A stretch of 51,133 nt of DNA, taken from Acidimicrobiia bacterium (GTDB lineage Bacteria > Actinomycetota > Acidimicrobiia > Spongiisociales > UBA5794). This document shows, piece by piece, positions 1 to 51,133 of this stretch. The notes below the pieces were generated by a model, which did not search any database, had not been told where the DNA came from, and saw only the letters and a program-made list of their open reading frames with translations. Location of the stretch: assembly GCA_030066265.1 (NCBI GenBank), contig JASJCF010000007.1, positions 1 through 51,133 of the forward strand, given 5' to 3'. Within the stretch, counting starts at the first letter, position 1. Each line of letters opens with the position of its first letter. Both the position numbers and the translations under genes were made by a program.

Positions 1-10
1 CGTAGAAGGC

Positions 11-100
11 GAGCTGAGGAGCTGAGGAGCTGAGGAGCCTCGAGTCCCGAGTCCCGAGTCCCGAGTCCCGAGTCCCGAGTCCCGAGTCCCGAGTCCCGAG
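11..100. repeat. Tandem microsatellite arrays (8-bp then 7-bp unit)
   Basis: Three copies of the 8-bp unit GCTGAGGA (13-36) are followed directly by about 8.6 copies of the 7-bp unit CGAGTCC (41-100). The same two units, as GCTGAGGA and the near-identical CGAGTCT, recur side by side on the opposite strand at 49657-49703, so this is one end of a dispersed composite element rather than an isolated slippage tract. Neither unit is a multiple of 3 and no coding frame is maintained. Confidence 0.9.
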
Positions 101-120
101 CTGATTGTGCGAGCGAAGCT

Positions 121-197
121 CGCCCCTCTCTCACTCTCCCCCGGCTCCGCCGGGGGAGATGCCCGGAGGGAGGAACGACCGACCGGGCAGAGGGGGC
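121..197. repeat. Structured intergenic repeat, copy A (nested hairpins)
   Basis: A perfect 10-bp hairpin (136-145 with 149-158, loop TCC) is followed by a 7-bp stem TGCCCGG (160-166) / CCGGGCA (183-189), all enclosed by CCCCTCT (123-129) / AGAGGGG (189-195). Copy B at 49519-49560 has the same order, with stem 2 changed on both sides to TGTCCGC/GCGGACA. Downstream, 273-293 holds another hairpin (9-bp stem, loop TGC), and 296-316 shares about 20 nt with 49604-49625. The stretch 1-381 contains no gene I can support. Confidence 0.75.
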
Positions 198-370
198 CAG
201 CCCACCACCTCACGACTCACGAGACAACACCACGACCACCGTCGACCACCCCAGCGCAATCAGCCGGCCCCGCGGATTCGCTGCGCGAATCCGTTGGCTA
301 CCGCCATCTCCCCCACCAGAGGTGAGGGAGAGTCGCGGAGAGCTGAGAGCGGAGAGCTGAAAGCTGAGCG

Positions 371-399
371 CCGCTCACGGCTCACCCTCCGGTGAGCGG
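371..399 (-). terminator. Hairpin at the 3' end of the GH57 gene
   Basis: CCGCTCAC (371-378) pairs with GTGAGCGG (392-399). The stem brackets the stop codon at 384-382 of the minus-strand GH57 gene. There is no T-tract, as is common for actinobacterial intrinsic terminators. Confidence 0.45.
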
Positions 400-3300
400 G
401 GTCACCTGGCCGAAGTCGTCCGGGGTCAGGTCGTCCAGGTTGCCGGATGCGATGGGCGTCGGTGGGGTGAGCATCTGCTCCTGCATGCCCTCCTCGGGCC
501 ACACCAGATCCAGGATGCGCGTGCCGTTGATCGAGGCATCGCCACCGCCGATTCGGTACTGCTGGGCGGAGGGAGTCACGTCGCGGATCCTGCGCACGCC
601 GGACGACGGGAAGCCCTCCTGGGACATCACGGCGACTGCGTACCCCCACGTCGAGGGATCGCCATCCGGGAACAGCTCGCGTGCCAGCCGGACCACGACG
701 CGACCTTGATCGCCGAACACCAGCGTCGTCAGCGTGGGCTGGGTCTCGTTGACGTCGTCGTCGGTGGTGGCGGTGAACAGGGCGGGCTCCCAACCCTCGA
801 CGGTCAGCGCCCGCTCCCAACCGTGGTCGGCGTCGAGCGCCGCATTCCGCCCGGCGATCATCTGCCTCGCACCCGTTGCGGCACCCGGATCGACATCCAC
901 GTACACGTCGAACGTCTGGATGGCCAGGCCGGTGGGGCTGTTCCACGGATTCGCGACGGGTGCGTCGACCGTGAAGTCGAAGACGATCTCATCGCCCGAG
1001 AGCCCCACAGCGAAAGAGGTGAGGTCGTACGAGCCCGGCTGGAACACGCTGTCCGTCGGATACGTGTAGGTGCCGGGACCGTGATCATCGCCGGTCGGGT
1101 CATCGGACCGGAAGACCACCTCGACGTTGGAGATGTCAGGGACGAGGATCGCGCCCCGGCTATCGCCGGGCGCCTTCACGTTGGCGCCCTGCTCATCCAC
1201 GATGGCGAGCACCGAGATGCGGTCGCCGACGCCGACAGCGCCGAGCGCTTCGAGCGGAACGGCGAACTCGAGCGCAGTGTCGTTGCTCGCCGAGTCGAGG
1301 GGAGTTCCCTCCTCGAAGAGCGCATCGACATCCTCGGTGGACACCGCCGGCCGATCCGGGAGCTTCACGGAACCGTCGGGGAACACTCGCACCACGTGGG
1401 AGGCGTTGAAGCCGAGCACCTGGCGACTCGACTCGTCGGCCGCTCCCACGCTCAACCCCGTCGCGACCTCGGCGTTCGGGACGCCCAGGTACACGTCGGC
1501 TTGGGCGCCGCCGAGGCCGTCGAGGCGCAGGTACAGGTTCTCCGTGTCGAACGCCCATCGGAGGGGGACCTCACCGTCGTACAGGCCGCCCATGGCCCAT
1601 GCCTCGTCGTCGAGCGCCCCCACGTCGATCTCGACGAGCTCAGACGGCGTGCGATCGGCGTCCTGCGCGGGGTCGGGGATGATGGGGACTCGGATGAACG
1701 ATGGGCGTTCCTGCCCGAGTGCGTCGTAGACCTGACCGAGGAGTTCGCGGTACGCCCGGTCGAAGTAGCCGTCGTCGCCCGATTCCTGGTCCGAGCCGTA
1801 CCACCAGAACCAGTCGCTTCCCTCGGCGAAGAGCATGGACTCGAACGCTGCCGCATAGGCGGCGGCGTCGACTTCGTCCTCGGCTCGTCTCAGGTCGTCT
1901 CGCACCCGATAGAGGTAGTCCCACGCATCGGCCTCCTCCTGCTCCCCGATCCACGTCTGGAAGTTCGGCTGGAACCACGACGCGGGGAAGACGTCCGGAA
2001 GGGGCTCGACTTCCTCCGGGAAGGCCTCGAGGATCCTGGACGGGGTGGCCGTGGTGATCCCTTCGGTGGAGGTGAGCCGGGTGTACAGGGCATCGAGGAA
2101 GTCGATCCCGTCGTTCTCGTAGTTCTCCCAGGCGTTCTCACCGTCGACGACGATCGTCAGTACCCGAAGGCCCTCGTAGCCGAGCTCGTCGAGCTTCTCG
2201 TCGATGTTCCCGACGCGCCGCATGAAGTCGTCCGCTGCCGCACCGGCCGATGACCCGGAATACTCGAAGCCGATGAGGTCGGCGAGCTCCACGTCGCGGA
2301 AGAACATCGGCAACTGCGGGACACGAGTGTGCTGTGCCGCATACGGGCGGTAGAGGACATCGGCTTCCTCGACGGTGCCGTTGCTGTCCCTGGAGAACGA
2401 GCCGATCTCGAGAGTCTCTCCGAGCACGTGTTCGCCCGTGGCGACCCAGGTGACGCCATTGCTGGCCCACATCGGCGTCACGAGTTGGGAGACCGATCCT
2501 TCACCCGGCCACATCCCGACCGGTCGGCGCCCCAACATCCGCTCGGCCTCGTCGAGCCCACGCGTGACGTGATCGACGGCGTCGTTGATCTCACGGAACC
2601 GGTTGGCGGGCATGAGCGCGGCCGGGTCGCCGAAGAGCGCCTGGTCGGTGTCCCCGATGAGCGGCAGGATCGGGTGGGCGAGCGGCGTGGTGATCACCTC
2701 GATCTGCCCGGCGTCCCACAGCTCGGTGTGGACGTCGACGACCTGGCCGACGATCTCGAGATGCTCGGCCAGCACCGTGGCTTTGTCCTCTTCGGTGAAG
2801 CCACTGCCCTTGTCGACGATCGATTGGAGCGGTTCTTCGGCGAGGAACCGTGGGTCCGTCCAGCCGAGATTCCACAGCAGCTGGAGATCCCGCCATTCGT
2901 CGACCGTGTATTCGGCACCGGCATCCCGCTTGTCGCGCAGCTCGACGTATCTCGGGAACCGGTCGATGATCCTCGGGTTGATGTCGAAGAACCGAGTGAG
3001 GATGAAGTCCTTCTCCTCGTCGGTGAGGTCTTCGGCGGGGATCTCGGTGTGCACCCAGTACAGGTCGCGTGCACCGTTGAGGATGTCTTCGAGTTGGAGA
3101 AGCAGCACGGGCGTGAGGTTGAACGTGATGTTGAGGCCCGGATAGTCGGCGACCATGGCCGCCATGTCGTAGTAGTCCTTGGTTGCGTGGACACGGACCC
3201 AGGGCCTGGTGACCACGCCGTCCTCGTTCTTGGGATACAGCGGCTGATGCTGATGCCAGATCAGGTTCACGAACAGGTCATCGGGGTCGAGGTCGGCGGG

Positions 3301-3438
3301 GGTGGCGGCCGGTGCCGTGGTGCTCGTCGTCGACGTCGGTTCCGACGGTGACGTGGTCGTCGTGTCGTCGGCGTCATTCGGCGTGCACGCAGCGGCGAGG
3401 AGGGCGAGGACCAGGATGAGCAGGGAGAAACGGCGCAT
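382..3438 (-). CDS. GH57-family amylase/amylopullulanase-like lipoprotein
   Basis: A 1018-residue exported glycoside hydrolase, probably acting on alpha-glucans outside the membrane. Residues 1-18 form a lipoprotein signal (MRRFS n-region, hydrophobic core, LAAAC lipobox), followed by a Thr/Ser-rich linker. The GH57 barrel shows the HQHQP motif (62-66), a WPGEGSV motif whose Glu (about 313) matches the catalytic nucleophile, and VVDGENAWE whose Asp (about 432) matches the acid/base. Residues about 775-1015 resemble the glucodextranase C-terminal carbohydrate-binding module. An upstream in-frame ATG at 3468 would bury the signal peptide. The ATG at 3438 lies 6 nt after TACCCT and was chosen. 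Family is firm; exact substrate is not. Confidence 0.85.
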
Positions 3439-3450
3439 CCCGGAAGGGTA
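3439..3450 (-). promoter_or_regulatory. Leaderless -10 box for the GH57 gene
   Basis: TACCCT (3450-3445 on the minus strand) ends 6 nt before the ATG at 3438, and no Shine-Dalgarno sequence is present. It supports the shorter start. Confidence 0.5.
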
Positions 3451-3544
3451 GAGAGCCCGTCTGGTCATGAGTAACCAGCGTCGGCAGATGAGGGGACCGT
3501 CAGCGGCGGCCTGCCTGTCGGCTCATCCGAGGCCTTGGCGACGG

Positions 3545-5707
3545 CTACCGCACGCGGCTGTCGAGCAGCATCGAGATGTCCTGCACGAGGACACTCTCGT
3601 CGGCGCCGATCTCCTTCACCCCGTCATCGAGCATCACGTAGCAGAAGGGGCAACCGGTGGCCACGATGTCGGCCTCCGTGCCCACGGCTTCCTGCGTGCG
3701 CTCGATGTTGACCTTCTTGCCGGTGTGCTCCTCGAACCAGAACTTGCCGCCGCCGGCACCGCAACACAACGAGTTGGTCCCATTGCGCTTCATCTCGACA
3801 CGCTGGCCAAGCGAGTCGACGATCGAACGCGGCGCCACGAACGCATCGTTGTAGCGGCCGAGGTAGCAGGGATCGTGGAAGACGATCGACTCACCGTTGC
3901 CCTCCGGCGTGAGCGCTCCCGACTGGACGAGCTCTGCGAGGACCTCCGAGTGATGGAGGACGGTGTAGTCACCACCGAACTGCGGGTACTCGTTCCCCAG
4001 GGTGTTGAAGCAGTGGGGGCACTGCGTGATGATCTTGTCGACACCGAGGTCGTTCAATGTCTCGATGTTCTGGAGCGCCAGACCCTGGAACACGTACTCG
4101 TTGCCGGTTCGCCGTGCCGGATCACCCGTGCACAACTCCTTGCTGCCGAGGATCCCGAAGTCGATGCCGGCTTTGTGGAGCAGTCGGGCGGTGGCGATCG
4201 TCACACTCCGGTTGCGATCGTCGAACGAGCCGGCACACCCAACCCACATCAGGTACTCGGCGGTCACGCCGGGCTCTCCGAGGCGCTTCACTTCGAAGTC
4301 GAGGGCGTCGGTCCAGTCGCCCCGCGTGCTCTGATCCACCCCGTAGACATTGGACGAGTTCTCCATCGACATGTAGGCCTTGCCCAGCTCGGTGGGGAAA
4401 TCGGCCTCCATGAGGGCCTTGTACCGGCGCATGTCGAGGATCTTGTCCACGATCTCGATGTCGACGGGACAGATCTCGTCACAGGCACGGCAGGTGGTAC
4501 ACGACCAGAGCTCCTCGTCCGTGACGAGCTCGAACACCGAGTCGGACGACACGGTGATGCCATCGTCGACACCGACGGGCGGCGACTGCTTCGGGTCGGC
4601 CGTCATGGATGCGACGGTGCCCAGCTTCAGCACGATCTCGCGGGGATCCAGCGGTTTGCCGGTGATGTTGGCGGGACACACGGACGTACAGCGCCCGCAG
4701 ATCGTGCAGGCGTCGGTGTCGAGGAGCTGTTTCCACGTGAACTCGCCGACGGTCGCCGCACCGATGGTCTCGATGTCGGTCGCCTCCATGAGGTTCTCGA
4801 CCGGCTTCATCGCGCCCTTCGGCCGTTCCTTGGGCGAGAGCCCGAGGTTGGCGGGCGAGGTGAACATGTGGCGCAGCTTGGTGACCGGCAACACCACCAG
4901 GAAGGCGAAGAAGGCGACCGCATGGATGATCCACCAGGCCTGGTGGATGCCTGAGGCGGACTCGGCTGGGATGAGTGCGGACAGGGGGTAGCCGACGATC
5001 GACCACACCTCCCAGTCCGGCCGTCCGGCCAAGGTGATGCGCGCCGCTTCGGTGAGCAGGCCCGAGACACCGATCAGGGCGAGCAGGAGCAGGATCCACG
5101 CGTCCTCGGGACGCGACTTCGATCGGATCCGCCAAGGCCGCTGGCCGTAGCGGCGCACCGCCGCCCACAGGAGGCCTGCGAGGAAGGCGATGGCGGCGAT
5201 GTCCAAGATGAGGGAGTAGCCCTGGTAGACCGAGCCGGTCAGGAACTTGTAGTCGGCTGGCAGCAGGTGGTCGATCTCGAGGGTCACCGTCCCCAGGAAC
5301 AGGATGACGAAGCCCCAGTAGATCAAGGAGTGCATCGCCCCGGCGCTGCGATCCTCGGCGACCGTGCGCATCGAAACGCCGTCGAGGAACCGGCGGAGCC
5401 GACGCTTCCATTCACCCGACCGGGATTCCCACGTCCCTCGCTCCCAGTTCCTGGCGCGCAGGGCGAAGAGGCCGATCGAGGCGGCGAGGAACGCCGCCAC
5501 CAGCACGTAGAACAACGCGACCAGAAGGTCGGGGATGTTGCCGAAGACCTTGCGGTGGATCTCGTCCGTCGGCTCCCCTGGGAATGACCCGACCCACCAC
5601 AACCCGAGGGTCCCAACGAAGGCGAGGCCTGCGACCCACCACAGGATTCGCGAGATCGGCAGACGCTGCTGCGTCGACTCCTCCGTCCGCTCCTCAGTGG
5701 TCGTCAC
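3545..5707 (-). CDS. etfD: Membrane ETF:menaquinone oxidoreductase EtfD (Fe-S/CCG protein)
   Basis: 720 residues. The N-terminal half has about six membrane segments (about 21-40, 60-82, 127-145, 163-184, 204-225, 256-275) like a nitrate-reductase gamma/heterodisulfide reductase membrane subunit. Two [4Fe-4S] ferredoxin motifs follow (Cys 334/337/340/344 and 403/406/409/413), then two CCG cysteine-rich domains (VGCAGS, DPCYLG, LCCGAGGG, TGCPFC). This is the layout of mycobacterial EtfD (Rv0338c family), which takes electrons from ETF during acyl-CoA dehydrogenation and reduces menaquinone. The GTG start at 5707 has AAGGAG 8 nt upstream. It complements fadE and fadAB elsewhere in the window. 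EtfA/B are not present here. Confidence 0.88.
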   Translation of the reverse strand: MTTTEERTEESTQQRLPISRILWWVAGLAFVGTLGLWWVGSFPGEPTDEIHRKVFGNIPDLLVALFYVLVAAFLAASIGLFALRARNWERGTWESRSGEWKRRLRRFLDGVSMRTVAEDRSAGAMHSLIYWGFVILFLGTVTLEIDHLLPADYKFLTGSVYQGYSLILDIAAIAFLAGLLWAAVRRYGQRPWRIRSKSRPEDAWILLLLALIGVSGLLTEAARITLAGRPDWEVWSIVGYPLSALIPAESASGIHQAWWIIHAVAFFAFLVVLPVTKLRHMFTSPANLGLSPKERPKGAMKPVENLMEATDIETIGAATVGEFTWKQLLDTDACTICGRCTSVCPANITGKPLDPREIVLKLGTVASMTADPKQSPPVGVDDGITVSSDSVFELVTDEELWSCTTCRACDEICPVDIEIVDKILDMRRYKALMEADFPTELGKAYMSMENSSNVYGVDQSTRGDWTDALDFEVKRLGEPGVTAEYLMWVGCAGSFDDRNRSVTIATARLLHKAGIDFGILGSKELCTGDPARRTGNEYVFQGLALQNIETLNDLGVDKIITQCPHCFNTLGNEYPQFGGDYTVLHHSEVLAELVQSGALTPEGNGESIVFHDPCYLGRYNDAFVAPRSIVDSLGQRVEMKRNGTNSLCCGAGGGKFWFEEHTGKKVNIERTQEAVGTEADIVATGCPFCYVMLDDGVKEIGADESVLVQDISMLLDSRVR

Positions 5708-5837
5708 GGTTCGGCTCCTTCGTCAGCGACGCATTCAGTCTAAACGCTGACCAAGGGACTCAGGAACTGTGTTCTCCGGCTGCCGGGATCAGCCGGCTGT
5801 TCGAGCGGCTGTTCGGGCGGCTGTGGGAGCCGCTGTC

Positions 5838-6620
5838 CTAACCGGTCTGGGTGCCCTCTCCTTCGGCAAGGGGCGTCTCCTCGGCGGGTGCCGGCGTCGA
5901 CGCAGCGGGAGTGATTCCGAGCTCGGCCTTCAGCTCTTCGAGCTTGGCATCGGCCTGTGCGACGTTGATGGCAGACCGGAGCTCCGCCTCGGCCCCTTCC
6001 GGCGTCGCCTCGTGCAGCTCCGCCTTGGCCATGGCTTCGGCCTTTCGCCGCTCGATCTTGTCCTCCACCTGATCGAGCGAGGGGCCCGAGTCCGACATCG
6101 ACGACGTCATCGTTTGGACGGCCTCGTTGACGGCCTCCTGCATCTTCGCCTGCTCGAGCTGACCGAGCAGCTCCATGCGCTTCGCCGAGAGCTCTTGGAG
6201 CTTCATGGCATTGGCCTGCACGGCGTCCTTCGCCTGCTCGGCCTGCGTTTGAGCCAGCTTGTATTGCTCGGTGAGCGATGCGAGGTTGTTCTCTGAGGCT
6301 TGGAGCTTCATGGCCATCGACTGGGCCGCTTGCGTCCACTTCTCCTCGGCAGCGGGGTCGCCCGCGGCCTTGGCCTCTTCGGCCTTGAGCAATGCCTGCT
6401 TGGTCATCTCACGGGCCTCGCCGGCATCGTCGGCCGCACGCTCGATCTGGCTCTCGAGCTGGGTGCGGTGGGCAACCACCTTTGCCGCCTGGTTGCGGAG
6501 CTCCTGGTCCTGCTTCTTGGCCTGGTTGATCGCGGCTTCGATCTCGATCTTCGGATCCATGGCGTTCTCAGCGGTGGTCGAGAACAGAGCCTTGAGGTAG
6601 GCCCAGATGCGTTTGAACAT
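5838..6620 (-). CDS. pspA: PspA/IM30 (ESCRT-III-like) envelope-stress protein
   Basis: 260 residues. It begins with the amphipathic helix typical of PspA (MFKRIWAYLKALF), and nearly all of residues 20-190 are charged, heptad-rich coiled coil. The C-terminal 35 residues are Ala/Pro/Glu-rich and probably disordered. PspA oligomers bind damaged inner membrane and preserve the proton gradient. It follows the TPM-like gene on the same strand with a 101-bp gap that holds its own TAATAT box and a 12-bp palindrome. The mycobacterial partners ClgR and Rv2743c are not adjacent. Confidence 0.85.
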   Translation of the reverse strand: MFKRIWAYLKALFSTTAENAMDPKIEIEAAINQAKKQDQELRNQAAKVVAHRTQLESQIERAADDAGEAREMTKQALLKAEEAKAAGDPAAEEKWTQAAQSMAMKLQASENNLASLTEQYKLAQTQAEQAKDAVQANAMKLQELSAKRMELLGQLEQAKMQEAVNEAVQTMTSSMSDSGPSLDQVEDKIERRKAEAMAKAELHEATPEGAEAELRSAINVAQADAKLEELKAELGITPAASTPAPAEETPLAEGEGTQTG

Positions 6621-6641
6621 GCGTCCCCCGGACGTAGCGGA

Positions 6642-6657
6642 ATCAGCGCTGATATTA
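6642..6657 (-). promoter_or_regulatory. pspA -10 box overlapped by perfect palindrome
   Basis: ATCAGCGCTGAT (6642-6653) is a perfect 12-bp palindrome. It overlaps the minus-strand hexamer TAATAT (6657-6652), 31 nt upstream of the pspA ATG. The geometry suits a repressor or activator site acting on the pspA promoter. The regulator is unknown. Confidence 0.5.
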
Positions 6658-6721
6658 GGGGCCCGGCGGAGCCGCGTTCATGCGGTGTTCGTGCGCTGCT
6701 CGTGCTGTCGTCGTGCGATGC

Positions 6722-7849
6722 TCAGCCGCGGCGGCGACCGCCGCCGCGAGAGCGCCCGGACGAACGCGAGCCGCCGGACGATCGAGAACGGCCAGACGAC
6801 CGAGAGGACGAGCGGGAGCCGCCAGATCGGCCACCACCGAAGCCGCCACGCATCGAACGCATGGCCTGCATGGCGAGCATCGTCTTCATGACGTCCCCCG
6901 CTCCGTAACTCGACTGGCGCGTAGAACGACGTCGGTACTGCGGCAACGGGGCGACCGTCGTCGGCGACGAAGCCTGAGCCGGCGCACTCGGCCGTGGCTG
7001 CGGCTTCGGTGGTTCGGCTCTCGGTGGTTCCGGCTTGGGCGGCAGGGGCTGCTCGTCCAGGATCGCCTCAGCGCAATCGAGGTGCCAGATCGCCTCGTCG
7101 ACCTTGCTCGCCACCGCCACCACGGCCCGGGGAGTCTGCGCTCGCCTGAGCTCGTCGGCAACATCGGTGTAGATGGCGGTCGCCTGATCGAAACGGCGAC
7201 CAGCCTCCTCGTTGCCCGATTCCTCGATCTCGGCCTCGTCATCGAGGATGTCGTTCGCCAGGTCGTCGATGCGCGCCTGCGTCGCTGCCTTCATCTCGGA
7301 GAGTGCCGCCTGCGCGCGATTGCGTGACGACCGGCGCGATCTCCACACCAGGAAGCCGATGACGCCAACCACGAGCACGCCGATGACGAGGAGCCACATC
7401 AGTCCCGAACCCCCGGACGAACCCGGATCGGTCAGCTCCGCAACGAAGATCGACACGACGTCGTCGGACGATGAGCCGTCGAGCGAGGCGTCCAGGGCGG
7501 TATTGAGCTGATCGGTTGTCCAGATGTCGTTGTTCGAAGCCCAGCCCACCGTCTCGGGAGCAACGACGAGGACGGTCCCCTCCTGGCCCGGGAGGCCATC
7601 GAGGACCGCATCGGCGTAGAAGGTCGCACCCGACGTGGGCTCTTCGGCGAGGACGACCGCATAGAAGCGGCTCCCGGCCGAACGGGCATCCGACACGGCG
7701 CGGCCGACGACCTCGTCGGTGGCATCGGCACCTCGCTCGATGAAGTATCCCTCGGCGGCAACCTGCGGCGTCACCTCCGCCGGCTCCGCGGCGGCGACAA
7801 GCGCGAGCATCGCAATCGACGACAGGGCGAGGACGAGGAGCTTGTTCAT
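6722..7849 (-). CDS. TPM-like membrane protein with Arg/Ser/Gly-rich tail
   Basis: 375 residues: signal peptide (1-21), an extracytoplasmic alpha/beta domain (about 30-140) resembling TPM/DUF6676-type domains, one membrane helix (about 149-169), a cytoplasmic helical region rich in Glu/Ala (about 175-262), a Pro-rich stretch (about 268-300) and a strongly basic, low-complexity Arg/Ser/Gly tail (about 325-375). TPM-type proteins are known neighbours of pspA in bacteria, and pspA lies immediately downstream here. The tail could bind RNA, polyphosphate or membrane, which is inference. Family assignment is moderate, based on layout more than on catalytic residues. Confidence 0.6.
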   Translation of the reverse strand: MNKLLVLALSSIAMLALVAAAEPAEVTPQVAAEGYFIERGADATDEVVGRAVSDARSAGSRFYAVVLAEEPTSGATFYADAVLDGLPGQEGTVLVVAPETVGWASNNDIWTTDQLNTALDASLDGSSSDDVVSIFVAELTDPGSSGGSGLMWLLVIGVLVVGVIGFLVWRSRRSSRNRAQAALSEMKAATQARIDDLANDILDDEAEIEESGNEEAGRRFDQATAIYTDVADELRRAQTPRAVVAVASKVDEAIWHLDCAEAILDEQPLPPKPEPPRAEPPKPQPRPSAPAQASSPTTVAPLPQYRRRSTRQSSYGAGDVMKTMLAMQAMRSMRGGFGGGRSGGSRSSSRSSGRSRSSGGSRSSGRSRGGGRRRG

Positions 7850-7864
7850 CGTCTCCGCAGCCTA
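7850..7864 (-). promoter_or_regulatory. Putative -10 box for the TPM-like gene
   Basis: TAGGCT (7864-7859 on the minus strand) lies 9 nt before the ATG at 7849. The transcript would be leaderless or carry only 1-3 nt of leader. Confidence 0.4.
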
Positions 7865-7992
7865 CGCACGCACGATGCCTTGGGTTCGGAGTGGGTTCGG
7901 AGTGGGTTCGCTCTGCGTTCGAAGTGGGTTCGCTGCGGGGCCTTTCGAGCCCTGGCGATCTGCCGAGTCAGCTGGTGCGCGTTCGGACCGGC

Positions 7993-8898
7993 TCAGCCGC
8001 CGGCCAGTGCCCGGGCGAAGAACGTCAGGTTCGCGGGGCGTTCGGCCAGCCGGCGTGAGAAGTACGGGTACCACGCGTCGCCGTACGGCACGTAGATGCG
8101 CATTGCGTGTCCTTGCGCCACGAGCGCACGCTGCCGGTCCCGACGGACCCCGTAGAGCATCTGGAACTCCCACGGAGCCGTGCGATCCGAGGCATGGTCG
8201 AGCACGGCGGCGATCCTCGCATCGTCGTGTGTGGCGATGGCCGGCGTCACACCGTCGGCGCTCATGAGCGTGGCCGCCAGCCGGTCGAAGGAGCGGTTCA
8301 CATCGTCGCTGGTCTGGTACGCGACATCCGCCGGCTCGGCATACGCACCCTTGCACAGCCGAATGTGGCCACCGAGCGCCATGAGCCGGTCGAGATCGGC
8401 GGTCGTCCTCGTCAGGTAGGTCTGGACGGCGATCCCGAGGTTGCCGTGAACCGCTTGTACCCGTTCGTACAGGTCGATGGTGGCCGTGGTGTAGGTCGAC
8501 TCCTCCATGTCCACCGTCACGGAGGTCCCTGCGGCCACGGCGGCCGACGCCAGCTGGTCGAGGTTCCCGGCCGCCACGTCGTCGTCCATACCCATCCCCA
8601 GCTGCGTGAGCTTCACCGAGATGTTGGCGTCGAGGCCTTCGTCTGCAATGGCCTCCAGGCACGCCAGGTAGGACTTCGTGGCGGTGGTCGCCTCATCGAT
8701 GTGTGTCACGTGCTCGCCGAGGTGGTCGAGCGACACCGACATCCCCTGCTCGTTGAGCTGACGAGCGGTGGACACCGCGTCGTCCAGGCCGTCGCCGGCG
8801 ATGAAGCGATCCGCAACCGCTCGGCCTGCAGCGGTCTCCGTGATGAGGCGTTTGGTGTAGCGATGACCGGCAACCGCAAGGAACGCGGACCGCATCAT
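7993..8898 (-). CDS. Proline dehydrogenase (monofunctional PRODH)
   Basis: 301 residues, the normal size of the stand-alone actinobacterial/Deinococcus-type FAD enzyme that oxidises L-proline to pyrroline-5-carboxylate. The TIM-barrel landmarks are visible: NISVKLTQLGM, DMEESTYT, RLCKGAY, a TATHD-like IATHDD, EFQMLYGVR and RIYVPYGDAWYPYFSRRLAER (proline carboxylate-binding RR). The start ATG at 8898 overlaps the proC stop (ATGA), so translation is coupled. The frame remains open far upstream through proC, but that part is non-coding. A second ATG at 8895 is possible. Confidence 0.88.
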   Translation of the reverse strand: MMRSAFLAVAGHRYTKRLITETAAGRAVADRFIAGDGLDDAVSTARQLNEQGMSVSLDHLGEHVTHIDEATTATKSYLACLEAIADEGLDANISVKLTQLGMGMDDDVAAGNLDQLASAAVAAGTSVTVDMEESTYTTATIDLYERVQAVHGNLGIAVQTYLTRTTADLDRLMALGGHIRLCKGAYAEPADVAYQTSDDVNRSFDRLAATLMSADGVTPAIATHDDARIAAVLDHASDRTAPWEFQMLYGVRRDRQRALVAQGHAMRIYVPYGDAWYPYFSRRLAERPANLTFFARALAGG

Positions 8899-9737
8899 TG
8901 CCCGGAGGCCCGTTCGCCGAGATCTCGTGACCGGTGGGCAGCCGCCTGGACCGCATCCTCGATGAGCGCTCGGAACCCGCCCTCCTCGAGCACGTGCATG
9001 GCCGCCGCAGTGGTCCCACCGGGCGAGGTGACCTCGCCACGCAGGCGGAACGCCGACTTGTCCGATGTCGCCAGCAGCTCCCCGGACCCTCGGAGGGTCT
9101 CGTGGACGAGCCGCTCGGCGGCGTGGTGGGGAAGGCCCTCGCGGATGGCCGCCTCGATGAGGGACTCGGCGAGCAGGAAGACGTAGGCCGGCCCGGTGCC
9201 CGACACGGCGGTGACGGCGTCGAGGAGATCTTCGGACAACTCGATGGTCTCGCCCACCGCCGACAGCACCTGTTTCGCGAGCTCTCGGTGGGTCTCGTCG
9301 ACCGAAGCGCCGACGGTGTACGCCGACATGCCGCGATCGACTGCGGACGGCGTGTTCGGCATCGCCCTCACCACGGGGACGCCCGGCATGGCCTCCTCGA
9401 AGAGGCTGATCGGCACACCCGCTGCGATCGAGAGCAGGGTCTGTTCCGGATCGACGAGGCTGCCGACCTCGTCGATCACAACAGGGACATCCTTCGGCTT
9501 CACCGAGACCACGAGGACATCCCGATCCGGGATCGCATCGGCGAGCTTCAGGGTGGTCTCGATCCCGGTTGCATGGTGGAGATCCCGGGCACGCTCCTCG
9601 CGTCGGACAGCCAGGATCAGGTCGGACTGGTGCCACCCGGCGCGGAGGAGACCGGCGGCGAAGATCTCGCCCATCGCCCCTGCTCCCAGGACGGCCACTC
9701 GAGGTCGTGCCGCAGATTCGCGTTCCATGGTCACCAT
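8895..9737 (-). CDS. proC: Pyrroline-5-carboxylate reductase
   Basis: 280 residues. It catalyses the last step of proline synthesis, P5C + NAD(P)H to proline. An N-terminal Rossmann motif (GAGAMGEIFAAGL) is followed by the ProC signatures VSVKPKDV, RAMPNTP and AVSGTGPAYVF, and by the C-terminal EVTSPGGTTAAA helix region. The ATG at 9737 has GGAGG about 10 nt upstream; an in-frame ATG at 9728 is the alternative. The gene ends inside the start codon of proline dehydrogenase, an odd pairing because the two enzymes run opposite reactions. Confidence 0.9.
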   Translation of the reverse strand: MVTMERESAARPRVAVLGAGAMGEIFAAGLLRAGWHQSDLILAVRREERARDLHHATGIETTLKLADAIPDRDVLVVSVKPKDVPVVIDEVGSLVDPEQTLLSIAAGVPISLFEEAMPGVPVVRAMPNTPSAVDRGMSAYTVGASVDETHRELAKQVLSAVGETIELSEDLLDAVTAVSGTGPAYVFLLAESLIEAAIREGLPHHAAERLVHETLRGSGELLATSDKSAFRLRGEVTSPGGTTAAAMHVLEEGGFRALIEDAVQAAAHRSRDLGERASGQ

Positions 9738-9793
9738 GGTATCGACTCCCTCCGAATCTCCCCGGTTCGAGGCGATCGCAACGGTCGAGATCG

Positions 9794-11134
9794 TCAGGGC
9801 TCCAGGACGAGCCGGTCGAGAGCGCCGGCGAAACGGAGCGTCATGGTTTCGTCGTACCCGACGAAGCGAACCGAATGCAGCGTCGTCTCGGTCTCCGAGA
9901 GGTGTTCGGCGATCGTCTCGACGATGACGCCGGTGGCTTCGTCGGGCGGGTATCCGTAGATGCCGGCCGAGACGGCGGGCACTGCCATCGTGGCGGCCGA
10001 GATCTCGTCTGCCATGTCGACGGCGGCGAGGGCGGCTGCTGCGAGGAGGCTCTCGTTGTCCGCATCGGATCTCCAGATCGGGCCTGCGACGTGGATGACG
10101 TAGGACGACGGCATCGCACCGGCTGACGTGAGGGCGGCCAATCCGGGCTCGAGCACGCCGTAGGTCTCGATCCAGGCTCGAGACTCCGTATCGATCGCGG
10201 GCCCGCCCGCTCGGGCGATCGCCAGGGCGACGCCACCTCCGTGCATCAGCTCCACGTTGGCTGCATTGACGATGGCGTCGACCGGCATGGCGGTGATGTC
10301 GCCGGTGACGGCCGAGAGCGTGGTGTCCGCGATGCGCACCGCCCTCGGGCATCCGTCGGGAATGTCGATTGGCTCCCACGCGATGCCGCTGATGGCGCTG
10401 TCACCGGCCGGGCGCAACGGAGGGGTGAAGCCGGTCGTCCACCACCACGTGGCACCGGAGCCCTTCAGGTCCACGCCGGCATCGTGCGCCACATCGACCG
10501 TCCGCTTGGCGACAGCCGGAGCAGGATCGATGACGACCACGCCGTCGGGGAGCCTCGCTTCGATGTCGATGCGAACGATCGGATAGTGCGTGCAGCCGAG
10601 CACCACGACGTCGGCACCGGCGGTGACCATCGGTTCGAGGTACCGATCGAGGAGATCACCGACGTCGTCACCTGCCTCGATGGCCGCTGCGAGGCCTGCG
10701 CATGCCTGGGTGACGATCTGGACATCCGATGCGTGACGCCCCACCAGGTCGTTGAACAATGTCCCCTGGAAGGTTGCAGCGGTCGCCATCACGCCGATGA
10801 CGCCGCTGCGTGTCAGGCTCGCGGCCGGCTTGACCGCCGGCTCCATCCCGACGAAGGGAGTCTCCGGCATCGCCTCTCTCAGGTGGTGAAGTGCTGCCGC
10901 CGAGGCTGAGTTGCAGGCGATCACGACCAGCTCGACGCCGGCCGTGTCGAGGTAGCGGGCGATCACCTCGGTTCGCTCCCTCACCTGATCGAGGCTCCGC
11001 TCTCCGTAGGGACCGAAGGCATGGTCGGCGACGTAGGCGATGTCGGCCCAGGGTGCCAACTGGCGGATGGCATCGAGCACGCCTGTGCCACCGATGCCCG
11101 AGTCGATCACGGCGATCCGCGGCGAGATGTCCAT
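9794..11134 (-). CDS. murI: Glutamate racemase-macrodomain fusion
   Basis: 446 residues with two domains in one frame. Residues 1-262 are a complete glutamate racemase, which supplies D-Glu for peptidoglycan: D11-S12 (VIDSGIGG), catalytic C74 (ACNSAS) and C181-T182-H183 (LGCTHYP). Residues about 267-446 are an Af1521-like macrodomain: GDITAMPVDAIVNAAN (278-293), GGGVALAIARAGG (299-311) and PAVSAGIYGYP (386-396), the ADP-ribose-binding loops. No stop, frameshift or linker repeat separates them. The frame starts 6 nt after TAGCAT (leaderless). Neighbours (proC, PRODH) do not explain the fusion. Both assignments are strong; the joint role is unknown. Confidence 0.9.
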   Translation of the reverse strand: MDISPRIAVIDSGIGGTGVLDAIRQLAPWADIAYVADHAFGPYGERSLDQVRERTEVIARYLDTAGVELVVIACNSASAAALHHLREAMPETPFVGMEPAVKPAASLTRSGVIGVMATAATFQGTLFNDLVGRHASDVQIVTQACAGLAAAIEAGDDVGDLLDRYLEPMVTAGADVVVLGCTHYPIVRIDIEARLPDGVVVIDPAPAVAKRTVDVAHDAGVDLKGSGATWWWTTGFTPPLRPAGDSAISGIAWEPIDIPDGCPRAVRIADTTLSAVTGDITAMPVDAIVNAANVELMHGGGVALAIARAGGPAIDTESRAWIETYGVLEPGLAALTSAGAMPSSYVIHVAGPIWRSDADNESLLAAAALAAVDMADEISAATMAVPAVSAGIYGYPPDEATGVIVETIAEHLSETETTLHSVRFVGYDETMTLRFAGALDRLVLEP

Positions 11135-11146
11135 GAGGCGATGCTA
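11135..11146 (-). promoter_or_regulatory. Leaderless -10 box for murI-macro
   Basis: TAGCAT (11146-11141 on the minus strand), 6-nt spacer to the ATG. Confidence 0.55.
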
Positions 11147-11215
11147 TTGGCCCTACCACGCCTCGCAAGGTCGCCACCTCGGCCGCCGGTGCCGTGGGCG
11201 ACGCGGGGAGTGCTC

Positions 11216-11228
11216 TAGCCTCTCGAGC
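11216..11228 (+). promoter_or_regulatory. Leaderless -10 box for the PNPOx-like gene
   Basis: TAGCCT (11216-11221), 7-nt spacer to the ATG at 11229. Divergent from the murI box 70 bp away. Confidence 0.5.
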
Positions 11229-11771
11229 ATGGGACGGGTTTCGGACCACATCGACGCGGCGACACGAGCATGGATCGAGCGCCAGCACCTCTTCTTCGTG
11301 GCGACGGCCCCTGCCGCAGGCGGCCACGTCAACCTCTCACCCAAGGGCCTCGACTCGTTCCGGGTCCTCGATCCGACGTCGGTCGCCTACCTCGACCTCA
11401 CCGGGAGCGGCGCCGAGACGATCGCGCACCTGCGGGAGAACGGCAGGATCACGGTCATGTTCTCCGCCTTCGAGGGTCCGCCCAGGATCGTGCGGCTGTT
11501 CGGGCAAGGCTCCGTCCATGAGCCCGGCAGCGATGGTTTCGACCGGCTCGTCACATCGTTCCCCGCGTTCCGAGCGGTTCGGTCGGTCATCTCGATCGAG
11601 GTGAGTCGAGTGCAGGATTCCTGCGGCTACGCCGTGCCCGAGATGCAATACGTCGGTGATCGGTCACGGCTGATCGAGTGGGCGGACAATCGAACAGAGG
11701 CGGACATCGAGGCCTACTGGGCGGAGAAGAACGCCCGCAGCATCGACGGTCTCCCTGCGCTCGGGGACTGA
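11229..11771 (+). CDS. Pyridoxamine 5'-phosphate oxidase-family flavoprotein
   Basis: 180 residues with a split-barrel FMN/F420-binding fold: ERQHLFFVATA, HVNLSPKGLDSFRVLD, a beta-barrel core through GRITVMFSAFEGPPRIVRLFGQG, then a C-terminal helical part. NLSPKG is typical of the PNPOx-like subgroup annotated as general stress or pyridoxamine oxidase-like. True PNP oxidase substrate residues are not obvious, so a flavin- or F420-dependent reductase is as likely. It is divergent from murI. The ATG is set by the TAGCCT box 7 nt upstream. Confidence 0.8.
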   Translation: MGRVSDHIDAATRAWIERQHLFFVATAPAAGGHVNLSPKGLDSFRVLDPTSVAYLDLTGSGAETIAHLRENGRITVMFSAFEGPPRIVRLFGQGSVHEPGSDGFDRLVTSFPAFRAVRSVISIEVSRVQDSCGYAVPEMQYVGDRSRLIEWADNRTEADIEAYWAEKNARSIDGLPALGD

Positions 11772-11777
11772 GGTCGC

Positions 11778-12284
11778 TCAGATCGGATCGCCGTACCGGT
11801 TCCGGTGCACCAGCTCGCTGAGCGGCATTCGGCCGCCCAGGCGCTTGGGCTCTGCATCGGGATCGGGATAGCCGATGGCGACGGCGTATCGGCAACGTCG
11901 TCCCTCGGGGAGCTCGAGCACGGCAGCCGCCCGGTCGTCCCGATGCAGGGTCACGGGACAGGTCGCCAGCCCGAGGGCATCAGCTGCAAGCATGATGTTC
12001 TGCGCTACACGGCCACTGTCGAACTCGTACCCGCCCGGCTCCTCCACGAGGCAGATCGCCGTCGGGGCGTTGACGACCGGGATCATGAAGTCGCCAGCCT
12101 CACAGAGCCTCGCCTTCTGATCGGGATCGTCGACGACGATGAACGACCACCGTTGAGCGTTCTTCGCCGACCCGGTCCATCGAGCCGCTTCGAGCACGGC
12201 AGCGAGGTGTTCGGGCTCGATCGGCCGATCCTCGAAGTGCCGGATGGCCCGAAGGCCGAGCACTGCGTCGTACGTCTCACTCAC
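11778..12284 (-). CDS. Nitroreductase-family FMN protein
   Basis: 168 residues, the compact nitroreductase fold: LRAIRHFEDRPIEPEHL (phosphate-binding RxxRxF start), AARWTGSAKNAQRWSFIVV, NIMLAADALGLATCPVTL and the terminal AIGYPDPDAEPKRLGGRMPL. Such enzymes reduce quinones, nitro compounds or enones with NAD(P)H. GTG at 12284 is preferred over an upstream ATG at 12350 because TACGAT sits 7 nt before it and the extra residues (Pro/Arg-rich) do not resemble the family. It converges on the PNPOx-like gene with a 6-bp gap. Confidence 0.85.
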   Translation of the reverse strand: MSETYDAVLGLRAIRHFEDRPIEPEHLAAVLEAARWTGSAKNAQRWSFIVVDDPDQKARLCEAGDFMIPVVNAPTAICLVEEPGGYEFDSGRVAQNIMLAADALGLATCPVTLHRDDRAAAVLELPEGRRCRYAVAIGYPDPDAEPKRLGGRMPLSELVHRNRYGDPI

Positions 12285-12297
12285 CAGCTCGATCGTA
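12285..12297 (-). promoter_or_regulatory. Leaderless -10 box for the nitroreductase gene
   Basis: TACGAT (12297-12292 on the minus strand), 7-nt spacer to GTG. Confidence 0.55.
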
Positions 12298-12328
12298 GCG
12301 ATGGCAGGCCATCGCCAACCGGTTGGTG

Positions 12329-12360
12329 GCCTCCCCGGGCGGGTGGGCACCCGGGGAGGC
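12329..12360 (-). terminator. Strong hairpin after the acidic-protein gene
   Basis: GCCTCCCCGGG (12329-12339) pairs perfectly with CCCGGGGAGGC (12350-12360), 8 nt past the stop of the minus-strand acidic-protein gene. No T-tract. Confidence 0.65.
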
Positions 12361-12368
12361 TCGAGATG

Positions 12369-13064
12369 TCAGACCAGGATGAATCCCTGGTGGTTCACCC
12401 ACCGCTCGACGAGATCCCACTCGTGCGTGAGGAAGACGATGGTGGCCCGCCACTGCGGCTCCTCGTCGTCATCGTCGTCGTCCTCGTCACGGCCTTCGTC
12501 CTCGTCGTCGTCGTCATCTTCGTGACGACCCTCGTCCCCGTCGTCCGCATCTTCGTCGTCGTCATCTTCGTGACGACCCTCGTCCTCGTCGTCCCCGTCG
12601 TCGTCGTCCTCGTGACGGACGCCGGAGTTCTCGAACTGACCGTCCTCGTCGCCGTCGTCGTCGTCGGCTCCGGGTTCCTCGACTTCAACGGCTTCCACCG
12701 GAGCGTCCGGTCCCGTCGGGATGTCGGGTCCCTCCGAATCGTGGAGCGGTGTGCACACCGTCATCTCGGAGGTGCCGGGTGCGATCTTCACGGATTGCAC
12801 ATTGGCGGTGGAGGACGGTTCACCCGTGACGTACTGGATCCACAGGTAGGAACCCACGACCGAGACGCCCACACCGGGGGTCACGGACAGCTCCTCGCCG
12901 ATCTGTGGCGTGATCCCGTGCCACACGATCGTCACGGTCGCACAACCGACCGACTCACTGCCTTCCGCGTCTCCTGCAAGCCCCGGGGCTGGTGACATCG
13001 CACCAAACAACATGGCAGAGAAGGTGACCCCAACCACCCACCTGCGAGCGTTTCTCAGCCTCAT
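12369..13064 (-). CDS. Secreted protein with Asp/Glu-rich repeat tract
   Basis: 231 residues, family not recognised. An N-terminal signal peptide (about 1-30) precedes a small beta-rich domain with two cysteines (C41, C104), about residues 38-108. Residues 133-202 are an acidic low-complexity tract with three RHEDDDD blocks (150-155, 164-169, 180-185) and a final RDEDDDDDD (192-200). A conserved-looking C-terminal segment with several Trp and His residues (204-231) closes the protein. Such tracts can bind divalent cations or keep a protein soluble in salt, which is inference. The ATG at 13064 matches the signal peptide; no clear RBS. Confidence 0.7.
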   Translation of the reverse strand: MRLRNARRWVVGVTFSAMLFGAMSPAPGLAGDAEGSESVGCATVTIVWHGITPQIGEELSVTPGVGVSVVGSYLWIQYVTGEPSSTANVQSVKIAPGTSEMTVCTPLHDSEGPDIPTGPDAPVEAVEVEEPGADDDDGDEDGQFENSGVRHEDDDDGDDEDEGRHEDDDDEDADDGDEGRHEDDDDDEDEGRDEDDDDDDEEPQWRATIVFLTHEWDLVERWVNHQGFILV

Positions 13065-13266
13065 GGCCCATCCCTACTCGTAGGGGGCACCTCGGCATGA
13101 GGCACCCCGAGTCCGGCCTTCGGCGCTCGCGTCTTCTCCCACTCATGAAGTGTCCGGGGCCGGACATGCGTCGCGCGGAAAGCATGTGCACAACCGCTCC
13201 TCGTGGCCAATCACCGGCGCGCATCGAAGCAGATGCCGTCGATCGGGACAGAGATTCGTGGGGTGC

Positions 13267-13554
13267 CTACCCGGCCCTGCGGATGGCGAAGGGCGGTTCG
13301 GGGATGAGACCGCGAGCGGCGGCGAGGGCGATGGCCCCGCGGTAGCTCGCCACACCCAGCTTGTTCACCAACGCCTCGACGCGCCGCCTGGCTTGCCGCG
13401 AGGAGAGGCCCAGGGCACGGGCGACGTCGGCCATCGTCGGCTCGACCGAGAGCGCCCGGAGGAGCTCCAAGTCGTTGCCGGTCAGATTGAGGGGGGAATA
13501 CTCAGGACGGGATCGCAATCGCAGGGATGCGAGGTCCTCGCTTCGAATACTCAT
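13267..13554 (-). CDS. Small LuxR/GerE-type HTH protein
   Basis: 95 residues carrying only a DNA-binding domain: LTGNDLELLRALSVEPTMADVARALGLS, then RQARRRVEALVNKLGVASYRGAIALAAARGLI, the four-helix GerE pattern with the characteristic final KLG...R..A segment. No receiver or sensor domain is present. It is divergent from the secreted beta/gamma-crystallin-like gene at 13732, and the 177-bp gap holds a nested inverted repeat (13622-13679) that could be its target. The target is inference. Confidence 0.72.
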   Translation of the reverse strand: MSIRSEDLASLRLRSRPEYSPLNLTGNDLELLRALSVEPTMADVARALGLSSRQARRRVEALVNKLGVASYRGAIALAAARGLIPEPPFAIRRAG

Positions 13555-13621
13555 GGTTCACCGCCTCTCCGTGTCGGTCTGCGCACTCCGCGTGGCGCCT
13601 TCACCCCTGTCAGTGTCCGCA

Positions 13622-13679
13622 TGTCCGAAATCGTCGCGCAATGGCCGGTTTCGGCGCGACGAGCGACCGAATTCGGACA
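13622..13679. promoter_or_regulatory. Nested inverted repeat between divergent genes
   Basis: TGTCCGAA (13622-13629) pairs with TTCGGACA (13672-13679), and inside it TCGTCGCGC (13631-13639) pairs with GCGCGACGA (13654-13662). It lies between the HTH gene and the secreted protein gene, 52 bp before the latter's ATG. It may be an operator pair or an RNA hairpin. Confidence 0.5.
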
Positions 13680-13731
13680 CGAACGGGGTGATGGCTCAGA
13701 TCCCCTGAGCCCGGTCGTGGGAGGACTGTGT

Positions 13732-14352
13732 ATGAGATACGTCTCAGGAAGACGCACGTGGCGATTGGCGGTCGTCATCTTCGCCGTCGTCGGCATGCTC
13801 GCCACCCCGGCGGTCGCGAGTGCCGCAGACGAAGGCGCACCCAGTGAACGCCGCGTCGTCGCTGAGTTCGAGGGTCGCACCATCGACTTGTCGCGAGACT
13901 GGAAGCAGGCGAAGGCATGCCTCGTCTGGCAGACCAGGGGCATCGTCAAGTGCATGCGCACCGAGAAGCAACTCGAGCGATGGCTCGATGCACTCGATCT
14001 CGCGCTCGGCTACCAAGACGACGTGAACGCCGTCGAGGCATTCTCGGCCACGGGTGGATACGCCGTGCGGGCGGGCGCGAAGTGCTCGACCACGCTCAAG
14101 CTCTACGACTACACGAACATGGGTGGTGCGTCCCTCTACATGCGCGATCGCGGGTATTGGCAGAACCTCTCGAGCTACGGCTTCAACCAGCGGGTGTCCT
14201 CGTTCAAGGTCGGGGCCTGCTCGACGATCATGGCCGACTACAACAACGGCGGCGGGGCCCGGATGCCGAGTTCCTACACGAAGGCGTGGCGGCTGATCTA
14301 TTCGATGCCCAGCGGGTGGAACAACGACGTGTCATCTGTTTACATCCGGTGA
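13732..14352 (+). CDS. Secreted beta/gamma-crystallin-like protein (peptidase inhibitor I36-like)
   Basis: 206 residues. Sec signal peptide (1-31, ending AVASA), a helical N-terminal part with two Cys (63, 74), then about residues 112-206 with two Greek-key halves: LYDYTNMGGASLYM... and MADYNNGGGARMPS.... Each half ends in the beta/gamma-crystallin metal signature, NQRVSS (152-157) and NNDVSS (197-202). Cys 118 and 163 may pair. The pattern matches Streptomyces metalloproteinase-inhibitor (I36)-type domains. It may be a Ca2+-binding or protease-inhibiting exported protein. GGGAGGA sits 6 nt before the ATG. It is followed closely by the ECF sigma gene. Confidence 0.75.
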   Translation: MRYVSGRRTWRLAVVIFAVVGMLATPAVASAADEGAPSERRVVAEFEGRTIDLSRDWKQAKACLVWQTRGIVKCMRTEKQLERWLDALDLALGYQDDVNAVEAFSATGGYAVRAGAKCSTTLKLYDYTNMGGASLYMRDRGYWQNLSSYGFNQRVSSFKVGACSTIMADYNNGGGARMPSSYTKAWRLIYSMPSGWNNDVSSVYIR

Positions 14353-14384
14353 GGAGGCCGGCCACGAGGTAGGGAGTCGTCGAC

Positions 14385-14903
14385 GTGGCGGGAGGTCGGA
14401 GCGACGAGGAGCGTTTTGAGACGCTGTATCGCTCCACCTACCGCGACGTCGTGGCCTACTGCCGCAGGCGCCTGCCACCCGATCAGGTCGATGACGTCGT
14501 AGCGGCCACGTATCTGGTCGCCTGGCGGCGCCTCGACGACGTCCTCGAGGCGGACCATCCACCTGCGTGGCTGTACGGCGTCGCCTACAAGACGATCGGG
14601 AACAGCCGGAGGGGAACGCGCCGCATGCTCGCCCTCCGGACCAGGCTCCGGGCACAACCGAATCGAACGTCGCCCAGCCCGTCGACCGAGGTGCTGGCGA
14701 GCGACGACGTCCGGAGGGCGCTCGCCGCATTGGCGACGCTCGACCCGGACGATCAGGAGATCATCCGCCTGGCGACGTTCGAGGGACTGCAGTACGACGA
14801 GCTCGCCGTGGCCCTCGGGAAAACCCAGAGCGCCATCCGGTCCCAGCTCTTCCGCGCCAGGCAGCGACTTCGTGCTGCGTACGACGGCGACGGTTTGTCA
14901 TGA
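14385..14903 (+). CDS. ECF-type RNA polymerase sigma factor
   Basis: 172 residues. Region 2 runs from FETLYRSTYRDVVAYCRRRL through VDDVVAATYLVAWRR...WLYGVAYKTIGN. A linker follows, then region 4: LDPDDQEIIRLATFEGLQYDELAVALGKTQSAIRSQLFRARQRL (HTH for the -35 element). The GTG start has AGGGAG 8 nt upstream. It begins 32 nt after the secreted I36-like gene and is followed at 81 nt by a single-pass membrane protein, the usual place of an anti-sigma factor. Confidence 0.87.
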   Translation: MAGGRSDEERFETLYRSTYRDVVAYCRRRLPPDQVDDVVAATYLVAWRRLDDVLEADHPPAWLYGVAYKTIGNSRRGTRRMLALRTRLRAQPNRTSPSPSTEVLASDDVRRALAALATLDPDDQEIIRLATFEGLQYDELAVALGKTQSAIRSQLFRARQRLRAAYDGDGLS

Positions 14904-14984
14904 AGGTGACAGTGCGGTACGGTCGAAACTTCGGCGCGGGTGTGGACACGTATGTGTCGCTGGCTGACGACGTGAAGGTGCCGA

Positions 14985-15755
14985 ATGGGCCAAGACAAGG
15001 GGGCGGACGTGCCGTCTGAGCGCGACCCTTTTGACGTGCTGGGCGGGTTCGATCCCGTCGACGAGCACGAGCTACCTGATCCCCACTCCGAGGAAGCCGA
15101 TGCGTTGCTGGATCGCATCGTCGCCGAACCGCGCTCACCGGAGCGACGGACGTCAACGCCCCGATGGAGGCGCACCGCCGTGGTCGCGTTCGCCGCCGTG
15201 GTGGTGATCGCCGCCGTTGCCATGACCTGGCGGATCACCCTCCAGCTGTCGACTCCGGTTGTTGCGTGCTACGAGGCCGCGGACCTCGACAGCGATCGGT
15301 TTGGCTTCGCCGCCGAGGGGTTCCCCACCGTCGAATCGTGTCGCGCTCCGTGGCTCGACGGCACGCTGCAATCAGCGGATGTCGCCGCCGGCCAGGTGCC
15401 TCCACTCACCGGCTGCGTGACCGAGAGCGGCGATCTCGCCGTGTTCCCGTCGGCCGAAGCCGGTGTGTGCGAAGCCCTCGGGCTCGCCGACCTCGTGCCG
15501 TCGCAGCGCCAGGACGGCCTGAGTGACATTGCGCTCGCGAACGAACGCCTGATTGCTCTCTTCATCGGGTCGGAGTGCATCGCCTTCGCCGAGGCCGAAG
15601 TCGCCGTTCGGGCGATCCTGGATGAGTCCGGCCTCGCACAGTGGAGCATCACCGGCGACGCGAACCAGCAAAGGCTGCCTTGTATGAGCTACGCGCTCGA
15701 CGTGTCCAATCAGACCGTCATCCTGGTCGGTATCCCCGGACCCGAGGAGGAGTAG
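14985..15755 (+). CDS. Single-pass membrane protein, possible anti-sigma partner
   Basis: 256 residues, family not recognised. Residues 1-60 are cytoplasmic, acidic then basic, one helix (about 64-82) crosses the membrane, and the exported part (about 90-256) carries six cysteines. Position right after an ECF sigma gene and topology suggest a sensor or anti-sigma role, but no zinc-binding HxxxCxxC anti-sigma motif is seen in the N-terminal part. ATG at 14985 was chosen; GTG at 15009 in the same frame is possible. Confidence 0.65.
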   Translation: MGQDKGADVPSERDPFDVLGGFDPVDEHELPDPHSEEADALLDRIVAEPRSPERRTSTPRWRRTAVVAFAAVVVIAAVAMTWRITLQLSTPVVACYEAADLDSDRFGFAAEGFPTVESCRAPWLDGTLQSADVAAGQVPPLTGCVTESGDLAVFPSAEAGVCEALGLADLVPSQRQDGLSDIALANERLIALFIGSECIAFAEAEVAVRAILDESGLAQWSITGDANQQRLPCMSYALDVSNQTVILVGIPGPEEE

Positions 15756-15795
15756 GCCCACGGGCCTCAGCACGCTTCTTGATCGCACGACGCAA

Positions 15796-15820
15796 GAGCG
15801 GGCGGCCGCGCCGCCCGCTC
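15796..15820. terminator. Bidirectional terminator-like hairpin
   Basis: GAGCGGGCGG (15796-15805) pairs perfectly with CCGCCCGCTC (15811-15820), loop CCGCG. It sits between the converging membrane-protein gene and fadE. Confidence 0.75.
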
Positions 15821-15839
15821 CTACTCAGGTCCAGCCGAT

Positions 15840-17642
15840 CTAGAAGGCCTCGTCCGGGACCTCCATGAGCCAGGCGTCCTCTGCCTGTGCGGCCGCGGTG
15901 CGGACCGCCACCTTGGGCAGGGCCTCCTTCACGAAGAACCGGGCCGAGGCGATCTTGCCGGTGTAGAACGCACGGTCGGCATCGTCGGCATCGTCCAGCT
16001 TGGCAGCGGCGATCTCAGCGTGCTCGAGGAGCAGCCAGGCGAGGATGACCTCGCCGAGGCTCTCCAGGAGCGCGTTGGTGTGGAAGCCGACCTTGTAGAG
16101 CTCCGTCGGCTGCTGCATCGACACCATCGAGTGGTTGACGAGCACCCCGACGTGGTTCTGGGCCTCCTCGAGTGCCTGGCCGAGCGCCTGGCGCTCGTCG
16201 GCGAACTCGTCGGAGCCGCCCTTGACGTACTCGAGGATGCCCTCGGCGAACCGCACCAGCGTCTGGCCCTGATCCCGCACGATCTTGCGGAAGAACAGGT
16301 CCAGCGCCTGGATGGCCGTCGTGCCCTCGTACAGGGTGTCGATCTTGGCGTCCCGGATGTACTGCTCGATCGGATAGTCCTGCGTGAAGCCAGAGCCGCC
16401 GTACACCTGCAGCGACGTCGCGAGGAGCTCGTACGCCTTCTCCGACGAGTAGCCCTTCACGATCGGGAGCAGCAGATCGTTGAGCTTGCTCCAGTAGGGG
16501 TCGTCCGGCTCGAGGCGAGCCTTGTCGAGCGTCATCGCAGCGTACAGGTTGAGAGCCCGCAGACCCTCGGCGTAGGACTTCTGGAGCATCAGCATGCGCC
16601 GAACGTCGGGATGGCGGATGATCTCGACCCGCGGTGCCGTCTTGTCGGTCATCTGGGTCATGTCCGATGACTGCACCCGCTCCTTGGCGAACTCGAGCGA
16701 GTTGAGATAGCCGGTCGACAGCGTGGCGGCCGACTTCACGCCGATCAGCATTCTGGCGTCTTCGATCACGAGGAACATCTGCTTGATGCCCTGGTGGACG
16801 TCGCCCACGAGATACCCGACACACGGCTCGTCGGTTCCCATGGTGAGCTCGCACGTGGTCGAGCCCTTGATGCCCATCTTCTTCTCGATGTTGGTGGTGT
16901 AGACACCGTTCCTCGCACCGAGCGTGCCGTCGTCGTTGAGCAGGTACTTGGGCACGATGAACATCGACAAGCCCTTGGTGCCCGGCTCGCCGCCCTCACG
17001 CCGCGCCAGCACGAGATGGACAATGTTCTCGAAGTAGTCGTTCTCGCCCGAGGTGATGAAGCGCTTGACACCCTCGAGGTGATAGGTGCTGCCCTCCACG
17101 TGGACCGCCTTGGAGGTTCCCGCACCGACGTCGGAACCGGCAGCCGGCTCCGTGAGGACCATGGTGGCGCCCCACCGATTGTCGACGATGCCCCTCGCCC
17201 AGGTCTCCTTCTGCTCCTCGGTGCCCACCTCGGCGATCACCCGCGCCATCAAACCGCCGCTGACGTAGAGGAACGCAGACGGGTTCGCGCCCACGAGCAA
17301 CTCCGTCGTGCCCCACCGCAGCGTGCTCGGTGCGTCGAATCCGCCGAGGTCCTTGCTGATGCCCAGGAGGTGCCATCCGCCATCGAACAAGGCATCGAGG
17401 CTCGTGTGGACCGACTCAGGCAGCTTGACCTCACCGTCCTCGAGCTTGAGGGGGATGCGGTCGGTGTCGACGAACGACTCCGCGAAGTCCTCGCGTGCGA
17501 GCCGATCGACCTCACGCAGGGCGTCCATCGCCATGTCCGTGTCGAAACTGTCGAATGGGGGCGTGCCGTACACCTCGCCCATCTTCAAGTACTCGAAGAG
17601 GTTGAACTGGATGTCTCGCAGATTGCTCTTGTAGTGGCTCAT
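15840..17642 (-). CDS. fadE: Long acyl-CoA dehydrogenase (FadE5-like)
   Basis: 600 residues, the long FadE subfamily rather than the usual 380. The N-terminal helical domain is extended (DIQFNLFEYL start). FAD/acyl-CoA motifs MVLTEPAAGSDVGAG and YHLEGVKRFITSGEND are present, as is the catalytic-base segment LYEGTTAIQALDL with its Glu. The C-terminal about 120 residues form the extra helical domain of this subfamily. It oxidises fatty acyl-CoA to trans-2-enoyl-CoA and passes electrons to ETF, then EtfD. ATG at 17642 has GAGGTG 3 nt upstream and is preferred over 17660. It is divergent from a TetR gene around a palindromic operator. Confidence 0.88.
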   Translation of the reverse strand: MSHYKSNLRDIQFNLFEYLKMGEVYGTPPFDSFDTDMAMDALREVDRLAREDFAESFVDTDRIPLKLEDGEVKLPESVHTSLDALFDGGWHLLGISKDLGGFDAPSTLRWGTTELLVGANPSAFLYVSGGLMARVIAEVGTEEQKETWARGIVDNRWGATMVLTEPAAGSDVGAGTSKAVHVEGSTYHLEGVKRFITSGENDYFENIVHLVLARREGGEPGTKGLSMFIVPKYLLNDDGTLGARNGVYTTNIEKKMGIKGSTTCELTMGTDEPCVGYLVGDVHQGIKQMFLVIEDARMLIGVKSAATLSTGYLNSLEFAKERVQSSDMTQMTDKTAPRVEIIRHPDVRRMLMLQKSYAEGLRALNLYAAMTLDKARLEPDDPYWSKLNDLLLPIVKGYSSEKAYELLATSLQVYGGSGFTQDYPIEQYIRDAKIDTLYEGTTAIQALDLFFRKIVRDQGQTLVRFAEGILEYVKGGSDEFADERQALGQALEEAQNHVGVLVNHSMVSMQQPTELYKVGFHTNALLESLGEVILAWLLLEHAEIAAAKLDDADDADRAFYTGKIASARFFVKEALPKVAVRTAAAQAEDAWLMEVPDEAF

Positions 17643-17707
17643 GGGCACCTCACTATCCACCAGCGCAGCGATCGGCGACGCGTGTCACCGATCGTCGGAC
17701 GATCGAC

Positions 17708-17733
17708 CTAATTTGAGTATACACTCAAATTAG
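17708..17733. promoter_or_regulatory. Palindromic TetR-type operator between fadE and tetR
   Basis: CTAATTTGAGT (17708-17718), spacer ATAC, ACTCAAATTAG (17723-17733): 11-bp perfect arms, strikingly A+T-rich for this genome. The centre overlaps the minus-strand hexamer TATACT, a plausible fadE -10. The core TTGAG-N6-CTCAA (17713-17728) reappears upstream of fadA at 35477-35492. Confidence 0.8.
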
Positions 17734-17776
17734 AGCGCCCACTCAGAATCTGCTGTCGTTGACTGCGTGGGTGCCA

Positions 17777-17808
17777 TACGATGGCCCGGCTACGAAGGGG
17801 AAGCGCAC
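17777..17808 (+). promoter_or_regulatory. Putative tetR promoter and RBS
   Basis: TACGAT (17777-17782) lies 26 nt before the GTG start at 17809, leaving a short leader that contains the purine run AAGGGGAA about 6 nt before the start. This favours the GTG at 17809 over upstream starts. Confidence 0.45.
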
Positions 17809-18366
17809 GTGGGTCGCTATCAGGCTGGCATCGAGACCGAGGCACGCATCATCGACGCCACGCGTTCGCTGCTCGCCGAAGGTGGGCTCGAAGCAGCGAC
17901 CCTGAAGGCGATCTGCGACCGGGCCGAGGTGCGTGCCGGATCGTTCTACAACCTCTTCGGATCGAAGGAAGAGGCGATCCTCCAGGTCGTCCGGGAAGCG
18001 ATCGATGCCGTCGACCCCGATCCCACGCACGCTGGAACCGACACCGTCGACGACCTCGTGGCCGCCTACATCCGATTCTTCGAAGAGGAGCCACAGCTCG
18101 CCCGGATCTACGTGCTGGCCGGCGTCGCCGGGGAGCCCTCCGACAACGGCTCCCGCCGCCGATTCCTGCGGCACCACGAGACCCGCGTCGAGCGCTTCGC
18201 CGACGCCATGGTTCGCGACACCGGTCTCACCGAGCAGGATGCCGAGGTCCAGGCCGAGCTGTTGCTCGGGGCGCTCGACGGCCTCGCCGTCCGTTGGGCG
18301 CTCGACACGGAGTTCGCATTCGCCGCATACGCGAAGCTCGCCAGGGAGCGATTCGGTACCGAGTGA
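17809..18366 (+). CDS. TetR/AcrR-family regulator of fatty-acid degradation (predicted)
   Basis: 185 residues. The TetR HTH spans about residues 8-55 (ETEARIIDATRSLLAEGGLEAATLKAICDRAEVRAGSFYNLFGSKEEAIL), and the helical ligand domain fills the rest. Divergence from fadE across an 11-bp-arm palindrome predicts repression of fadE and probably of itself, with an acyl-CoA or fatty acid as inducer, as for other actinobacterial FadR-like TetR proteins (inference). The same core operator stands before fadAB. Its stop and the convergent membrane gene at 18409 are 42 bp apart. Confidence 0.82.
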   Translation: MGRYQAGIETEARIIDATRSLLAEGGLEAATLKAICDRAEVRAGSFYNLFGSKEEAILQVVREAIDAVDPDPTHAGTDTVDDLVAAYIRFFEEEPQLARIYVLAGVAGEPSDNGSRRRFLRHHETRVERFADAMVRDTGLTEQDAEVQAELLLGALDGLAVRWALDTEFAFAAYAKLARERFGTE

Positions 18367-18408
18367 CCAGGTCGGCGTGGTCAGCTTGGCGTCGTCAGCT
18401 TGGTGTGA

Positions 18409-18813
18409 TCAGCTCGGACCTGCGGCCGCCACGATCGCGCAGAGCACGACGAGCACTGCAGTGATCGATCCGAACACGTATCGCTCGACGTTCGTCTTCC
18501 CCATGAGGTTCGCCGCGGTGTTGAGCGCGAGGTAGGCGACCACGGCCCACGATCCGACCAGGATGAAGCGATCAGTGAGCGGGGAGTCGATCACACCCGC
18601 ACGAGCCAGGATGAGGTAGGCGAACCCCATCAGGATGAAGACTGCGACCCCGCTCATGATGCGATAGCGAGTGGTCAGGGTTCCCGACTCGGTCGCCGCC
18701 CGGCCGCCGTAGGCATACTCGCCGAGCGGTGCCCCCAGGGCGAGCGCTGCCTGGAAGATGGCGAGCACGCCGAACAGCGCCACAGCGATGAGCGCAATGG
18801 TTTCGACGTCCAT
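18409..18813 (-). CDS. Small four-helix membrane protein
   Basis: 134 residues, function unknown. Four hydrophobic segments (about 6-27, 50-70, 82-104, 112-131) are separated by short polar loops, one with the sequence GEYAYGGRAATESG. No catalytic motif. It converges with the TetR gene and has its own leaderless box TAGGCT. It resembles small integral membrane proteins common in actinobacteria. Confidence 0.7.
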   Translation of the reverse strand: MDVETIALIAVALFGVLAIFQAALALGAPLGEYAYGGRAATESGTLTTRYRIMSGVAVFILMGFAYLILARAGVIDSPLTDRFILVGSWAVVAYLALNTAANLMGKTNVERYVFGSITAVLVVLCAIVAAAGPS

Positions 18814-18825
18814 CCGGTCAGCCTA
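18814..18825 (-). promoter_or_regulatory. Leaderless -10 box for the 134-residue membrane protein
   Basis: TAGGCT (18825-18820 on the minus strand), 6-nt spacer to ATG. Confidence 0.55.
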
Positions 18826-18857
18826 TGCACGCCCCTCCCGCTGGCCGTCGGAGTTGC

Positions 18858-19556
18858 TCAGTACCGGAGCCCCATGCTGGTGCACAGGAAGCCGGTGAAA
18901 GCGCTTGCCTTCTTGTAGGCCGCCGCCAGGGTCTCGTCGAAGTCCGGTGAGGTCACCGCCTTCTGCGTCATCCCATGACCCGCGGTGAAGCTCTTGAGAC
19001 GGAGATCGTCGGGATACGGGTTGTCCTCTCCGTACTCCTTCGGCACGCGTTTCAGGACCTCGTCCTCCGCCGGTTCCATGGTCCAGGCATCGGTGAAGGC
19101 CTTGGACTTGGTGGCCTTCTTCCACTCGTCGGGACGCTCGTGGATGTTGTCCCGGATCACCCTGGCGACCTTGGGCTCCGGGTGCCACATCCCGACGCCT
19201 GCCCAGCAGTCGCTCGGGGCGATGTGAACGTAGAAGCCCGGTGCGTGGACGTCCTTGCCCATCTCGTGCCGGAACTGGATGCCGACGTTGGTCTTGTAGG
19301 GGGTCTTGTCCTTGCTGAACCGTGTGTCGCGATAGGGACGCATGAGCGACCCGCCGTTGGTCCGGGTGTCGGCGACGAAGTGCTCAGAGATCGCCTGGAG
19401 TCTCGGACCGAAGTCCTCGATGAACTCCTTGGCCGGCTCGCGGATCAGCGTGATGTAGCGATCCTTGTTCGCATCCCACCATTCCTTGTTGTTGTTGGCG
19501 GCGACCTCCTTGAGGAACGTGAACACCTGGGGCGAGAAGTACGACTGACGCGGCAT
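18858..19556 (-). CDS. DUF2461-family protein
   Basis: 232 residues matching the DUF2461 pattern: FSPQVFTFLKEVAANNNKEWWDANKDRY near the N terminus, RFSKDKTPYKTNVGIQFRH, then GFYVHIAPSDCWAGVGMWHPEP, and a C-terminal basic and aromatic region ending GFLCTSMGLRY. Biochemical role unknown for the family. ATG at 19556 is preceded by GGAAGGAAGG, and TATCTT (19585-19580) is a likely -10. The frame stays open upstream to 19829, but that part lacks family similarity. Confidence 0.85.
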   Translation of the reverse strand: MPRQSYFSPQVFTFLKEVAANNNKEWWDANKDRYITLIREPAKEFIEDFGPRLQAISEHFVADTRTNGGSLMRPYRDTRFSKDKTPYKTNVGIQFRHEMGKDVHAPGFYVHIAPSDCWAGVGMWHPEPKVARVIRDNIHERPDEWKKATKSKAFTDAWTMEPAEDEVLKRVPKEYGEDNPYPDDLRLKSFTAGHGMTQKAVTSPDFDETLAAAYKKASAFTGFLCTSMGLRY

Positions 19557-19727
19557 GGGGCACCTTCCTTCCGGCACCCAAGATACGGTGCGCGAGGCTC
19601 GCCTGGAAGAGGTGTGATGTCCCTGCGCGGAACACCGTTGGAGCACGACGCGCGGGAGACCGGCACCCGACCGTCCCGTTGCCCGCGACCCGCCAAGTGT
19701 CGGTAGCCTGGCGCACGGGATTCCCGT

Positions 19728-20645
19728 ATGGACTACGCACTCCAGGTATCTGGCAGCTACGACCGCCTGCTCGAAGCCGCCGCCTTCGCCAGGCGAAGGG
19801 GCCTCGTCGCCCTCGCCCTCCCCGACCACTACCTCATGGCCCTCTCGGAGGACGAGGCGAAGAAGACCGATGCACCAGACGCCTTCGTGCAGTTCGGAGG
19901 CCTGGCCCGAGAGACCACCGAGCTCGACCTCGTGATGCTGGTCTCACCCATCACATTCCGCCATCCCGCGGTGCTGGCGAAGATGGCGATGACCCTCGAC
20001 GACATGTCGGGCGGCAGGTTCTGCCTCGGCGTGGGCACCGGGTGGATGGACCTCGAGCACGAGGTGTTCGGCATCCCCTATCCGAGCACTGCGCAGCGGT
20101 TCGAGCTGCTCGAGGACGCGTTGGGCTACCTCACGGCGGCGTTCGATCCGGACACCCCGGGGTACGAAGGTGATCACTTCCACCTCCGGGCCTTCCCGCT
20201 GCAGCCATCGTCGGGTCGTCGCATCCCCATCGTCATCGGCGGAACCGGGCCCCACAAGACACCGAGCCTCGCCGGGCGGTTCGCGGACGAGTTCAACGTC
20301 TACCCCGGCCCCGACATCGCCGCGAGGATCGACCGGATGCGCGCGGCGGCAGCGGAGTCCGGCAGGGACCCGGACTCGATCCGCCTTTCTTCGAGCGGAC
20401 AAGTGGTCGCAGCGGCGACGGAATCGGAGTTCAATGAACGCATGGACCGACGTGCCGCCGAAGCGGGGATCACCCGAGACGAGCTGGACGCTCACTACGA
20501 CAAGCGGCAGACACCGAGAGGCACCTACGAGCAGGTGCGCCTGCAGCTCGAGGAGTTCGGCCGCCTCGGCGTGAGCCGGTTCTACTTCCAGGGCATCTAC
20601 GGTGAACTCGACACCGACGAGCTCATGGACGGACTGGGGATCTGA
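19728..20645 (+). CDS. LLM-class (F420-dependent) oxidoreductase
   Basis: 305 residues, luciferase-like TIM barrel. Visible landmarks are LALPDHYLMA, LVMLVSPITFRHPAVLAKMAMTLDDMSGGRFCLGVGTGWMDLEHEVFGIPYP and RRIPIVIGGTGPHKTPSLAGRFADEFNVY. These match the F420-dependent LLM group common in actinobacteria rather than FMN luciferases. Substrate unknown. TAGCCT (19704-19709) lies 18 nt upstream, leaving a leader of about 11 nt. Its stop codon forms TGATG with a 35-codon frame that leads to the next hydrolase. Confidence 0.87.
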   Translation: MDYALQVSGSYDRLLEAAAFARRRGLVALALPDHYLMALSEDEAKKTDAPDAFVQFGGLARETTELDLVMLVSPITFRHPAVLAKMAMTLDDMSGGRFCLGVGTGWMDLEHEVFGIPYPSTAQRFELLEDALGYLTAAFDPDTPGYEGDHFHLRAFPLQPSSGRRIPIVIGGTGPHKTPSLAGRFADEFNVYPGPDIAARIDRMRAAAAESGRDPDSIRLSSSGQVVAAATESEFNERMDRRAAEAGITRDELDAHYDKRQTPRGTYEQVRLQLEEFGRLGVSRFYFQGIYGELDTDELMDGLGI

Positions 20646-20761
20646 TGCCGGGGCACGCAACGATCAGCTCGAGCGATTCTGGCGTACCTGCAGCCCGGAT
20701 ATGGTATGGAGGGACGCAAGAACGGCAAAAAGGGCGCGGACGGGGGATCTGATGCCGGAGC
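20631..20761 (+). repeat. 24-bp direct repeat, 107 bp apart, at a gene junction
   Basis: 20631-20654 and 20738-20761 match in 22 of 24 positions (core GGGGATCTGATGCCGG). The first copy is the end of the LLM gene, the second the start of the hydrolase gene. Each contains TGATG, so the first links the LLM stop to an ATG and the second links that frame's stop to the hydrolase ATG. Confidence 0.85.
20645..20752 (+). CDS. Possible 35-residue linking ORF (weak)
   Basis: ATG at 20645 overlaps the LLM stop, and the frame ends at TGA 20750-20752, overlapping the hydrolase ATG. The predicted peptide is Ser/Gly/Arg-rich without recognisable features. It also contains a possible -10 (TATGGT at 20700) for the hydrolase. 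It is probably a by-product of the duplicated junction rather than a conserved gene. Confidence 0.2.
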   Translation: MPGHATISSSDSGVPAARIWYGGTQERQKGRGRGI

Positions 20762-21639
20762 GAATCACCATCGACTCCAACGGACCGGTCAGCCTTCTCG
20801 ATCACGGAGGCGACGGGCGGCTCATCGTCTGTGTGCACGGCCTCGAGGGCTCCGCCTACAACTGGACGCTCACTGCACCCCACCTCGCCGAGACCCACCG
20901 CGTCGTCGCTCCGGACCTCTCCGGCTTCGCATACACACCACCGCTGGACCGCGGATCCACGGTGGAGGCGAATGCGGCCCTGGTGGCCGATGTCATCAAG
21001 CACTTCGGAGATCGGGCGCTGCTCATCGGCAACTCCATGGGCGGGCTCATCTCCCTCCTCGTCGCTGAGCGTGACCCCGATCTCGTCGAAGGCGTCGTGC
21101 TCATCAATCCCGCCGCGCCGGTCACGGACTGGACGAGGGTGAGCCCGACGGCCGCAGCGCGACTCTCGACGCCGTTGATCCCATTCGTCGCCGGCCCGAT
21201 CATCGATCTGTGGCGATCCAGCCAGACTCCCGAGCAAGGGGCGGAGGAGGCCCTGCGCTTCGTGGCAGCCGACCCGCATGCCATCGACCAGCGGGTCTGG
21301 GATCACGCCGAGGAGATCGCGACCCTGCGCCGGACCCAGAGTCATGCGACCGAGGTGTTGATCACGGCGGTGCGATCGATCGCACCGTACGTCCTGCGCA
21401 AGCCGACGTTCGCTCGCCTGCTGCATCGCATCTCCCAACCGGTCCTCCACGTCCACGGAACCGAGGACGACCTGATCCAGGTCGAGACCGCACGGTGGAT
21501 GGCAACCGAGCGGCCCGACTGGACCACGATCCTGTTCGACGGGATCGGACACGTCCCGATGCTCGAAGCGCCCGAGAAGCTCCTCGAGGTGATCCGGGTC
21601 TGGGAGCGCACGTACCTCCACCCACGATCGGCGCCGTAG
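20752..21639 (+). CDS. Alpha/beta-hydrolase
   Basis: 295 residues with the full hydrolase triad pattern: oxyanion strand VCVHGLEGSAYNW, nucleophile elbow GNSMGG, acid VHGTEDDLIQ and GIGHVPMLEAPEKL with the catalytic His. A lid-like helical insert lies between. Substrate unknown. It lies downstream of an LLM oxidoreductase, a pairing seen in catabolic clusters. ATG at 20752 follows a GGGGGA purine run; upstream frame extension lacks family similarity. Confidence 0.85.
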   Translation: MPERITIDSNGPVSLLDHGGDGRLIVCVHGLEGSAYNWTLTAPHLAETHRVVAPDLSGFAYTPPLDRGSTVEANAALVADVIKHFGDRALLIGNSMGGLISLLVAERDPDLVEGVVLINPAAPVTDWTRVSPTAAARLSTPLIPFVAGPIIDLWRSSQTPEQGAEEALRFVAADPHAIDQRVWDHAEEIATLRRTQSHATEVLITAVRSIAPYVLRKPTFARLLHRISQPVLHVHGTEDDLIQVETARWMATERPDWTTILFDGIGHVPMLEAPEKLLEVIRVWERTYLHPRSAP

Positions 21640-21718
21640 CACCACGAACGGCTCGCCATCGACTGCGAGCACGAACTCGCACGGGCGAAGGAGACCGGGT
21701 CTACTCGTCGCTCTCCGG

Positions 21719-21730
21719 TACGGTTCACCC
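21719..21730 (+). promoter_or_regulatory. Leaderless -10 box for the CapA-like gene
   Basis: TACGGT (21719-21724), 6-nt spacer to GTG at 21731. Confidence 0.5.
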
Positions 21731-22840
21731 GTGCAGCTCCGACATCTCTCGCTGCTCGTGTTGGCGGCCATCACGGCTGCGGCGTGCACCCCGTCAGACG
21801 CGTCCGTCGCGGAGGCGCCTGCCACACCCGCCGCGATGACCACCCTTCCGCCGGCTACGACCACGACCACCGTGGCTCCCCTCGCCGGGGAATCCGCTCC
21901 GGACACCACGACGACCACGACCACGATCGGCCCCATCGAGACGCCGAAGCGCACGCTCGTCGTATCCGGGACCGGCGACGTGAATCTGGATCCCCGATTC
22001 GTGAGGAGCTTCCCGTCGCAGGGGTACGACTACGCCTGGACCGGCCTGTTCGGAGCGTTCCTGGCCGACGACCTCACGATCGTGAACCTCGAGTGCTCCC
22101 CGTCCGACCTCGGGACGCCGTGGGACAAGCCGTGGACCTTCCGCTGTGACCCCGCTGCGCTCCCCTCCATGGCCGCGGCAGGCGTCGACATCGCAAACCT
22201 CGCCAACAACCACGGCATGGACTACGGGTTCGACGCGATGCTCGACGGGCGACGGAACCTCGAGGCCGAAGGCATCGACCCCGTTGGCACCGGCGCCGAC
22301 TACGACGAGGCGTACACACCGGTTGTCGAGGAGATCAATGGCTGGACGGTGGCCGTCATCGGCAGTGGCGGGGTCAACCCCGAGACCGGATCGTGGCTTG
22401 CCCGAGACGACCGGCCGGGAATGACCCACGGCGACAACACCGAGTCCATCGCCGAGGCCATCCGTGCGGCCGATGAGTACGCCGATCTGGTGCTCGTCAC
22501 GGCACATTGGGGCGAGCAGGGCACCACCCGGCCGAGGGCCTTCGAACGTCGACAAGCCGAGGCGTGGATCGATGCCGGTGCAGACGGCGTGTTCGGGCAC
22601 CATCAGCACGTGCTCCAGCCCCTCGAGTTCTACAACGGGCGGCCGATCGCCTGGGGTCTCGGGAACTTCGTGTGGCAGGCCTATCCGCCCAAGAGCGTCA
22701 ACACGGCGATCGCGCAGTTCGTGTACGAACCGGACGGCCGGGTCCGAGCCTGCCTCGTCCCTGTCCGGATCGAACGTCCCGGCCACCCGGTGATCCAGAA
22801 TGCGTCGACGCTCGGGTGTGCGGACACGGGTGCGCGCTGA
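21731..22840 (+). CDS. CapA-family metallophosphatase-like lipoprotein
   Basis: 369 residues. Lipoprotein signal with lipobox TAAAC (Cys 19), a Thr/Pro-rich linker to about residue 75, then the CapA/PgsA fold: VSGTGDVNLD (metal Asp), VNLECSPSD, ANLANNHGMDYG (NNH), VTAHWGEQ and GADGVFGHHQHVLQPLEFYNGRPIAWGLGNFVW. CapA proteins help poly-gamma-glutamate assembly, but many actinobacterial members act alone as surface phosphoesterases. No capB/capC genes are nearby, so a capsule role is unsupported. Confidence 0.85.
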   Translation: MQLRHLSLLVLAAITAAACTPSDASVAEAPATPAAMTTLPPATTTTTVAPLAGESAPDTTTTTTTIGPIETPKRTLVVSGTGDVNLDPRFVRSFPSQGYDYAWTGLFGAFLADDLTIVNLECSPSDLGTPWDKPWTFRCDPAALPSMAAAGVDIANLANNHGMDYGFDAMLDGRRNLEAEGIDPVGTGADYDEAYTPVVEEINGWTVAVIGSGGVNPETGSWLARDDRPGMTHGDNTESIAEAIRAADEYADLVLVTAHWGEQGTTRPRAFERRQAEAWIDAGADGVFGHHQHVLQPLEFYNGRPIAWGLGNFVWQAYPPKSVNTAIAQFVYEPDGRVRACLVPVRIERPGHPVIQNASTLGCADTGAR

Positions 22841-22841
22841 C

Positions 22842-23666
22842 TCAGCCCTCCCACGGCACCCGGTAGACCTCGACGGGATCGTCGAAGCCCTTGAGGGCGA
22901 GCTGGCCCGCCGGCTCGAACGCCTGGGGCTTGCCGATCGACAGATCACGCACCGCACGTGACACGAGGATCTCGCCCGGTCCGCCGTGAGAGCACAGTCG
23001 CGACGCGAGATTGACGGAGGCGCCGAAGAGGTCATCACTGCTCGACACGGGCTCGCCGGCCGCCATGCCGATGCTGACCTGCGGCGATCGCTGCACGGAA
23101 GCGTTCCCGCCTGTGAGCTGACGCTGGATCGCAACGGCGCACGCCACCGCTCCCGATACCGACACGAACGACGAGAGGATCCCGTCTCCGGTGTGCTTGA
23201 CCTCGCGACCGCCCCACTCGTGAAGGCATCCCCGGACGACATCGTCGTGACTGCCGAGGACCTCGATCGCAGCGTCGTCGCCATGTCGGCTGCTGATCTC
23301 GGTCGATCCGACGATGTCAGTGAACATGATGGTCCGCAGGGCGGCGTCGGGAGTGTCCGCATCATGGACGACCCGATGGTCGTCATCCATCTGCCACTCG
23401 CCGAAGAAGCCCGCCATCGACTCGCCGGACACCTCGATCATCCGATGCGGCGTCAGGCCGTGCGCCTCCTTGTGGCATGCCACGGCGGTCTCAGCATCGG
23501 GAGACTCGACGAGGCAGAACGCCTTCCCCCCGGCGTCGTTGAACCAGTAGGTGAGCCACCGCACCCCGTATGCGTCTTGCATCTCGAGGTCGCGCTTGTG
23601 GGCTGCGGCCACGTCCTCGGGGCTGGCCCCTCCCAACGACTCGTGGATGTCCATGAACACCGGCAC
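22842..23666 (-). CDS. DUF4242-class III adenylate cyclase fusion
   Basis: 274 residues. Residues 1-88 match the DUF4242 (predicted nickel-binding, ferredoxin-like) domain: MPVFMDIHESLGGASPEDVAAAH, YGVRWLTYWFNDAGGKAFCLVESPDAE, AVACHKEAHGLTPHRMIEV. Residues about 108-270 are a class III cyclase catalytic domain with metal Asp 117 (FTDIVGST) and 161 (GDG), adenine-specifying Lys 157 and transition-state N219/R223 (VNLASRL), all canonical, so cAMP synthesis is predicted. Start is GTG 6 nt after TAGCAT. It is divergent from ParA with 79 bp between. Confidence 0.86.
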   Translation of the reverse strand: MPVFMDIHESLGGASPEDVAAAHKRDLEMQDAYGVRWLTYWFNDAGGKAFCLVESPDAETAVACHKEAHGLTPHRMIEVSGESMAGFFGEWQMDDDHRVVHDADTPDAALRTIMFTDIVGSTEISSRHGDDAAIEVLGSHDDVVRGCLHEWGGREVKHTGDGILSSFVSVSGAVACAVAIQRQLTGGNASVQRSPQVSIGMAAGEPVSSSDDLFGASVNLASRLCSHGGPGEILVSRAVRDLSIGKPQAFEPAGQLALKGFDDPVEVYRVPWEG

Positions 23667-23678
23667 GGGGCGATGCTA
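23667..23678 (-). promoter_or_regulatory. Leaderless -10 box for the cyclase gene
   Basis: TAGCAT (23678-23673 on the minus strand), 6-nt spacer to GTG. Confidence 0.55.
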
Positions 23679-23732
23679 CCGGTCGCGGCTGGTCTGCGCC
23701 GTGCGCCCGAGCAGCCGGCGATGGCGCTCACG

Positions 23733-23745
23733 TAGTATCGACGCC
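23733..23745 (+). promoter_or_regulatory. Leaderless -10 box for the parA-like gene
   Basis: TAGTAT (23733-23738), 7-nt spacer to ATG at 23746. Confidence 0.6.
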
Positions 23746-24504
23746 ATGGCGGTTGTCATCGCAGTTGCGAATCAGAAGGGTGGCGTGGCGAAGACCACGA
23801 CCGTCCACACGCTGGCCGAAGCGCTCTCCGAGCGCGGCAAGCGCGTGCTGATGATCGACCTCGACCCGCAGGCATGCCTCACGTACGCCACGGGTAGCGA
23901 GCCCGACAGCCTCGACATCACCGTGCACGATGTCTTCCTCGGACGCGCCGAGATGACCGACGTCCTGAAGGAGCGTGACGACGGACCCGATCTCATCCCG
24001 TCCTCGATCGATCTCGCCGGGTCTGAGATCCATCTCCTCACGAAAACCGGCCGCGAGTTCGTGCTCAAGCGCGCGCTCTCGGGCGTGAAGGGCGACTACG
24101 ACATCGTCATGATCGACTGCGGTCCGTCGCTCGGCATTCTCACGGTCAACGCACTCACGGCAGCCGACACCGTGCTCATCCCCTTCCAAGCCGAAACGCT
24201 GAGCGACCGTGGGGTGGGGCAGCTGCTGGAGACGATCGAGGACGTCCGGCACTACACCAACGAGGATCTCCAGGTGCTCGGCGGCATCGCCACGATGTTC
24301 GACTCCCGCACGAACCTGGGGAAGAAGGTGCTCGTCGAGGTCCAGGAGATCCACGGCCTCAACGTCATCGACCCGCCGGTGCCCCGATCGGTGCGCGTGG
24401 CGGAGTCTCCGGGCGAGGGGGTGTCCGTCTTGTCACACGCCCGCCGGTCGCGGTCGGCAGCCGCCTATGTGGAACTCGCCGACAACATCGAGGCGATGCT
24501 GTGA
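23746..24504 (+). CDS. ParA/Soj-family ATPase (orphan)
   Basis: 252 residues. Deviant Walker A KGGVAKTT (11-18, signature Lys at 11), A' MIDLDPQACLT, Walker B MIDCGPSLG and the C-terminal DNA-contact region near NLGKKVLVEV. Such ATPases position plasmids, chromosomes or protein cargo. No parB or parS-like inverted repeats lie next to it, so it may serve a cargo-positioning or partition role outside oriC. The ATG at 23746 matches the family N terminus and the leaderless TAGTAT box; upstream frame is non-coding. Confidence 0.87.
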   Translation: MAVVIAVANQKGGVAKTTTVHTLAEALSERGKRVLMIDLDPQACLTYATGSEPDSLDITVHDVFLGRAEMTDVLKERDDGPDLIPSSIDLAGSEIHLLTKTGREFVLKRALSGVKGDYDIVMIDCGPSLGILTVNALTAADTVLIPFQAETLSDRGVGQLLETIEDVRHYTNEDLQVLGGIATMFDSRTNLGKKVLVEVQEIHGLNVIDPPVPRSVRVAESPGEGVSVLSHARRSRSAAAYVELADNIEAML

Positions 24505-24827
24505 CCGGACGCGACGACAAGGACGGCAAGCGCGCCCTCTTCGAGTCACCTCCCATCGAGGTCGAGGACACCCTCAAGGACGACCCGCTGGTGGAGCGCC
24601 ACGATGTCGACGGTCACGAGGCCCTCTACTCAGCTGGGCACCGGGAGCCCGGCACGGCGGTGGTGTTCTGCTCGAACTGCGGCGTGCGCTCGAGGATCTC
24701 GCTCGTCGAGACCGTGGTGAGGATCCTGTCCATCTCGCTCTGGCTACCGGTCGGCGAGCACAACCGATGGATGCAGTGCCCCTCGTGCCAACGACGGACC
24801 TGGTGTCGAGTCAGCTGGATGGGCTGA
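24501..24827 (+). CDS. Zinc-ribbon protein coupled to ParA
   Basis: 108 residues, not recognised. The N-terminal about 50 residues are charged. CSNC (57-60) and CPSC (93-96) flank a hydrophobic segment (about 68-84), a treble-clef or ribbon-like pair with a possible membrane-associated helix between the knuckles; C102 is a fifth cysteine. GTG at 24501 overlaps the ParA stop (GTGA), which implies translational coupling and perhaps a physical partner or cargo adaptor for this ParA. Confidence 0.72.
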   Translation: MTGRDDKDGKRALFESPPIEVEDTLKDDPLVERHDVDGHEALYSAGHREPGTAVVFCSNCGVRSRISLVETVVRILSISLWLPVGEHNRWMQCPSCQRRTWCRVSWMG

Positions 24828-24837
24828 GGCTGCTTCT

Positions 24838-25224
24838 TCAGGTCTTGCTCGGTCCAAGCCGCTCCAGGAAGGCGGCACGGTCCACGACGAAACGCACATG
24901 GGTGCCCCGGGCGACGACATCGTCTCCCTGTCGCACCTCGACGGCGAAGACGAGTCGACGCCCGTCGACATGGGTCACGGTTGCTTGAGCGACCACTGTG
25001 TGGTCGACGGCAGTCGGCGCCAGATGGTCGACAGTGACGCTGGTGCCGACGGTGGTCATCCCCTCGGGCAGGCCTCCGGCGATGGCGGCGAGGGCCGACT
25101 CCTCGCAGAGCGCTACGACTTTGGGCGTGCCGAGGACCGGGATGTCTCCCGAACCCAGGGCGATCGCCGTCGCCGAATCGTCGACCGTGAACGACACCGA
25201 AGCGCTGGTTCCCTCGTTGATCAT
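24838..25224 (-). CDS. Thioesterase-family (FlK-like hotdog) protein
   Basis: 128 residues with a hotdog fold: a Glu in the ALCEESALAAIAGGL helix after a beta lead (VLGTPKVVALCEESA), then GMTTVGTSVTVDHLAPTAVDHTVVAQATVTHVDGRRLVFAVEVRQGDDVVARGTHVRFVVD. The TVGT.V.V.H pattern matches the fluoroacetyl-CoA thioesterase-like group; acyl-CoA substrate unknown. ATG at 25224 is set by TACGAT 6 nt upstream. It is divergent from the crotonase gene, hinting at a shared acyl-CoA function. Confidence 0.8.
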   Translation of the reverse strand: MINEGTSASVSFTVDDSATAIALGSGDIPVLGTPKVVALCEESALAAIAGGLPEGMTTVGTSVTVDHLAPTAVDHTVVAQATVTHVDGRRLVFAVEVRQGDDVVARGTHVRFVVDRAAFLERLGPSKT

Positions 25225-25236
25225 CCCCCGATCGTA
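25225..25236 (-). promoter_or_regulatory. Leaderless -10 box for the thioesterase gene
   Basis: TACGAT (25236-25231 on the minus strand), 6-nt spacer to ATG. Confidence 0.6.
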
Positions 25237-25292
25237 GGGTCCTCTTCCTTTCGGGTGTCCCACCGGGTGGACGGACGTATGCACCGCACCGG

Positions 25293-25305
25293 TACCGTGC
25301 GCTCG
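25293..25305 (+). promoter_or_regulatory. Leaderless -10 box for the crotonase gene
   Basis: TACCGT (25293-25298), 7-nt spacer to ATG at 25306. Confidence 0.5.
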
Positions 25306-25971
25306 ATGAGCGAGATGCACGCCGAGGTTCGCGACGGGATCATGACGGTCACGATGGACGATGGGGAGAACCTCATCGGCACGCAGGGTCTCCGCGCCTG
25401 GGATGCGGTGCTCGACGAGGCAGCCGATCGGGCGGTCGACGCCCTCGTGGTGGTGGGAACCGACCGCTACTGGTCGACCGGCCTCGACCTCGACGAGGTC
25501 GGCACCATGACCGACAACGACCTTCGCACCTTCATGCGCGGCTTCGATCTCCTCCTCGGGAAGCTGCTGACCGCGCCCTTCCTCACCATTGCGGCGATGA
25601 ACGGCCACACGTACGCCGGAGGTGCGCTGCTCGCCCTCGCTCATGACTATCGGATCATGCGCGAGGATCGCGGGTTCTTCTGCCTGCCTTCGGTCGAGGT
25701 CGGCATCGCCTTCTCCCCCGGCATGTCGTCGCTCATCGCTGCGAAGCTGCCACAACCCATTGCACACGACCTGGTGGTGAGCTGCCGCCAGATCGGTGGA
25801 CGCGAGGCGGAGGCAGCCGGGGTCGTGCACCGTGCCGTGCCCGCCCACGCCGTATTGGACGTCGCAATCGAGTACGGGCACGCATTCGGGGGGAAGGATC
25901 CCGAGACCCTCGCATCGGTCAAACGGCGGCTGTATCCCGAGGCCACATCGATGCTGACGGCGGGGCGATGA
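25306..25971 (+). CDS. Enoyl-CoA isomerase/hydratase-family (crotonase) protein
   Basis: 221 residues, single crotonase domain. The oxyanion motifs are present (STGLDLDEVG and AAMNGHTYAGGALLALAHDYRIM), but the two Glu residues of classical hydratases are replaced: GGALLAL lacks the first, and LPSVEVGI places a Glu two residues later than usual. The region resembles plant/peroxisomal delta3,delta2-enoyl-CoA isomerases (SEV/SEL-DVG type). It may isomerise unsaturated acyl-CoA rather than hydrate. The stop overlaps the next gene's ATG (ATGA). Confidence 0.78.
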   Translation: MSEMHAEVRDGIMTVTMDDGENLIGTQGLRAWDAVLDEAADRAVDALVVVGTDRYWSTGLDLDEVGTMTDNDLRTFMRGFDLLLGKLLTAPFLTIAAMNGHTYAGGALLALAHDYRIMREDRGFFCLPSVEVGIAFSPGMSSLIAAKLPQPIAHDLVVSCRQIGGREAEAAGVVHRAVPAHAVLDVAIEYGHAFGGKDPETLASVKRRLYPEATSMLTAGR

Positions 25972-26939
25972 GACACCCGATCGACCTCTCGGTGGTCGGC
26001 ATCCTCAAGTACGGGCCGCGTGACATCCGGTTCTTCACAGAAGGGTGGGGCGACGAGGCGCTGCTACACCCGCCCGACCTCGACGATCTCCCGCTCGAGA
26101 CCCTCCCCATCCGGTGGCTCACGGCTCAGCGGGACGATGATCTGGTGATCCGGCATGGGGCCTTCGAGAGCCCGGTGTCCCACCTTCCCCACCGAGCGGG
26201 CCAGGGCTCGGCCCTCTTGATCGAACCGCACGGCGGCACCGATCGCACGGTCGTGCTCATGCCGGCGTGGAACGAGCATGAGCCACACGTCCGGGTTGCC
26301 CTCGCGCGCCGTCTGGCCCGCCACGGCATCAGCTCCGTGGTCCTCGAGAACGCATACTTCGGGTCGCGGCACCCGGACCCGGTGGAGGGCCACCCGATCC
26401 GCACGGTCGCCGACTTCATGGTCATGGGGGAATCCGCCGTCACCGAGGCGCGGGGCATCCTCACCTGGCTCAGGAACCGAGGCCGGGTCGTCGGAGTCGC
26501 CGGCTATTCGATGGGAGCCAACACCGCCGCCGTCGTCTCCGCCTCACTGCCGTTCCCCGTTGCCACCGCTGCGTTGGCCGCATCGCACTCGCCATCACCG
26601 GTGTTCCTGGACGGCGTCTTGTGGCACGGGATCTCGTGGGATGCCCTGGGCGGCATCACGCAGGAGGATCAGCTCCGGGAGGTTCTCCTCCGGGTCTCGG
26701 TGCTCGACATCCCGCCGAGGGAACACCTGTCGCAGGCCGTGGTGGTGGGAGCCCGATCGGACGCGTACATCCCCCGGTCAGCCACCGTCGCGCTCGCCCA
26801 GCATTGGCCCGGGAGCGAGCTGCGATGGGAGTCGGGCGGCCATGCGACGCTCGTGTGGTTTCGCAAAGATCGGTTGGCGGGCGCCGTCGTGGACTCGTTC
26901 GACCGGCTGTACGGCCCGCCTCAGACGAGCGCGCAGTAG
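25968..26939 (+). CDS. Alpha/beta-hydrolase (ABHD18/DUF2048-like)
   Basis: 323 residues: ALLIEPHGGTDRTVVLMPAWNEH forms the first hydrolase strand and loop, VLENAYFGSRHP follows, and GVAGYSMGANTAAVVSASLP is the nucleophile elbow. AVVVGARSDAYIPR carries the Asp and SGGHATLVWF the His. The YFGSRHP segment and domain length match the ABHD18-like group, whose reaction is poorly known. It is coupled to the crotonase by a 4-nt ATGA overlap and ends 7 bp from the convergent HdeD-like gene. Confidence 0.75.
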   Translation: MRHPIDLSVVGILKYGPRDIRFFTEGWGDEALLHPPDLDDLPLETLPIRWLTAQRDDDLVIRHGAFESPVSHLPHRAGQGSALLIEPHGGTDRTVVLMPAWNEHEPHVRVALARRLARHGISSVVLENAYFGSRHPDPVEGHPIRTVADFMVMGESAVTEARGILTWLRNRGRVVGVAGYSMGANTAAVVSASLPFPVATAALAASHSPSPVFLDGVLWHGISWDALGGITQEDQLREVLLRVSVLDIPPREHLSQAVVVGARSDAYIPRSATVALAQHWPGSELRWESGGHATLVWFRKDRLAGAVVDSFDRLYGPPQTSAQ

Positions 26940-26946
26940 CGCGACC

Positions 26947-27507
26947 TCACGGCTCGATCGGTGTGGCGTTCTTGAGCTGGAACGCCGCGAGCACCTCGAA
27001 GATCCCCATGATCACGATGTAGATGCCGACGAGGATCGCAAACACCGTCACGGTGACATCCGGCCACACCAGCAGCACCACACCGAAGAGCGCCGTGAGG
27101 GCACCGAAGCCGATCCGGAGGCCCCGATCGGGCAGATCCGGATCCGTGAGCCCGCGGAAGAAGTCCACCATGCCGAGCACGAGCCAGAAGATCGCCGTGA
27201 TCAAGACGATGACCTTGATCGTCGTCTCCGGGTTCCGGATCACGATGACGCCGATCACCACGCCGACGATGCCCACCAGGGCCAGCAGCCACCGGTTCTC
27301 GACCGCGCTGCCGAAGATCGCCATGAAGAAACGCATGACGCCGACGATGATCATGAAGAGCCCGACGATGGTGGTGACGACGGTCAGGGTCTGACCGGGC
27401 CAGAAGATCAGGAGGCCCCCGATCACGATCGACAGGAGGCCGAAGACGAGCAACACCCACCAATACCGCTTCATGTCCTGGTCCACGTACATGTCGATGC
27501 CCGTCAT
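26947..27507 (-). CDS. HdeD/DUF308-family membrane protein
   Basis: 186 residues with six hydrophobic helices arranged as three repeated pairs (WWVLLVFGLLSIVIGGLLIFWPG, WLLALVGIVGVVIGVIVIRNPE, IGFGALTALFGVVLLVWPD), the internal WPG/NPE/WPD repeat of DUF308. HdeD is linked to acid resistance in enterobacteria; other members are uncharacterised. GGAGG about 6 nt before the ATG at 27507 supports the start. The frame stays open to 29271 across the two plus-strand genes, but that part is antisense shadow. Confidence 0.85.
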   Translation of the reverse strand: MTGIDMYVDQDMKRYWWVLLVFGLLSIVIGGLLIFWPGQTLTVVTTIVGLFMIIVGVMRFFMAIFGSAVENRWLLALVGIVGVVIGVIVIRNPETTIKVIVLITAIFWLVLGMVDFFRGLTDPDLPDRGLRIGFGALTALFGVVLLVWPDVTVTVFAILVGIYIVIMGIFEVLAAFQLKNATPIEP

Positions 27508-27572
27508 CGATCCTCCTCTCGCCCGAGCCACGTTACTTGAGGCCAACCGCGCGCCGTCGGCAATCCAGCGGG

Positions 27573-27585
27573 CATAATCGGCGTG
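27573..27585 (+). promoter_or_regulatory. Leaderless -10 box for the PrimPol gene
   Basis: CATAAT (27573-27578), 7-nt spacer to ATG at 27586. This favours ATG over the GTG at 27583. Confidence 0.5.
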
Positions 27586-28569
27586 ATGGCGAAAGAAGCG
27601 TACGTCGATGCCGCAGGGGTCCCGGTTCGGATCTCGAGCCCGGACAAGGTCGTGTTCCCCGACCGCGGCTGGACGAAGCTCGACGTCGCCGAGCACTTCG
27701 CCATGTGTGGCGAGGGCGCTCTGCGCAATGTCTACAACCGGCCCACGATGCTGAAGCGATGGACCAAAGGGGTCGACGAAGAGCCCTTCTACGTCAAACG
27801 GGTCCCCAAGAGCGCCCGGTCGAGCATCGACGTGCGATTCCCGTCGGCTCGCCCCGGGGTGATGTTCCTCCCTCTCGAGGTCCAGGACGTCGTCTGGATG
27901 GCCCAGATGAACTGCCTCGATCTGCACCCGTGGAATGCGCGTGCAGACGACATGGATCACGCCGACGAGCTTCGTATCGACCTCGACCCGACGCCCGACT
28001 ACGGATTCGATGCCGTCATCGACGTCGCGCACACGGTGCGAGAGATCCTCAGCGAGCTCGATCTCGTGGGATGGCCGAAGACCTCCGGCAGCCGCGGGAT
28101 CCACATCAACGTCCGCGTGCTCCCCCAGTGGTCCTATTACACCGTTCGACGAGTCTGCCTGGCCATCGCACGAGAGGCAGAGCGACGGAACGAGCTCGCC
28201 ACCACCAAGTGGTGGAAGGAGGAGCGCTTCGGGATCTTCATCGACTACAACCAGAACGCCAGGGACAAGTCCGTCGCCTCGGCATACTCCGTGCGCCACA
28301 CGGGTTGGGTCTCGACGCCGTTCCGGTGGGACGAGCTCGAGGACACCTCCTCGGACATGTGCGATCTCATGACGTTCAAGGATCGATGGACCGCTCTCGG
28401 GGATCTCACCGACGGCATCGACGAGGCGGCGGGCGACCTCGCAAAGGGAATCGAATGGGTCCTCAAGGACGAAGATGACGGGCTGGGCGATGCCCCTTGG
28501 CCTCCGCACTACCCGAAGATGCCCGGCGAGCCCCCTCGCGTGCAACCGTCGAAGCGGAAGATGGAGTAG
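27586..28569 (+). CDS. LigD-type polymerase/primase (stand-alone PolDom)
   Basis: 327 residues, an archaeo-eukaryotic primase superfamily polymerase of the LigD PolDom type. Catalytic D132-x-D134 (RIDLDP), the SGSRGIHI motif (167-174) and a third Asp in FIDYNQNARDKSVASAYS are all present. The ligase and phosphoesterase domains of LigD are absent. The protein resembles mycobacterial stand-alone PolD/Prim-PolC enzymes that fill gaps and insert ribonucleotides in end joining or excision repair. An ATP-dependent ligase gene lies 2.9 kb downstream on the same strand; no ku gene is in the window. Confidence 0.88.
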   Translation: MAKEAYVDAAGVPVRISSPDKVVFPDRGWTKLDVAEHFAMCGEGALRNVYNRPTMLKRWTKGVDEEPFYVKRVPKSARSSIDVRFPSARPGVMFLPLEVQDVVWMAQMNCLDLHPWNARADDMDHADELRIDLDPTPDYGFDAVIDVAHTVREILSELDLVGWPKTSGSRGIHINVRVLPQWSYYTVRRVCLAIAREAERRNELATTKWWKEERFGIFIDYNQNARDKSVASAYSVRHTGWVSTPFRWDELEDTSSDMCDLMTFKDRWTALGDLTDGIDEAAGDLAKGIEWVLKDEDDGLGDAPWPPHYPKMPGEPPRVQPSKRKME

Positions 28570-28585
28570 CACCGCCGCACGCTCC

Positions 28586-28616
28586 GAATCCGAGACTCGG
28601 GACTCGACTCGGATTC
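28586..28616 (+). terminator. Hairpin after the PrimPol gene
   Basis: GAATCCGAG (28586-28594) pairs with CTCGGATTC (28608-28616), starting 16 nt after the stop. The loop itself contains an ACTCGGGACTCG duplication reminiscent of the GACTCGA arrays at 49657. Confidence 0.6.
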
Positions 28617-28624
28617 CCGTCTGA

Positions 28625-28638
28625 TAGCTTCCGGGCCT
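28625..28638 (+). promoter_or_regulatory. Leaderless -10 box for the MFS gene
   Basis: TAGCTT (28625-28630), 8-nt spacer to GTG at 28639. Confidence 0.5.
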
Positions 28639-29868
28639 GTGACCGCGACCACCGTGCACGAATCGACGCGCCGTCGCCTCATCGCAACCCTGTTCACGGG
28701 GAACGCGATCGGATCGACGGCGTACATCGGCATCGCCACCCTGGCTGCGCTGGTCGCCGAGGAGATCACGGGATCCACCAGCTTGTCGGGCCTTGCGGCG
28801 ACGACGGGCACCCTCGGTGTCGCTGCCGGCGCAGCCGCACTGTCGTGGCTGGGCCTCCGGGTGGGAAGGCGGCCATCGTTCACGCTCGGCTACATCCTCG
28901 CCGGGTGCGGATCGGCGCTCGCTCTCCTTTCGATTCCAGCCAACAGCTTCCTCGTTCTCCTCGTCGGCATGGGGGCGATGGGCTTCGGCCGGAGCGTGGG
29001 GCAGCTCGCCCGATACGCCGCCGGCGACATGCGGACCGCGCAGCACCGAGCGCAGGCCATCAGCATCATCGTGTGGGCGAACACCATCGGGGCGGTGGTG
29101 GGCCCCCTCTTGATCGGCCCCACGAGCGCATTCGGTGTCGCTGCCGGAGCGAGTGAGTACGCCGGACCCATCGTGTTCGCCATCGCCGGGTTCGGCCTCG
29201 CCGCCGTCTTGATGGCCATCGGGCTGCGACCCGATCCCCTGCGGCTCGCCGTCAGCGATGACGCGGAGCACGAGGGAGATGCCAAACCCTCCCCGTTGGC
29301 CGAGCTCGTGGCCTCACGCACGGTGCAGCTCGCCGTTGCGGCGATCGTGATCAGCCAGGCCGTGATGGTGCTGGTGATGGTGATGACACCGATCCACATC
29401 AGGGACAACGACGGGTCGCTCTCGACCGTCGGTTGGGTGATGATGGCGCACACCCTCGGCATGTTCGCCATCGCCCCGGTGACGGGCCGCCTGGTCGATG
29501 CCGTGGGGTCTCGACGCATGATCGTGGCTGCGGTCGGGACCTTCGTCGTCTCGTGCGTGATCGCAGCGAGTGCCGGCACTGCGAACACGCTCATTCTCAT
29601 CGTCGGCCTGTTCCTCCTCGGCGTGGCCTGGAACTTCGGCTTCGTCTCGGGCTCGACTCTGCTCCAGGAGGGCCACACCGTGGCCAATCGGGTCAAGCTC
29701 CAGGGCTTCGCCGATGCGAGCGCGTGGGTGACCGCTGCATTCGCTGCGGCCCTGTCGGGCGTCGTGGTGGAGACCACGTCCTATGCGACCCTCGGCATCC
29801 TCGGCGCCTTCCTCGCGCTCCTCCCCTTGGTGAGCATCGCCCGCGAACGCGCACTGCAGGAAGCCTGA
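28639..29868 (+). CDS. Major facilitator superfamily transporter
   Basis: 409 residues with 12 predicted membrane helices and a central cytoplasmic loop (about 203-225, acidic). The motif-A-like LGLRVGRRPSF lies after helix 2, and the GRLVDAVGSRRM repeat of motif A lies in the second half, as expected for the duplicated MFS fold. The profile fits a drug/metabolite exporter (DHA-like), but no substrate-specific residues can be named. It has its own leaderless box downstream of the PrimPol hairpin. Confidence 0.85.
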   Translation: MTATTVHESTRRRLIATLFTGNAIGSTAYIGIATLAALVAEEITGSTSLSGLAATTGTLGVAAGAAALSWLGLRVGRRPSFTLGYILAGCGSALALLSIPANSFLVLLVGMGAMGFGRSVGQLARYAAGDMRTAQHRAQAISIIVWANTIGAVVGPLLIGPTSAFGVAAGASEYAGPIVFAIAGFGLAAVLMAIGLRPDPLRLAVSDDAEHEGDAKPSPLAELVASRTVQLAVAAIVISQAVMVLVMVMTPIHIRDNDGSLSTVGWVMMAHTLGMFAIAPVTGRLVDAVGSRRMIVAAVGTFVVSCVIAASAGTANTLILIVGLFLLGVAWNFGFVSGSTLLQEGHTVANRVKLQGFADASAWVTAAFAAALSGVVVETTSYATLGILGAFLALLPLVSIARERALQEA

Positions 29869-29897
29869 CTGCGCCTTCGCATCGTGCACCGATCAAC

Positions 29898-29909
29898 CAC
29901 AATGGGTCC
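29898..29909 (+). promoter_or_regulatory. Leaderless -10 box for the acyltransferase gene
   Basis: CACAAT (29898-29903), 6-nt spacer to ATG at 29910. Confidence 0.4.
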
Positions 29910-31283
29910 ATGGTGAGGGACTACCTCCGGGGCGTCGACGAGGCAGTTGCGCGCACACCTTCCCGGCGCAATCGCGTCGTCGACACATGGCGCGTCATCG
30001 CCTTGCTGATCGTGGTCTTCGGGCACTGGCTGGCAGCATCGATCTGGGTGGATCCCGACGGCGAGATCCTCGTGATGAACACCCTGGAGTGGATTCCCTA
30101 CGCAGGGTGGTTCACGTGGATCGTCCAGGTCATGCCGATCTTCTTCTTCGTCGGTGGCTATGCGAACGCCAGGGCTCTCGAGAAACGGTCCACCAATCGC
30201 CGGAGCTGGATCACGATCCGATTCCGACGCCTCTACGCACCGGCGGTCCCCGTGATCGTGGTCTGGACCGCGCTGGTGCTCGTCCTCCGGAACTTCGTGG
30301 ATGCCGACCTCGTGTATGCCGGGACGTTGAATGCGACGATCCCCCTCTGGTTCCTCGCCGTGTACCTCACCCTCGTCTCCATTGCGCCGCTCACCTTCGC
30401 AGCCTGGCACCGATGGGGAGCATGGACGATCGCCGCCTTCGCCGTCGCCGCTGTGGCCACCGATGTGGCCTATCGCGTCATCGACGTTCCGGGCGTGGGA
30501 TGGCTGAATCTCGTCTTCGTGTGGGGAGCCATCCATCAGGCCGGGTACTGGTGGGCGGATCGGGAGAGCGACGGATCGCTCCCCCGGCCACGAACCGCGC
30601 TCACAGGCTCCGCAGCGTCGCTGGCTGCCCTGATCACCGTCACGGCAACTGGTCTCTATCCGGTGGCGATGATCGTGATCCCCGGAGCGGGACCGCAGAA
30701 CGTCACGCCGCCGTCGAGCGCCATCCTCCTGCTCGCCGGGGCCCAGATCGGTGTCATCCTCGCATCGACGGGGCCCGTGGCGAGGTGGGCGACGAATGTG
30801 CGGTCGTGGCGGTTCGTGGTGGGCGTGTCGGGCGTGATGATGACGGTCTACGTGTGGCATCTGACCTCGCTGAGTCTCACGATCGCCCTGGGCGCCTTCA
30901 CGTTCGACGGGTTCGCGTTCACACCCGAGCCGGGCACCGTCGCGTGGTGGGTGACGCGACCGCTCTTCTTCGCCGTCCTCGTCGTCGTCACGGCAGTGCT
31001 CGTGGCTGCATTCGCCGTCTTCGAACGCGACATCGACACGTCGGCCCACGATCGACCCATGCCCGTCGTCCTTGCGGGGATGGTCGCCACGATCGTGGCT
31101 CTCGGTGCCACATCGTTCGTCTATCTCGTCAACGAGGACGCTTCGGTCAACGGTTGGATCACCGTCCTGGCGGCGCTCGCAGCCGGGATGGTGGGGGCGT
31201 ATCCCGATCGTTGGAATCGACGACGTCGAAGGTTCGCGGAAACGGACGGTGGCGCAACCGCCGAATCAGTGGGAGGATCGTGA
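29910..31283 (+). CDS. Acyltransferase_3-family membrane protein
   Basis: 457 residues with about ten membrane helices. The family's entry motif is visible: RNRVVDTWRVIALLIVVFGHW, with the conserved His in helix 1, then MPIFFFVGGYANARALEKR and RFRRLYAPAVPVIV. Such enzymes O-acetylate or acylate glycans, peptidoglycan or lipids at the membrane. The C terminus is basic and short (NRRRRRFAE). The following 50-residue gene starts 1 nt after the stop, indicating an operon. ATG at 29910 was chosen because it begins directly before the conserved N terminus. Confidence 0.83.
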   Translation: MVRDYLRGVDEAVARTPSRRNRVVDTWRVIALLIVVFGHWLAASIWVDPDGEILVMNTLEWIPYAGWFTWIVQVMPIFFFVGGYANARALEKRSTNRRSWITIRFRRLYAPAVPVIVVWTALVLVLRNFVDADLVYAGTLNATIPLWFLAVYLTLVSIAPLTFAAWHRWGAWTIAAFAVAAVATDVAYRVIDVPGVGWLNLVFVWGAIHQAGYWWADRESDGSLPRPRTALTGSAASLAALITVTATGLYPVAMIVIPGAGPQNVTPPSSAILLLAGAQIGVILASTGPVARWATNVRSWRFVVGVSGVMMTVYVWHLTSLSLTIALGAFTFDGFAFTPEPGTVAWWVTRPLFFAVLVVVTAVLVAAFAVFERDIDTSAHDRPMPVVLAGMVATIVALGATSFVYLVNEDASVNGWITVLAALAAGMVGAYPDRWNRRRRRFAETDGGATAESVGGS

Positions 31284-31284
31284 C

Positions 31285-31437
31285 ATGGCGTGGTTTCGCA
31301 AGAAGCGAGAGTACGACCCGCTCAAGATCGAGCGGGCGCTCGAGCCCTACCACTACCCCGAGGACCACGACGGCACGCCGAAGCCGACGCCCCGGAAGCA
31401 ATTCCGAGCGAAACGCCCGAAGCCCAGGGGGCGATAG
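31285..31437 (+). CDS. Small basic protein (50 residues)
   Basis: Not recognised. The peptide is hydrophilic and strongly basic (MAWFRKKREYDPLKIERAL start; C terminus rich in Lys, Arg and Pro), without a membrane segment. GGGAGGA is placed about 7 nt before the ATG and the gene follows the acyltransferase stop at once, which supports real translation. Possibly a nucleic-acid- or ribosome-associated small protein. Confidence 0.6.
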   Translation: MAWFRKKREYDPLKIERALEPYHYPEDHDGTPKPTPRKQFRAKRPKPRGR

Positions 31438-31481
31438 CTCGAGCGTGGTCCACCGACGCCGGCCCGCGGGGTGCGTGCCGA

Positions 31482-31493
31482 TAGGCTGACGGC
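31482..31493 (+). promoter_or_regulatory. Leaderless -10 box for the DNA ligase gene
   Basis: TAGGCT (31482-31487), 6-nt spacer to ATG at 31494. Confidence 0.55.
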
Positions 31494-32573
31494 ATGGATC
31501 TCCCCGTGATGCCCCCGATCAGGCCGATGCTCGCCAAGCCGATGGCGAAGCTCCCCGAGGGGGACGTCTCGTACGAACCGAAGTGGGACGGCTTCCGGTG
31601 CATCGTCTTTCGGGACGGCGACGAGGTCGTGTTGGGATCACGCAACGAACGCCCACTCAATCGCTACTTCCCGGAGATGCTCGAGCCGTTCAAGGAGAGC
31701 CTCCCGGACCGGTGCGTCGTCGACGGCGAGATCTTCGTTGCGATCGATGGCAAGCTCGACTTCGACGCCCTCGGCCAGCGGATCCATCCCGCAGAGTCCC
31801 GCGTGCAGATGCTGGCGGAGCAGACACCAGCGGACTTCGTGGCGTTCGACGTCCTAGCGATCGGTGACGCGTCCTACGTCGACCAGCCGTTCATCGAACG
31901 GCGTGCAGCCCTCGAGGGCATCGCCGGCGCTTTCGATCCGCCGGTCCACCTCGCACCCACGACGACGGACCCCGAACTCGCGATGACGTGGTTCGACGAG
32001 TTCGAGGGAGCGGGCCTCGATGGCCTGATCATCAAGCCGAATGGGGACCCCTACGCCTTCAACAAGCGAACGCAGTTCAAGCTGAAGCACGTGCGAAGCG
32101 CCGATTGCGTGGTCGCCGGGTACCGGATGCACAAGTCTGGGGACGGGGTCGGTTCGCTCGTGCTGGGCCTCTACACGCCCGAGGGTGATCTCCGACATGT
32201 CGGCGTGGCTGCGAGCTTCACGGCGAAACGTCGGGTCGAGCTGCTGGACGAGGTGGCCCCGCTCGTGCTGGACGACCTGGCCGATCATCCCTGGGCCGCT
32301 TGGATGGATGCCGAGGCCAATGCGGACGGCACGATGCCGGGTGCACCCAACCGCTGGAGCGGCGCATCCGGACGAGACCACTCATGGATCCCGTTGTCAC
32401 CCGATCGGGTGGTCGAGGTCCAGTACACCTGGACCACCGCCGGCAGGTTCCGCGGGACGACCAAGATGCTCCGCTGGCGCCCCGATCGCGACGCCGAGTC
32501 GTGCTCGATCGAGCAACTCACCGAGCCCGACCCACTCCCCGCCGATTCGTCGCTGCGGGCCATCGTGGGCTGA
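31494..32573 (+). CDS. ligC: ATP-dependent DNA ligase (LigC-like)
   Basis: 359 residues. Adenylation domain with the nucleophile K30 in YEPKWDGFR (motif I), SRNERPLNRYFPE, VVDGEIFV (motif III), DFVAFDVLAI (motif IIIa), GLDGLIIKPNG (motif IV) and FKLKHVRSADCVVAGY (motif V). An OB-fold domain follows from about residue 225, ending in a region with VEVQYTW...RGTTKMLRWRPD (motif VI). Length and layout match mycobacterial LigC, which works with stand-alone PrimPol in back-up end joining or ribonucleotide-tolerant excision repair. The PrimPol gene is 2.9 kb upstream. Confidence 0.9.
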   Translation: MDLPVMPPIRPMLAKPMAKLPEGDVSYEPKWDGFRCIVFRDGDEVVLGSRNERPLNRYFPEMLEPFKESLPDRCVVDGEIFVAIDGKLDFDALGQRIHPAESRVQMLAEQTPADFVAFDVLAIGDASYVDQPFIERRAALEGIAGAFDPPVHLAPTTTDPELAMTWFDEFEGAGLDGLIIKPNGDPYAFNKRTQFKLKHVRSADCVVAGYRMHKSGDGVGSLVLGLYTPEGDLRHVGVAASFTAKRRVELLDEVAPLVLDDLADHPWAAWMDAEANADGTMPGAPNRWSGASGRDHSWIPLSPDRVVEVQYTWTTAGRFRGTTKMLRWRPDRDAESCSIEQLTEPDPLPADSSLRAIVG

Positions 32574-32681
32574 GGGGATGCTCCGAGCGAGAAACCGAAA
32601 TCTGCCGGCAGGCTCCGGTCCACGGATGCGCACGGCTGTCGATCAGCCCTCGGCACCACCCGAGACCGGAAGGTCAACCGA

Positions 32682-32846
32682 TCACGAGGATCGGCGCTCT
32701 CCGAAGATCGTCCCGAGACCTCGGGTGAAGGCTCGTTGATTCGTCTTGGCGACCCCCATCGGATCGTCGCGTGAAGCCAGGAGCCCGACGAGCGCCACGA
32801 CCGTGACCAGCGTCACCACAGCGAGGGCGACCGCAACGTAGATCAT
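32682..32846 (-). CDS. Small single-pass membrane protein (54 residues)
   Basis: The frame encodes MIYVAVALAVVTLVTVVALV and then a basic tail containing RDDPMGVAKTNQRAFTRG: one N-terminal membrane helix (about 2-24) and a hydrophilic C terminus. GATACT lies 6 nt before the ATG. It is divergent from the amidohydrolase at 32996 with 149 bp between. Function unknown. Codon third-position G+C bias is kept across the frame, in line with coding. Confidence 0.6.
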   Translation of the reverse strand: MIYVAVALAVVTLVTVVALVGLLASRDDPMGVAKTNQRAFTRGLGTIFGERRSS

Positions 32847-32858
32847 GAACCCAGTATC
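32847..32858 (-). promoter_or_regulatory. Leaderless -10 box for the 54-residue gene
   Basis: GATACT (32858-32853 on the minus strand), 6-nt spacer to ATG at 32846. Confidence 0.35.
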
Positions 32859-32983
32859 TCAAGCAGCGCCGACATGGTCGATAGCCACGATCCCCCGGCA
32901 GTGTTCCGAGCTGGCGGGATGGAGCCCCCAGGATCGCCGAGGCTCACGGAGAGGTCGCATCTGATCGCCGGGTGCGCACACGG

Positions 32984-32995
32984 TAGATTCGCCTC
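32984..32995 (+). promoter_or_regulatory. Leaderless -10 box for the amidohydrolase gene
   Basis: TAGATT (32984-32989), 6-nt spacer to ATG at 32996. Confidence 0.55.
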
Positions 32996-34099
32996 ATGGC
33001 GACGCTCGTCACGATCCGCACTCCGGCCGGCGAACGATGGGTGCTCGCCATCGCCGGTGATCGGTTCGTCGATCCCGACACGGTCGACATCGACCGCGAA
33101 TTCGCAACGTCGGAACTGTGGGCCCTGCCGGGCCTCGCCGATGCGCATGCCCACCTCACGATGACGAACCCCTCCGACATCGGCGGCCTGTCGGACGAGA
33201 CGATGATCCGCAACATCCCCGCAACGTCGTGGGCGCACGTGGAACGCGGCGTGCTGCTCATTCTCGACAAGGGGGCCGGCAGCGATCTCAGTCTCATCAC
33301 GTTGCACCACGACGAAGACCTCAGACCCGAAGCCGAGGTCGCCGGAGCCCTGATCCGTCCCGCGGGCGGATACATGCCGGGGTTCGGCGCCGAGGTATCT
33401 CCGAACGAGCTCTCCGAGCACGTTCGCACGAAGGCGTCGAAAGCCGGCGGTTGGGTCAAGATCATCGGAGACTGGCCGCGCAGAGGGCAGGGCCCCGTCA
33501 GCAACTACTCGCTCGAGCAACTGGCCGAAGCCGTCGAGATCGTCCACGCCGCGGGAGCGAGGGTCGCCGTCCACACGATGGCGTTTGCGGCATCCGATGC
33601 CGTTGCCGCGGGGGTCGACTCGATCGAACACGGTCCGTTCCTCACGCAGGACGATTTGGTGTCGCTCGGTGCGCGCAACGGCGCCTGGGTGCCGACGATC
33701 GCCAACATGGAGAGCGTCCGAGAGATGCTGGGCCCGGACTCTTCGGGGGGCAGGATGTTCACCGAGGGCCTCAACCGAGTGCGTGAGAATCTCCCGCTCG
33801 CCGAGGATGCGGGCGTCACGGTCTTGGCCGGAACGGACCTCGCCATCCCGCATGGAACGGTCTCGATCGAGGCGGAACGACTGCACGCATACGGTTTGAC
33901 GTCCGCAGCGGCCACCGATGCAGCCAGCACGAATGCGTATCGATACACCGGGAGGACCGATCGGCTGTCGGCCGGCTCGCCTGCGAGCGCCGTGTTCTTC
34001 GATCAGAACCCCTACGACCGCATCGAGACACTCCAGCATCCCGCCCTGGTGGTGCACCGGGGCCGGCTCATCGAAGGCTCTCGAGCGGGTCTCTCCTGA
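32996..34099 (+). CDS. Amidohydrolase-superfamily protein (imidazolonepropionase-like)
   Basis: 367 residues. Metal-binding HxH in LADAHAHL, a His in RVAVHTMA, EHGPF, and the catalytic Asp in LAGTDLAIPHG follow the amidohydrolase barrel order. The N- and C-terminal strands form the small composite beta-sandwich (PASAVFFDQNPYDRIETLQHPALVVHRGRLIEG). This fits prolidase/imidazolonepropionase-like members; specific substrate unknown. No histidine-degradation genes surround it. Confidence 0.83.
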   Translation: MATLVTIRTPAGERWVLAIAGDRFVDPDTVDIDREFATSELWALPGLADAHAHLTMTNPSDIGGLSDETMIRNIPATSWAHVERGVLLILDKGAGSDLSLITLHHDEDLRPEAEVAGALIRPAGGYMPGFGAEVSPNELSEHVRTKASKAGGWVKIIGDWPRRGQGPVSNYSLEQLAEAVEIVHAAGARVAVHTMAFAASDAVAAGVDSIEHGPFLTQDDLVSLGARNGAWVPTIANMESVREMLGPDSSGGRMFTEGLNRVRENLPLAEDAGVTVLAGTDLAIPHGTVSIEAERLHAYGLTSAAATDAASTNAYRYTGRTDRLSAGSPASAVFFDQNPYDRIETLQHPALVVHRGRLIEGSRAGLS

Positions 34100-34433
34100 C
34101 CGGGGCAGTTGCAGGGTTAAGAGCCCACAACCCGCTGAATTCCCCGGGATTCGGCCGTTTCCTGCCAGGCTGCGACCCTCGGAGAGGGGTGCCTGACCCG
34201 CTTAGGTATTTCTCACGGAATGGGACTAGGCACGAGGGGATCATTGTTATACGATGCAGCCGGATTCGTAGACAGGGCCATGGGTCGAGCTACCTCGACT
34301 GCCCGAGAATCGGGAACTCTCACAAGAGCCACGACGTCTCATACGTGTCCGTCCAACAAGAACCCCCACACGGCTGAACGCACCCGTCCAGGACCGGTGT
34401 GCGCACCGAAAAACATGTGAAGGAATTCACAAC
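34100..34433 (+). promoter_or_regulatory. Long leader/promoter region of the sigma gene
   Basis: No gene is supported in this 334-bp gap, which is A+T-richer than its surroundings. The best promoter is TATACGAT (34248-34255) with a loosely matching TAGGCA 17 bp upstream. It would give a transcript leader of about 170 nt containing a CCCGA-GAA-TCGGG hairpin (34302-34314) and ending in GAAGGA about 9 nt before the ATG at 34434. A structured leader controlling sigma-factor translation is plausible but unproven. Confidence 0.45.
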
Positions 34434-35363
34434 ATGACAGCACGACAGCAGATGACGCCAACGGAGGTCGGTGACAGCCTCACCACCTACCTGGCCGACA
34501 TTGCCAACCATGAACTCCTCACGGCCGACGACGAAGTCGAGCTGGCGCAGGCGATCGAGTCTGGGCGCGACGCCGAGGAACGGCTCGAGGCCGGCGGCGT
34601 CCGTGGCGCCGAGAAGGTCAAGCTCCAGCGCACCGCCAGGCGAGGCAAGGAAGCCAAGGACCGGTTTGCCCAGGCGAACCTCCGGCTCGTGGTCTCCCAG
34701 GCCAAGCGCTACCGCAGCCAGTACGGCATCGAGTTCGTCGACCTGATCCAAGAGGGCAACCTCGGGCTCATCCGCGCCGTCGAGAAGTTCGACTGGCGCA
34801 AGGGCTTCAAGTTCTCCACCTACGCCACCTGGTGGATCCGCCAGGCGATGCAGCGAGCGGTCGCCGAGAAGTCGCGCACCGTGCGCCTTCCGAACTCGCT
34901 CCACGACACGCTGCTCACACTGAACGGCACCCGGAACCGCCTCCTGTCGGAGCTGGGCCGCGAGCCGACGTCAGAGGAACTCGCCGACGAGTCCGGGCTC
35001 CGGCTCGACCAGGTGCTCGAAGCGCAGCTGGTTGCAGACTCCGTCTCCCTCGAATCTCCCGTCGGTGAAGATGGTGCCGTGCTCGGTGACTTCGTCGCAC
35101 ACGACGACGAGGACGACCCAGTCCGAGAGACCGAGCGCATCTCCACCATCGAAGCGCTCCGTGAGGCCATTGACCGGCTCCCCGAGCGTGAGGCGTACAT
35201 CCTCTCCAAGCGCGTCGGATTCGATGACGGCATGCCGCGCACCCACGAAGAGATCGGCAAGCATCTCGAGCTCGGCCCCACCCGGGTTCGCTCGCTCGAA
35301 AAGCAAGCACTCTCCCGGCTGCGCCACCCGGCCTTCGGCCTGCGTCAGGAAGCCGACTTCTAG
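34434..35363 (+). CDS. Group 2 sigma-70 factor (SigB/HrdB-like)
   Basis: 309 residues. Region 1.2 ([31 protein letters not shown]) and region 2 ([16 protein letters not shown]..., [41 protein letters not shown]) are near-identical to primary sigma factors. Region 3 and region 4 ([15 protein letters not shown]...[24 protein letters not shown]) follow. There is no region 1.1, and the length suits a group 2, non-essential sigma factor for stress or growth-phase transcription. It recognises -10 TANNNT-type promoters by family. Downstream is an 11-bp-stem terminator. Confidence 0.86.
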
Positions 35364-35400
35364 GCCTTCAGCAAGCGCTCACACGACAACGCGATCCATC

Positions 35401-35427
35401 ACGATGCCGCCTCCACGGCGGCATCGT
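35401..35427 (+). terminator. Terminator hairpin after the sigma gene
   Basis: ACGATGCCGCC (35401-35411) pairs perfectly with GGCGGCATCGT (35417-35427), loop TCCAC, 38 nt after the stop. No T-tract. Confidence 0.75.
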
Positions 35428-35469
35428 CGCGTCGGAACCCCTCCCCCGCCCGAGGCGATGAACCGCGGG

Positions 35470-35494
35470 TAGCATCTTGAGCGTCCGCTCAAGA
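35470..35494 (+). promoter_or_regulatory. fadA promoter and TetR-type operator
   Basis: TAGCAT (35470-35475) is a probable -10. It runs directly into the palindrome TCTTGAGCG-TC-CGCTCAAGA (35475-35494), where transcription would begin. The core TTGAG-N6-CTCAA (35477-35492) is the same as in the fadE/tetR operator, so the same repressor probably blocks this promoter. Confidence 0.75.
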
Positions 35495-35509
35495 ATCGAG
35501 TAGTGAGCC

Positions 35510-36805
35510 ATGCCCACGAACAAGACCGACCGGCGGGTTGCGATCGTCGCCGGTTTGCGTACCCCGTTCGCCAAGTCGGGAACGGCGTTCCGCGACCAAT
35601 CGACCCTCGAGCTCTCCAATCGGGTGGTATCCGAGCTGCTCGCCCGCACCGGACTCGACGGATCCCAGGTGGACCGCATCGTCTACGGCTCGGTGGTCCA
35701 GGACGTTGCAGCACCGAACATCGCACGCGAGATCGTGCTCGCCGGGCCCTTCCCCGAATCGGTTGATGCCTTCTCGGTGACACGGGCGTGTGCGACATCC
35801 ACTCAATCCGTCGTCACAGGAGCCCAGTCCATTGCCGCGGGCGAGGTGGATGTGGTCATCGCCGGAGGCGCGGACTCCCTCTCGAAGCCTCCAATCACAT
35901 ACTCCGACGGGTTCGTCGACGCCCTCATGGCTGCCAACGCAGCCAAGGACCTGCCATCGAAGGCCCGTGCCTTCAGCAAGGTCAGGCCCCGGGACCTCGC
36001 ACCGGTGCCGCCCGCAATCGCCGAACGATCGACCGGCGAGACGATGGGTGACTCGGCCGAGAGCATGGCCAAGCAGAACGGCATCGCACGCGAAGACCAG
36101 GATGCCTTTGCGATCCGCTCCCATGAGAAGGCGACGGCGGCATGGGACGGCGGCGTCTTTGAGGGTGAGGTGATGGCGTACCCGGTGCCGCCGAAGTTCA
36201 GCGAGACCGTCGAGCGCGACACGATCCCACGCGGCGACTCCACGATGGAGAAGCTGTCCACCCTCAAGCCCGTCTTCGACCGCAAGTACGGATCCGTCAC
36301 GGCGGCGAACTCGTCGCCGCTCACGGATGGGGCGTCGGCCACGGTCCTCATGTCCGAGGAGGCGGCCTCGGCCCTCGGATTGGAGCCGCTCGCGTTCATC
36401 CGCTCGTATGCCTTCGCCGCCCTCGACCCGAATTGGCAGCTCCTGATGGGCCCCGCCTTTGCGACCCCCATCGCCCTCGACCGGGCCGGGATGAAGCTCG
36501 ACGACATCGACATCGTGGACATGCACGAAGCATTCGCCGCCCAGGTGCTGTCGAACGTCCAGGCATTCGCCTCCAAGGAGTTCGCCCAGGAGCGCCTCGG
36601 CAGGTCCGAGGCCATCGGCGAGATCGACTTCGACCGCTTCAACATCTACGGGGGATCGATCAGCCTCGGCCACCCCTTCGGCGCCACCGGCGCACGGCAG
36701 ATCACCACCATGGCCAACGAGCTCGACCGCCGCGGGGGCGGAACGGCCCTCGTCACGCAATGTGCAGCAGGCGGGCTAGGCGCCGCCGTCGTCTTGGAGA
36801 AGTGA
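35510..36805 (+). CDS. fadA: Acetyl-CoA C-acyltransferase (thiolase, FadA/FadI-like)
   Basis: 431 residues. It cleaves 3-ketoacyl-CoA with CoA in beta-oxidation. Catalytic Cys 94 (TRACATS), His in VDMHEAFAAQVLS, His 388 (GHPFGATG) and Cys 418 (TQCAAGGLG) are all present. The first residues AIVAGLRTPFAKSGTAFRD match FadI/trifunctional-beta type. It is the first gene of an operon with fadB (2-nt gap between stop and ATG), and its promoter carries the TTGAG-N6-CTCAA operator. The RBS is weak (GAGTAGTGAG). Confidence 0.9.
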   Translation: MPTNKTDRRVAIVAGLRTPFAKSGTAFRDQSTLELSNRVVSELLARTGLDGSQVDRIVYGSVVQDVAAPNIAREIVLAGPFPESVDAFSVTRACATSTQSVVTGAQSIAAGEVDVVIAGGADSLSKPPITYSDGFVDALMAANAAKDLPSKARAFSKVRPRDLAPVPPAIAERSTGETMGDSAESMAKQNGIAREDQDAFAIRSHEKATAAWDGGVFEGEVMAYPVPPKFSETVERDTIPRGDSTMEKLSTLKPVFDRKYGSVTAANSSPLTDGASATVLMSEEAASALGLEPLAFIRSYAFAALDPNWQLLMGPAFATPIALDRAGMKLDDIDIVDMHEAFAAQVLSNVQAFASKEFAQERLGRSEAIGEIDFDRFNIYGGSISLGHPFGATGARQITTMANELDRRGGGTALVTQCAAGGLGAAVVLEK

Positions 36806-36807
36806 AC

Positions 36808-38988
36808 ATGACCTACGACAACTTCCACGTCGACATCGACGAGTCCGGCGTCGCGACCGTCCTGATGGATCGCCGGGGCGAGTCGATGAACACGCTCGGC
36901 GTCGAGCTCCTGCAGGAACTGGACACCGTCATCGATCGGCTCGAGGCGGACGACGTCCGTGCCGTGGTGCTCGGGTCCGCCAAGAAGGACTTCCTCGCGG
37001 GTGCCGACATCAGGATGTTCGCCGACTTCAAAACTCCCGACGATGCGATCACGGGCCTCCAGGAGATCCACCGCATCTTCAACCGGATCGAAGCCCTGTC
37101 TGCCGAAGCCGGGAAGCCGGTGGTGATGGCGATCCACGGTGCCTGCCTTGGCGGCGGGCTCGAACTCGCCCTCACCGGATCGATGCGGGTCTGCACGTCG
37201 AGTGCCAAGACCCAGCTCGGTCAACCCGAAGTCCAGCTGGGCCTCATCCCCGGAGCGGGTGGAACCCAGCGACTCCCCGCACTCGTGGGTCTCGCCGCCG
37301 GCCTCGAGATGGTGGTCGGCGGCCGGCCGGCCCGCCATCGCAAGGCACGCAAGATCGGCCTCGTGGACGAGGTTGTGCCCCCGGAGGTGCTGCTCGAGGT
37401 CGCCAAGCGGAGAGCAATCGAGGCCATCGATGCAGCGCCATCGGACCGCGTGATCGCGCTCAACGTGTCCACGTCGAACCTCCAACGCCTCGCCTTGGAG
37501 AAGAACCCCGCCGGACGCAAGGTGCTGTTCAAGAAGGCGTGGGACACCATGATGAAGGAGACCAAGGGCCACTACCCCGCACCCAAGCGGGCCATCGAAG
37601 CGGTCCAGATCGGTGTCGACCAGGGACGCGAAGCGGGTGTGGCCGCCGAGATCAGGTTCTTCGCCGAGTTGGTGTTCACGACCGAGTCCCATGCCCTGCG
37701 TTCGATCTTCTTCGCAACCCAGGAGCTCAAGGCCGACACCGGCGTCGACTCACGCGCACGCGCCAAGGACGTCGACCGCGTCGCCGTGCTCGGCGGCGGG
37801 CTGATGGGCGGGGGCATCGCAGCCGTGACCGGCATCAACGCAGGCAAGAACGTCCGCATCAAGGAAGTCGACAACGCCGGTGTCGGACGAGGCCTTGCGC
37901 ATGCGAACAAGCTGATCGCAAAGCGCGCCAAGCGCCGCCGTATGTCGGACTTCGAGGTCGACCAGGTGCGATATCGCTTCACGGGCTCGACCACCTGGGA
38001 CGGCTTCGAGAACACCGACCTGGTCATCGAGGCCGTGTTCGAGAACCTCGAGTTGAAGCAGTCGCTCCTCAAGGAAGTCGAGGCGATGACGGATGACGAC
38101 ACGATCTTTGCGTCGAACACGTCATCGATCCCGATCGCGGACATCGCCGCAGCCAGTTCGCGCCCCCACACCGTCGTCGGCATGCACTACTTCTCCCCGG
38201 TCGAGAAGATGCCGCTGCTCGAGGTGATCGTCACCGACGACACGGCCGACTGGGTCACGGCCACCGCCGTGCAGGTCGGCAAGGAGCAGGGAAAGACCGT
38301 CATCGTCGTCCACGACGGGCCGGGGTTCTACACGAGCCGCGTCCTCGCCCCGTTCTCGGTGGAGGCGGGCTATCTGCTGGAGGAAGGCGCAAGCGTCGAG
38401 GCCATCGACACGGCCATCACCGACTGGGGATTCCCGGTCGGTCCGCTGCTCCTCGGAGATGAAGTCGGCCTCGATGTGGCTGCGCACGTCGCCCACATCA
38501 TGCGGGACGCCTTCGGCCCCCGCCTCACCGGGCCCGACATCATGGAGGCGCTCGTCGAAGATGGGAGGAAGGGCCGGAAGAACGGTCGCGGCTTCTACCT
38601 CTACGAGAACGGCGAGCGTGGCGGCGTCGACGACAGCGTCTACGAGGTGATGGGGCTCGGCGAGCGGTCGACCATCCCGAAGGACGAGATCCAGGAGCGG
38701 ATCGTGCTCGCCTTCATCAACGAGGCGGCCAGGTGCCTCGAGGACGGTGTGCTGAGGAGTCCCAGGGACGGCGACATCGGGGCGGTGTTCGGGGTGGGCT
38801 ATCCCCCCTTCCGTGGCGGCCCGTTCCTCACCATCGACGAGATGGGCATGGCAACGGTGGTGGAGCGTCTCGAGGCGCTCGAGGCGCTCCACGGAGAGCG
38901 CTTCGCCCCAGCCCAGATCCTCAAGGACCACGCCGAAGCGGGCGAGACCTTCCGGCACCGGGATTGGCGGAAGGCCGCAGACGTCTGA
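36808..38988 (+). CDS. fadB: Fatty-oxidation multifunctional protein (enoyl-CoA hydratase/3-hydroxyacyl-CoA dehydrogenase)
   Basis: 726 residues. The N-terminal crotonase domain has both catalytic Glu residues, E119 (GGLEL) and E141 (GQPEVQLG). A linker to about 320 leads to the NAD domain with Rossmann GGGLMGGG (329-336) and the HYFSPVEKMPLLEV catalytic segment. The C-terminal repeat covers GDIGAVFGVGYPPFRGGP. The order equals E. coli FadB/FadJ and mitochondrial TFP-alpha. It hydrates enoyl-CoA and oxidises the 3-hydroxy product, and forms a complex with FadA. GGAGAA precedes the ATG at 36808. Confidence 0.92.
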   Translation: MTYDNFHVDIDESGVATVLMDRRGESMNTLGVELLQELDTVIDRLEADDVRAVVLGSAKKDFLAGADIRMFADFKTPDDAITGLQEIHRIFNRIEALSAEAGKPVVMAIHGACLGGGLELALTGSMRVCTSSAKTQLGQPEVQLGLIPGAGGTQRLPALVGLAAGLEMVVGGRPARHRKARKIGLVDEVVPPEVLLEVAKRRAIEAIDAAPSDRVIALNVSTSNLQRLALEKNPAGRKVLFKKAWDTMMKETKGHYPAPKRAIEAVQIGVDQGREAGVAAEIRFFAELVFTTESHALRSIFFATQELKADTGVDSRARAKDVDRVAVLGGGLMGGGIAAVTGINAGKNVRIKEVDNAGVGRGLAHANKLIAKRAKRRRMSDFEVDQVRYRFTGSTTWDGFENTDLVIEAVFENLELKQSLLKEVEAMTDDDTIFASNTSSIPIADIAAASSRPHTVVGMHYFSPVEKMPLLEVIVTDDTADWVTATAVQVGKEQGKTVIVVHDGPGFYTSRVLAPFSVEAGYLLEEGASVEAIDTAITDWGFPVGPLLLGDEVGLDVAAHVAHIMRDAFGPRLTGPDIMEALVEDGRKGRKNGRGFYLYENGERGGVDDSVYEVMGLGERSTIPKDEIQERIVLAFINEAARCLEDGVLRSPRDGDIGAVFGVGYPPFRGGPFLTIDEMGMATVVERLEALEALHGERFAPAQILKDHAEAGETFRHRDWRKAADV

Positions 38989-39003
38989 TCGGAGGGGCTT
39001 CGG

Positions 39004-39138
39004 TCAGGTCTCTTCCGGCGGTTCGGCGCGCCCCTGCTCCTCATGGCGATGGCGCGCCTCGCGCCACTCGTGGAGGAAGTGCACCATGGCGTACACGGCG
39101 AACAGGATGAGGCCGCCGAAGACCACGAACGAGACCAT
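39004..39138 (-). CDS. Small single-pass membrane protein (44 residues)
   Basis: The minus strand encodes MVSFVVFGGLILFAVYAMVHFL, one membrane helix, followed by a charged tail of about 22 residues (HEWREARHRHEEQG..., acidic and His/Arg-rich). TACGAT stands 6 nt before the ATG, the strongest hexamer class in this window. It converges on fadB. Function unknown. The His-rich tail could bind metal or a partner. Confidence 0.6.
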   Translation of the reverse strand: MVSFVVFGGLILFAVYAMVHFLHEWREARHRHEEQGRAEPPEET

Positions 39139-39150
39139 GGAGCGATCGTA
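39139..39150 (-). promoter_or_regulatory. Leaderless -10 box for the 44-residue gene
   Basis: TACGAT (39150-39145 on the minus strand), 6-nt spacer to ATG at 39138. Confidence 0.6.
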
Positions 39151-39225
39151 TCACCGGGAGTGGCGCGGCCCTTCGACTGAGAGGTGGCCCCGGAGATGGC
39201 GTCACGAGTGGCGCCGTAGGTCCCG

Positions 39226-39702
39226 TCAGGCCGCAGGTCGGAACGCCACCATGGGGATGAGGCGCATCATGGCGACACGACCCTCGTTGGTTCCGTCGTA
39301 GCTCACTCCCATCACCGAGAGGAGCTTCTCAGCCGTCCGGGGATAGGAGGCCTCGTAACGGGCGAACACCGCTGCTGACTCCTCCGGTTCCAGGAAGCGG
39401 ACGGACGGCTCCGGATACCGCGTTCGGCCGATCCACACGGCATCTGCCCCGTTCTCCTCCAGGTTGCGGTACCAATCGGATGTCGGCCCGCGGCCCGCAG
39501 TGGAGATCCACTCGTTGCGATCCTCGTTGCGGCCGGCCACTTCGAGCACGGTCTCGTAGCGCTTGCCGCTCGTGCGTCCGGTGTGCTCCACCATGAGGAA
39601 GCGTTTGCCGAAGACGAAGCCGAGACCAGCGCGATACAGGTACGCAGGTGCGTGCATGAACCACTTCTTGAGCCCGGTCGGCTTTGCCCGGTACTCGCTC
39701 AT
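39226..39702 (-). CDS. Deazaflavin (F420)-dependent nitroreductase-family protein (Ddn-like)
   Basis: 158 residues matching the Ddn/split-beta-barrel family: [21 protein letters not shown]-type core (here [19 protein letters not shown]), [46 protein letters not shown]. Such proteins bind F420 and reduce quinones or nitro compounds. The ATG at 39702 overlaps the gcvP stop (ATGA), so it is translated from the glycine-riboswitch-controlled transcript, an unexpected partner for glycine cleavage. Confidence 0.82.
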
Positions 39703-42533
39703 GTGAACGATTCGACCGGAGGGCAGGAGCAGAAGACGTGGCGATCGCCGTAGGCATTGTCGATTCTCGACACCGGGACCCAGTACTTGTCGTGGCGCAG
39801 GCCGGGCACGGGATACGCCGCCTGCTCCCGCGAGTAGGGGCGATCCCAGCTGTCCGATGTCACATCGACGGCGGGGTGCGGGGCCATGCGAAGGATCGAC
39901 GTGTCGACGGCGTCCAGGTCGAGCGCATCGATCTCCGCCTTGATGGCGACCATGGCGTCCACGAACCGGTCGAGCTCGTACTTGGATTCCGACTCCGTCG
40001 GTTCGATCATCAGCGTCCCGGCAACCGGGAACGACATCGTCGGAGCGTGGAAGCCGTAGTCGATGAGCCGCTTGGCGATGTCCTCGTTCGTGATCCCCGT
40101 GTCGTGCTGGATCTGGCGGATGTCGAGGATGCACTCGTGGGCGACGAAGCCGCCCGGCCCCGTGTAGAGCACCGGGTAGTGGTCCTTCAGCTTCGCGGCG
40201 AGGTAGTTGGCGTTCAGGATCGCCACCTCGGTCGCCTTGCGCAGGCCCTCGGGCCCGAGCATCACGATGTACATCCACGAGATGGGGAGGACACCCGCCG
40301 ATCCCCACGGGGCCGCAGCCACCGCTCCGGTTCCGTCCTCGTGGCCGGGCAGATCCGGCACGAGCCCGTGGCCAGGGAGGTACGGCGTCAGATGCGACTT
40401 CACACCGATGGGCCCGACGCCAGGTCCACCCCCGCCGTGCGGGATCGCGAAGGTCTTGTGGAGGTTGAGGTGCGACACGTCCGAGCCGAACGCACCCGGC
40501 TCGGCGATCGCCACCATGGCGTTGAGGTTGGCGCCGTCGAGGTACACCTGCCCACCGGCCTCGTGCACGATGTCGCAGATCTCGGCGATGGCCGTCTCGA
40601 AGACTCCGTGTGTCGACGGATAGGTGACCATGATCGCGGCGAGCTCGTCGGCATGCTCGGCGACCTTGTTCTCCAAGTCGGTGACGTCGATGTTGCCGTC
40701 CTCGTCGCACTTCACCACCACCACGCGCATGCCCGCCATGACGGCGGATGCCGGGTTCGTGCCGTGAGCCGACGAGGGAATCAGGCAGACGTCGCGATGA
40801 CCTTCCCCGTTCGCCTGGTGGTAGCCGCGAATGGCGAGCAAGCCGGCGAACTCCCCCTGTGCTCCCGAGTTGGGCTGGACCGAGACGGCGTCGTAGCCGG
40901 TGATCGACGCGAGCCACGTCTCGAGCTCATCGATCATCTCGAGGTACCCCTCGGCCTGGTCGAAGGGCGCGAAGGGATGAATGTCGGCGAACTCCGGCCA
41001 CGCCACGGGCTCCATCTCGGTGGTGGCGTTGAGCTTCATCGTGCACGAGCCGAGCGGGATCATGGAGCGATCGAGGGCGATGTCCTTGTCCTGGAGACGC
41101 CGGAGGTACCGCAGCATCTCCGTCTCGGAGTGGTACCGATGGAACGTCGAGTGCTCGAGGAAGGAGGTCGTCCGCCGAAGCGCCGATGGGATGCCCTCGT
41201 CGAGCGCAGTCGGTGCCTCCGCACCGCCGAGCACCTCACACAGGGCATCGAGGTACTCAGGGGTGGTCGTCTCGTCGAGCGAGATCCCCACCGTCGTCAT
41301 GTTCACGCGGCGCAGGTTCATCTTGCGGTCACGGGCGGCCGCCACGATCTCGTCGGCGTCCGGGACACGTAGCCAGATCGTGTCGAACCACGTGTCGTTG
41401 ACGACGTCGATCGACGCTGCTCGGAGTCGGCCGACGAGCTCGTTTGTGAGCGCGTGGACTCGGTGTGCGATCTCCGTGATCCCCGCCGGACCGTGGTAGA
41501 CCGCATAGAGGCCCGCCATGACGGCGAGCAGCACCTGGGCCGTGCAGATGTTCGACGTGGCCTTGTCTCGCCGGATGTGCTGCTCCCTCGTCTGCAGCGT
41601 GAGGCGATACGCCTGGCGGCCCGATGCATCCACGGACACCCCAACCAGCCGCCCCGGGAGTGATCGGCGGTAGTCCTCACGGGTCGCCATGAAGCCGGCA
41701 TGTGGTCCCCCGAACATCAGCGGGACGCCGAAGCGCTGTGCGCTCCCGACGGCGACATCGGCACCGAGCTCTCCGGGTGGGGTCAACAACGCGCAAGCGA
41801 GCAGGTCGGTGGCGACGGTGACGAGCCCTCCGTGTTCGTGCACCGCTTCGATGATCGGGCGAAGATCGGTGATGGACCCGGAGGTCGAGGGGTATTGCAG
41901 GAGCACACCGAACACCCCGTCGGCTTCGAGGTCCTTCGTCGGGTCACCGACGACGATGTCGTAGCCGAGCGGGGTCGCCCGGGTGCGCACCACCTCGATC
42001 GTCTGGGGATGCGTTCCCTCGTCCACGAACAGCGTCGTTCCGGGATGCTTGCCGACCCGCTTCATGAGCATCATCGCCTCCGCAGCGGCGGTTGCCTCAT
42101 CGAGGAGCGAGGCGTTGGCGATCTCGAGGCCCGTGAGGTCGCTCACCATCGTCTGGTAGTTGATGAGCGCCTCGAGGCGCCCCTGCGAGATCTCGGGCTG
42201 ATACGGGGTGTACGCGGTGTACCAGCCGGGGTTCTCGAACACGTTCCTGCGGATGACGCTCGGTGTCTCGGTTCCGTAGTAACCCATCCCGATGAAGGAT
42301 CGGAAGATCTGGTTCTGGTCCGCTCGACGACGCAGTGCCTCGAGTGCTTCGCCCTCGGTGAGGGGGCCCGGCACGTCGGGCCGACGATGCGTGCGGATCT
42401 CTTCCGGCACTGCGCGGTCGATGAGCTCGGTGACGGACCCGACGCCCACCGTGTCGAGCATCTCATCGACGTCAGCGCCCGACGGTCCGATGTGTCGTGC
42501 AGCGAACGGGCCGACAGGGGTTGGGTCTGACAT
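39699..42533 (-). CDS. gcvP: Glycine dehydrogenase (decarboxylating), full-length P-protein
   Basis: 944 residues, the fused alpha2-type P-protein of the glycine cleavage system. The N-terminal half (ARHIGPS start, [40 protein letters not shown]) is the catalytically degenerate copy. The C-terminal half holds the PLP lysine in [18 protein letters not shown] and [10 protein letters not shown]. It decarboxylates glycine onto lipoyl-GcvH. gcvT and gcvH are not adjacent. GAGGAGT lies 7 nt before the ATG, and the leader is a tandem glycine riboswitch. Confidence 0.93.
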
Positions 42534-42564
42534 CAGCTGACTCCTCGCTCAGGCGCAGTCTTCG

Positions 42565-42732
42565 TGCCCCCTCTGTCGCATGACCTGAGAGTTTCACCGC
42601 ATCGATGCGGCTTTCCCCTTCGGTGAGGGCACGAGCCCTTCTTTCCAGAGGTGCCTGGTTCCTGCGGTCCTGGTGCCTGAGAGATTCCCGGGGCGGTTGC
42701 TCCTTCGGCGCCGCATGACGGCTCTCCCGCAG
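42565..42732 (-). ncRNA. Tandem glycine riboswitch (gcvT motif)
   Basis: Read on the minus strand, aptamer 1 (about 42730-42661) starts with GGAGAG, has GCGCCGAAGGAGCAA and the signature AATCTCTCAGGCACCAGGACCGC. A short linker leads to aptamer 2 (about 42656-42567) with CTCTGGAAAGA, CACCGAAGGGGAAAGCCG and GAAACTCTCAGGT, closing with GACAGAGGGGG. The two glycine-binding domains lie 33 nt before the gcvP ATG. Cooperative sensing of glycine would switch on gcvP expression, as known for this class. There is no obvious terminator, so control of translation initiation is likely. Confidence 0.93.
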
Positions 42733-42750
42733 GACGTCGTCAGCACGGCA

Positions 42751-42756
42751 ATCGTA
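42751..42756 (-). promoter_or_regulatory. -10 box of the gcvP transcript
   Basis: TACGAT (42756-42751 on the minus strand) would start the RNA about 10-15 nt before the first aptamer stem. Confidence 0.5.
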
Positions 42757-42852
42757 CCGCAGCAGACGCCCCGGCGTCGCGGAATCCGAATTCGCTCCGA
42801 CGATCCCGTCCGACTATCCGCTCCGACTACTCGCTTCGACTCGTTGCTTCGG

Positions 42853-43221
42853 CTAGGAGCCGTTCGAGACCGCAGCGATGATGCCGATCACGAAAGCAAG
42901 CGCAATGAGTCCGAGATAGATCGCCGTGATGATGCCGTAGATCTTGAAGATCGTCGAGAGGTTGCCGGTCGCACTGACCGCTTCGACCTCGCTGCCGGTC
43001 CGGACTGCGTTCTGGGAGTCGTTGGCAGCCCGCAGGAGCAGCACACCGATCCAGATGGGCAGCCAGGCGATCAACAGGCCGATGATCGTCAGCGCGATGA
43101 AGATGCCGCTGATGATCGAGAGCACCGCAAGCAGCTTCATCCACCCTGCGGCGTCGCTCAGGGGCTTCATCACGTTCATGACGGTCAGGTTTCCGCCGGT
43201 TGATGTGTTGTCCATCGTCAT
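42853..43221 (-). CDS. Small membrane protein (DUF5362-like)
   Basis: 122 residues: a polar Thr/Asn-rich N terminus, the segment MNVMKPLSDAAGWMKLLAVLSIISGIFIALTIIGLLIAWLPIWIGVLLLRAA, then a polar loop and a last helix (FKIYGIITAIYLGLIALAFVIGIIAAV). Three helices and the AAGWMKLL...WLPIWIGVLL pattern resemble DUF5362; function unknown. ATG at 43221 has GGAGGAGA about 5 nt upstream. A very strong inverted repeat separates it from the upstream gene. Confidence 0.65.
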   Translation of the reverse strand: MTMDNTSTGGNLTVMNVMKPLSDAAGWMKLLAVLSIISGIFIALTIIGLLIAWLPIWIGVLLLRAANDSQNAVRTGSEVEAVSATGNLSTIFKIYGIITAIYLGLIALAFVIGIIAAVSNGS

Positions 43222-43288
43222 CGTCTCTCCTCCGCTTCGTCTGCGCTCGAAGCTACACGGTGATCGAGCTGCGGGCCGGGATTCGACG

Positions 43289-43336
43289 ATTCTTGCGTCC
43301 CTCCGTCCCAGATCCGGGACGGACGGACGCAAGAAT
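43289..43336 (-). terminator. 21-bp near-perfect inverted repeat
   Basis: 43289-43309 and 43316-43336 pair in 20 of 21 positions around the 6-nt loop AGATCC. It begins 3 nt after the stop of the minus-strand gene at 43340, so a terminator is the simplest reading. There is no T-tract. Confidence 0.7.
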
Positions 43337-43339
43337 GGT

Positions 43340-44392
43340 TCAGGCGGCGGCTTCCTGGAGCTCGCCGGGCCGTCCGTATCGACGCTTGAACACCACGTAG
43401 GCGACGGCGCCTGCCGGAATCGGGAGCCAGAACTGGAAGAGGCGATATGCGAGCGTTGCCAGGGTGGCGTCGGGTCCCGGGATGCCAGCGAGGGTGAGCA
43501 TGGCGACCAGGCCGACCTCGACGAACCCCAGCCCGCCGGGAGTGATGGGGATCATGCCGAGGACCGCAGAGCCGGCGAAGGCCAACAGCACGAGCGAAGC
43601 GCGAGGCTCGGCACCCACGGCGACGAGGGCAGTCACGAGCACCAGGTAGTCGAGCGTCCAATTCAGCACCGCAGCGATGAGCGCCCGCCACCAGCGTTTC
43701 CCGAGGGCAGCAACGACCTCGTTGCGCTGATCGAGGAATCCCTGCGCTGTGGGGCTCCAGTCGCGATGCAGACGCTCCGCGAACCAGCCGACCACGTTCT
43801 CCACGATGCGTCCGATCCACAGCAGGGGCTTGTCGAACTTCACGACGATCACGACAGCCGTGAACAGGAGGATGAACAGCACCGTCCCGGCGACAGCCAC
43901 CGGAAGCAAGCCATCAGGGATCGGTGCCGAGACTGCGGCGATGACCACGGCGACGCCAGGGAGGGAGAAGAGAACGAGATTGGAGATGAACGACACGGCT
44001 GCAAGCGCTGCGGCAGCTTTGGCCGTGGGAACACCCGACACCGACAGCATCTGGAAGTACGTCGCACCGGCGGCGACTGCGCCGCCGGGAATCACCTTGG
44101 CCATGGCGTTGGAGACGAGCTGGGAACAGGCAGCAACGAACCGAGAGATCCCCGGAACGGCGATGTGCGTGAGCTCCCACGCCGCCATGAAGGCGCCCGT
44201 CATCAGCGCACCCATGATGACGTACCACCACCACTGGACACTCGCCAGCTGCGGCGTCTTGGAGAGGAAGTCGACGACCGTCGGGAGGAAGAAGTACAGG
44301 ATCACGACGGCGACTCCCAAGAAGAAGAGCCGCAATGCGATCTTCTTCCATTGGTCTGCCCGGCTGGGCGCATCCTGCTGCTGTTCCGTCAA
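43340..44392 (-). CDS. UPF0104/lysylphosphatidylglycerol synthase-type transmembrane protein
   Basis: 350 residues with about eight membrane helices. The AglD/MprF-TM landmarks are visible: WELTHIAVPGISRFVAACSQLVSNAMAKVIPGGAVAAGATYFQML, LVLLAFAGSAVLGMIPITPGGLGFVEVGLVAML and the final FQFWLPIPAGAVAYVVFKRRY. The soluble lysyl-transferase domain of MprF is absent, so a lipid flippase-like or polyprenol-related function is more likely. TTG at 44392 with AGGGGG 6 nt upstream is the best start; later ATGs would cut the first helix. Confidence 0.82.
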   Translation of the reverse strand: MTEQQQDAPSRADQWKKIALRLFFLGVAVVILYFFLPTVVDFLSKTPQLASVQWWWYVIMGALMTGAFMAAWELTHIAVPGISRFVAACSQLVSNAMAKVIPGGAVAAGATYFQMLSVSGVPTAKAAAALAAVSFISNLVLFSLPGVAVVIAAVSAPIPDGLLPVAVAGTVLFILLFTAVVIVVKFDKPLLWIGRIVENVVGWFAERLHRDWSPTAQGFLDQRNEVVAALGKRWWRALIAAVLNWTLDYLVLVTALVAVGAEPRASLVLLAFAGSAVLGMIPITPGGLGFVEVGLVAMLTLAGIPGPDATLATLAYRLFQFWLPIPAGAVAYVVFKRRYGRPGELQEAAA

Positions 44393-44443
44393 GACGGACC
44401 CCCTCGAACCCCTGACGATACCGGTGCCGGCCGGCGGACAGGG

Positions 44444-45778
44444 TCAGGCGCCGGACGAAGCGTCGGCCGGAGCGCTCAGCTGGTCGTTCTGGTCGCACAA
44501 CGCACGCATCTCATCGAGATACGGCCAGTAGTCGACCTGGATCGTGTGCCTCGGCCGCTCTTCGTATTGGGCGGCGACATGCTGTCGATACCGCTCACAT
44601 TCGGCCTTCATCGCCGCCACCGTTGGGAGTGACGCGCCGTCGATGAGCTGGGCGACCCACCGGGCCTGCTGCTCAGCCAGTGGCGGGAGCGCCCCGACCG
44701 GTTGGATGAGTCCGACGAAGTACAGGCCGGGGAGATCCGGGGGCACGACGCGGCGGTAGAGGGCGATGTGGTTGTCGTCCACGGGAACGAGGTCGTCGTC
44801 GAGGAACGGAAACGAGATCCGATAGCCGGTGGCGTAGATGATCGTGTCGCACGGCACGGTGGTGCCGTCGGTGAAGACCACCTCATCACCGCTCGCCCGC
44901 GAAATGGCCGTCGTGACCTTGACCTGGCCGTCCTTCACGAGCTGGAGGATGTCCTGGCTCACCGTCGGGTGCTGGGACAGGAGCGGACCATCGGGCTCGG
45001 GGAATCCGTACGTCTGTTGCCGGCCCCGCGCGGCGAGGAGGAGGGCTCGATAGGCAGCCCGTTGGACGGACAGCGGCAACTTCGACGACTGGCGGGTCGA
45101 CCAGGTGTCGAGGGGTCGGCCAAGCACGTATCGGGGGAGGACGTGGGCACCGGACCGAGCGGACAACGTCACCGACGACGCATGCCAGGTGAGCTCGGAC
45201 GCGATGTCGACCCCGGTGTTGCCCACCCCCACCACCACCACGTCTCGGCCGATGAAGGGCTCGGGCGTGCGGTATTGCTGGGCGTGGAGCACGTCGCCGT
45301 TGAACGCCGGATCGGTGTCGGGGGTGTTGGCCGACCAGTGATGGCCGTTGGCAACGACGACGGCGCGGAACGAAGATGTGCGTTCGGAGCCATCCTCGAG
45401 GTCTCGGACGGTGACCGACCACGCCTCGCCATCGGGTTCGACGTGCAGGACCTGATGGCGGGTGGTCACGCGGTCGTTCAGGTCGAACACGTCCGCAAAC
45501 CGCTCGAGGTACTCGAGGACCTGCGTGTGATGCAGGTACGCGGGCCAACCCTTCGGCATCGGCAAGTCCGCAAAGGCGAACCGATCCTTCGACGTGTCGA
45601 TGTGCAGCGAGGCATAAGCCGCAGACCGGCCGTTGTCGTTGTCGTATCGCCAATTGCCGCCGATCGAGGTGCCGATCTCGAACCACTCGAAGTCGATGCC
45701 CCGATCAGCCAGGTGCTTGGCGGCCGCCATGCCACTCGCTCCTGCGCCGATGACACATACGGGAAGGTCGCTCGTCAT
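44444..45778 (-). CDS. Flavin-containing monooxygenase
   Basis: 444 residues. The N-terminal FAD fold GAGASGMAAAKHLADRG, the diagnostic FMO sequence FxGxxxHxxxY (FNGDVLHAQQY) and the NADP fold GVGNTGVDIASEL are all present, followed by the ATGYRISFPFL helix motif typical of FMO/Baeyer-Villiger enzymes. It oxygenates soft nucleophiles or ketones using NADPH and O2. Substrate unknown. ATG at 45778 gives the correct start just before the FAD motif, with CATCAT 7 nt upstream. Confidence 0.88.
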   Translation of the reverse strand: MTSDLPVCVIGAGASGMAAAKHLADRGIDFEWFEIGTSIGGNWRYDNDNGRSAAYASLHIDTSKDRFAFADLPMPKGWPAYLHHTQVLEYLERFADVFDLNDRVTTRHQVLHVEPDGEAWSVTVRDLEDGSERTSSFRAVVVANGHHWSANTPDTDPAFNGDVLHAQQYRTPEPFIGRDVVVVGVGNTGVDIASELTWHASSVTLSARSGAHVLPRYVLGRPLDTWSTRQSSKLPLSVQRAAYRALLLAARGRQQTYGFPEPDGPLLSQHPTVSQDILQLVKDGQVKVTTAISRASGDEVVFTDGTTVPCDTIIYATGYRISFPFLDDDLVPVDDNHIALYRRVVPPDLPGLYFVGLIQPVGALPPLAEQQARWVAQLIDGASLPTVAAMKAECERYRQHVAAQYEERPRHTIQVDYWPYLDEMRALCDQNDQLSAPADASSGA

Positions 45779-45791
45779 GGGCGAGATGATG
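45779..45791 (-). promoter_or_regulatory. Leaderless -10-like box for the FMO gene
   Basis: CATCAT (45791-45786 on the minus strand), 7-nt spacer to ATG; weaker match. Confidence 0.3.
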
Positions 45792-45800
45792 GCACAGCGC

Positions 45801-46868
45801 TCACCGAACTTCGGGTTCCCATTCGAACCACGCCCCATGCGGATGCCCGCGGCCGAGGACGCGATCCTCGCCACCCGGCCACGTCACGGTTCGCAGCATC
45901 ATGCCCCGCCCGCCATATCCCGCAGGCGCGGGCTCGAAGCTGACGCGAGCGAGGGGACGGCTGCGGGTCGCCCGTTCGCCCGCGGACTCGATGAGTGCGT
46001 CCACGGACCGTTTGGAAGCGTCGTCGAGGTACTGCCACATGACAGACTGCTGGACGACGGTGATGGTCCTGCGCTCGACGGGCTCGCCGAGGGCCGCCTC
46101 CAGCCAGGCCGGGGCACCCGAACGGTCGACGACCGGGGGCTCGTCGCCGGCGATCGCAAGAGCCCCCTGCGTCCGCTCGAACCGGGCGAGCTGGTCCGGC
46201 CAGATGAACGACAGGAGACGAAGCTGCTGCTCCGGGTCGGTCACATCCAGTGGCGAGACGTCGCAGCCGCGACGAGAGGTGATGGACATCCGGGAGTTCA
46301 TCTGAGGCGCAGGTCCTGACCAGTCGACCTCGATGACAGCTGGCGACGCGGGATTGCCCCAGCGCCATGCCGAAGTCTCGTAGCGATAGCGGTCGAGCAG
46401 GAGATTCAGACCTCCGGCCGATCCGATCTCGAGGAGCCGGATGCGTTTGGCGTTGCCGGCGACGGCCCAGAGGCCTGCGAGCAAGGGTGCCGACCGTCCG
46501 ATGTCGTTCGTCTGCGGCGCAACGGCCAGGCCACTGCGAAGGTACCCGGGATGGTCACGGACCGTTGCCAGGAAGTCTCGACCTATGGAGTCGAGATCCG
46601 GGGATCCGCCCACCGTCGGGTAGTGACGGGCCAACCGCTCAGCGAGCCCCATGAGGACGAGCCGATGGACGCCACCCATGAGTCGCAACGGCAGCGCGGC
46701 GGAAACGGGGTCTTCATCGAAGCCCTCGACGATCGTTGCCACCGGACCACCGTCCGAGAGATCCTCGGTTGCGGCGTCGAGCATCGCTCCGTACATCGGG
46801 GACTCGAGCCTGCGGCACGCCTCGGCCTGGTGCTCGAACGACTCGATGAGGCGGCTCGGACTGGTCAC
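45801..46868 (-). CDS. DUF2332-family protein
   Basis: 355 residues matching DUF2332: LSLMGALHRLVL-type segment (here LRLMGGVHRLVLMGLAERL), FLATVRDHPGYLRSGLAVAPQTNDIGRSAPLLAGL, LLEIGSAGGLNLLLDRYRYE (a SAM-like Gly-rich loop) and the C-terminal HPHGAWFEWEPE. The GSAGGLNL motif suggests a methyltransferase-like nucleotide site, but the activity is not established for the family. GTG at 46868 lies 13 nt after the SRAP gene, so the two may form one operon. Confidence 0.82.
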   Translation of the reverse strand: MTSPSRLIESFEHQAEACRRLESPMYGAMLDAATEDLSDGGPVATIVEGFDEDPVSAALPLRLMGGVHRLVLMGLAERLARHYPTVGGSPDLDSIGRDFLATVRDHPGYLRSGLAVAPQTNDIGRSAPLLAGLWAVAGNAKRIRLLEIGSAGGLNLLLDRYRYETSAWRWGNPASPAVIEVDWSGPAPQMNSRMSITSRRGCDVSPLDVTDPEQQLRLLSFIWPDQLARFERTQGALAIAGDEPPVVDRSGAPAWLEAALGEPVERRTITVVQQSVMWQYLDDASKRSVDALIESAGERATRSRPLARVSFEPAPAGYGGRGMMLRTVTWPGGEDRVLGRGHPHGAWFEWEPEVR

Positions 46869-46881
46869 GCGCTCGGATGCG

Positions 46882-47577
46882 TCACGATGCGTCGACCGCG
46901 GGGGTTTCGAGCGGTTCGATGAGGTCGGGGGTGTTGTTCGCGACCTTGTTGACGAGGGTCGACACAGGATGTTCCGCCATGAGCTCGGACGGATACGTCG
47001 TGAGCATCGCCTGGAGATCGTCGACGTCGCGGTTCTCGCGGTCGAGCCAGCCTGCCCACCGCTCCGGCGGCAGGATCATCGGCATCCGGTCGTGGATCGG
47101 CTCCACCAGCTCGTTCGGAGTGCCGGTGATCACCGTGCAGGTCAACAGCCGTTCGTCGGTCTCGGGATCCGTCCACGACGACCACAGGCCGGCGAGGGCG
47201 AGCGGCTTGTCGTCGGCCCCATGGATGTAGTGCGGGAGCTTGCCCTTGTCCTTGCGCTGCCACTCGTAGAAGCCATCGACCGGGACGAGGCACCGCCGCT
47301 TCGCAAACGAGTCGCGGAACGTCGGCTTGGTCGCGGCGGTCTCCACTCGGGCGTTGATGGACTTCGCGCCGATCTTGACGTCCTTCGCCCAGAACGGGAC
47401 GAGCCCCCAACGAAATGATGTCAGGACCCGGTCACCGTCATGCTCGGCGACGGCATACACCTCATTGGTCGGGGCCACGTTGTAGTTCTGCTTCAGAGTC
47501 TCCGTGCGGACGAACTCCGCTCCGAAGTGCTCGGCGTAGAACTCGGGCTTCTCGACCTGGACGAACCTCCCGCACAT
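46882..47577 (-). CDS. SRAP-domain protein (YedK/HMCES-like)
   Basis: 231 residues. It shields abasic sites in single-stranded DNA by forming a thiazolidine crosslink through Cys 2. MCGRF start, NYNVAPTN, WGLVPFWAKD, INARVET, RRCLVPVDGFYEWQ (catalytic Glu) and HDRMPMIL (His) all match. ATG at 47577 is fixed, because Cys must be residue 2 and become N-terminal after Met removal. The leaderless GACAAT box supports it. Its presence near PrimPol and LigC adds to the DNA-repair content of the window. Confidence 0.92.
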   Translation of the reverse strand: MCGRFVQVEKPEFYAEHFGAEFVRTETLKQNYNVAPTNEVYAVAEHDGDRVLTSFRWGLVPFWAKDVKIGAKSINARVETAATKPTFRDSFAKRRCLVPVDGFYEWQRKDKGKLPHYIHGADDKPLALAGLWSSWTDPETDERLLTCTVITGTPNELVEPIHDRMPMILPPERWAGWLDRENRDVDDLQAMLTTYPSELMAEHPVSTLVNKVANNTPDLIEPLETPAVDAS

Positions 47578-47589
47578 GCTCCCATTGTC
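47578..47589 (-). promoter_or_regulatory. Leaderless -10-like box for the SRAP gene
   Basis: GACAAT (47589-47584 on the minus strand), 6-nt spacer to ATG. Confidence 0.4.
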
Positions 47590-47656
47590 GCATCCTGCGT
47601 TCGGCTTGGCGCTCGCTGGGGCCTGCGGCATCGTCGGCGTTCCCCATTAAGCCACG

Positions 47657-47670
47657 TAGCGTTCCGGCCG
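47657..47670 (+). promoter_or_regulatory. Leaderless -10 box for the ABC ATPase gene
   Basis: TAGCGT (47657-47662), 8-nt spacer to ATG at 47671. Confidence 0.5.
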
Positions 47671-48600
47671 ATGGTTGATCCGATGACCTCAGCGATCATC
47701 TTCCAACACGTATCGAAGTCGTTCGGCGACGTTCGCGCCCTCGATGACGTCAGCTTCGACGCGCCGACCGGTTCGGTGACGGTGCTGCTCGGGCCGAACG
47801 GTGCGGGGAAGACGACCACCGTTCGGCTGACCACCGGTGCCATGTTGTGCGATTTCGGGGCGATCCAGGTGCTCGGACTCAATCCGCTGACCAAAGGGGA
47901 CGAGATCCGATCCCGTGTCGGGGTCGTTCCCCCGAAGCCCGCGTTCTACGACCAGCTCACCGGGTGGGAGAACCTCCAGTTCGCCGCGACCATCTTCGAA
48001 TCGGATGATGTCCACGCCCGATCTGCCGCCGAGCGCTTCGGAATCGATCACGCACTCAATCAGGAGGTCGGCGGCTACTCGACGGGCATGCGAACTCGGT
48101 TGGCGCTCGCACGAGCGGTGATTCACGACCCAGAGGTGTTGATGCTCGACGAGCCGACGGCGGGCCTGGATCCCGAGTCGGCACGTGCCGTCCTCGAGCT
48201 GATCCGGGAGATGGCAGGGAAGGGCCGCACCATCGTGATGTGCACCCATCTCCTCCACGAGGCCGAGGGAATCGCCGATCAGGTGGTTCTCATGGATGAG
48301 GGAACGGTGCGAGCGGCGGGAGAGCCGTCGAGCCTCGCACGCAAGTACATGGCCGACCCGATCGTGATCATCGACGCCGAGGACAGGGCGAGCCTCGGGT
48401 TCGTCGACGAGCTCGACGGGGTTCTGGGAAGCCGCTGGGACGGCGGGCTCCACGTCGTCATCGACCGTGAAGACCGCGTGCCGGACCTCGTGATCGAGCT
48501 CGTCAAGCGAGGCGTTCGACCCACTCGGATCGAGCCGTTGACGCCGACGCTCGAGGACCTGTACTTCGAGATGCAGCGCGCCCACCGGGAGTCCGTATGA
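47671..48600 (+). CDS. ABC transporter ATP-binding protein (exporter 1)
   Basis: 309 residues. Walker A GPNGAGKTT, Q-loop region GVVPPKPAFYDQLTGWENL, signature GYSTGMRTRLALARA (YSTGM replaces LSGGQ), Walker B VLMLDEPTAGLD and H-loop THLLHEAE. The C-terminal about 90 residues are the extra domain of ABC-2 exporters (PTLEDLYFEMQ end). It pairs with the permease at 48597, whose ATG overlaps its stop (ATGA). Cargo unknown. ATG at 47671 follows the leaderless TAGCGT box; an in-frame ATG at 47683 is possible. Confidence 0.88.
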   Translation: MVDPMTSAIIFQHVSKSFGDVRALDDVSFDAPTGSVTVLLGPNGAGKTTTVRLTTGAMLCDFGAIQVLGLNPLTKGDEIRSRVGVVPPKPAFYDQLTGWENLQFAATIFESDDVHARSAAERFGIDHALNQEVGGYSTGMRTRLALARAVIHDPEVLMLDEPTAGLDPESARAVLELIREMAGKGRTIVMCTHLLHEAEGIADQVVLMDEGTVRAAGEPSSLARKYMADPIVIIDAEDRASLGFVDELDGVLGSRWDGGLHVVIDREDRVPDLVIELVKRGVRPTRIEPLTPTLEDLYFEMQRAHRESV

Positions 48601-49421
48601 GATGGTCGATGGTCTTCGCCGTCATGAAGGCGGACCTTTATCGCCTGCTCAAGACGCGGGACTACTGGATTCCGTTGCTCATCCTCGGCGGGATGTTCTT
48701 CGTGGTCCTGCCGGCGATCCTGCTCGGGTCGATGTCGCTCGTTCGCCAGGGCGGGGTCGCGGCACAGATCGGAGAGATCGTCGGAACCCTCCCCGATGCG
48801 ATCCAGCGCAACATCGAGGGGAACAACCCATCCACGAGGGCGTCGTATGCCTTTGCGGTGTACCTCTTGGCACCGATCGCCATCGTCGTGCCCCTGACCA
48901 TCTCGTCCGCTGTCGGTGCGAACTCCATCGTCGGGGAACGAGAGCGGGGAACCGGCGAGTTCCTCGCACACAGCCCGCTGACGGTCCGTGAGATCTACCT
49001 CGGCAAGCTCCTGGCTTCCCTGCTGCCGGGCTACGGCGCAGGCATCGTGGGGTTCGGGCTCTACTCCATCGTGGTCAACGTGATCGTCGGATCCCAGATC
49101 GGTGGATGGTTCTTCCCGACCACCGGTTGGATGCTGCTGGTGCTGTGGGTGGTGCCACCCTTCATCGCCATCGCCCTCGCCCTGATCCTTCGCTTGTCCG
49201 CGCGGGTCCGGTCCGCCGCCTCGGCCCACCAGGCTTCGAGCCTCGTCACCCTGCCGGTCATCCTCATGAGTTACGGCGTGGCCAGCGGGCTCCTCTACAG
49301 CCCCGTCCTGTCCGCCTTCGGCGCCGGGCTGATCGCGTGGATCATCGCCTTCCTCCTCCTCGCTTCAGGCGCCAAGAGCATCAAGCGCGAGCGTCTCCTC
49401 GGAGTGGCAAGCGAGGCGTGA
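48597..49421 (+). CDS. ABC-2 type permease (exporter 1)
   Basis: 274 residues with six membrane helices and the ABC-2 pattern: an amphipathic start (MVFAVMKADLYRLLKTRDYW), AIVVPLTISSAVGANSIVGERERGTGEFLAHSPLTVREIYLGKLLASLLPG (the coupling-helix region), then three more helices. It overlaps the ATPase stop by 4 nt. The hairpin CGAGCG-TTC-CGCTCG (49423-49437) directly after its stop may terminate the transcript. Confidence 0.85.
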   Translation: MRWSMVFAVMKADLYRLLKTRDYWIPLLILGGMFFVVLPAILLGSMSLVRQGGVAAQIGEIVGTLPDAIQRNIEGNNPSTRASYAFAVYLLAPIAIVVPLTISSAVGANSIVGERERGTGEFLAHSPLTVREIYLGKLLASLLPGYGAGIVGFGLYSIVVNVIVGSQIGGWFFPTTGWMLLVLWVVPPFIAIALALILRLSARVRSAASAHQASSLVTLPVILMSYGVASGLLYSPVLSAFGAGLIAWIIAFLLLASGAKSIKRERLLGVASEA

Positions 49422-49422
49422 G

Positions 49423-49437
49423 CGAGCGTTCCGCTCG
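49423..49437 (+). terminator. Short hairpin after the exporter-1 permease
   Basis: CGAGCG (49423-49428) pairs with CGCTCG (49432-49437), 1 nt after the stop; a short stem, so weak evidence. Confidence 0.4.
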
Positions 49438-49441
49438 GAGC

Positions 49442-49500
49442 CAAGGAGCCGAGGAGCTGAGGAGCCAAGGAGCCTCGAGGTCCGAGCTCTCAGCTATCAG
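49442..49500. repeat. Degenerate GAGGAGC and AGCTCTCAGC arrays
   Basis: GGAGCCAAGGAGCCGAGGAG-type units (49446-49473) are followed by CAGCTATCAGCTCTCAGC-type units. The same vocabulary, GAGAGCTGA and GAAAGCTGA, occurs at 337-366, making this part of the composite element described at 11-197. Confidence 0.7.
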
Positions 49501-49518
49501 CTCTCAGCCATGAGCGCT

Positions 49519-49560
49519 CTCCCCCTGTGGGGGAGATGTCCGCGAAGCGGACAGAGGGGG
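49519..49560. repeat. Structured intergenic repeat, copy B (two perfect hairpins)
   Basis: CTCCCCC (49519-49525)-TGT-GGGGGAG (49529-49535), then TGTCCGC (49537-49543)-GAA-GCGGACA (49547-49553), then GAGGGGG. Order and spacing match copy A at 136-197, with compensatory changes in stem 2. The 49604-49625 segment and a GCGCG-CAA-CGCGC hairpin (49636-49648) complete the element. Confidence 0.8.
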
Positions 49561-49656
49561 CAGCGCAGTTCGCTTCAGACCGAGGTCATCTGCGCCCCTC
49601 TCTGGCTGCCGCCATCTCTCCCCACGGGAGAGAACGCGCGCAACGCGCCCACTTCG

Positions 49657-49703
49657 GACTCGAGACTCGAGACTCGAGACTCGGAGCTCCTCAGCTCCTC
49701 AGC
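49657..49703. repeat. Tandem GACTCGA and TCCTCAGC arrays overlapping the GNAT stop
   Basis: About four 7-bp GACTCGA units (49657-49684) and two TCCTCAGC units (49688-49703). The second array includes the last codons and stop of the minus-strand GNAT gene (stop at 49693-49691). Reverse-complemented, the order equals that at 13-100. Confidence 0.85.
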
Positions 49704-50194
49704 TGCCGTTCCATGATCATCGTGTCGTGGAAGGAGCCGTCCTTGAAGCCGATCTCGTGGAGCACGCCCACCTCTCGGTAGCCGAGCTTGCGGTGCGCGG
49801 CGATCGACGGGTCGTTGGGGAGGGCGATGATCGCAATGGCCACGTGGAATCCGGAGGCGCCGAGGTGCTCGAGCAGGGCATCGAGCAGCCGAGTGCCGAT
49901 CCCCACCCCCGTGGCGTCGGGAGCCAGGACGACCGTGGTCTCGGCCGAGCCACGGTAGGCCGCCTTGTCTCGCCACGGCCCGGACCACGCCACGCCGACG
50001 ACCTTGCCGTCGACCTCTGCGACCAGGATCGGGAAGCCTGCGTCGATTCTCCGCCGGAACCAGGCGTGCCGCTCGTCGTCGGTCCATGGTTCGGTGTCGA
50101 ATGACACGTGAGAATCGACGATGTACTCGTTGTAGATCGCATTCATAGCGGGCACGTCGTCTGCGACGGCAGGACGGATGAGCCCCTCGCTCAC
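49691..50194 (-). CDS. GNAT N-acetyltransferase (phosphinothricin acetyltransferase-like)
   Basis: 167 residues: IRPAVADDVPAMNAIYNEYI, then the acetyl-CoA-binding VVLAPDATGVGIGTRLLDALLEH (loop with the GxGIGT pattern), IAIIALPNDPSIAAHRKLGYREVGVLHEIGFKDG. This is the Pat/Bar-like subgroup that acetylates small amines or amino acids. GTG at 50194 overlaps the stop of the upstream permease (GTGA), so it belongs to the exporter operon. Its last four codons are made of the TCCTCAGC repeat, so the native end may have been altered by it. Confidence 0.85.
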   Translation of the reverse strand: MSEGLIRPAVADDVPAMNAIYNEYIVDSHVSFDTEPWTDDERHAWFRRRIDAGFPILVAEVDGKVVGVAWSGPWRDKAAYRGSAETTVVLAPDATGVGIGTRLLDALLEHLGASGFHVAIAIIALPNDPSIAAHRKLGYREVGVLHEIGFKDGSFHDTMIMERQLRS

Positions 50195-51024
50195 GCGTCA
50201 GCCGTCTCCTTCTGGCGGCCGCGCCGACGCCTCCCCTGACCGCCGGCCGTGGGTTCCCACTTGAAGAAGCGGATGCCCAGGACCAGCGCCACGGCGCCCC
50301 ACAGCGCCATGTAGGCGAGATGATCCCACTGCCAGGGTGACCCGGTGTAGGTGGGATTGAAGGCATCGGTGAACGGGACCACGAAGTGCTTGAGGGGGAA
50401 GAAGTTCGCAACGGCGTCGAGCCAATCGGGTGCGTTCTCCGACGGGACGAGGAAGATGCCGCTGATGAACGCCAAGGGGAGCAAGGTGGCATTCGTGACG
50501 GCCGTTGCGGCCTCGCCGCTGTTCACCAGACCTGCAACCAGGAGACCGAGGGCGGCGAAGCAGGCCACGCCGACGAGGAACGTCACGATGGCTGCGGGGA
50601 GCGTGGCGGCATAGACCTGGATCCCGTAGAAGGCCACGCCGACCGCCATCATGGCCGACACCGAGATGACGGCGATGATCAGCGCACTCACGATCTTCCC
50701 TCCGAGGTAGATCCCCGCCGGCAACGGAGTTCCGCGGACCCTCTTGAGGATGCCTTCGTCCCGCTGGTAGGCGGTGGTGACGGCGATGTTTGTGTACGAG
50801 GCCGACACGGCGGCGAACACTGCCATCGCCGGGCCGAAGTACTGGGCGAGGTTCACCCCGAGCTCGTCGATGAACTCGTTCCCGAAGATGAGCGAGAACA
50901 CGACGAAGATGAACAAGGGAAAGATCAACGTGAAGAACGCAGCAGCGGGGCTTCGGAAGAAGATGAGGTTCTGATACCTCGTCTGCCCCCGGAGGAGAGC
51001 AAGGCTCGAGGGATGGTCAGCCAT
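50191..51024 (-). CDS. ABC-2 type permease (exporter 2)
   Basis: 277 residues with six membrane helices: FFRSPAAAFFTLIFPLFIFVVFSLIFG first, an extracytoplasmic loop, then VSASYTNIAVTTAYQRDEGILKRVRGTPLPAGIYLGGKIVSA (the ABC-2 coupling motif with KRVRGTPL) and four more. The C terminus is basic (GRRRRGRQKE). This DrrB/NatB-like group exports drugs, lipids or cations. Its ATG lies inside the end of the partial ATPase gene (8-nt overlap). Confidence 0.87.
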   Translation of the reverse strand: MADHPSSLALLRGQTRYQNLIFFRSPAAAFFTLIFPLFIFVVFSLIFGNEFIDELGVNLAQYFGPAMAVFAAVSASYTNIAVTTAYQRDEGILKRVRGTPLPAGIYLGGKIVSALIIAVISVSAMMAVGVAFYGIQVYAATLPAAIVTFLVGVACFAALGLLVAGLVNSGEAATAVTNATLLPLAFISGIFLVPSENAPDWLDAVANFFPLKHFVVPFTDAFNPTYTGSPWQWDHLAYMALWGAVALVLGIRFFKWEPTAGGQGRRRRGRQKETADA

Positions 51025-51133
51025 CGGCGTCCTCCCCGGTCAGTTCGAGGTAGACGTCCTCGAGGGACGGCCGGGTGATCGTGAGGTCCACGAGCTCGAT
51101 CCCGCGCTCGAGAGCCCATCCGGTGATCTCGTG
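51017..51133 (-). CDS. ABC transporter ATP-binding protein (exporter 2), C-terminal part only
   Basis: The window edge cuts the gene: only the last 38 codons remain, ending RPSLEDVYLELTGEDADG, the typical tail of DrrA-type ATPases. The stop (51019-51017) overlaps the permease start by 8 nt. Walker motifs lie beyond the window. Confidence 0.8.
   Translation of the reverse strand, partial: HEITGWALERGIELVDLTITRPSLEDVYLELTGEDADG

Follow-up and report, generated by a model that had tools for sequence, protein, structure and literature searches.

A glutamate racemase fused to an Af1521-like macrodomain recurs within one family of Acidimicrobiia

Bacterial macrodomains are widespread, yet few of their physiological substrates are known; what the activity of YmdB does in vivo, for example, 'remains elusive' (PMC7050489). 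Repeated fusion of such a domain to another protein offers a concrete and testable partner, and in the locus described here the partner is glutamate racemase (MurI), an essential and easily assayed enzyme. Is the joint gene genuine, how did it arise and what might be gained by joining the two activities? The locus lies in a stretch of 51,133 nucleotides (the window) of contig JASJCF010000007.1 from an Acidimicrobiia bacterium (assembly GCA_030066265.1). A preliminary description of this DNA had reported a complete MurI and an Af1521-type macrodomain, both with intact sites, in one reading frame. This was confirmed: the frame is single and uninterrupted, its two halves are recognised by TIGR00067 and Pfam Macro, respectively, and their catalytic and pocket residues are invariant among fused copies (Table 1).

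Table 1. Features of the murI-macro locus, in window coordinates
Feature	Position	Strand	Basis or remark
murI-macro fused gene	9794..11134	-	446 aa, ATG start
MurI (glutamate racemase) domain, residues 1-235	10430..11134	-	TIGR00067; catalytic D11, C74, E153, C181, H183; predicted structure
Variable tail/linker, residues 236-268	10331..10429	-	Low identity to orthologues
Af1521/PARP14-MD1-like macrodomain, residues 269-440	9815..10330	-	Pfam Macro; PARP14 MD1, YmdB, PARP9 and Af1521 matches
Macro D279 and NAAN motif (N290-N293)	10256..10300	-	Kept in 16/16 fused and 13/13 coupled copies
Macro loop 1, H298-GGG-V-A303	10226..10243	-	Alignment with solved relatives
Macro loop 2, S389-A-G-I-Y-G-Y-P396; hydrophobic and aromatic pair I392-Y393	9947..9970	-	Alignment; criteria of PMC10221186
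proC (pyrroline-5-carboxylate reductase), next downstream	8895..9737	-	Pfam P5CR_dimer 3.9e-36; start approximate
Proline dehydrogenase	7993..8919	-	Pfam Pro_dh 2e-35; start approximate

The first half resembles MurI in sequence and in predicted structure. The fused protein scored 162.9 bits against the NCBIfam model TIGR00067 (glut_race), above its curated cut-off of 146.65, and Pfam Asp_Glu_race was found at residues 24-211 (1e-22). In a PDB sequence search the nearest solved relative of this half was E. coli MurI (2JFN, 9.5e-39), and with this protein, as with those of M. tuberculosis (5HJ7) and A. pyrophilus (1B73), it shares the fold, the catalytic Cys pair and the catalytic Asp, Glu and His. 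All fused copies covering these positions have D11, C74, E153, C181, T182 and H183. In the AlphaFold model, based on an alignment with 42 MurI relatives, most of residues 10-230 have a pLDDT of about 90-98, and the top Foldseek matches of the modelled half were all glutamate racemases (TMt about 0.8). As is typical of MurI, the fused gene is the sole match of the glutamate racemase kind in its genome. Four Mur ligase matches indicate that the peptidoglycan pathway is present, and the host therefore needs D-glutamate. These features point to a half that is probably an active glutamate racemase feeding peptidoglycan synthesis. The protein departs from a typical MurI in its added C-terminal macrodomain and in the usual C-terminal helix segment (TTGDPxxFxxQxxxLxG), which is unrecognisable in the group of fusions to which the window belongs (group A, below) and present in the two others (B and C).

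In the second half, Pfam Macro matched residues 289-403 (1.5e-30), with 106 bits against a gathering cut-off of 22. Its closest solved relatives in the PDB search were PARP14 macrodomain 1 (MD1) and then YmdB, and PARP9 and Af1521 were also found. Every fused copy covering the positions concerned retains D279, N290-A-A-N293, H298, G300, G301, S389, G391, Y/F393 and G394, so that the elements of the ADP-ribose pocket (adenine-side Asp, NAAN, Gly-rich loop 1 and SxGxYG loop 2) are all present in the alignment. The domain has in common with Af1521 and with the MD1 of PARP14 and PARP9 the NAAN motif, the SAGIYGYP loop 2, a loop 1 devoid of the MacroD Asp and the adenine-side Asp; we take D279 to be the adenine-contact Asp of Af1521-like macrodomains. 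Those domains are PARP-joined or free-standing, whereas the present one is joined to a metabolic racemase. Loop 1 reads GGGVA, presumably resembling that of Af1521, where YmdB has GGGVD: position 303 is an Ala in each of the 16 fused and 13 coupled copies, in place of the catalytic Asp of YmdB/MacroD (GGGGVDGAIH). Although YmdB is the second-best solved relative, the score against the YmdB/MacroD O-acetyl-ADP-ribose deacetylase model NF001664 (151.5 bits) stays under the curated cut-off of 200.

Sequence criteria proposed for active ADP-ribosylhydrolases are an Asn/Ser and a Gly flanking loop 1, and a hydrophobic followed by an aromatic residue in loop 2 (PMC10221186). The window protein has N293, G300/G301 and I392-Y393 at these positions, which makes hydrolysis of ADP-ribosyl esters likely; the most likely substrates would be ADP-ribosyl-glutamate/aspartate and O-acetyl-ADP-ribose, and a sirtuin encoded elsewhere in the genome is a possible source of the latter. 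Since the MacroD-type catalytic Asp is replaced (A303), the domain could alternatively bind its ligand without hydrolysing it.

The same hydrolase signature raises the idea that the tethered macrodomain is an eraser acting on ADP-ribosylated MurI, or on other cell-wall or gyrase-linked proteins close to MurI. Glu-ADPr is cleaved by the MD1 of PARP14 and PARP9 (PMC10499325), two of the closest solved relatives of the domain, and gyrase is a binding partner of mycobacterial MurI (PMC10886550). Against this, we know of no cell-wall enzyme that is ADP-ribosylated here and recognised no transferase in the neighbourhood of the gene; we regard such a role as very improbable. A genetic tie between a bacterial macrodomain and a metabolic protein also exists in the Macro-SirTM-GcvH-L operons (PMC7050489). 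The window locus differs from these in being a physical fusion and in carrying a macrodomain that is not of the zinc type, and neither SirTM nor lipoyl genes were recognised among the genes neighbouring it.

We searched relatives for the same architecture, the preliminary description having allowed that a conserved stop between separate genes in all of them would suggest a sequencing error. Counting frames that span the junction, the fusion was found in 15 of 50 genomes of the family, in 6 genera (G025 and G061 end at contig edges and were not judged). Fourteen other species carry the fused frame, and its full-length copies in other species are 48-67% identical to the window protein. Recurrence in 14 other genomes rules out a sequencing or assembly error, and recurrence of the full-length frame in other species rules out chance joining.

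Outside the family, no fused match was detected when the order (138 genomes), the class (395) and the phylum (396) were sampled under strict E-value limits, which very divergent fusions could escape. Two other phyla, those of loci L091 and L127, yielded none either, in searches of 251 and 299 genomes, respectively, run without a positive control. In the other sampled families of the order the murI and macro genes lie apart, and no macro gene stood beside murI within the flanks (at most 5 kb per side) of 80 loci from other phyla. Plasmid sequences gave no match covering 80% of the query, viral contigs contained no relative and no description of a MurI-macro fusion was found in the literature searched. 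The fusion is thus confined to one bacterial family in the samples searched and new as far as the searched papers and genomes show, in line with the earlier remark that no common MurI-macro architecture is known.

How the frame was formed is suggested by relatives that keep two genes. In 11 of them murI and macro are separate neighbours, with five 4-nt overlaps (ATGA/GTGA) and six gaps of 0-4 nt. In G067 both genes lie in one frame, parted by a single TAG with an ATG directly after it, and its genus-mate G066 is fused. The starting state would then have been a translationally coupled pair, 0-4 nt apart or overlapping by 4 nt, and loss of the stop between the genes would have created the single frame, a route that the G067/G066 pair fits.

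The fused copies fall into three groups: A, that of the window (G000, G028, G021, G031, G013, G034, G008 and G072, the last cut 5' by the contig), B (G035, G010, G026, G062, G064 and G065, the last cut 3') and C (G066). These are placed apart in both the MurI and the macro trees. A joint clade of B and C was rejected by AU tests (p = 2.8e-5 for MurI, 0.007 for macro); grouping A with C was borderline (0.044 and 0.061) and grouping A with B was not rejected (0.24 and 0.12). One ancient fusion is therefore ruled out for B and C, and may still account for A and B. Because the common B and C clade is rejected, fusion occurred at least twice within the family, and probably three times.

Other members document MurI without the macrodomain. 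In G004, inside group A, the macrodomain is gone: the protein ends soon after the linker and a short stretch still aligns past the stop, best read as a loss by deletion. G001 has a lone MurI with a short tail like that of G004 (L041, 7863-8783) and proC directly behind it; it belongs to the genus of the window, yet the MurI tree places its copy as sister to the fused copies of group A as a whole, so that gene tree and genus label disagree. MurI can thus do without the macrodomain, as G004 and G001 have none behind it. The macro gene, in turn, is not tied to murI alone, since in G015 (L081, 39-1273) it overlaps metX, identified by sequence inspection, by 4 nt with no murI between. In the same genome an in-frame TAG interrupts the macro gene, which is either degraded or affected by a sequence error.

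Does the joined state matter to the cell? A neutral merger, in which stop loss joined overlapping genes whose halves stay independent and gain nothing beyond their earlier co-expression, would agree with pairs that are one mutation or a short indel away from fusion (as in G067/G066), with the two genomes whose MurI has no macro behind it and with the coupling of macro to metX in G015. It would agree also with the linker: residues 216-268 show 30-54% identity to close orthologues, compared with 61-70% for both domains, and the linker varies in length. The linker does keep an excess of differences at third codon positions, and is therefore translated. The domains behave otherwise. Differences at codon positions 1/2/3 amount to 0.23/0.18/0.62 in the MurI half and 0.25/0.19/0.58 in the macro half; both are under about equal purifying constraint, unlike the linker, and the match between them argues that the macro half has been retained under selection. 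This constraint, and the retention of two or three independent fusions, which span 6 genera and in the window's group have diverged to about 60% identity, speak against neutrality, which we hold to be unlikely though still worth keeping in mind. The preliminary description had named a merged gene pair as the dull alternative. This stands for the evolutionary route, given the coupled pairs of relatives; a single accident does not suffice, because merging was repeated independently and both halves are equally constrained.

At the other extreme, the macrodomain might sense ADP-ribose, O-acetyl-ADP-ribose or an NAD+-derived ligand and tune the racemase allosterically, so that D-glutamate supply would follow NAD+/sirtuin status. 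The invariant ADP-ribose pocket, the repeated fusion to the same partner and the sirtuin of the genome are compatible with such a sensor, and in E. coli a nucleotide-sugar precursor, UDP-MurNAc-L-Ala, activates MurI (PMC10886550). If true, cell-wall precursor supply would follow NAD+ metabolism, a link selected repeatedly in one family. However, the poor conservation of the linker argues against a finely tuned mechanism transmitted through it, 11 relatives manage with separate coupled genes and MurI is intact without a macro behind it in G001 and G004. Nor does the AlphaFold model offer a domain interface: its alignment holds no macro relatives, the macro half has a low pLDDT and no interface can be inferred without a confident model of that half. 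Allosteric control consequently appears improbable to us.

We favour, with reasonable though not high confidence, a bifunctional protein born from translationally coupled genes, in which a racemase and a ligand-competent macrodomain work at independent sites. The product would consist of the racemase, a variable linker and the Af1521-like macrodomain, with both active sites probably acting independently; fusion would fix the 1:1 production and the co-localisation of D-glutamate synthesis and ADP-ribosyl-ester hydrolysis. We infer the two activities, the independence of the sites and any benefit of tethering; co-production is most likely the assured gain.

In group A we rejected a free macro product from an internal start: no conserved start lies ahead of the domain, and the ATG at residue 283 falls past D279. 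Several members of group B retain an ATG where the macro gene used to start, which makes a free macro product possible there. Taken together, members of the family form a natural series that runs from overlapping genes, via one in-frame stop, to fusion and then again to loss.

The surroundings of murI vary within the family: metX lies upstream in one set of genera, and in another the downstream neighbours are proC and proline dehydrogenase. The latter two genes, behind the window gene, are kept in many relatives and may form a glutamate/proline cluster with murI. On the other side of the fused gene, positions 12369-13064 of the window (- strand) encode a protein that looks secreted and contains a long run of strongly acidic, Asp/Glu-rich repeats (EDDDDGDEDEG...).
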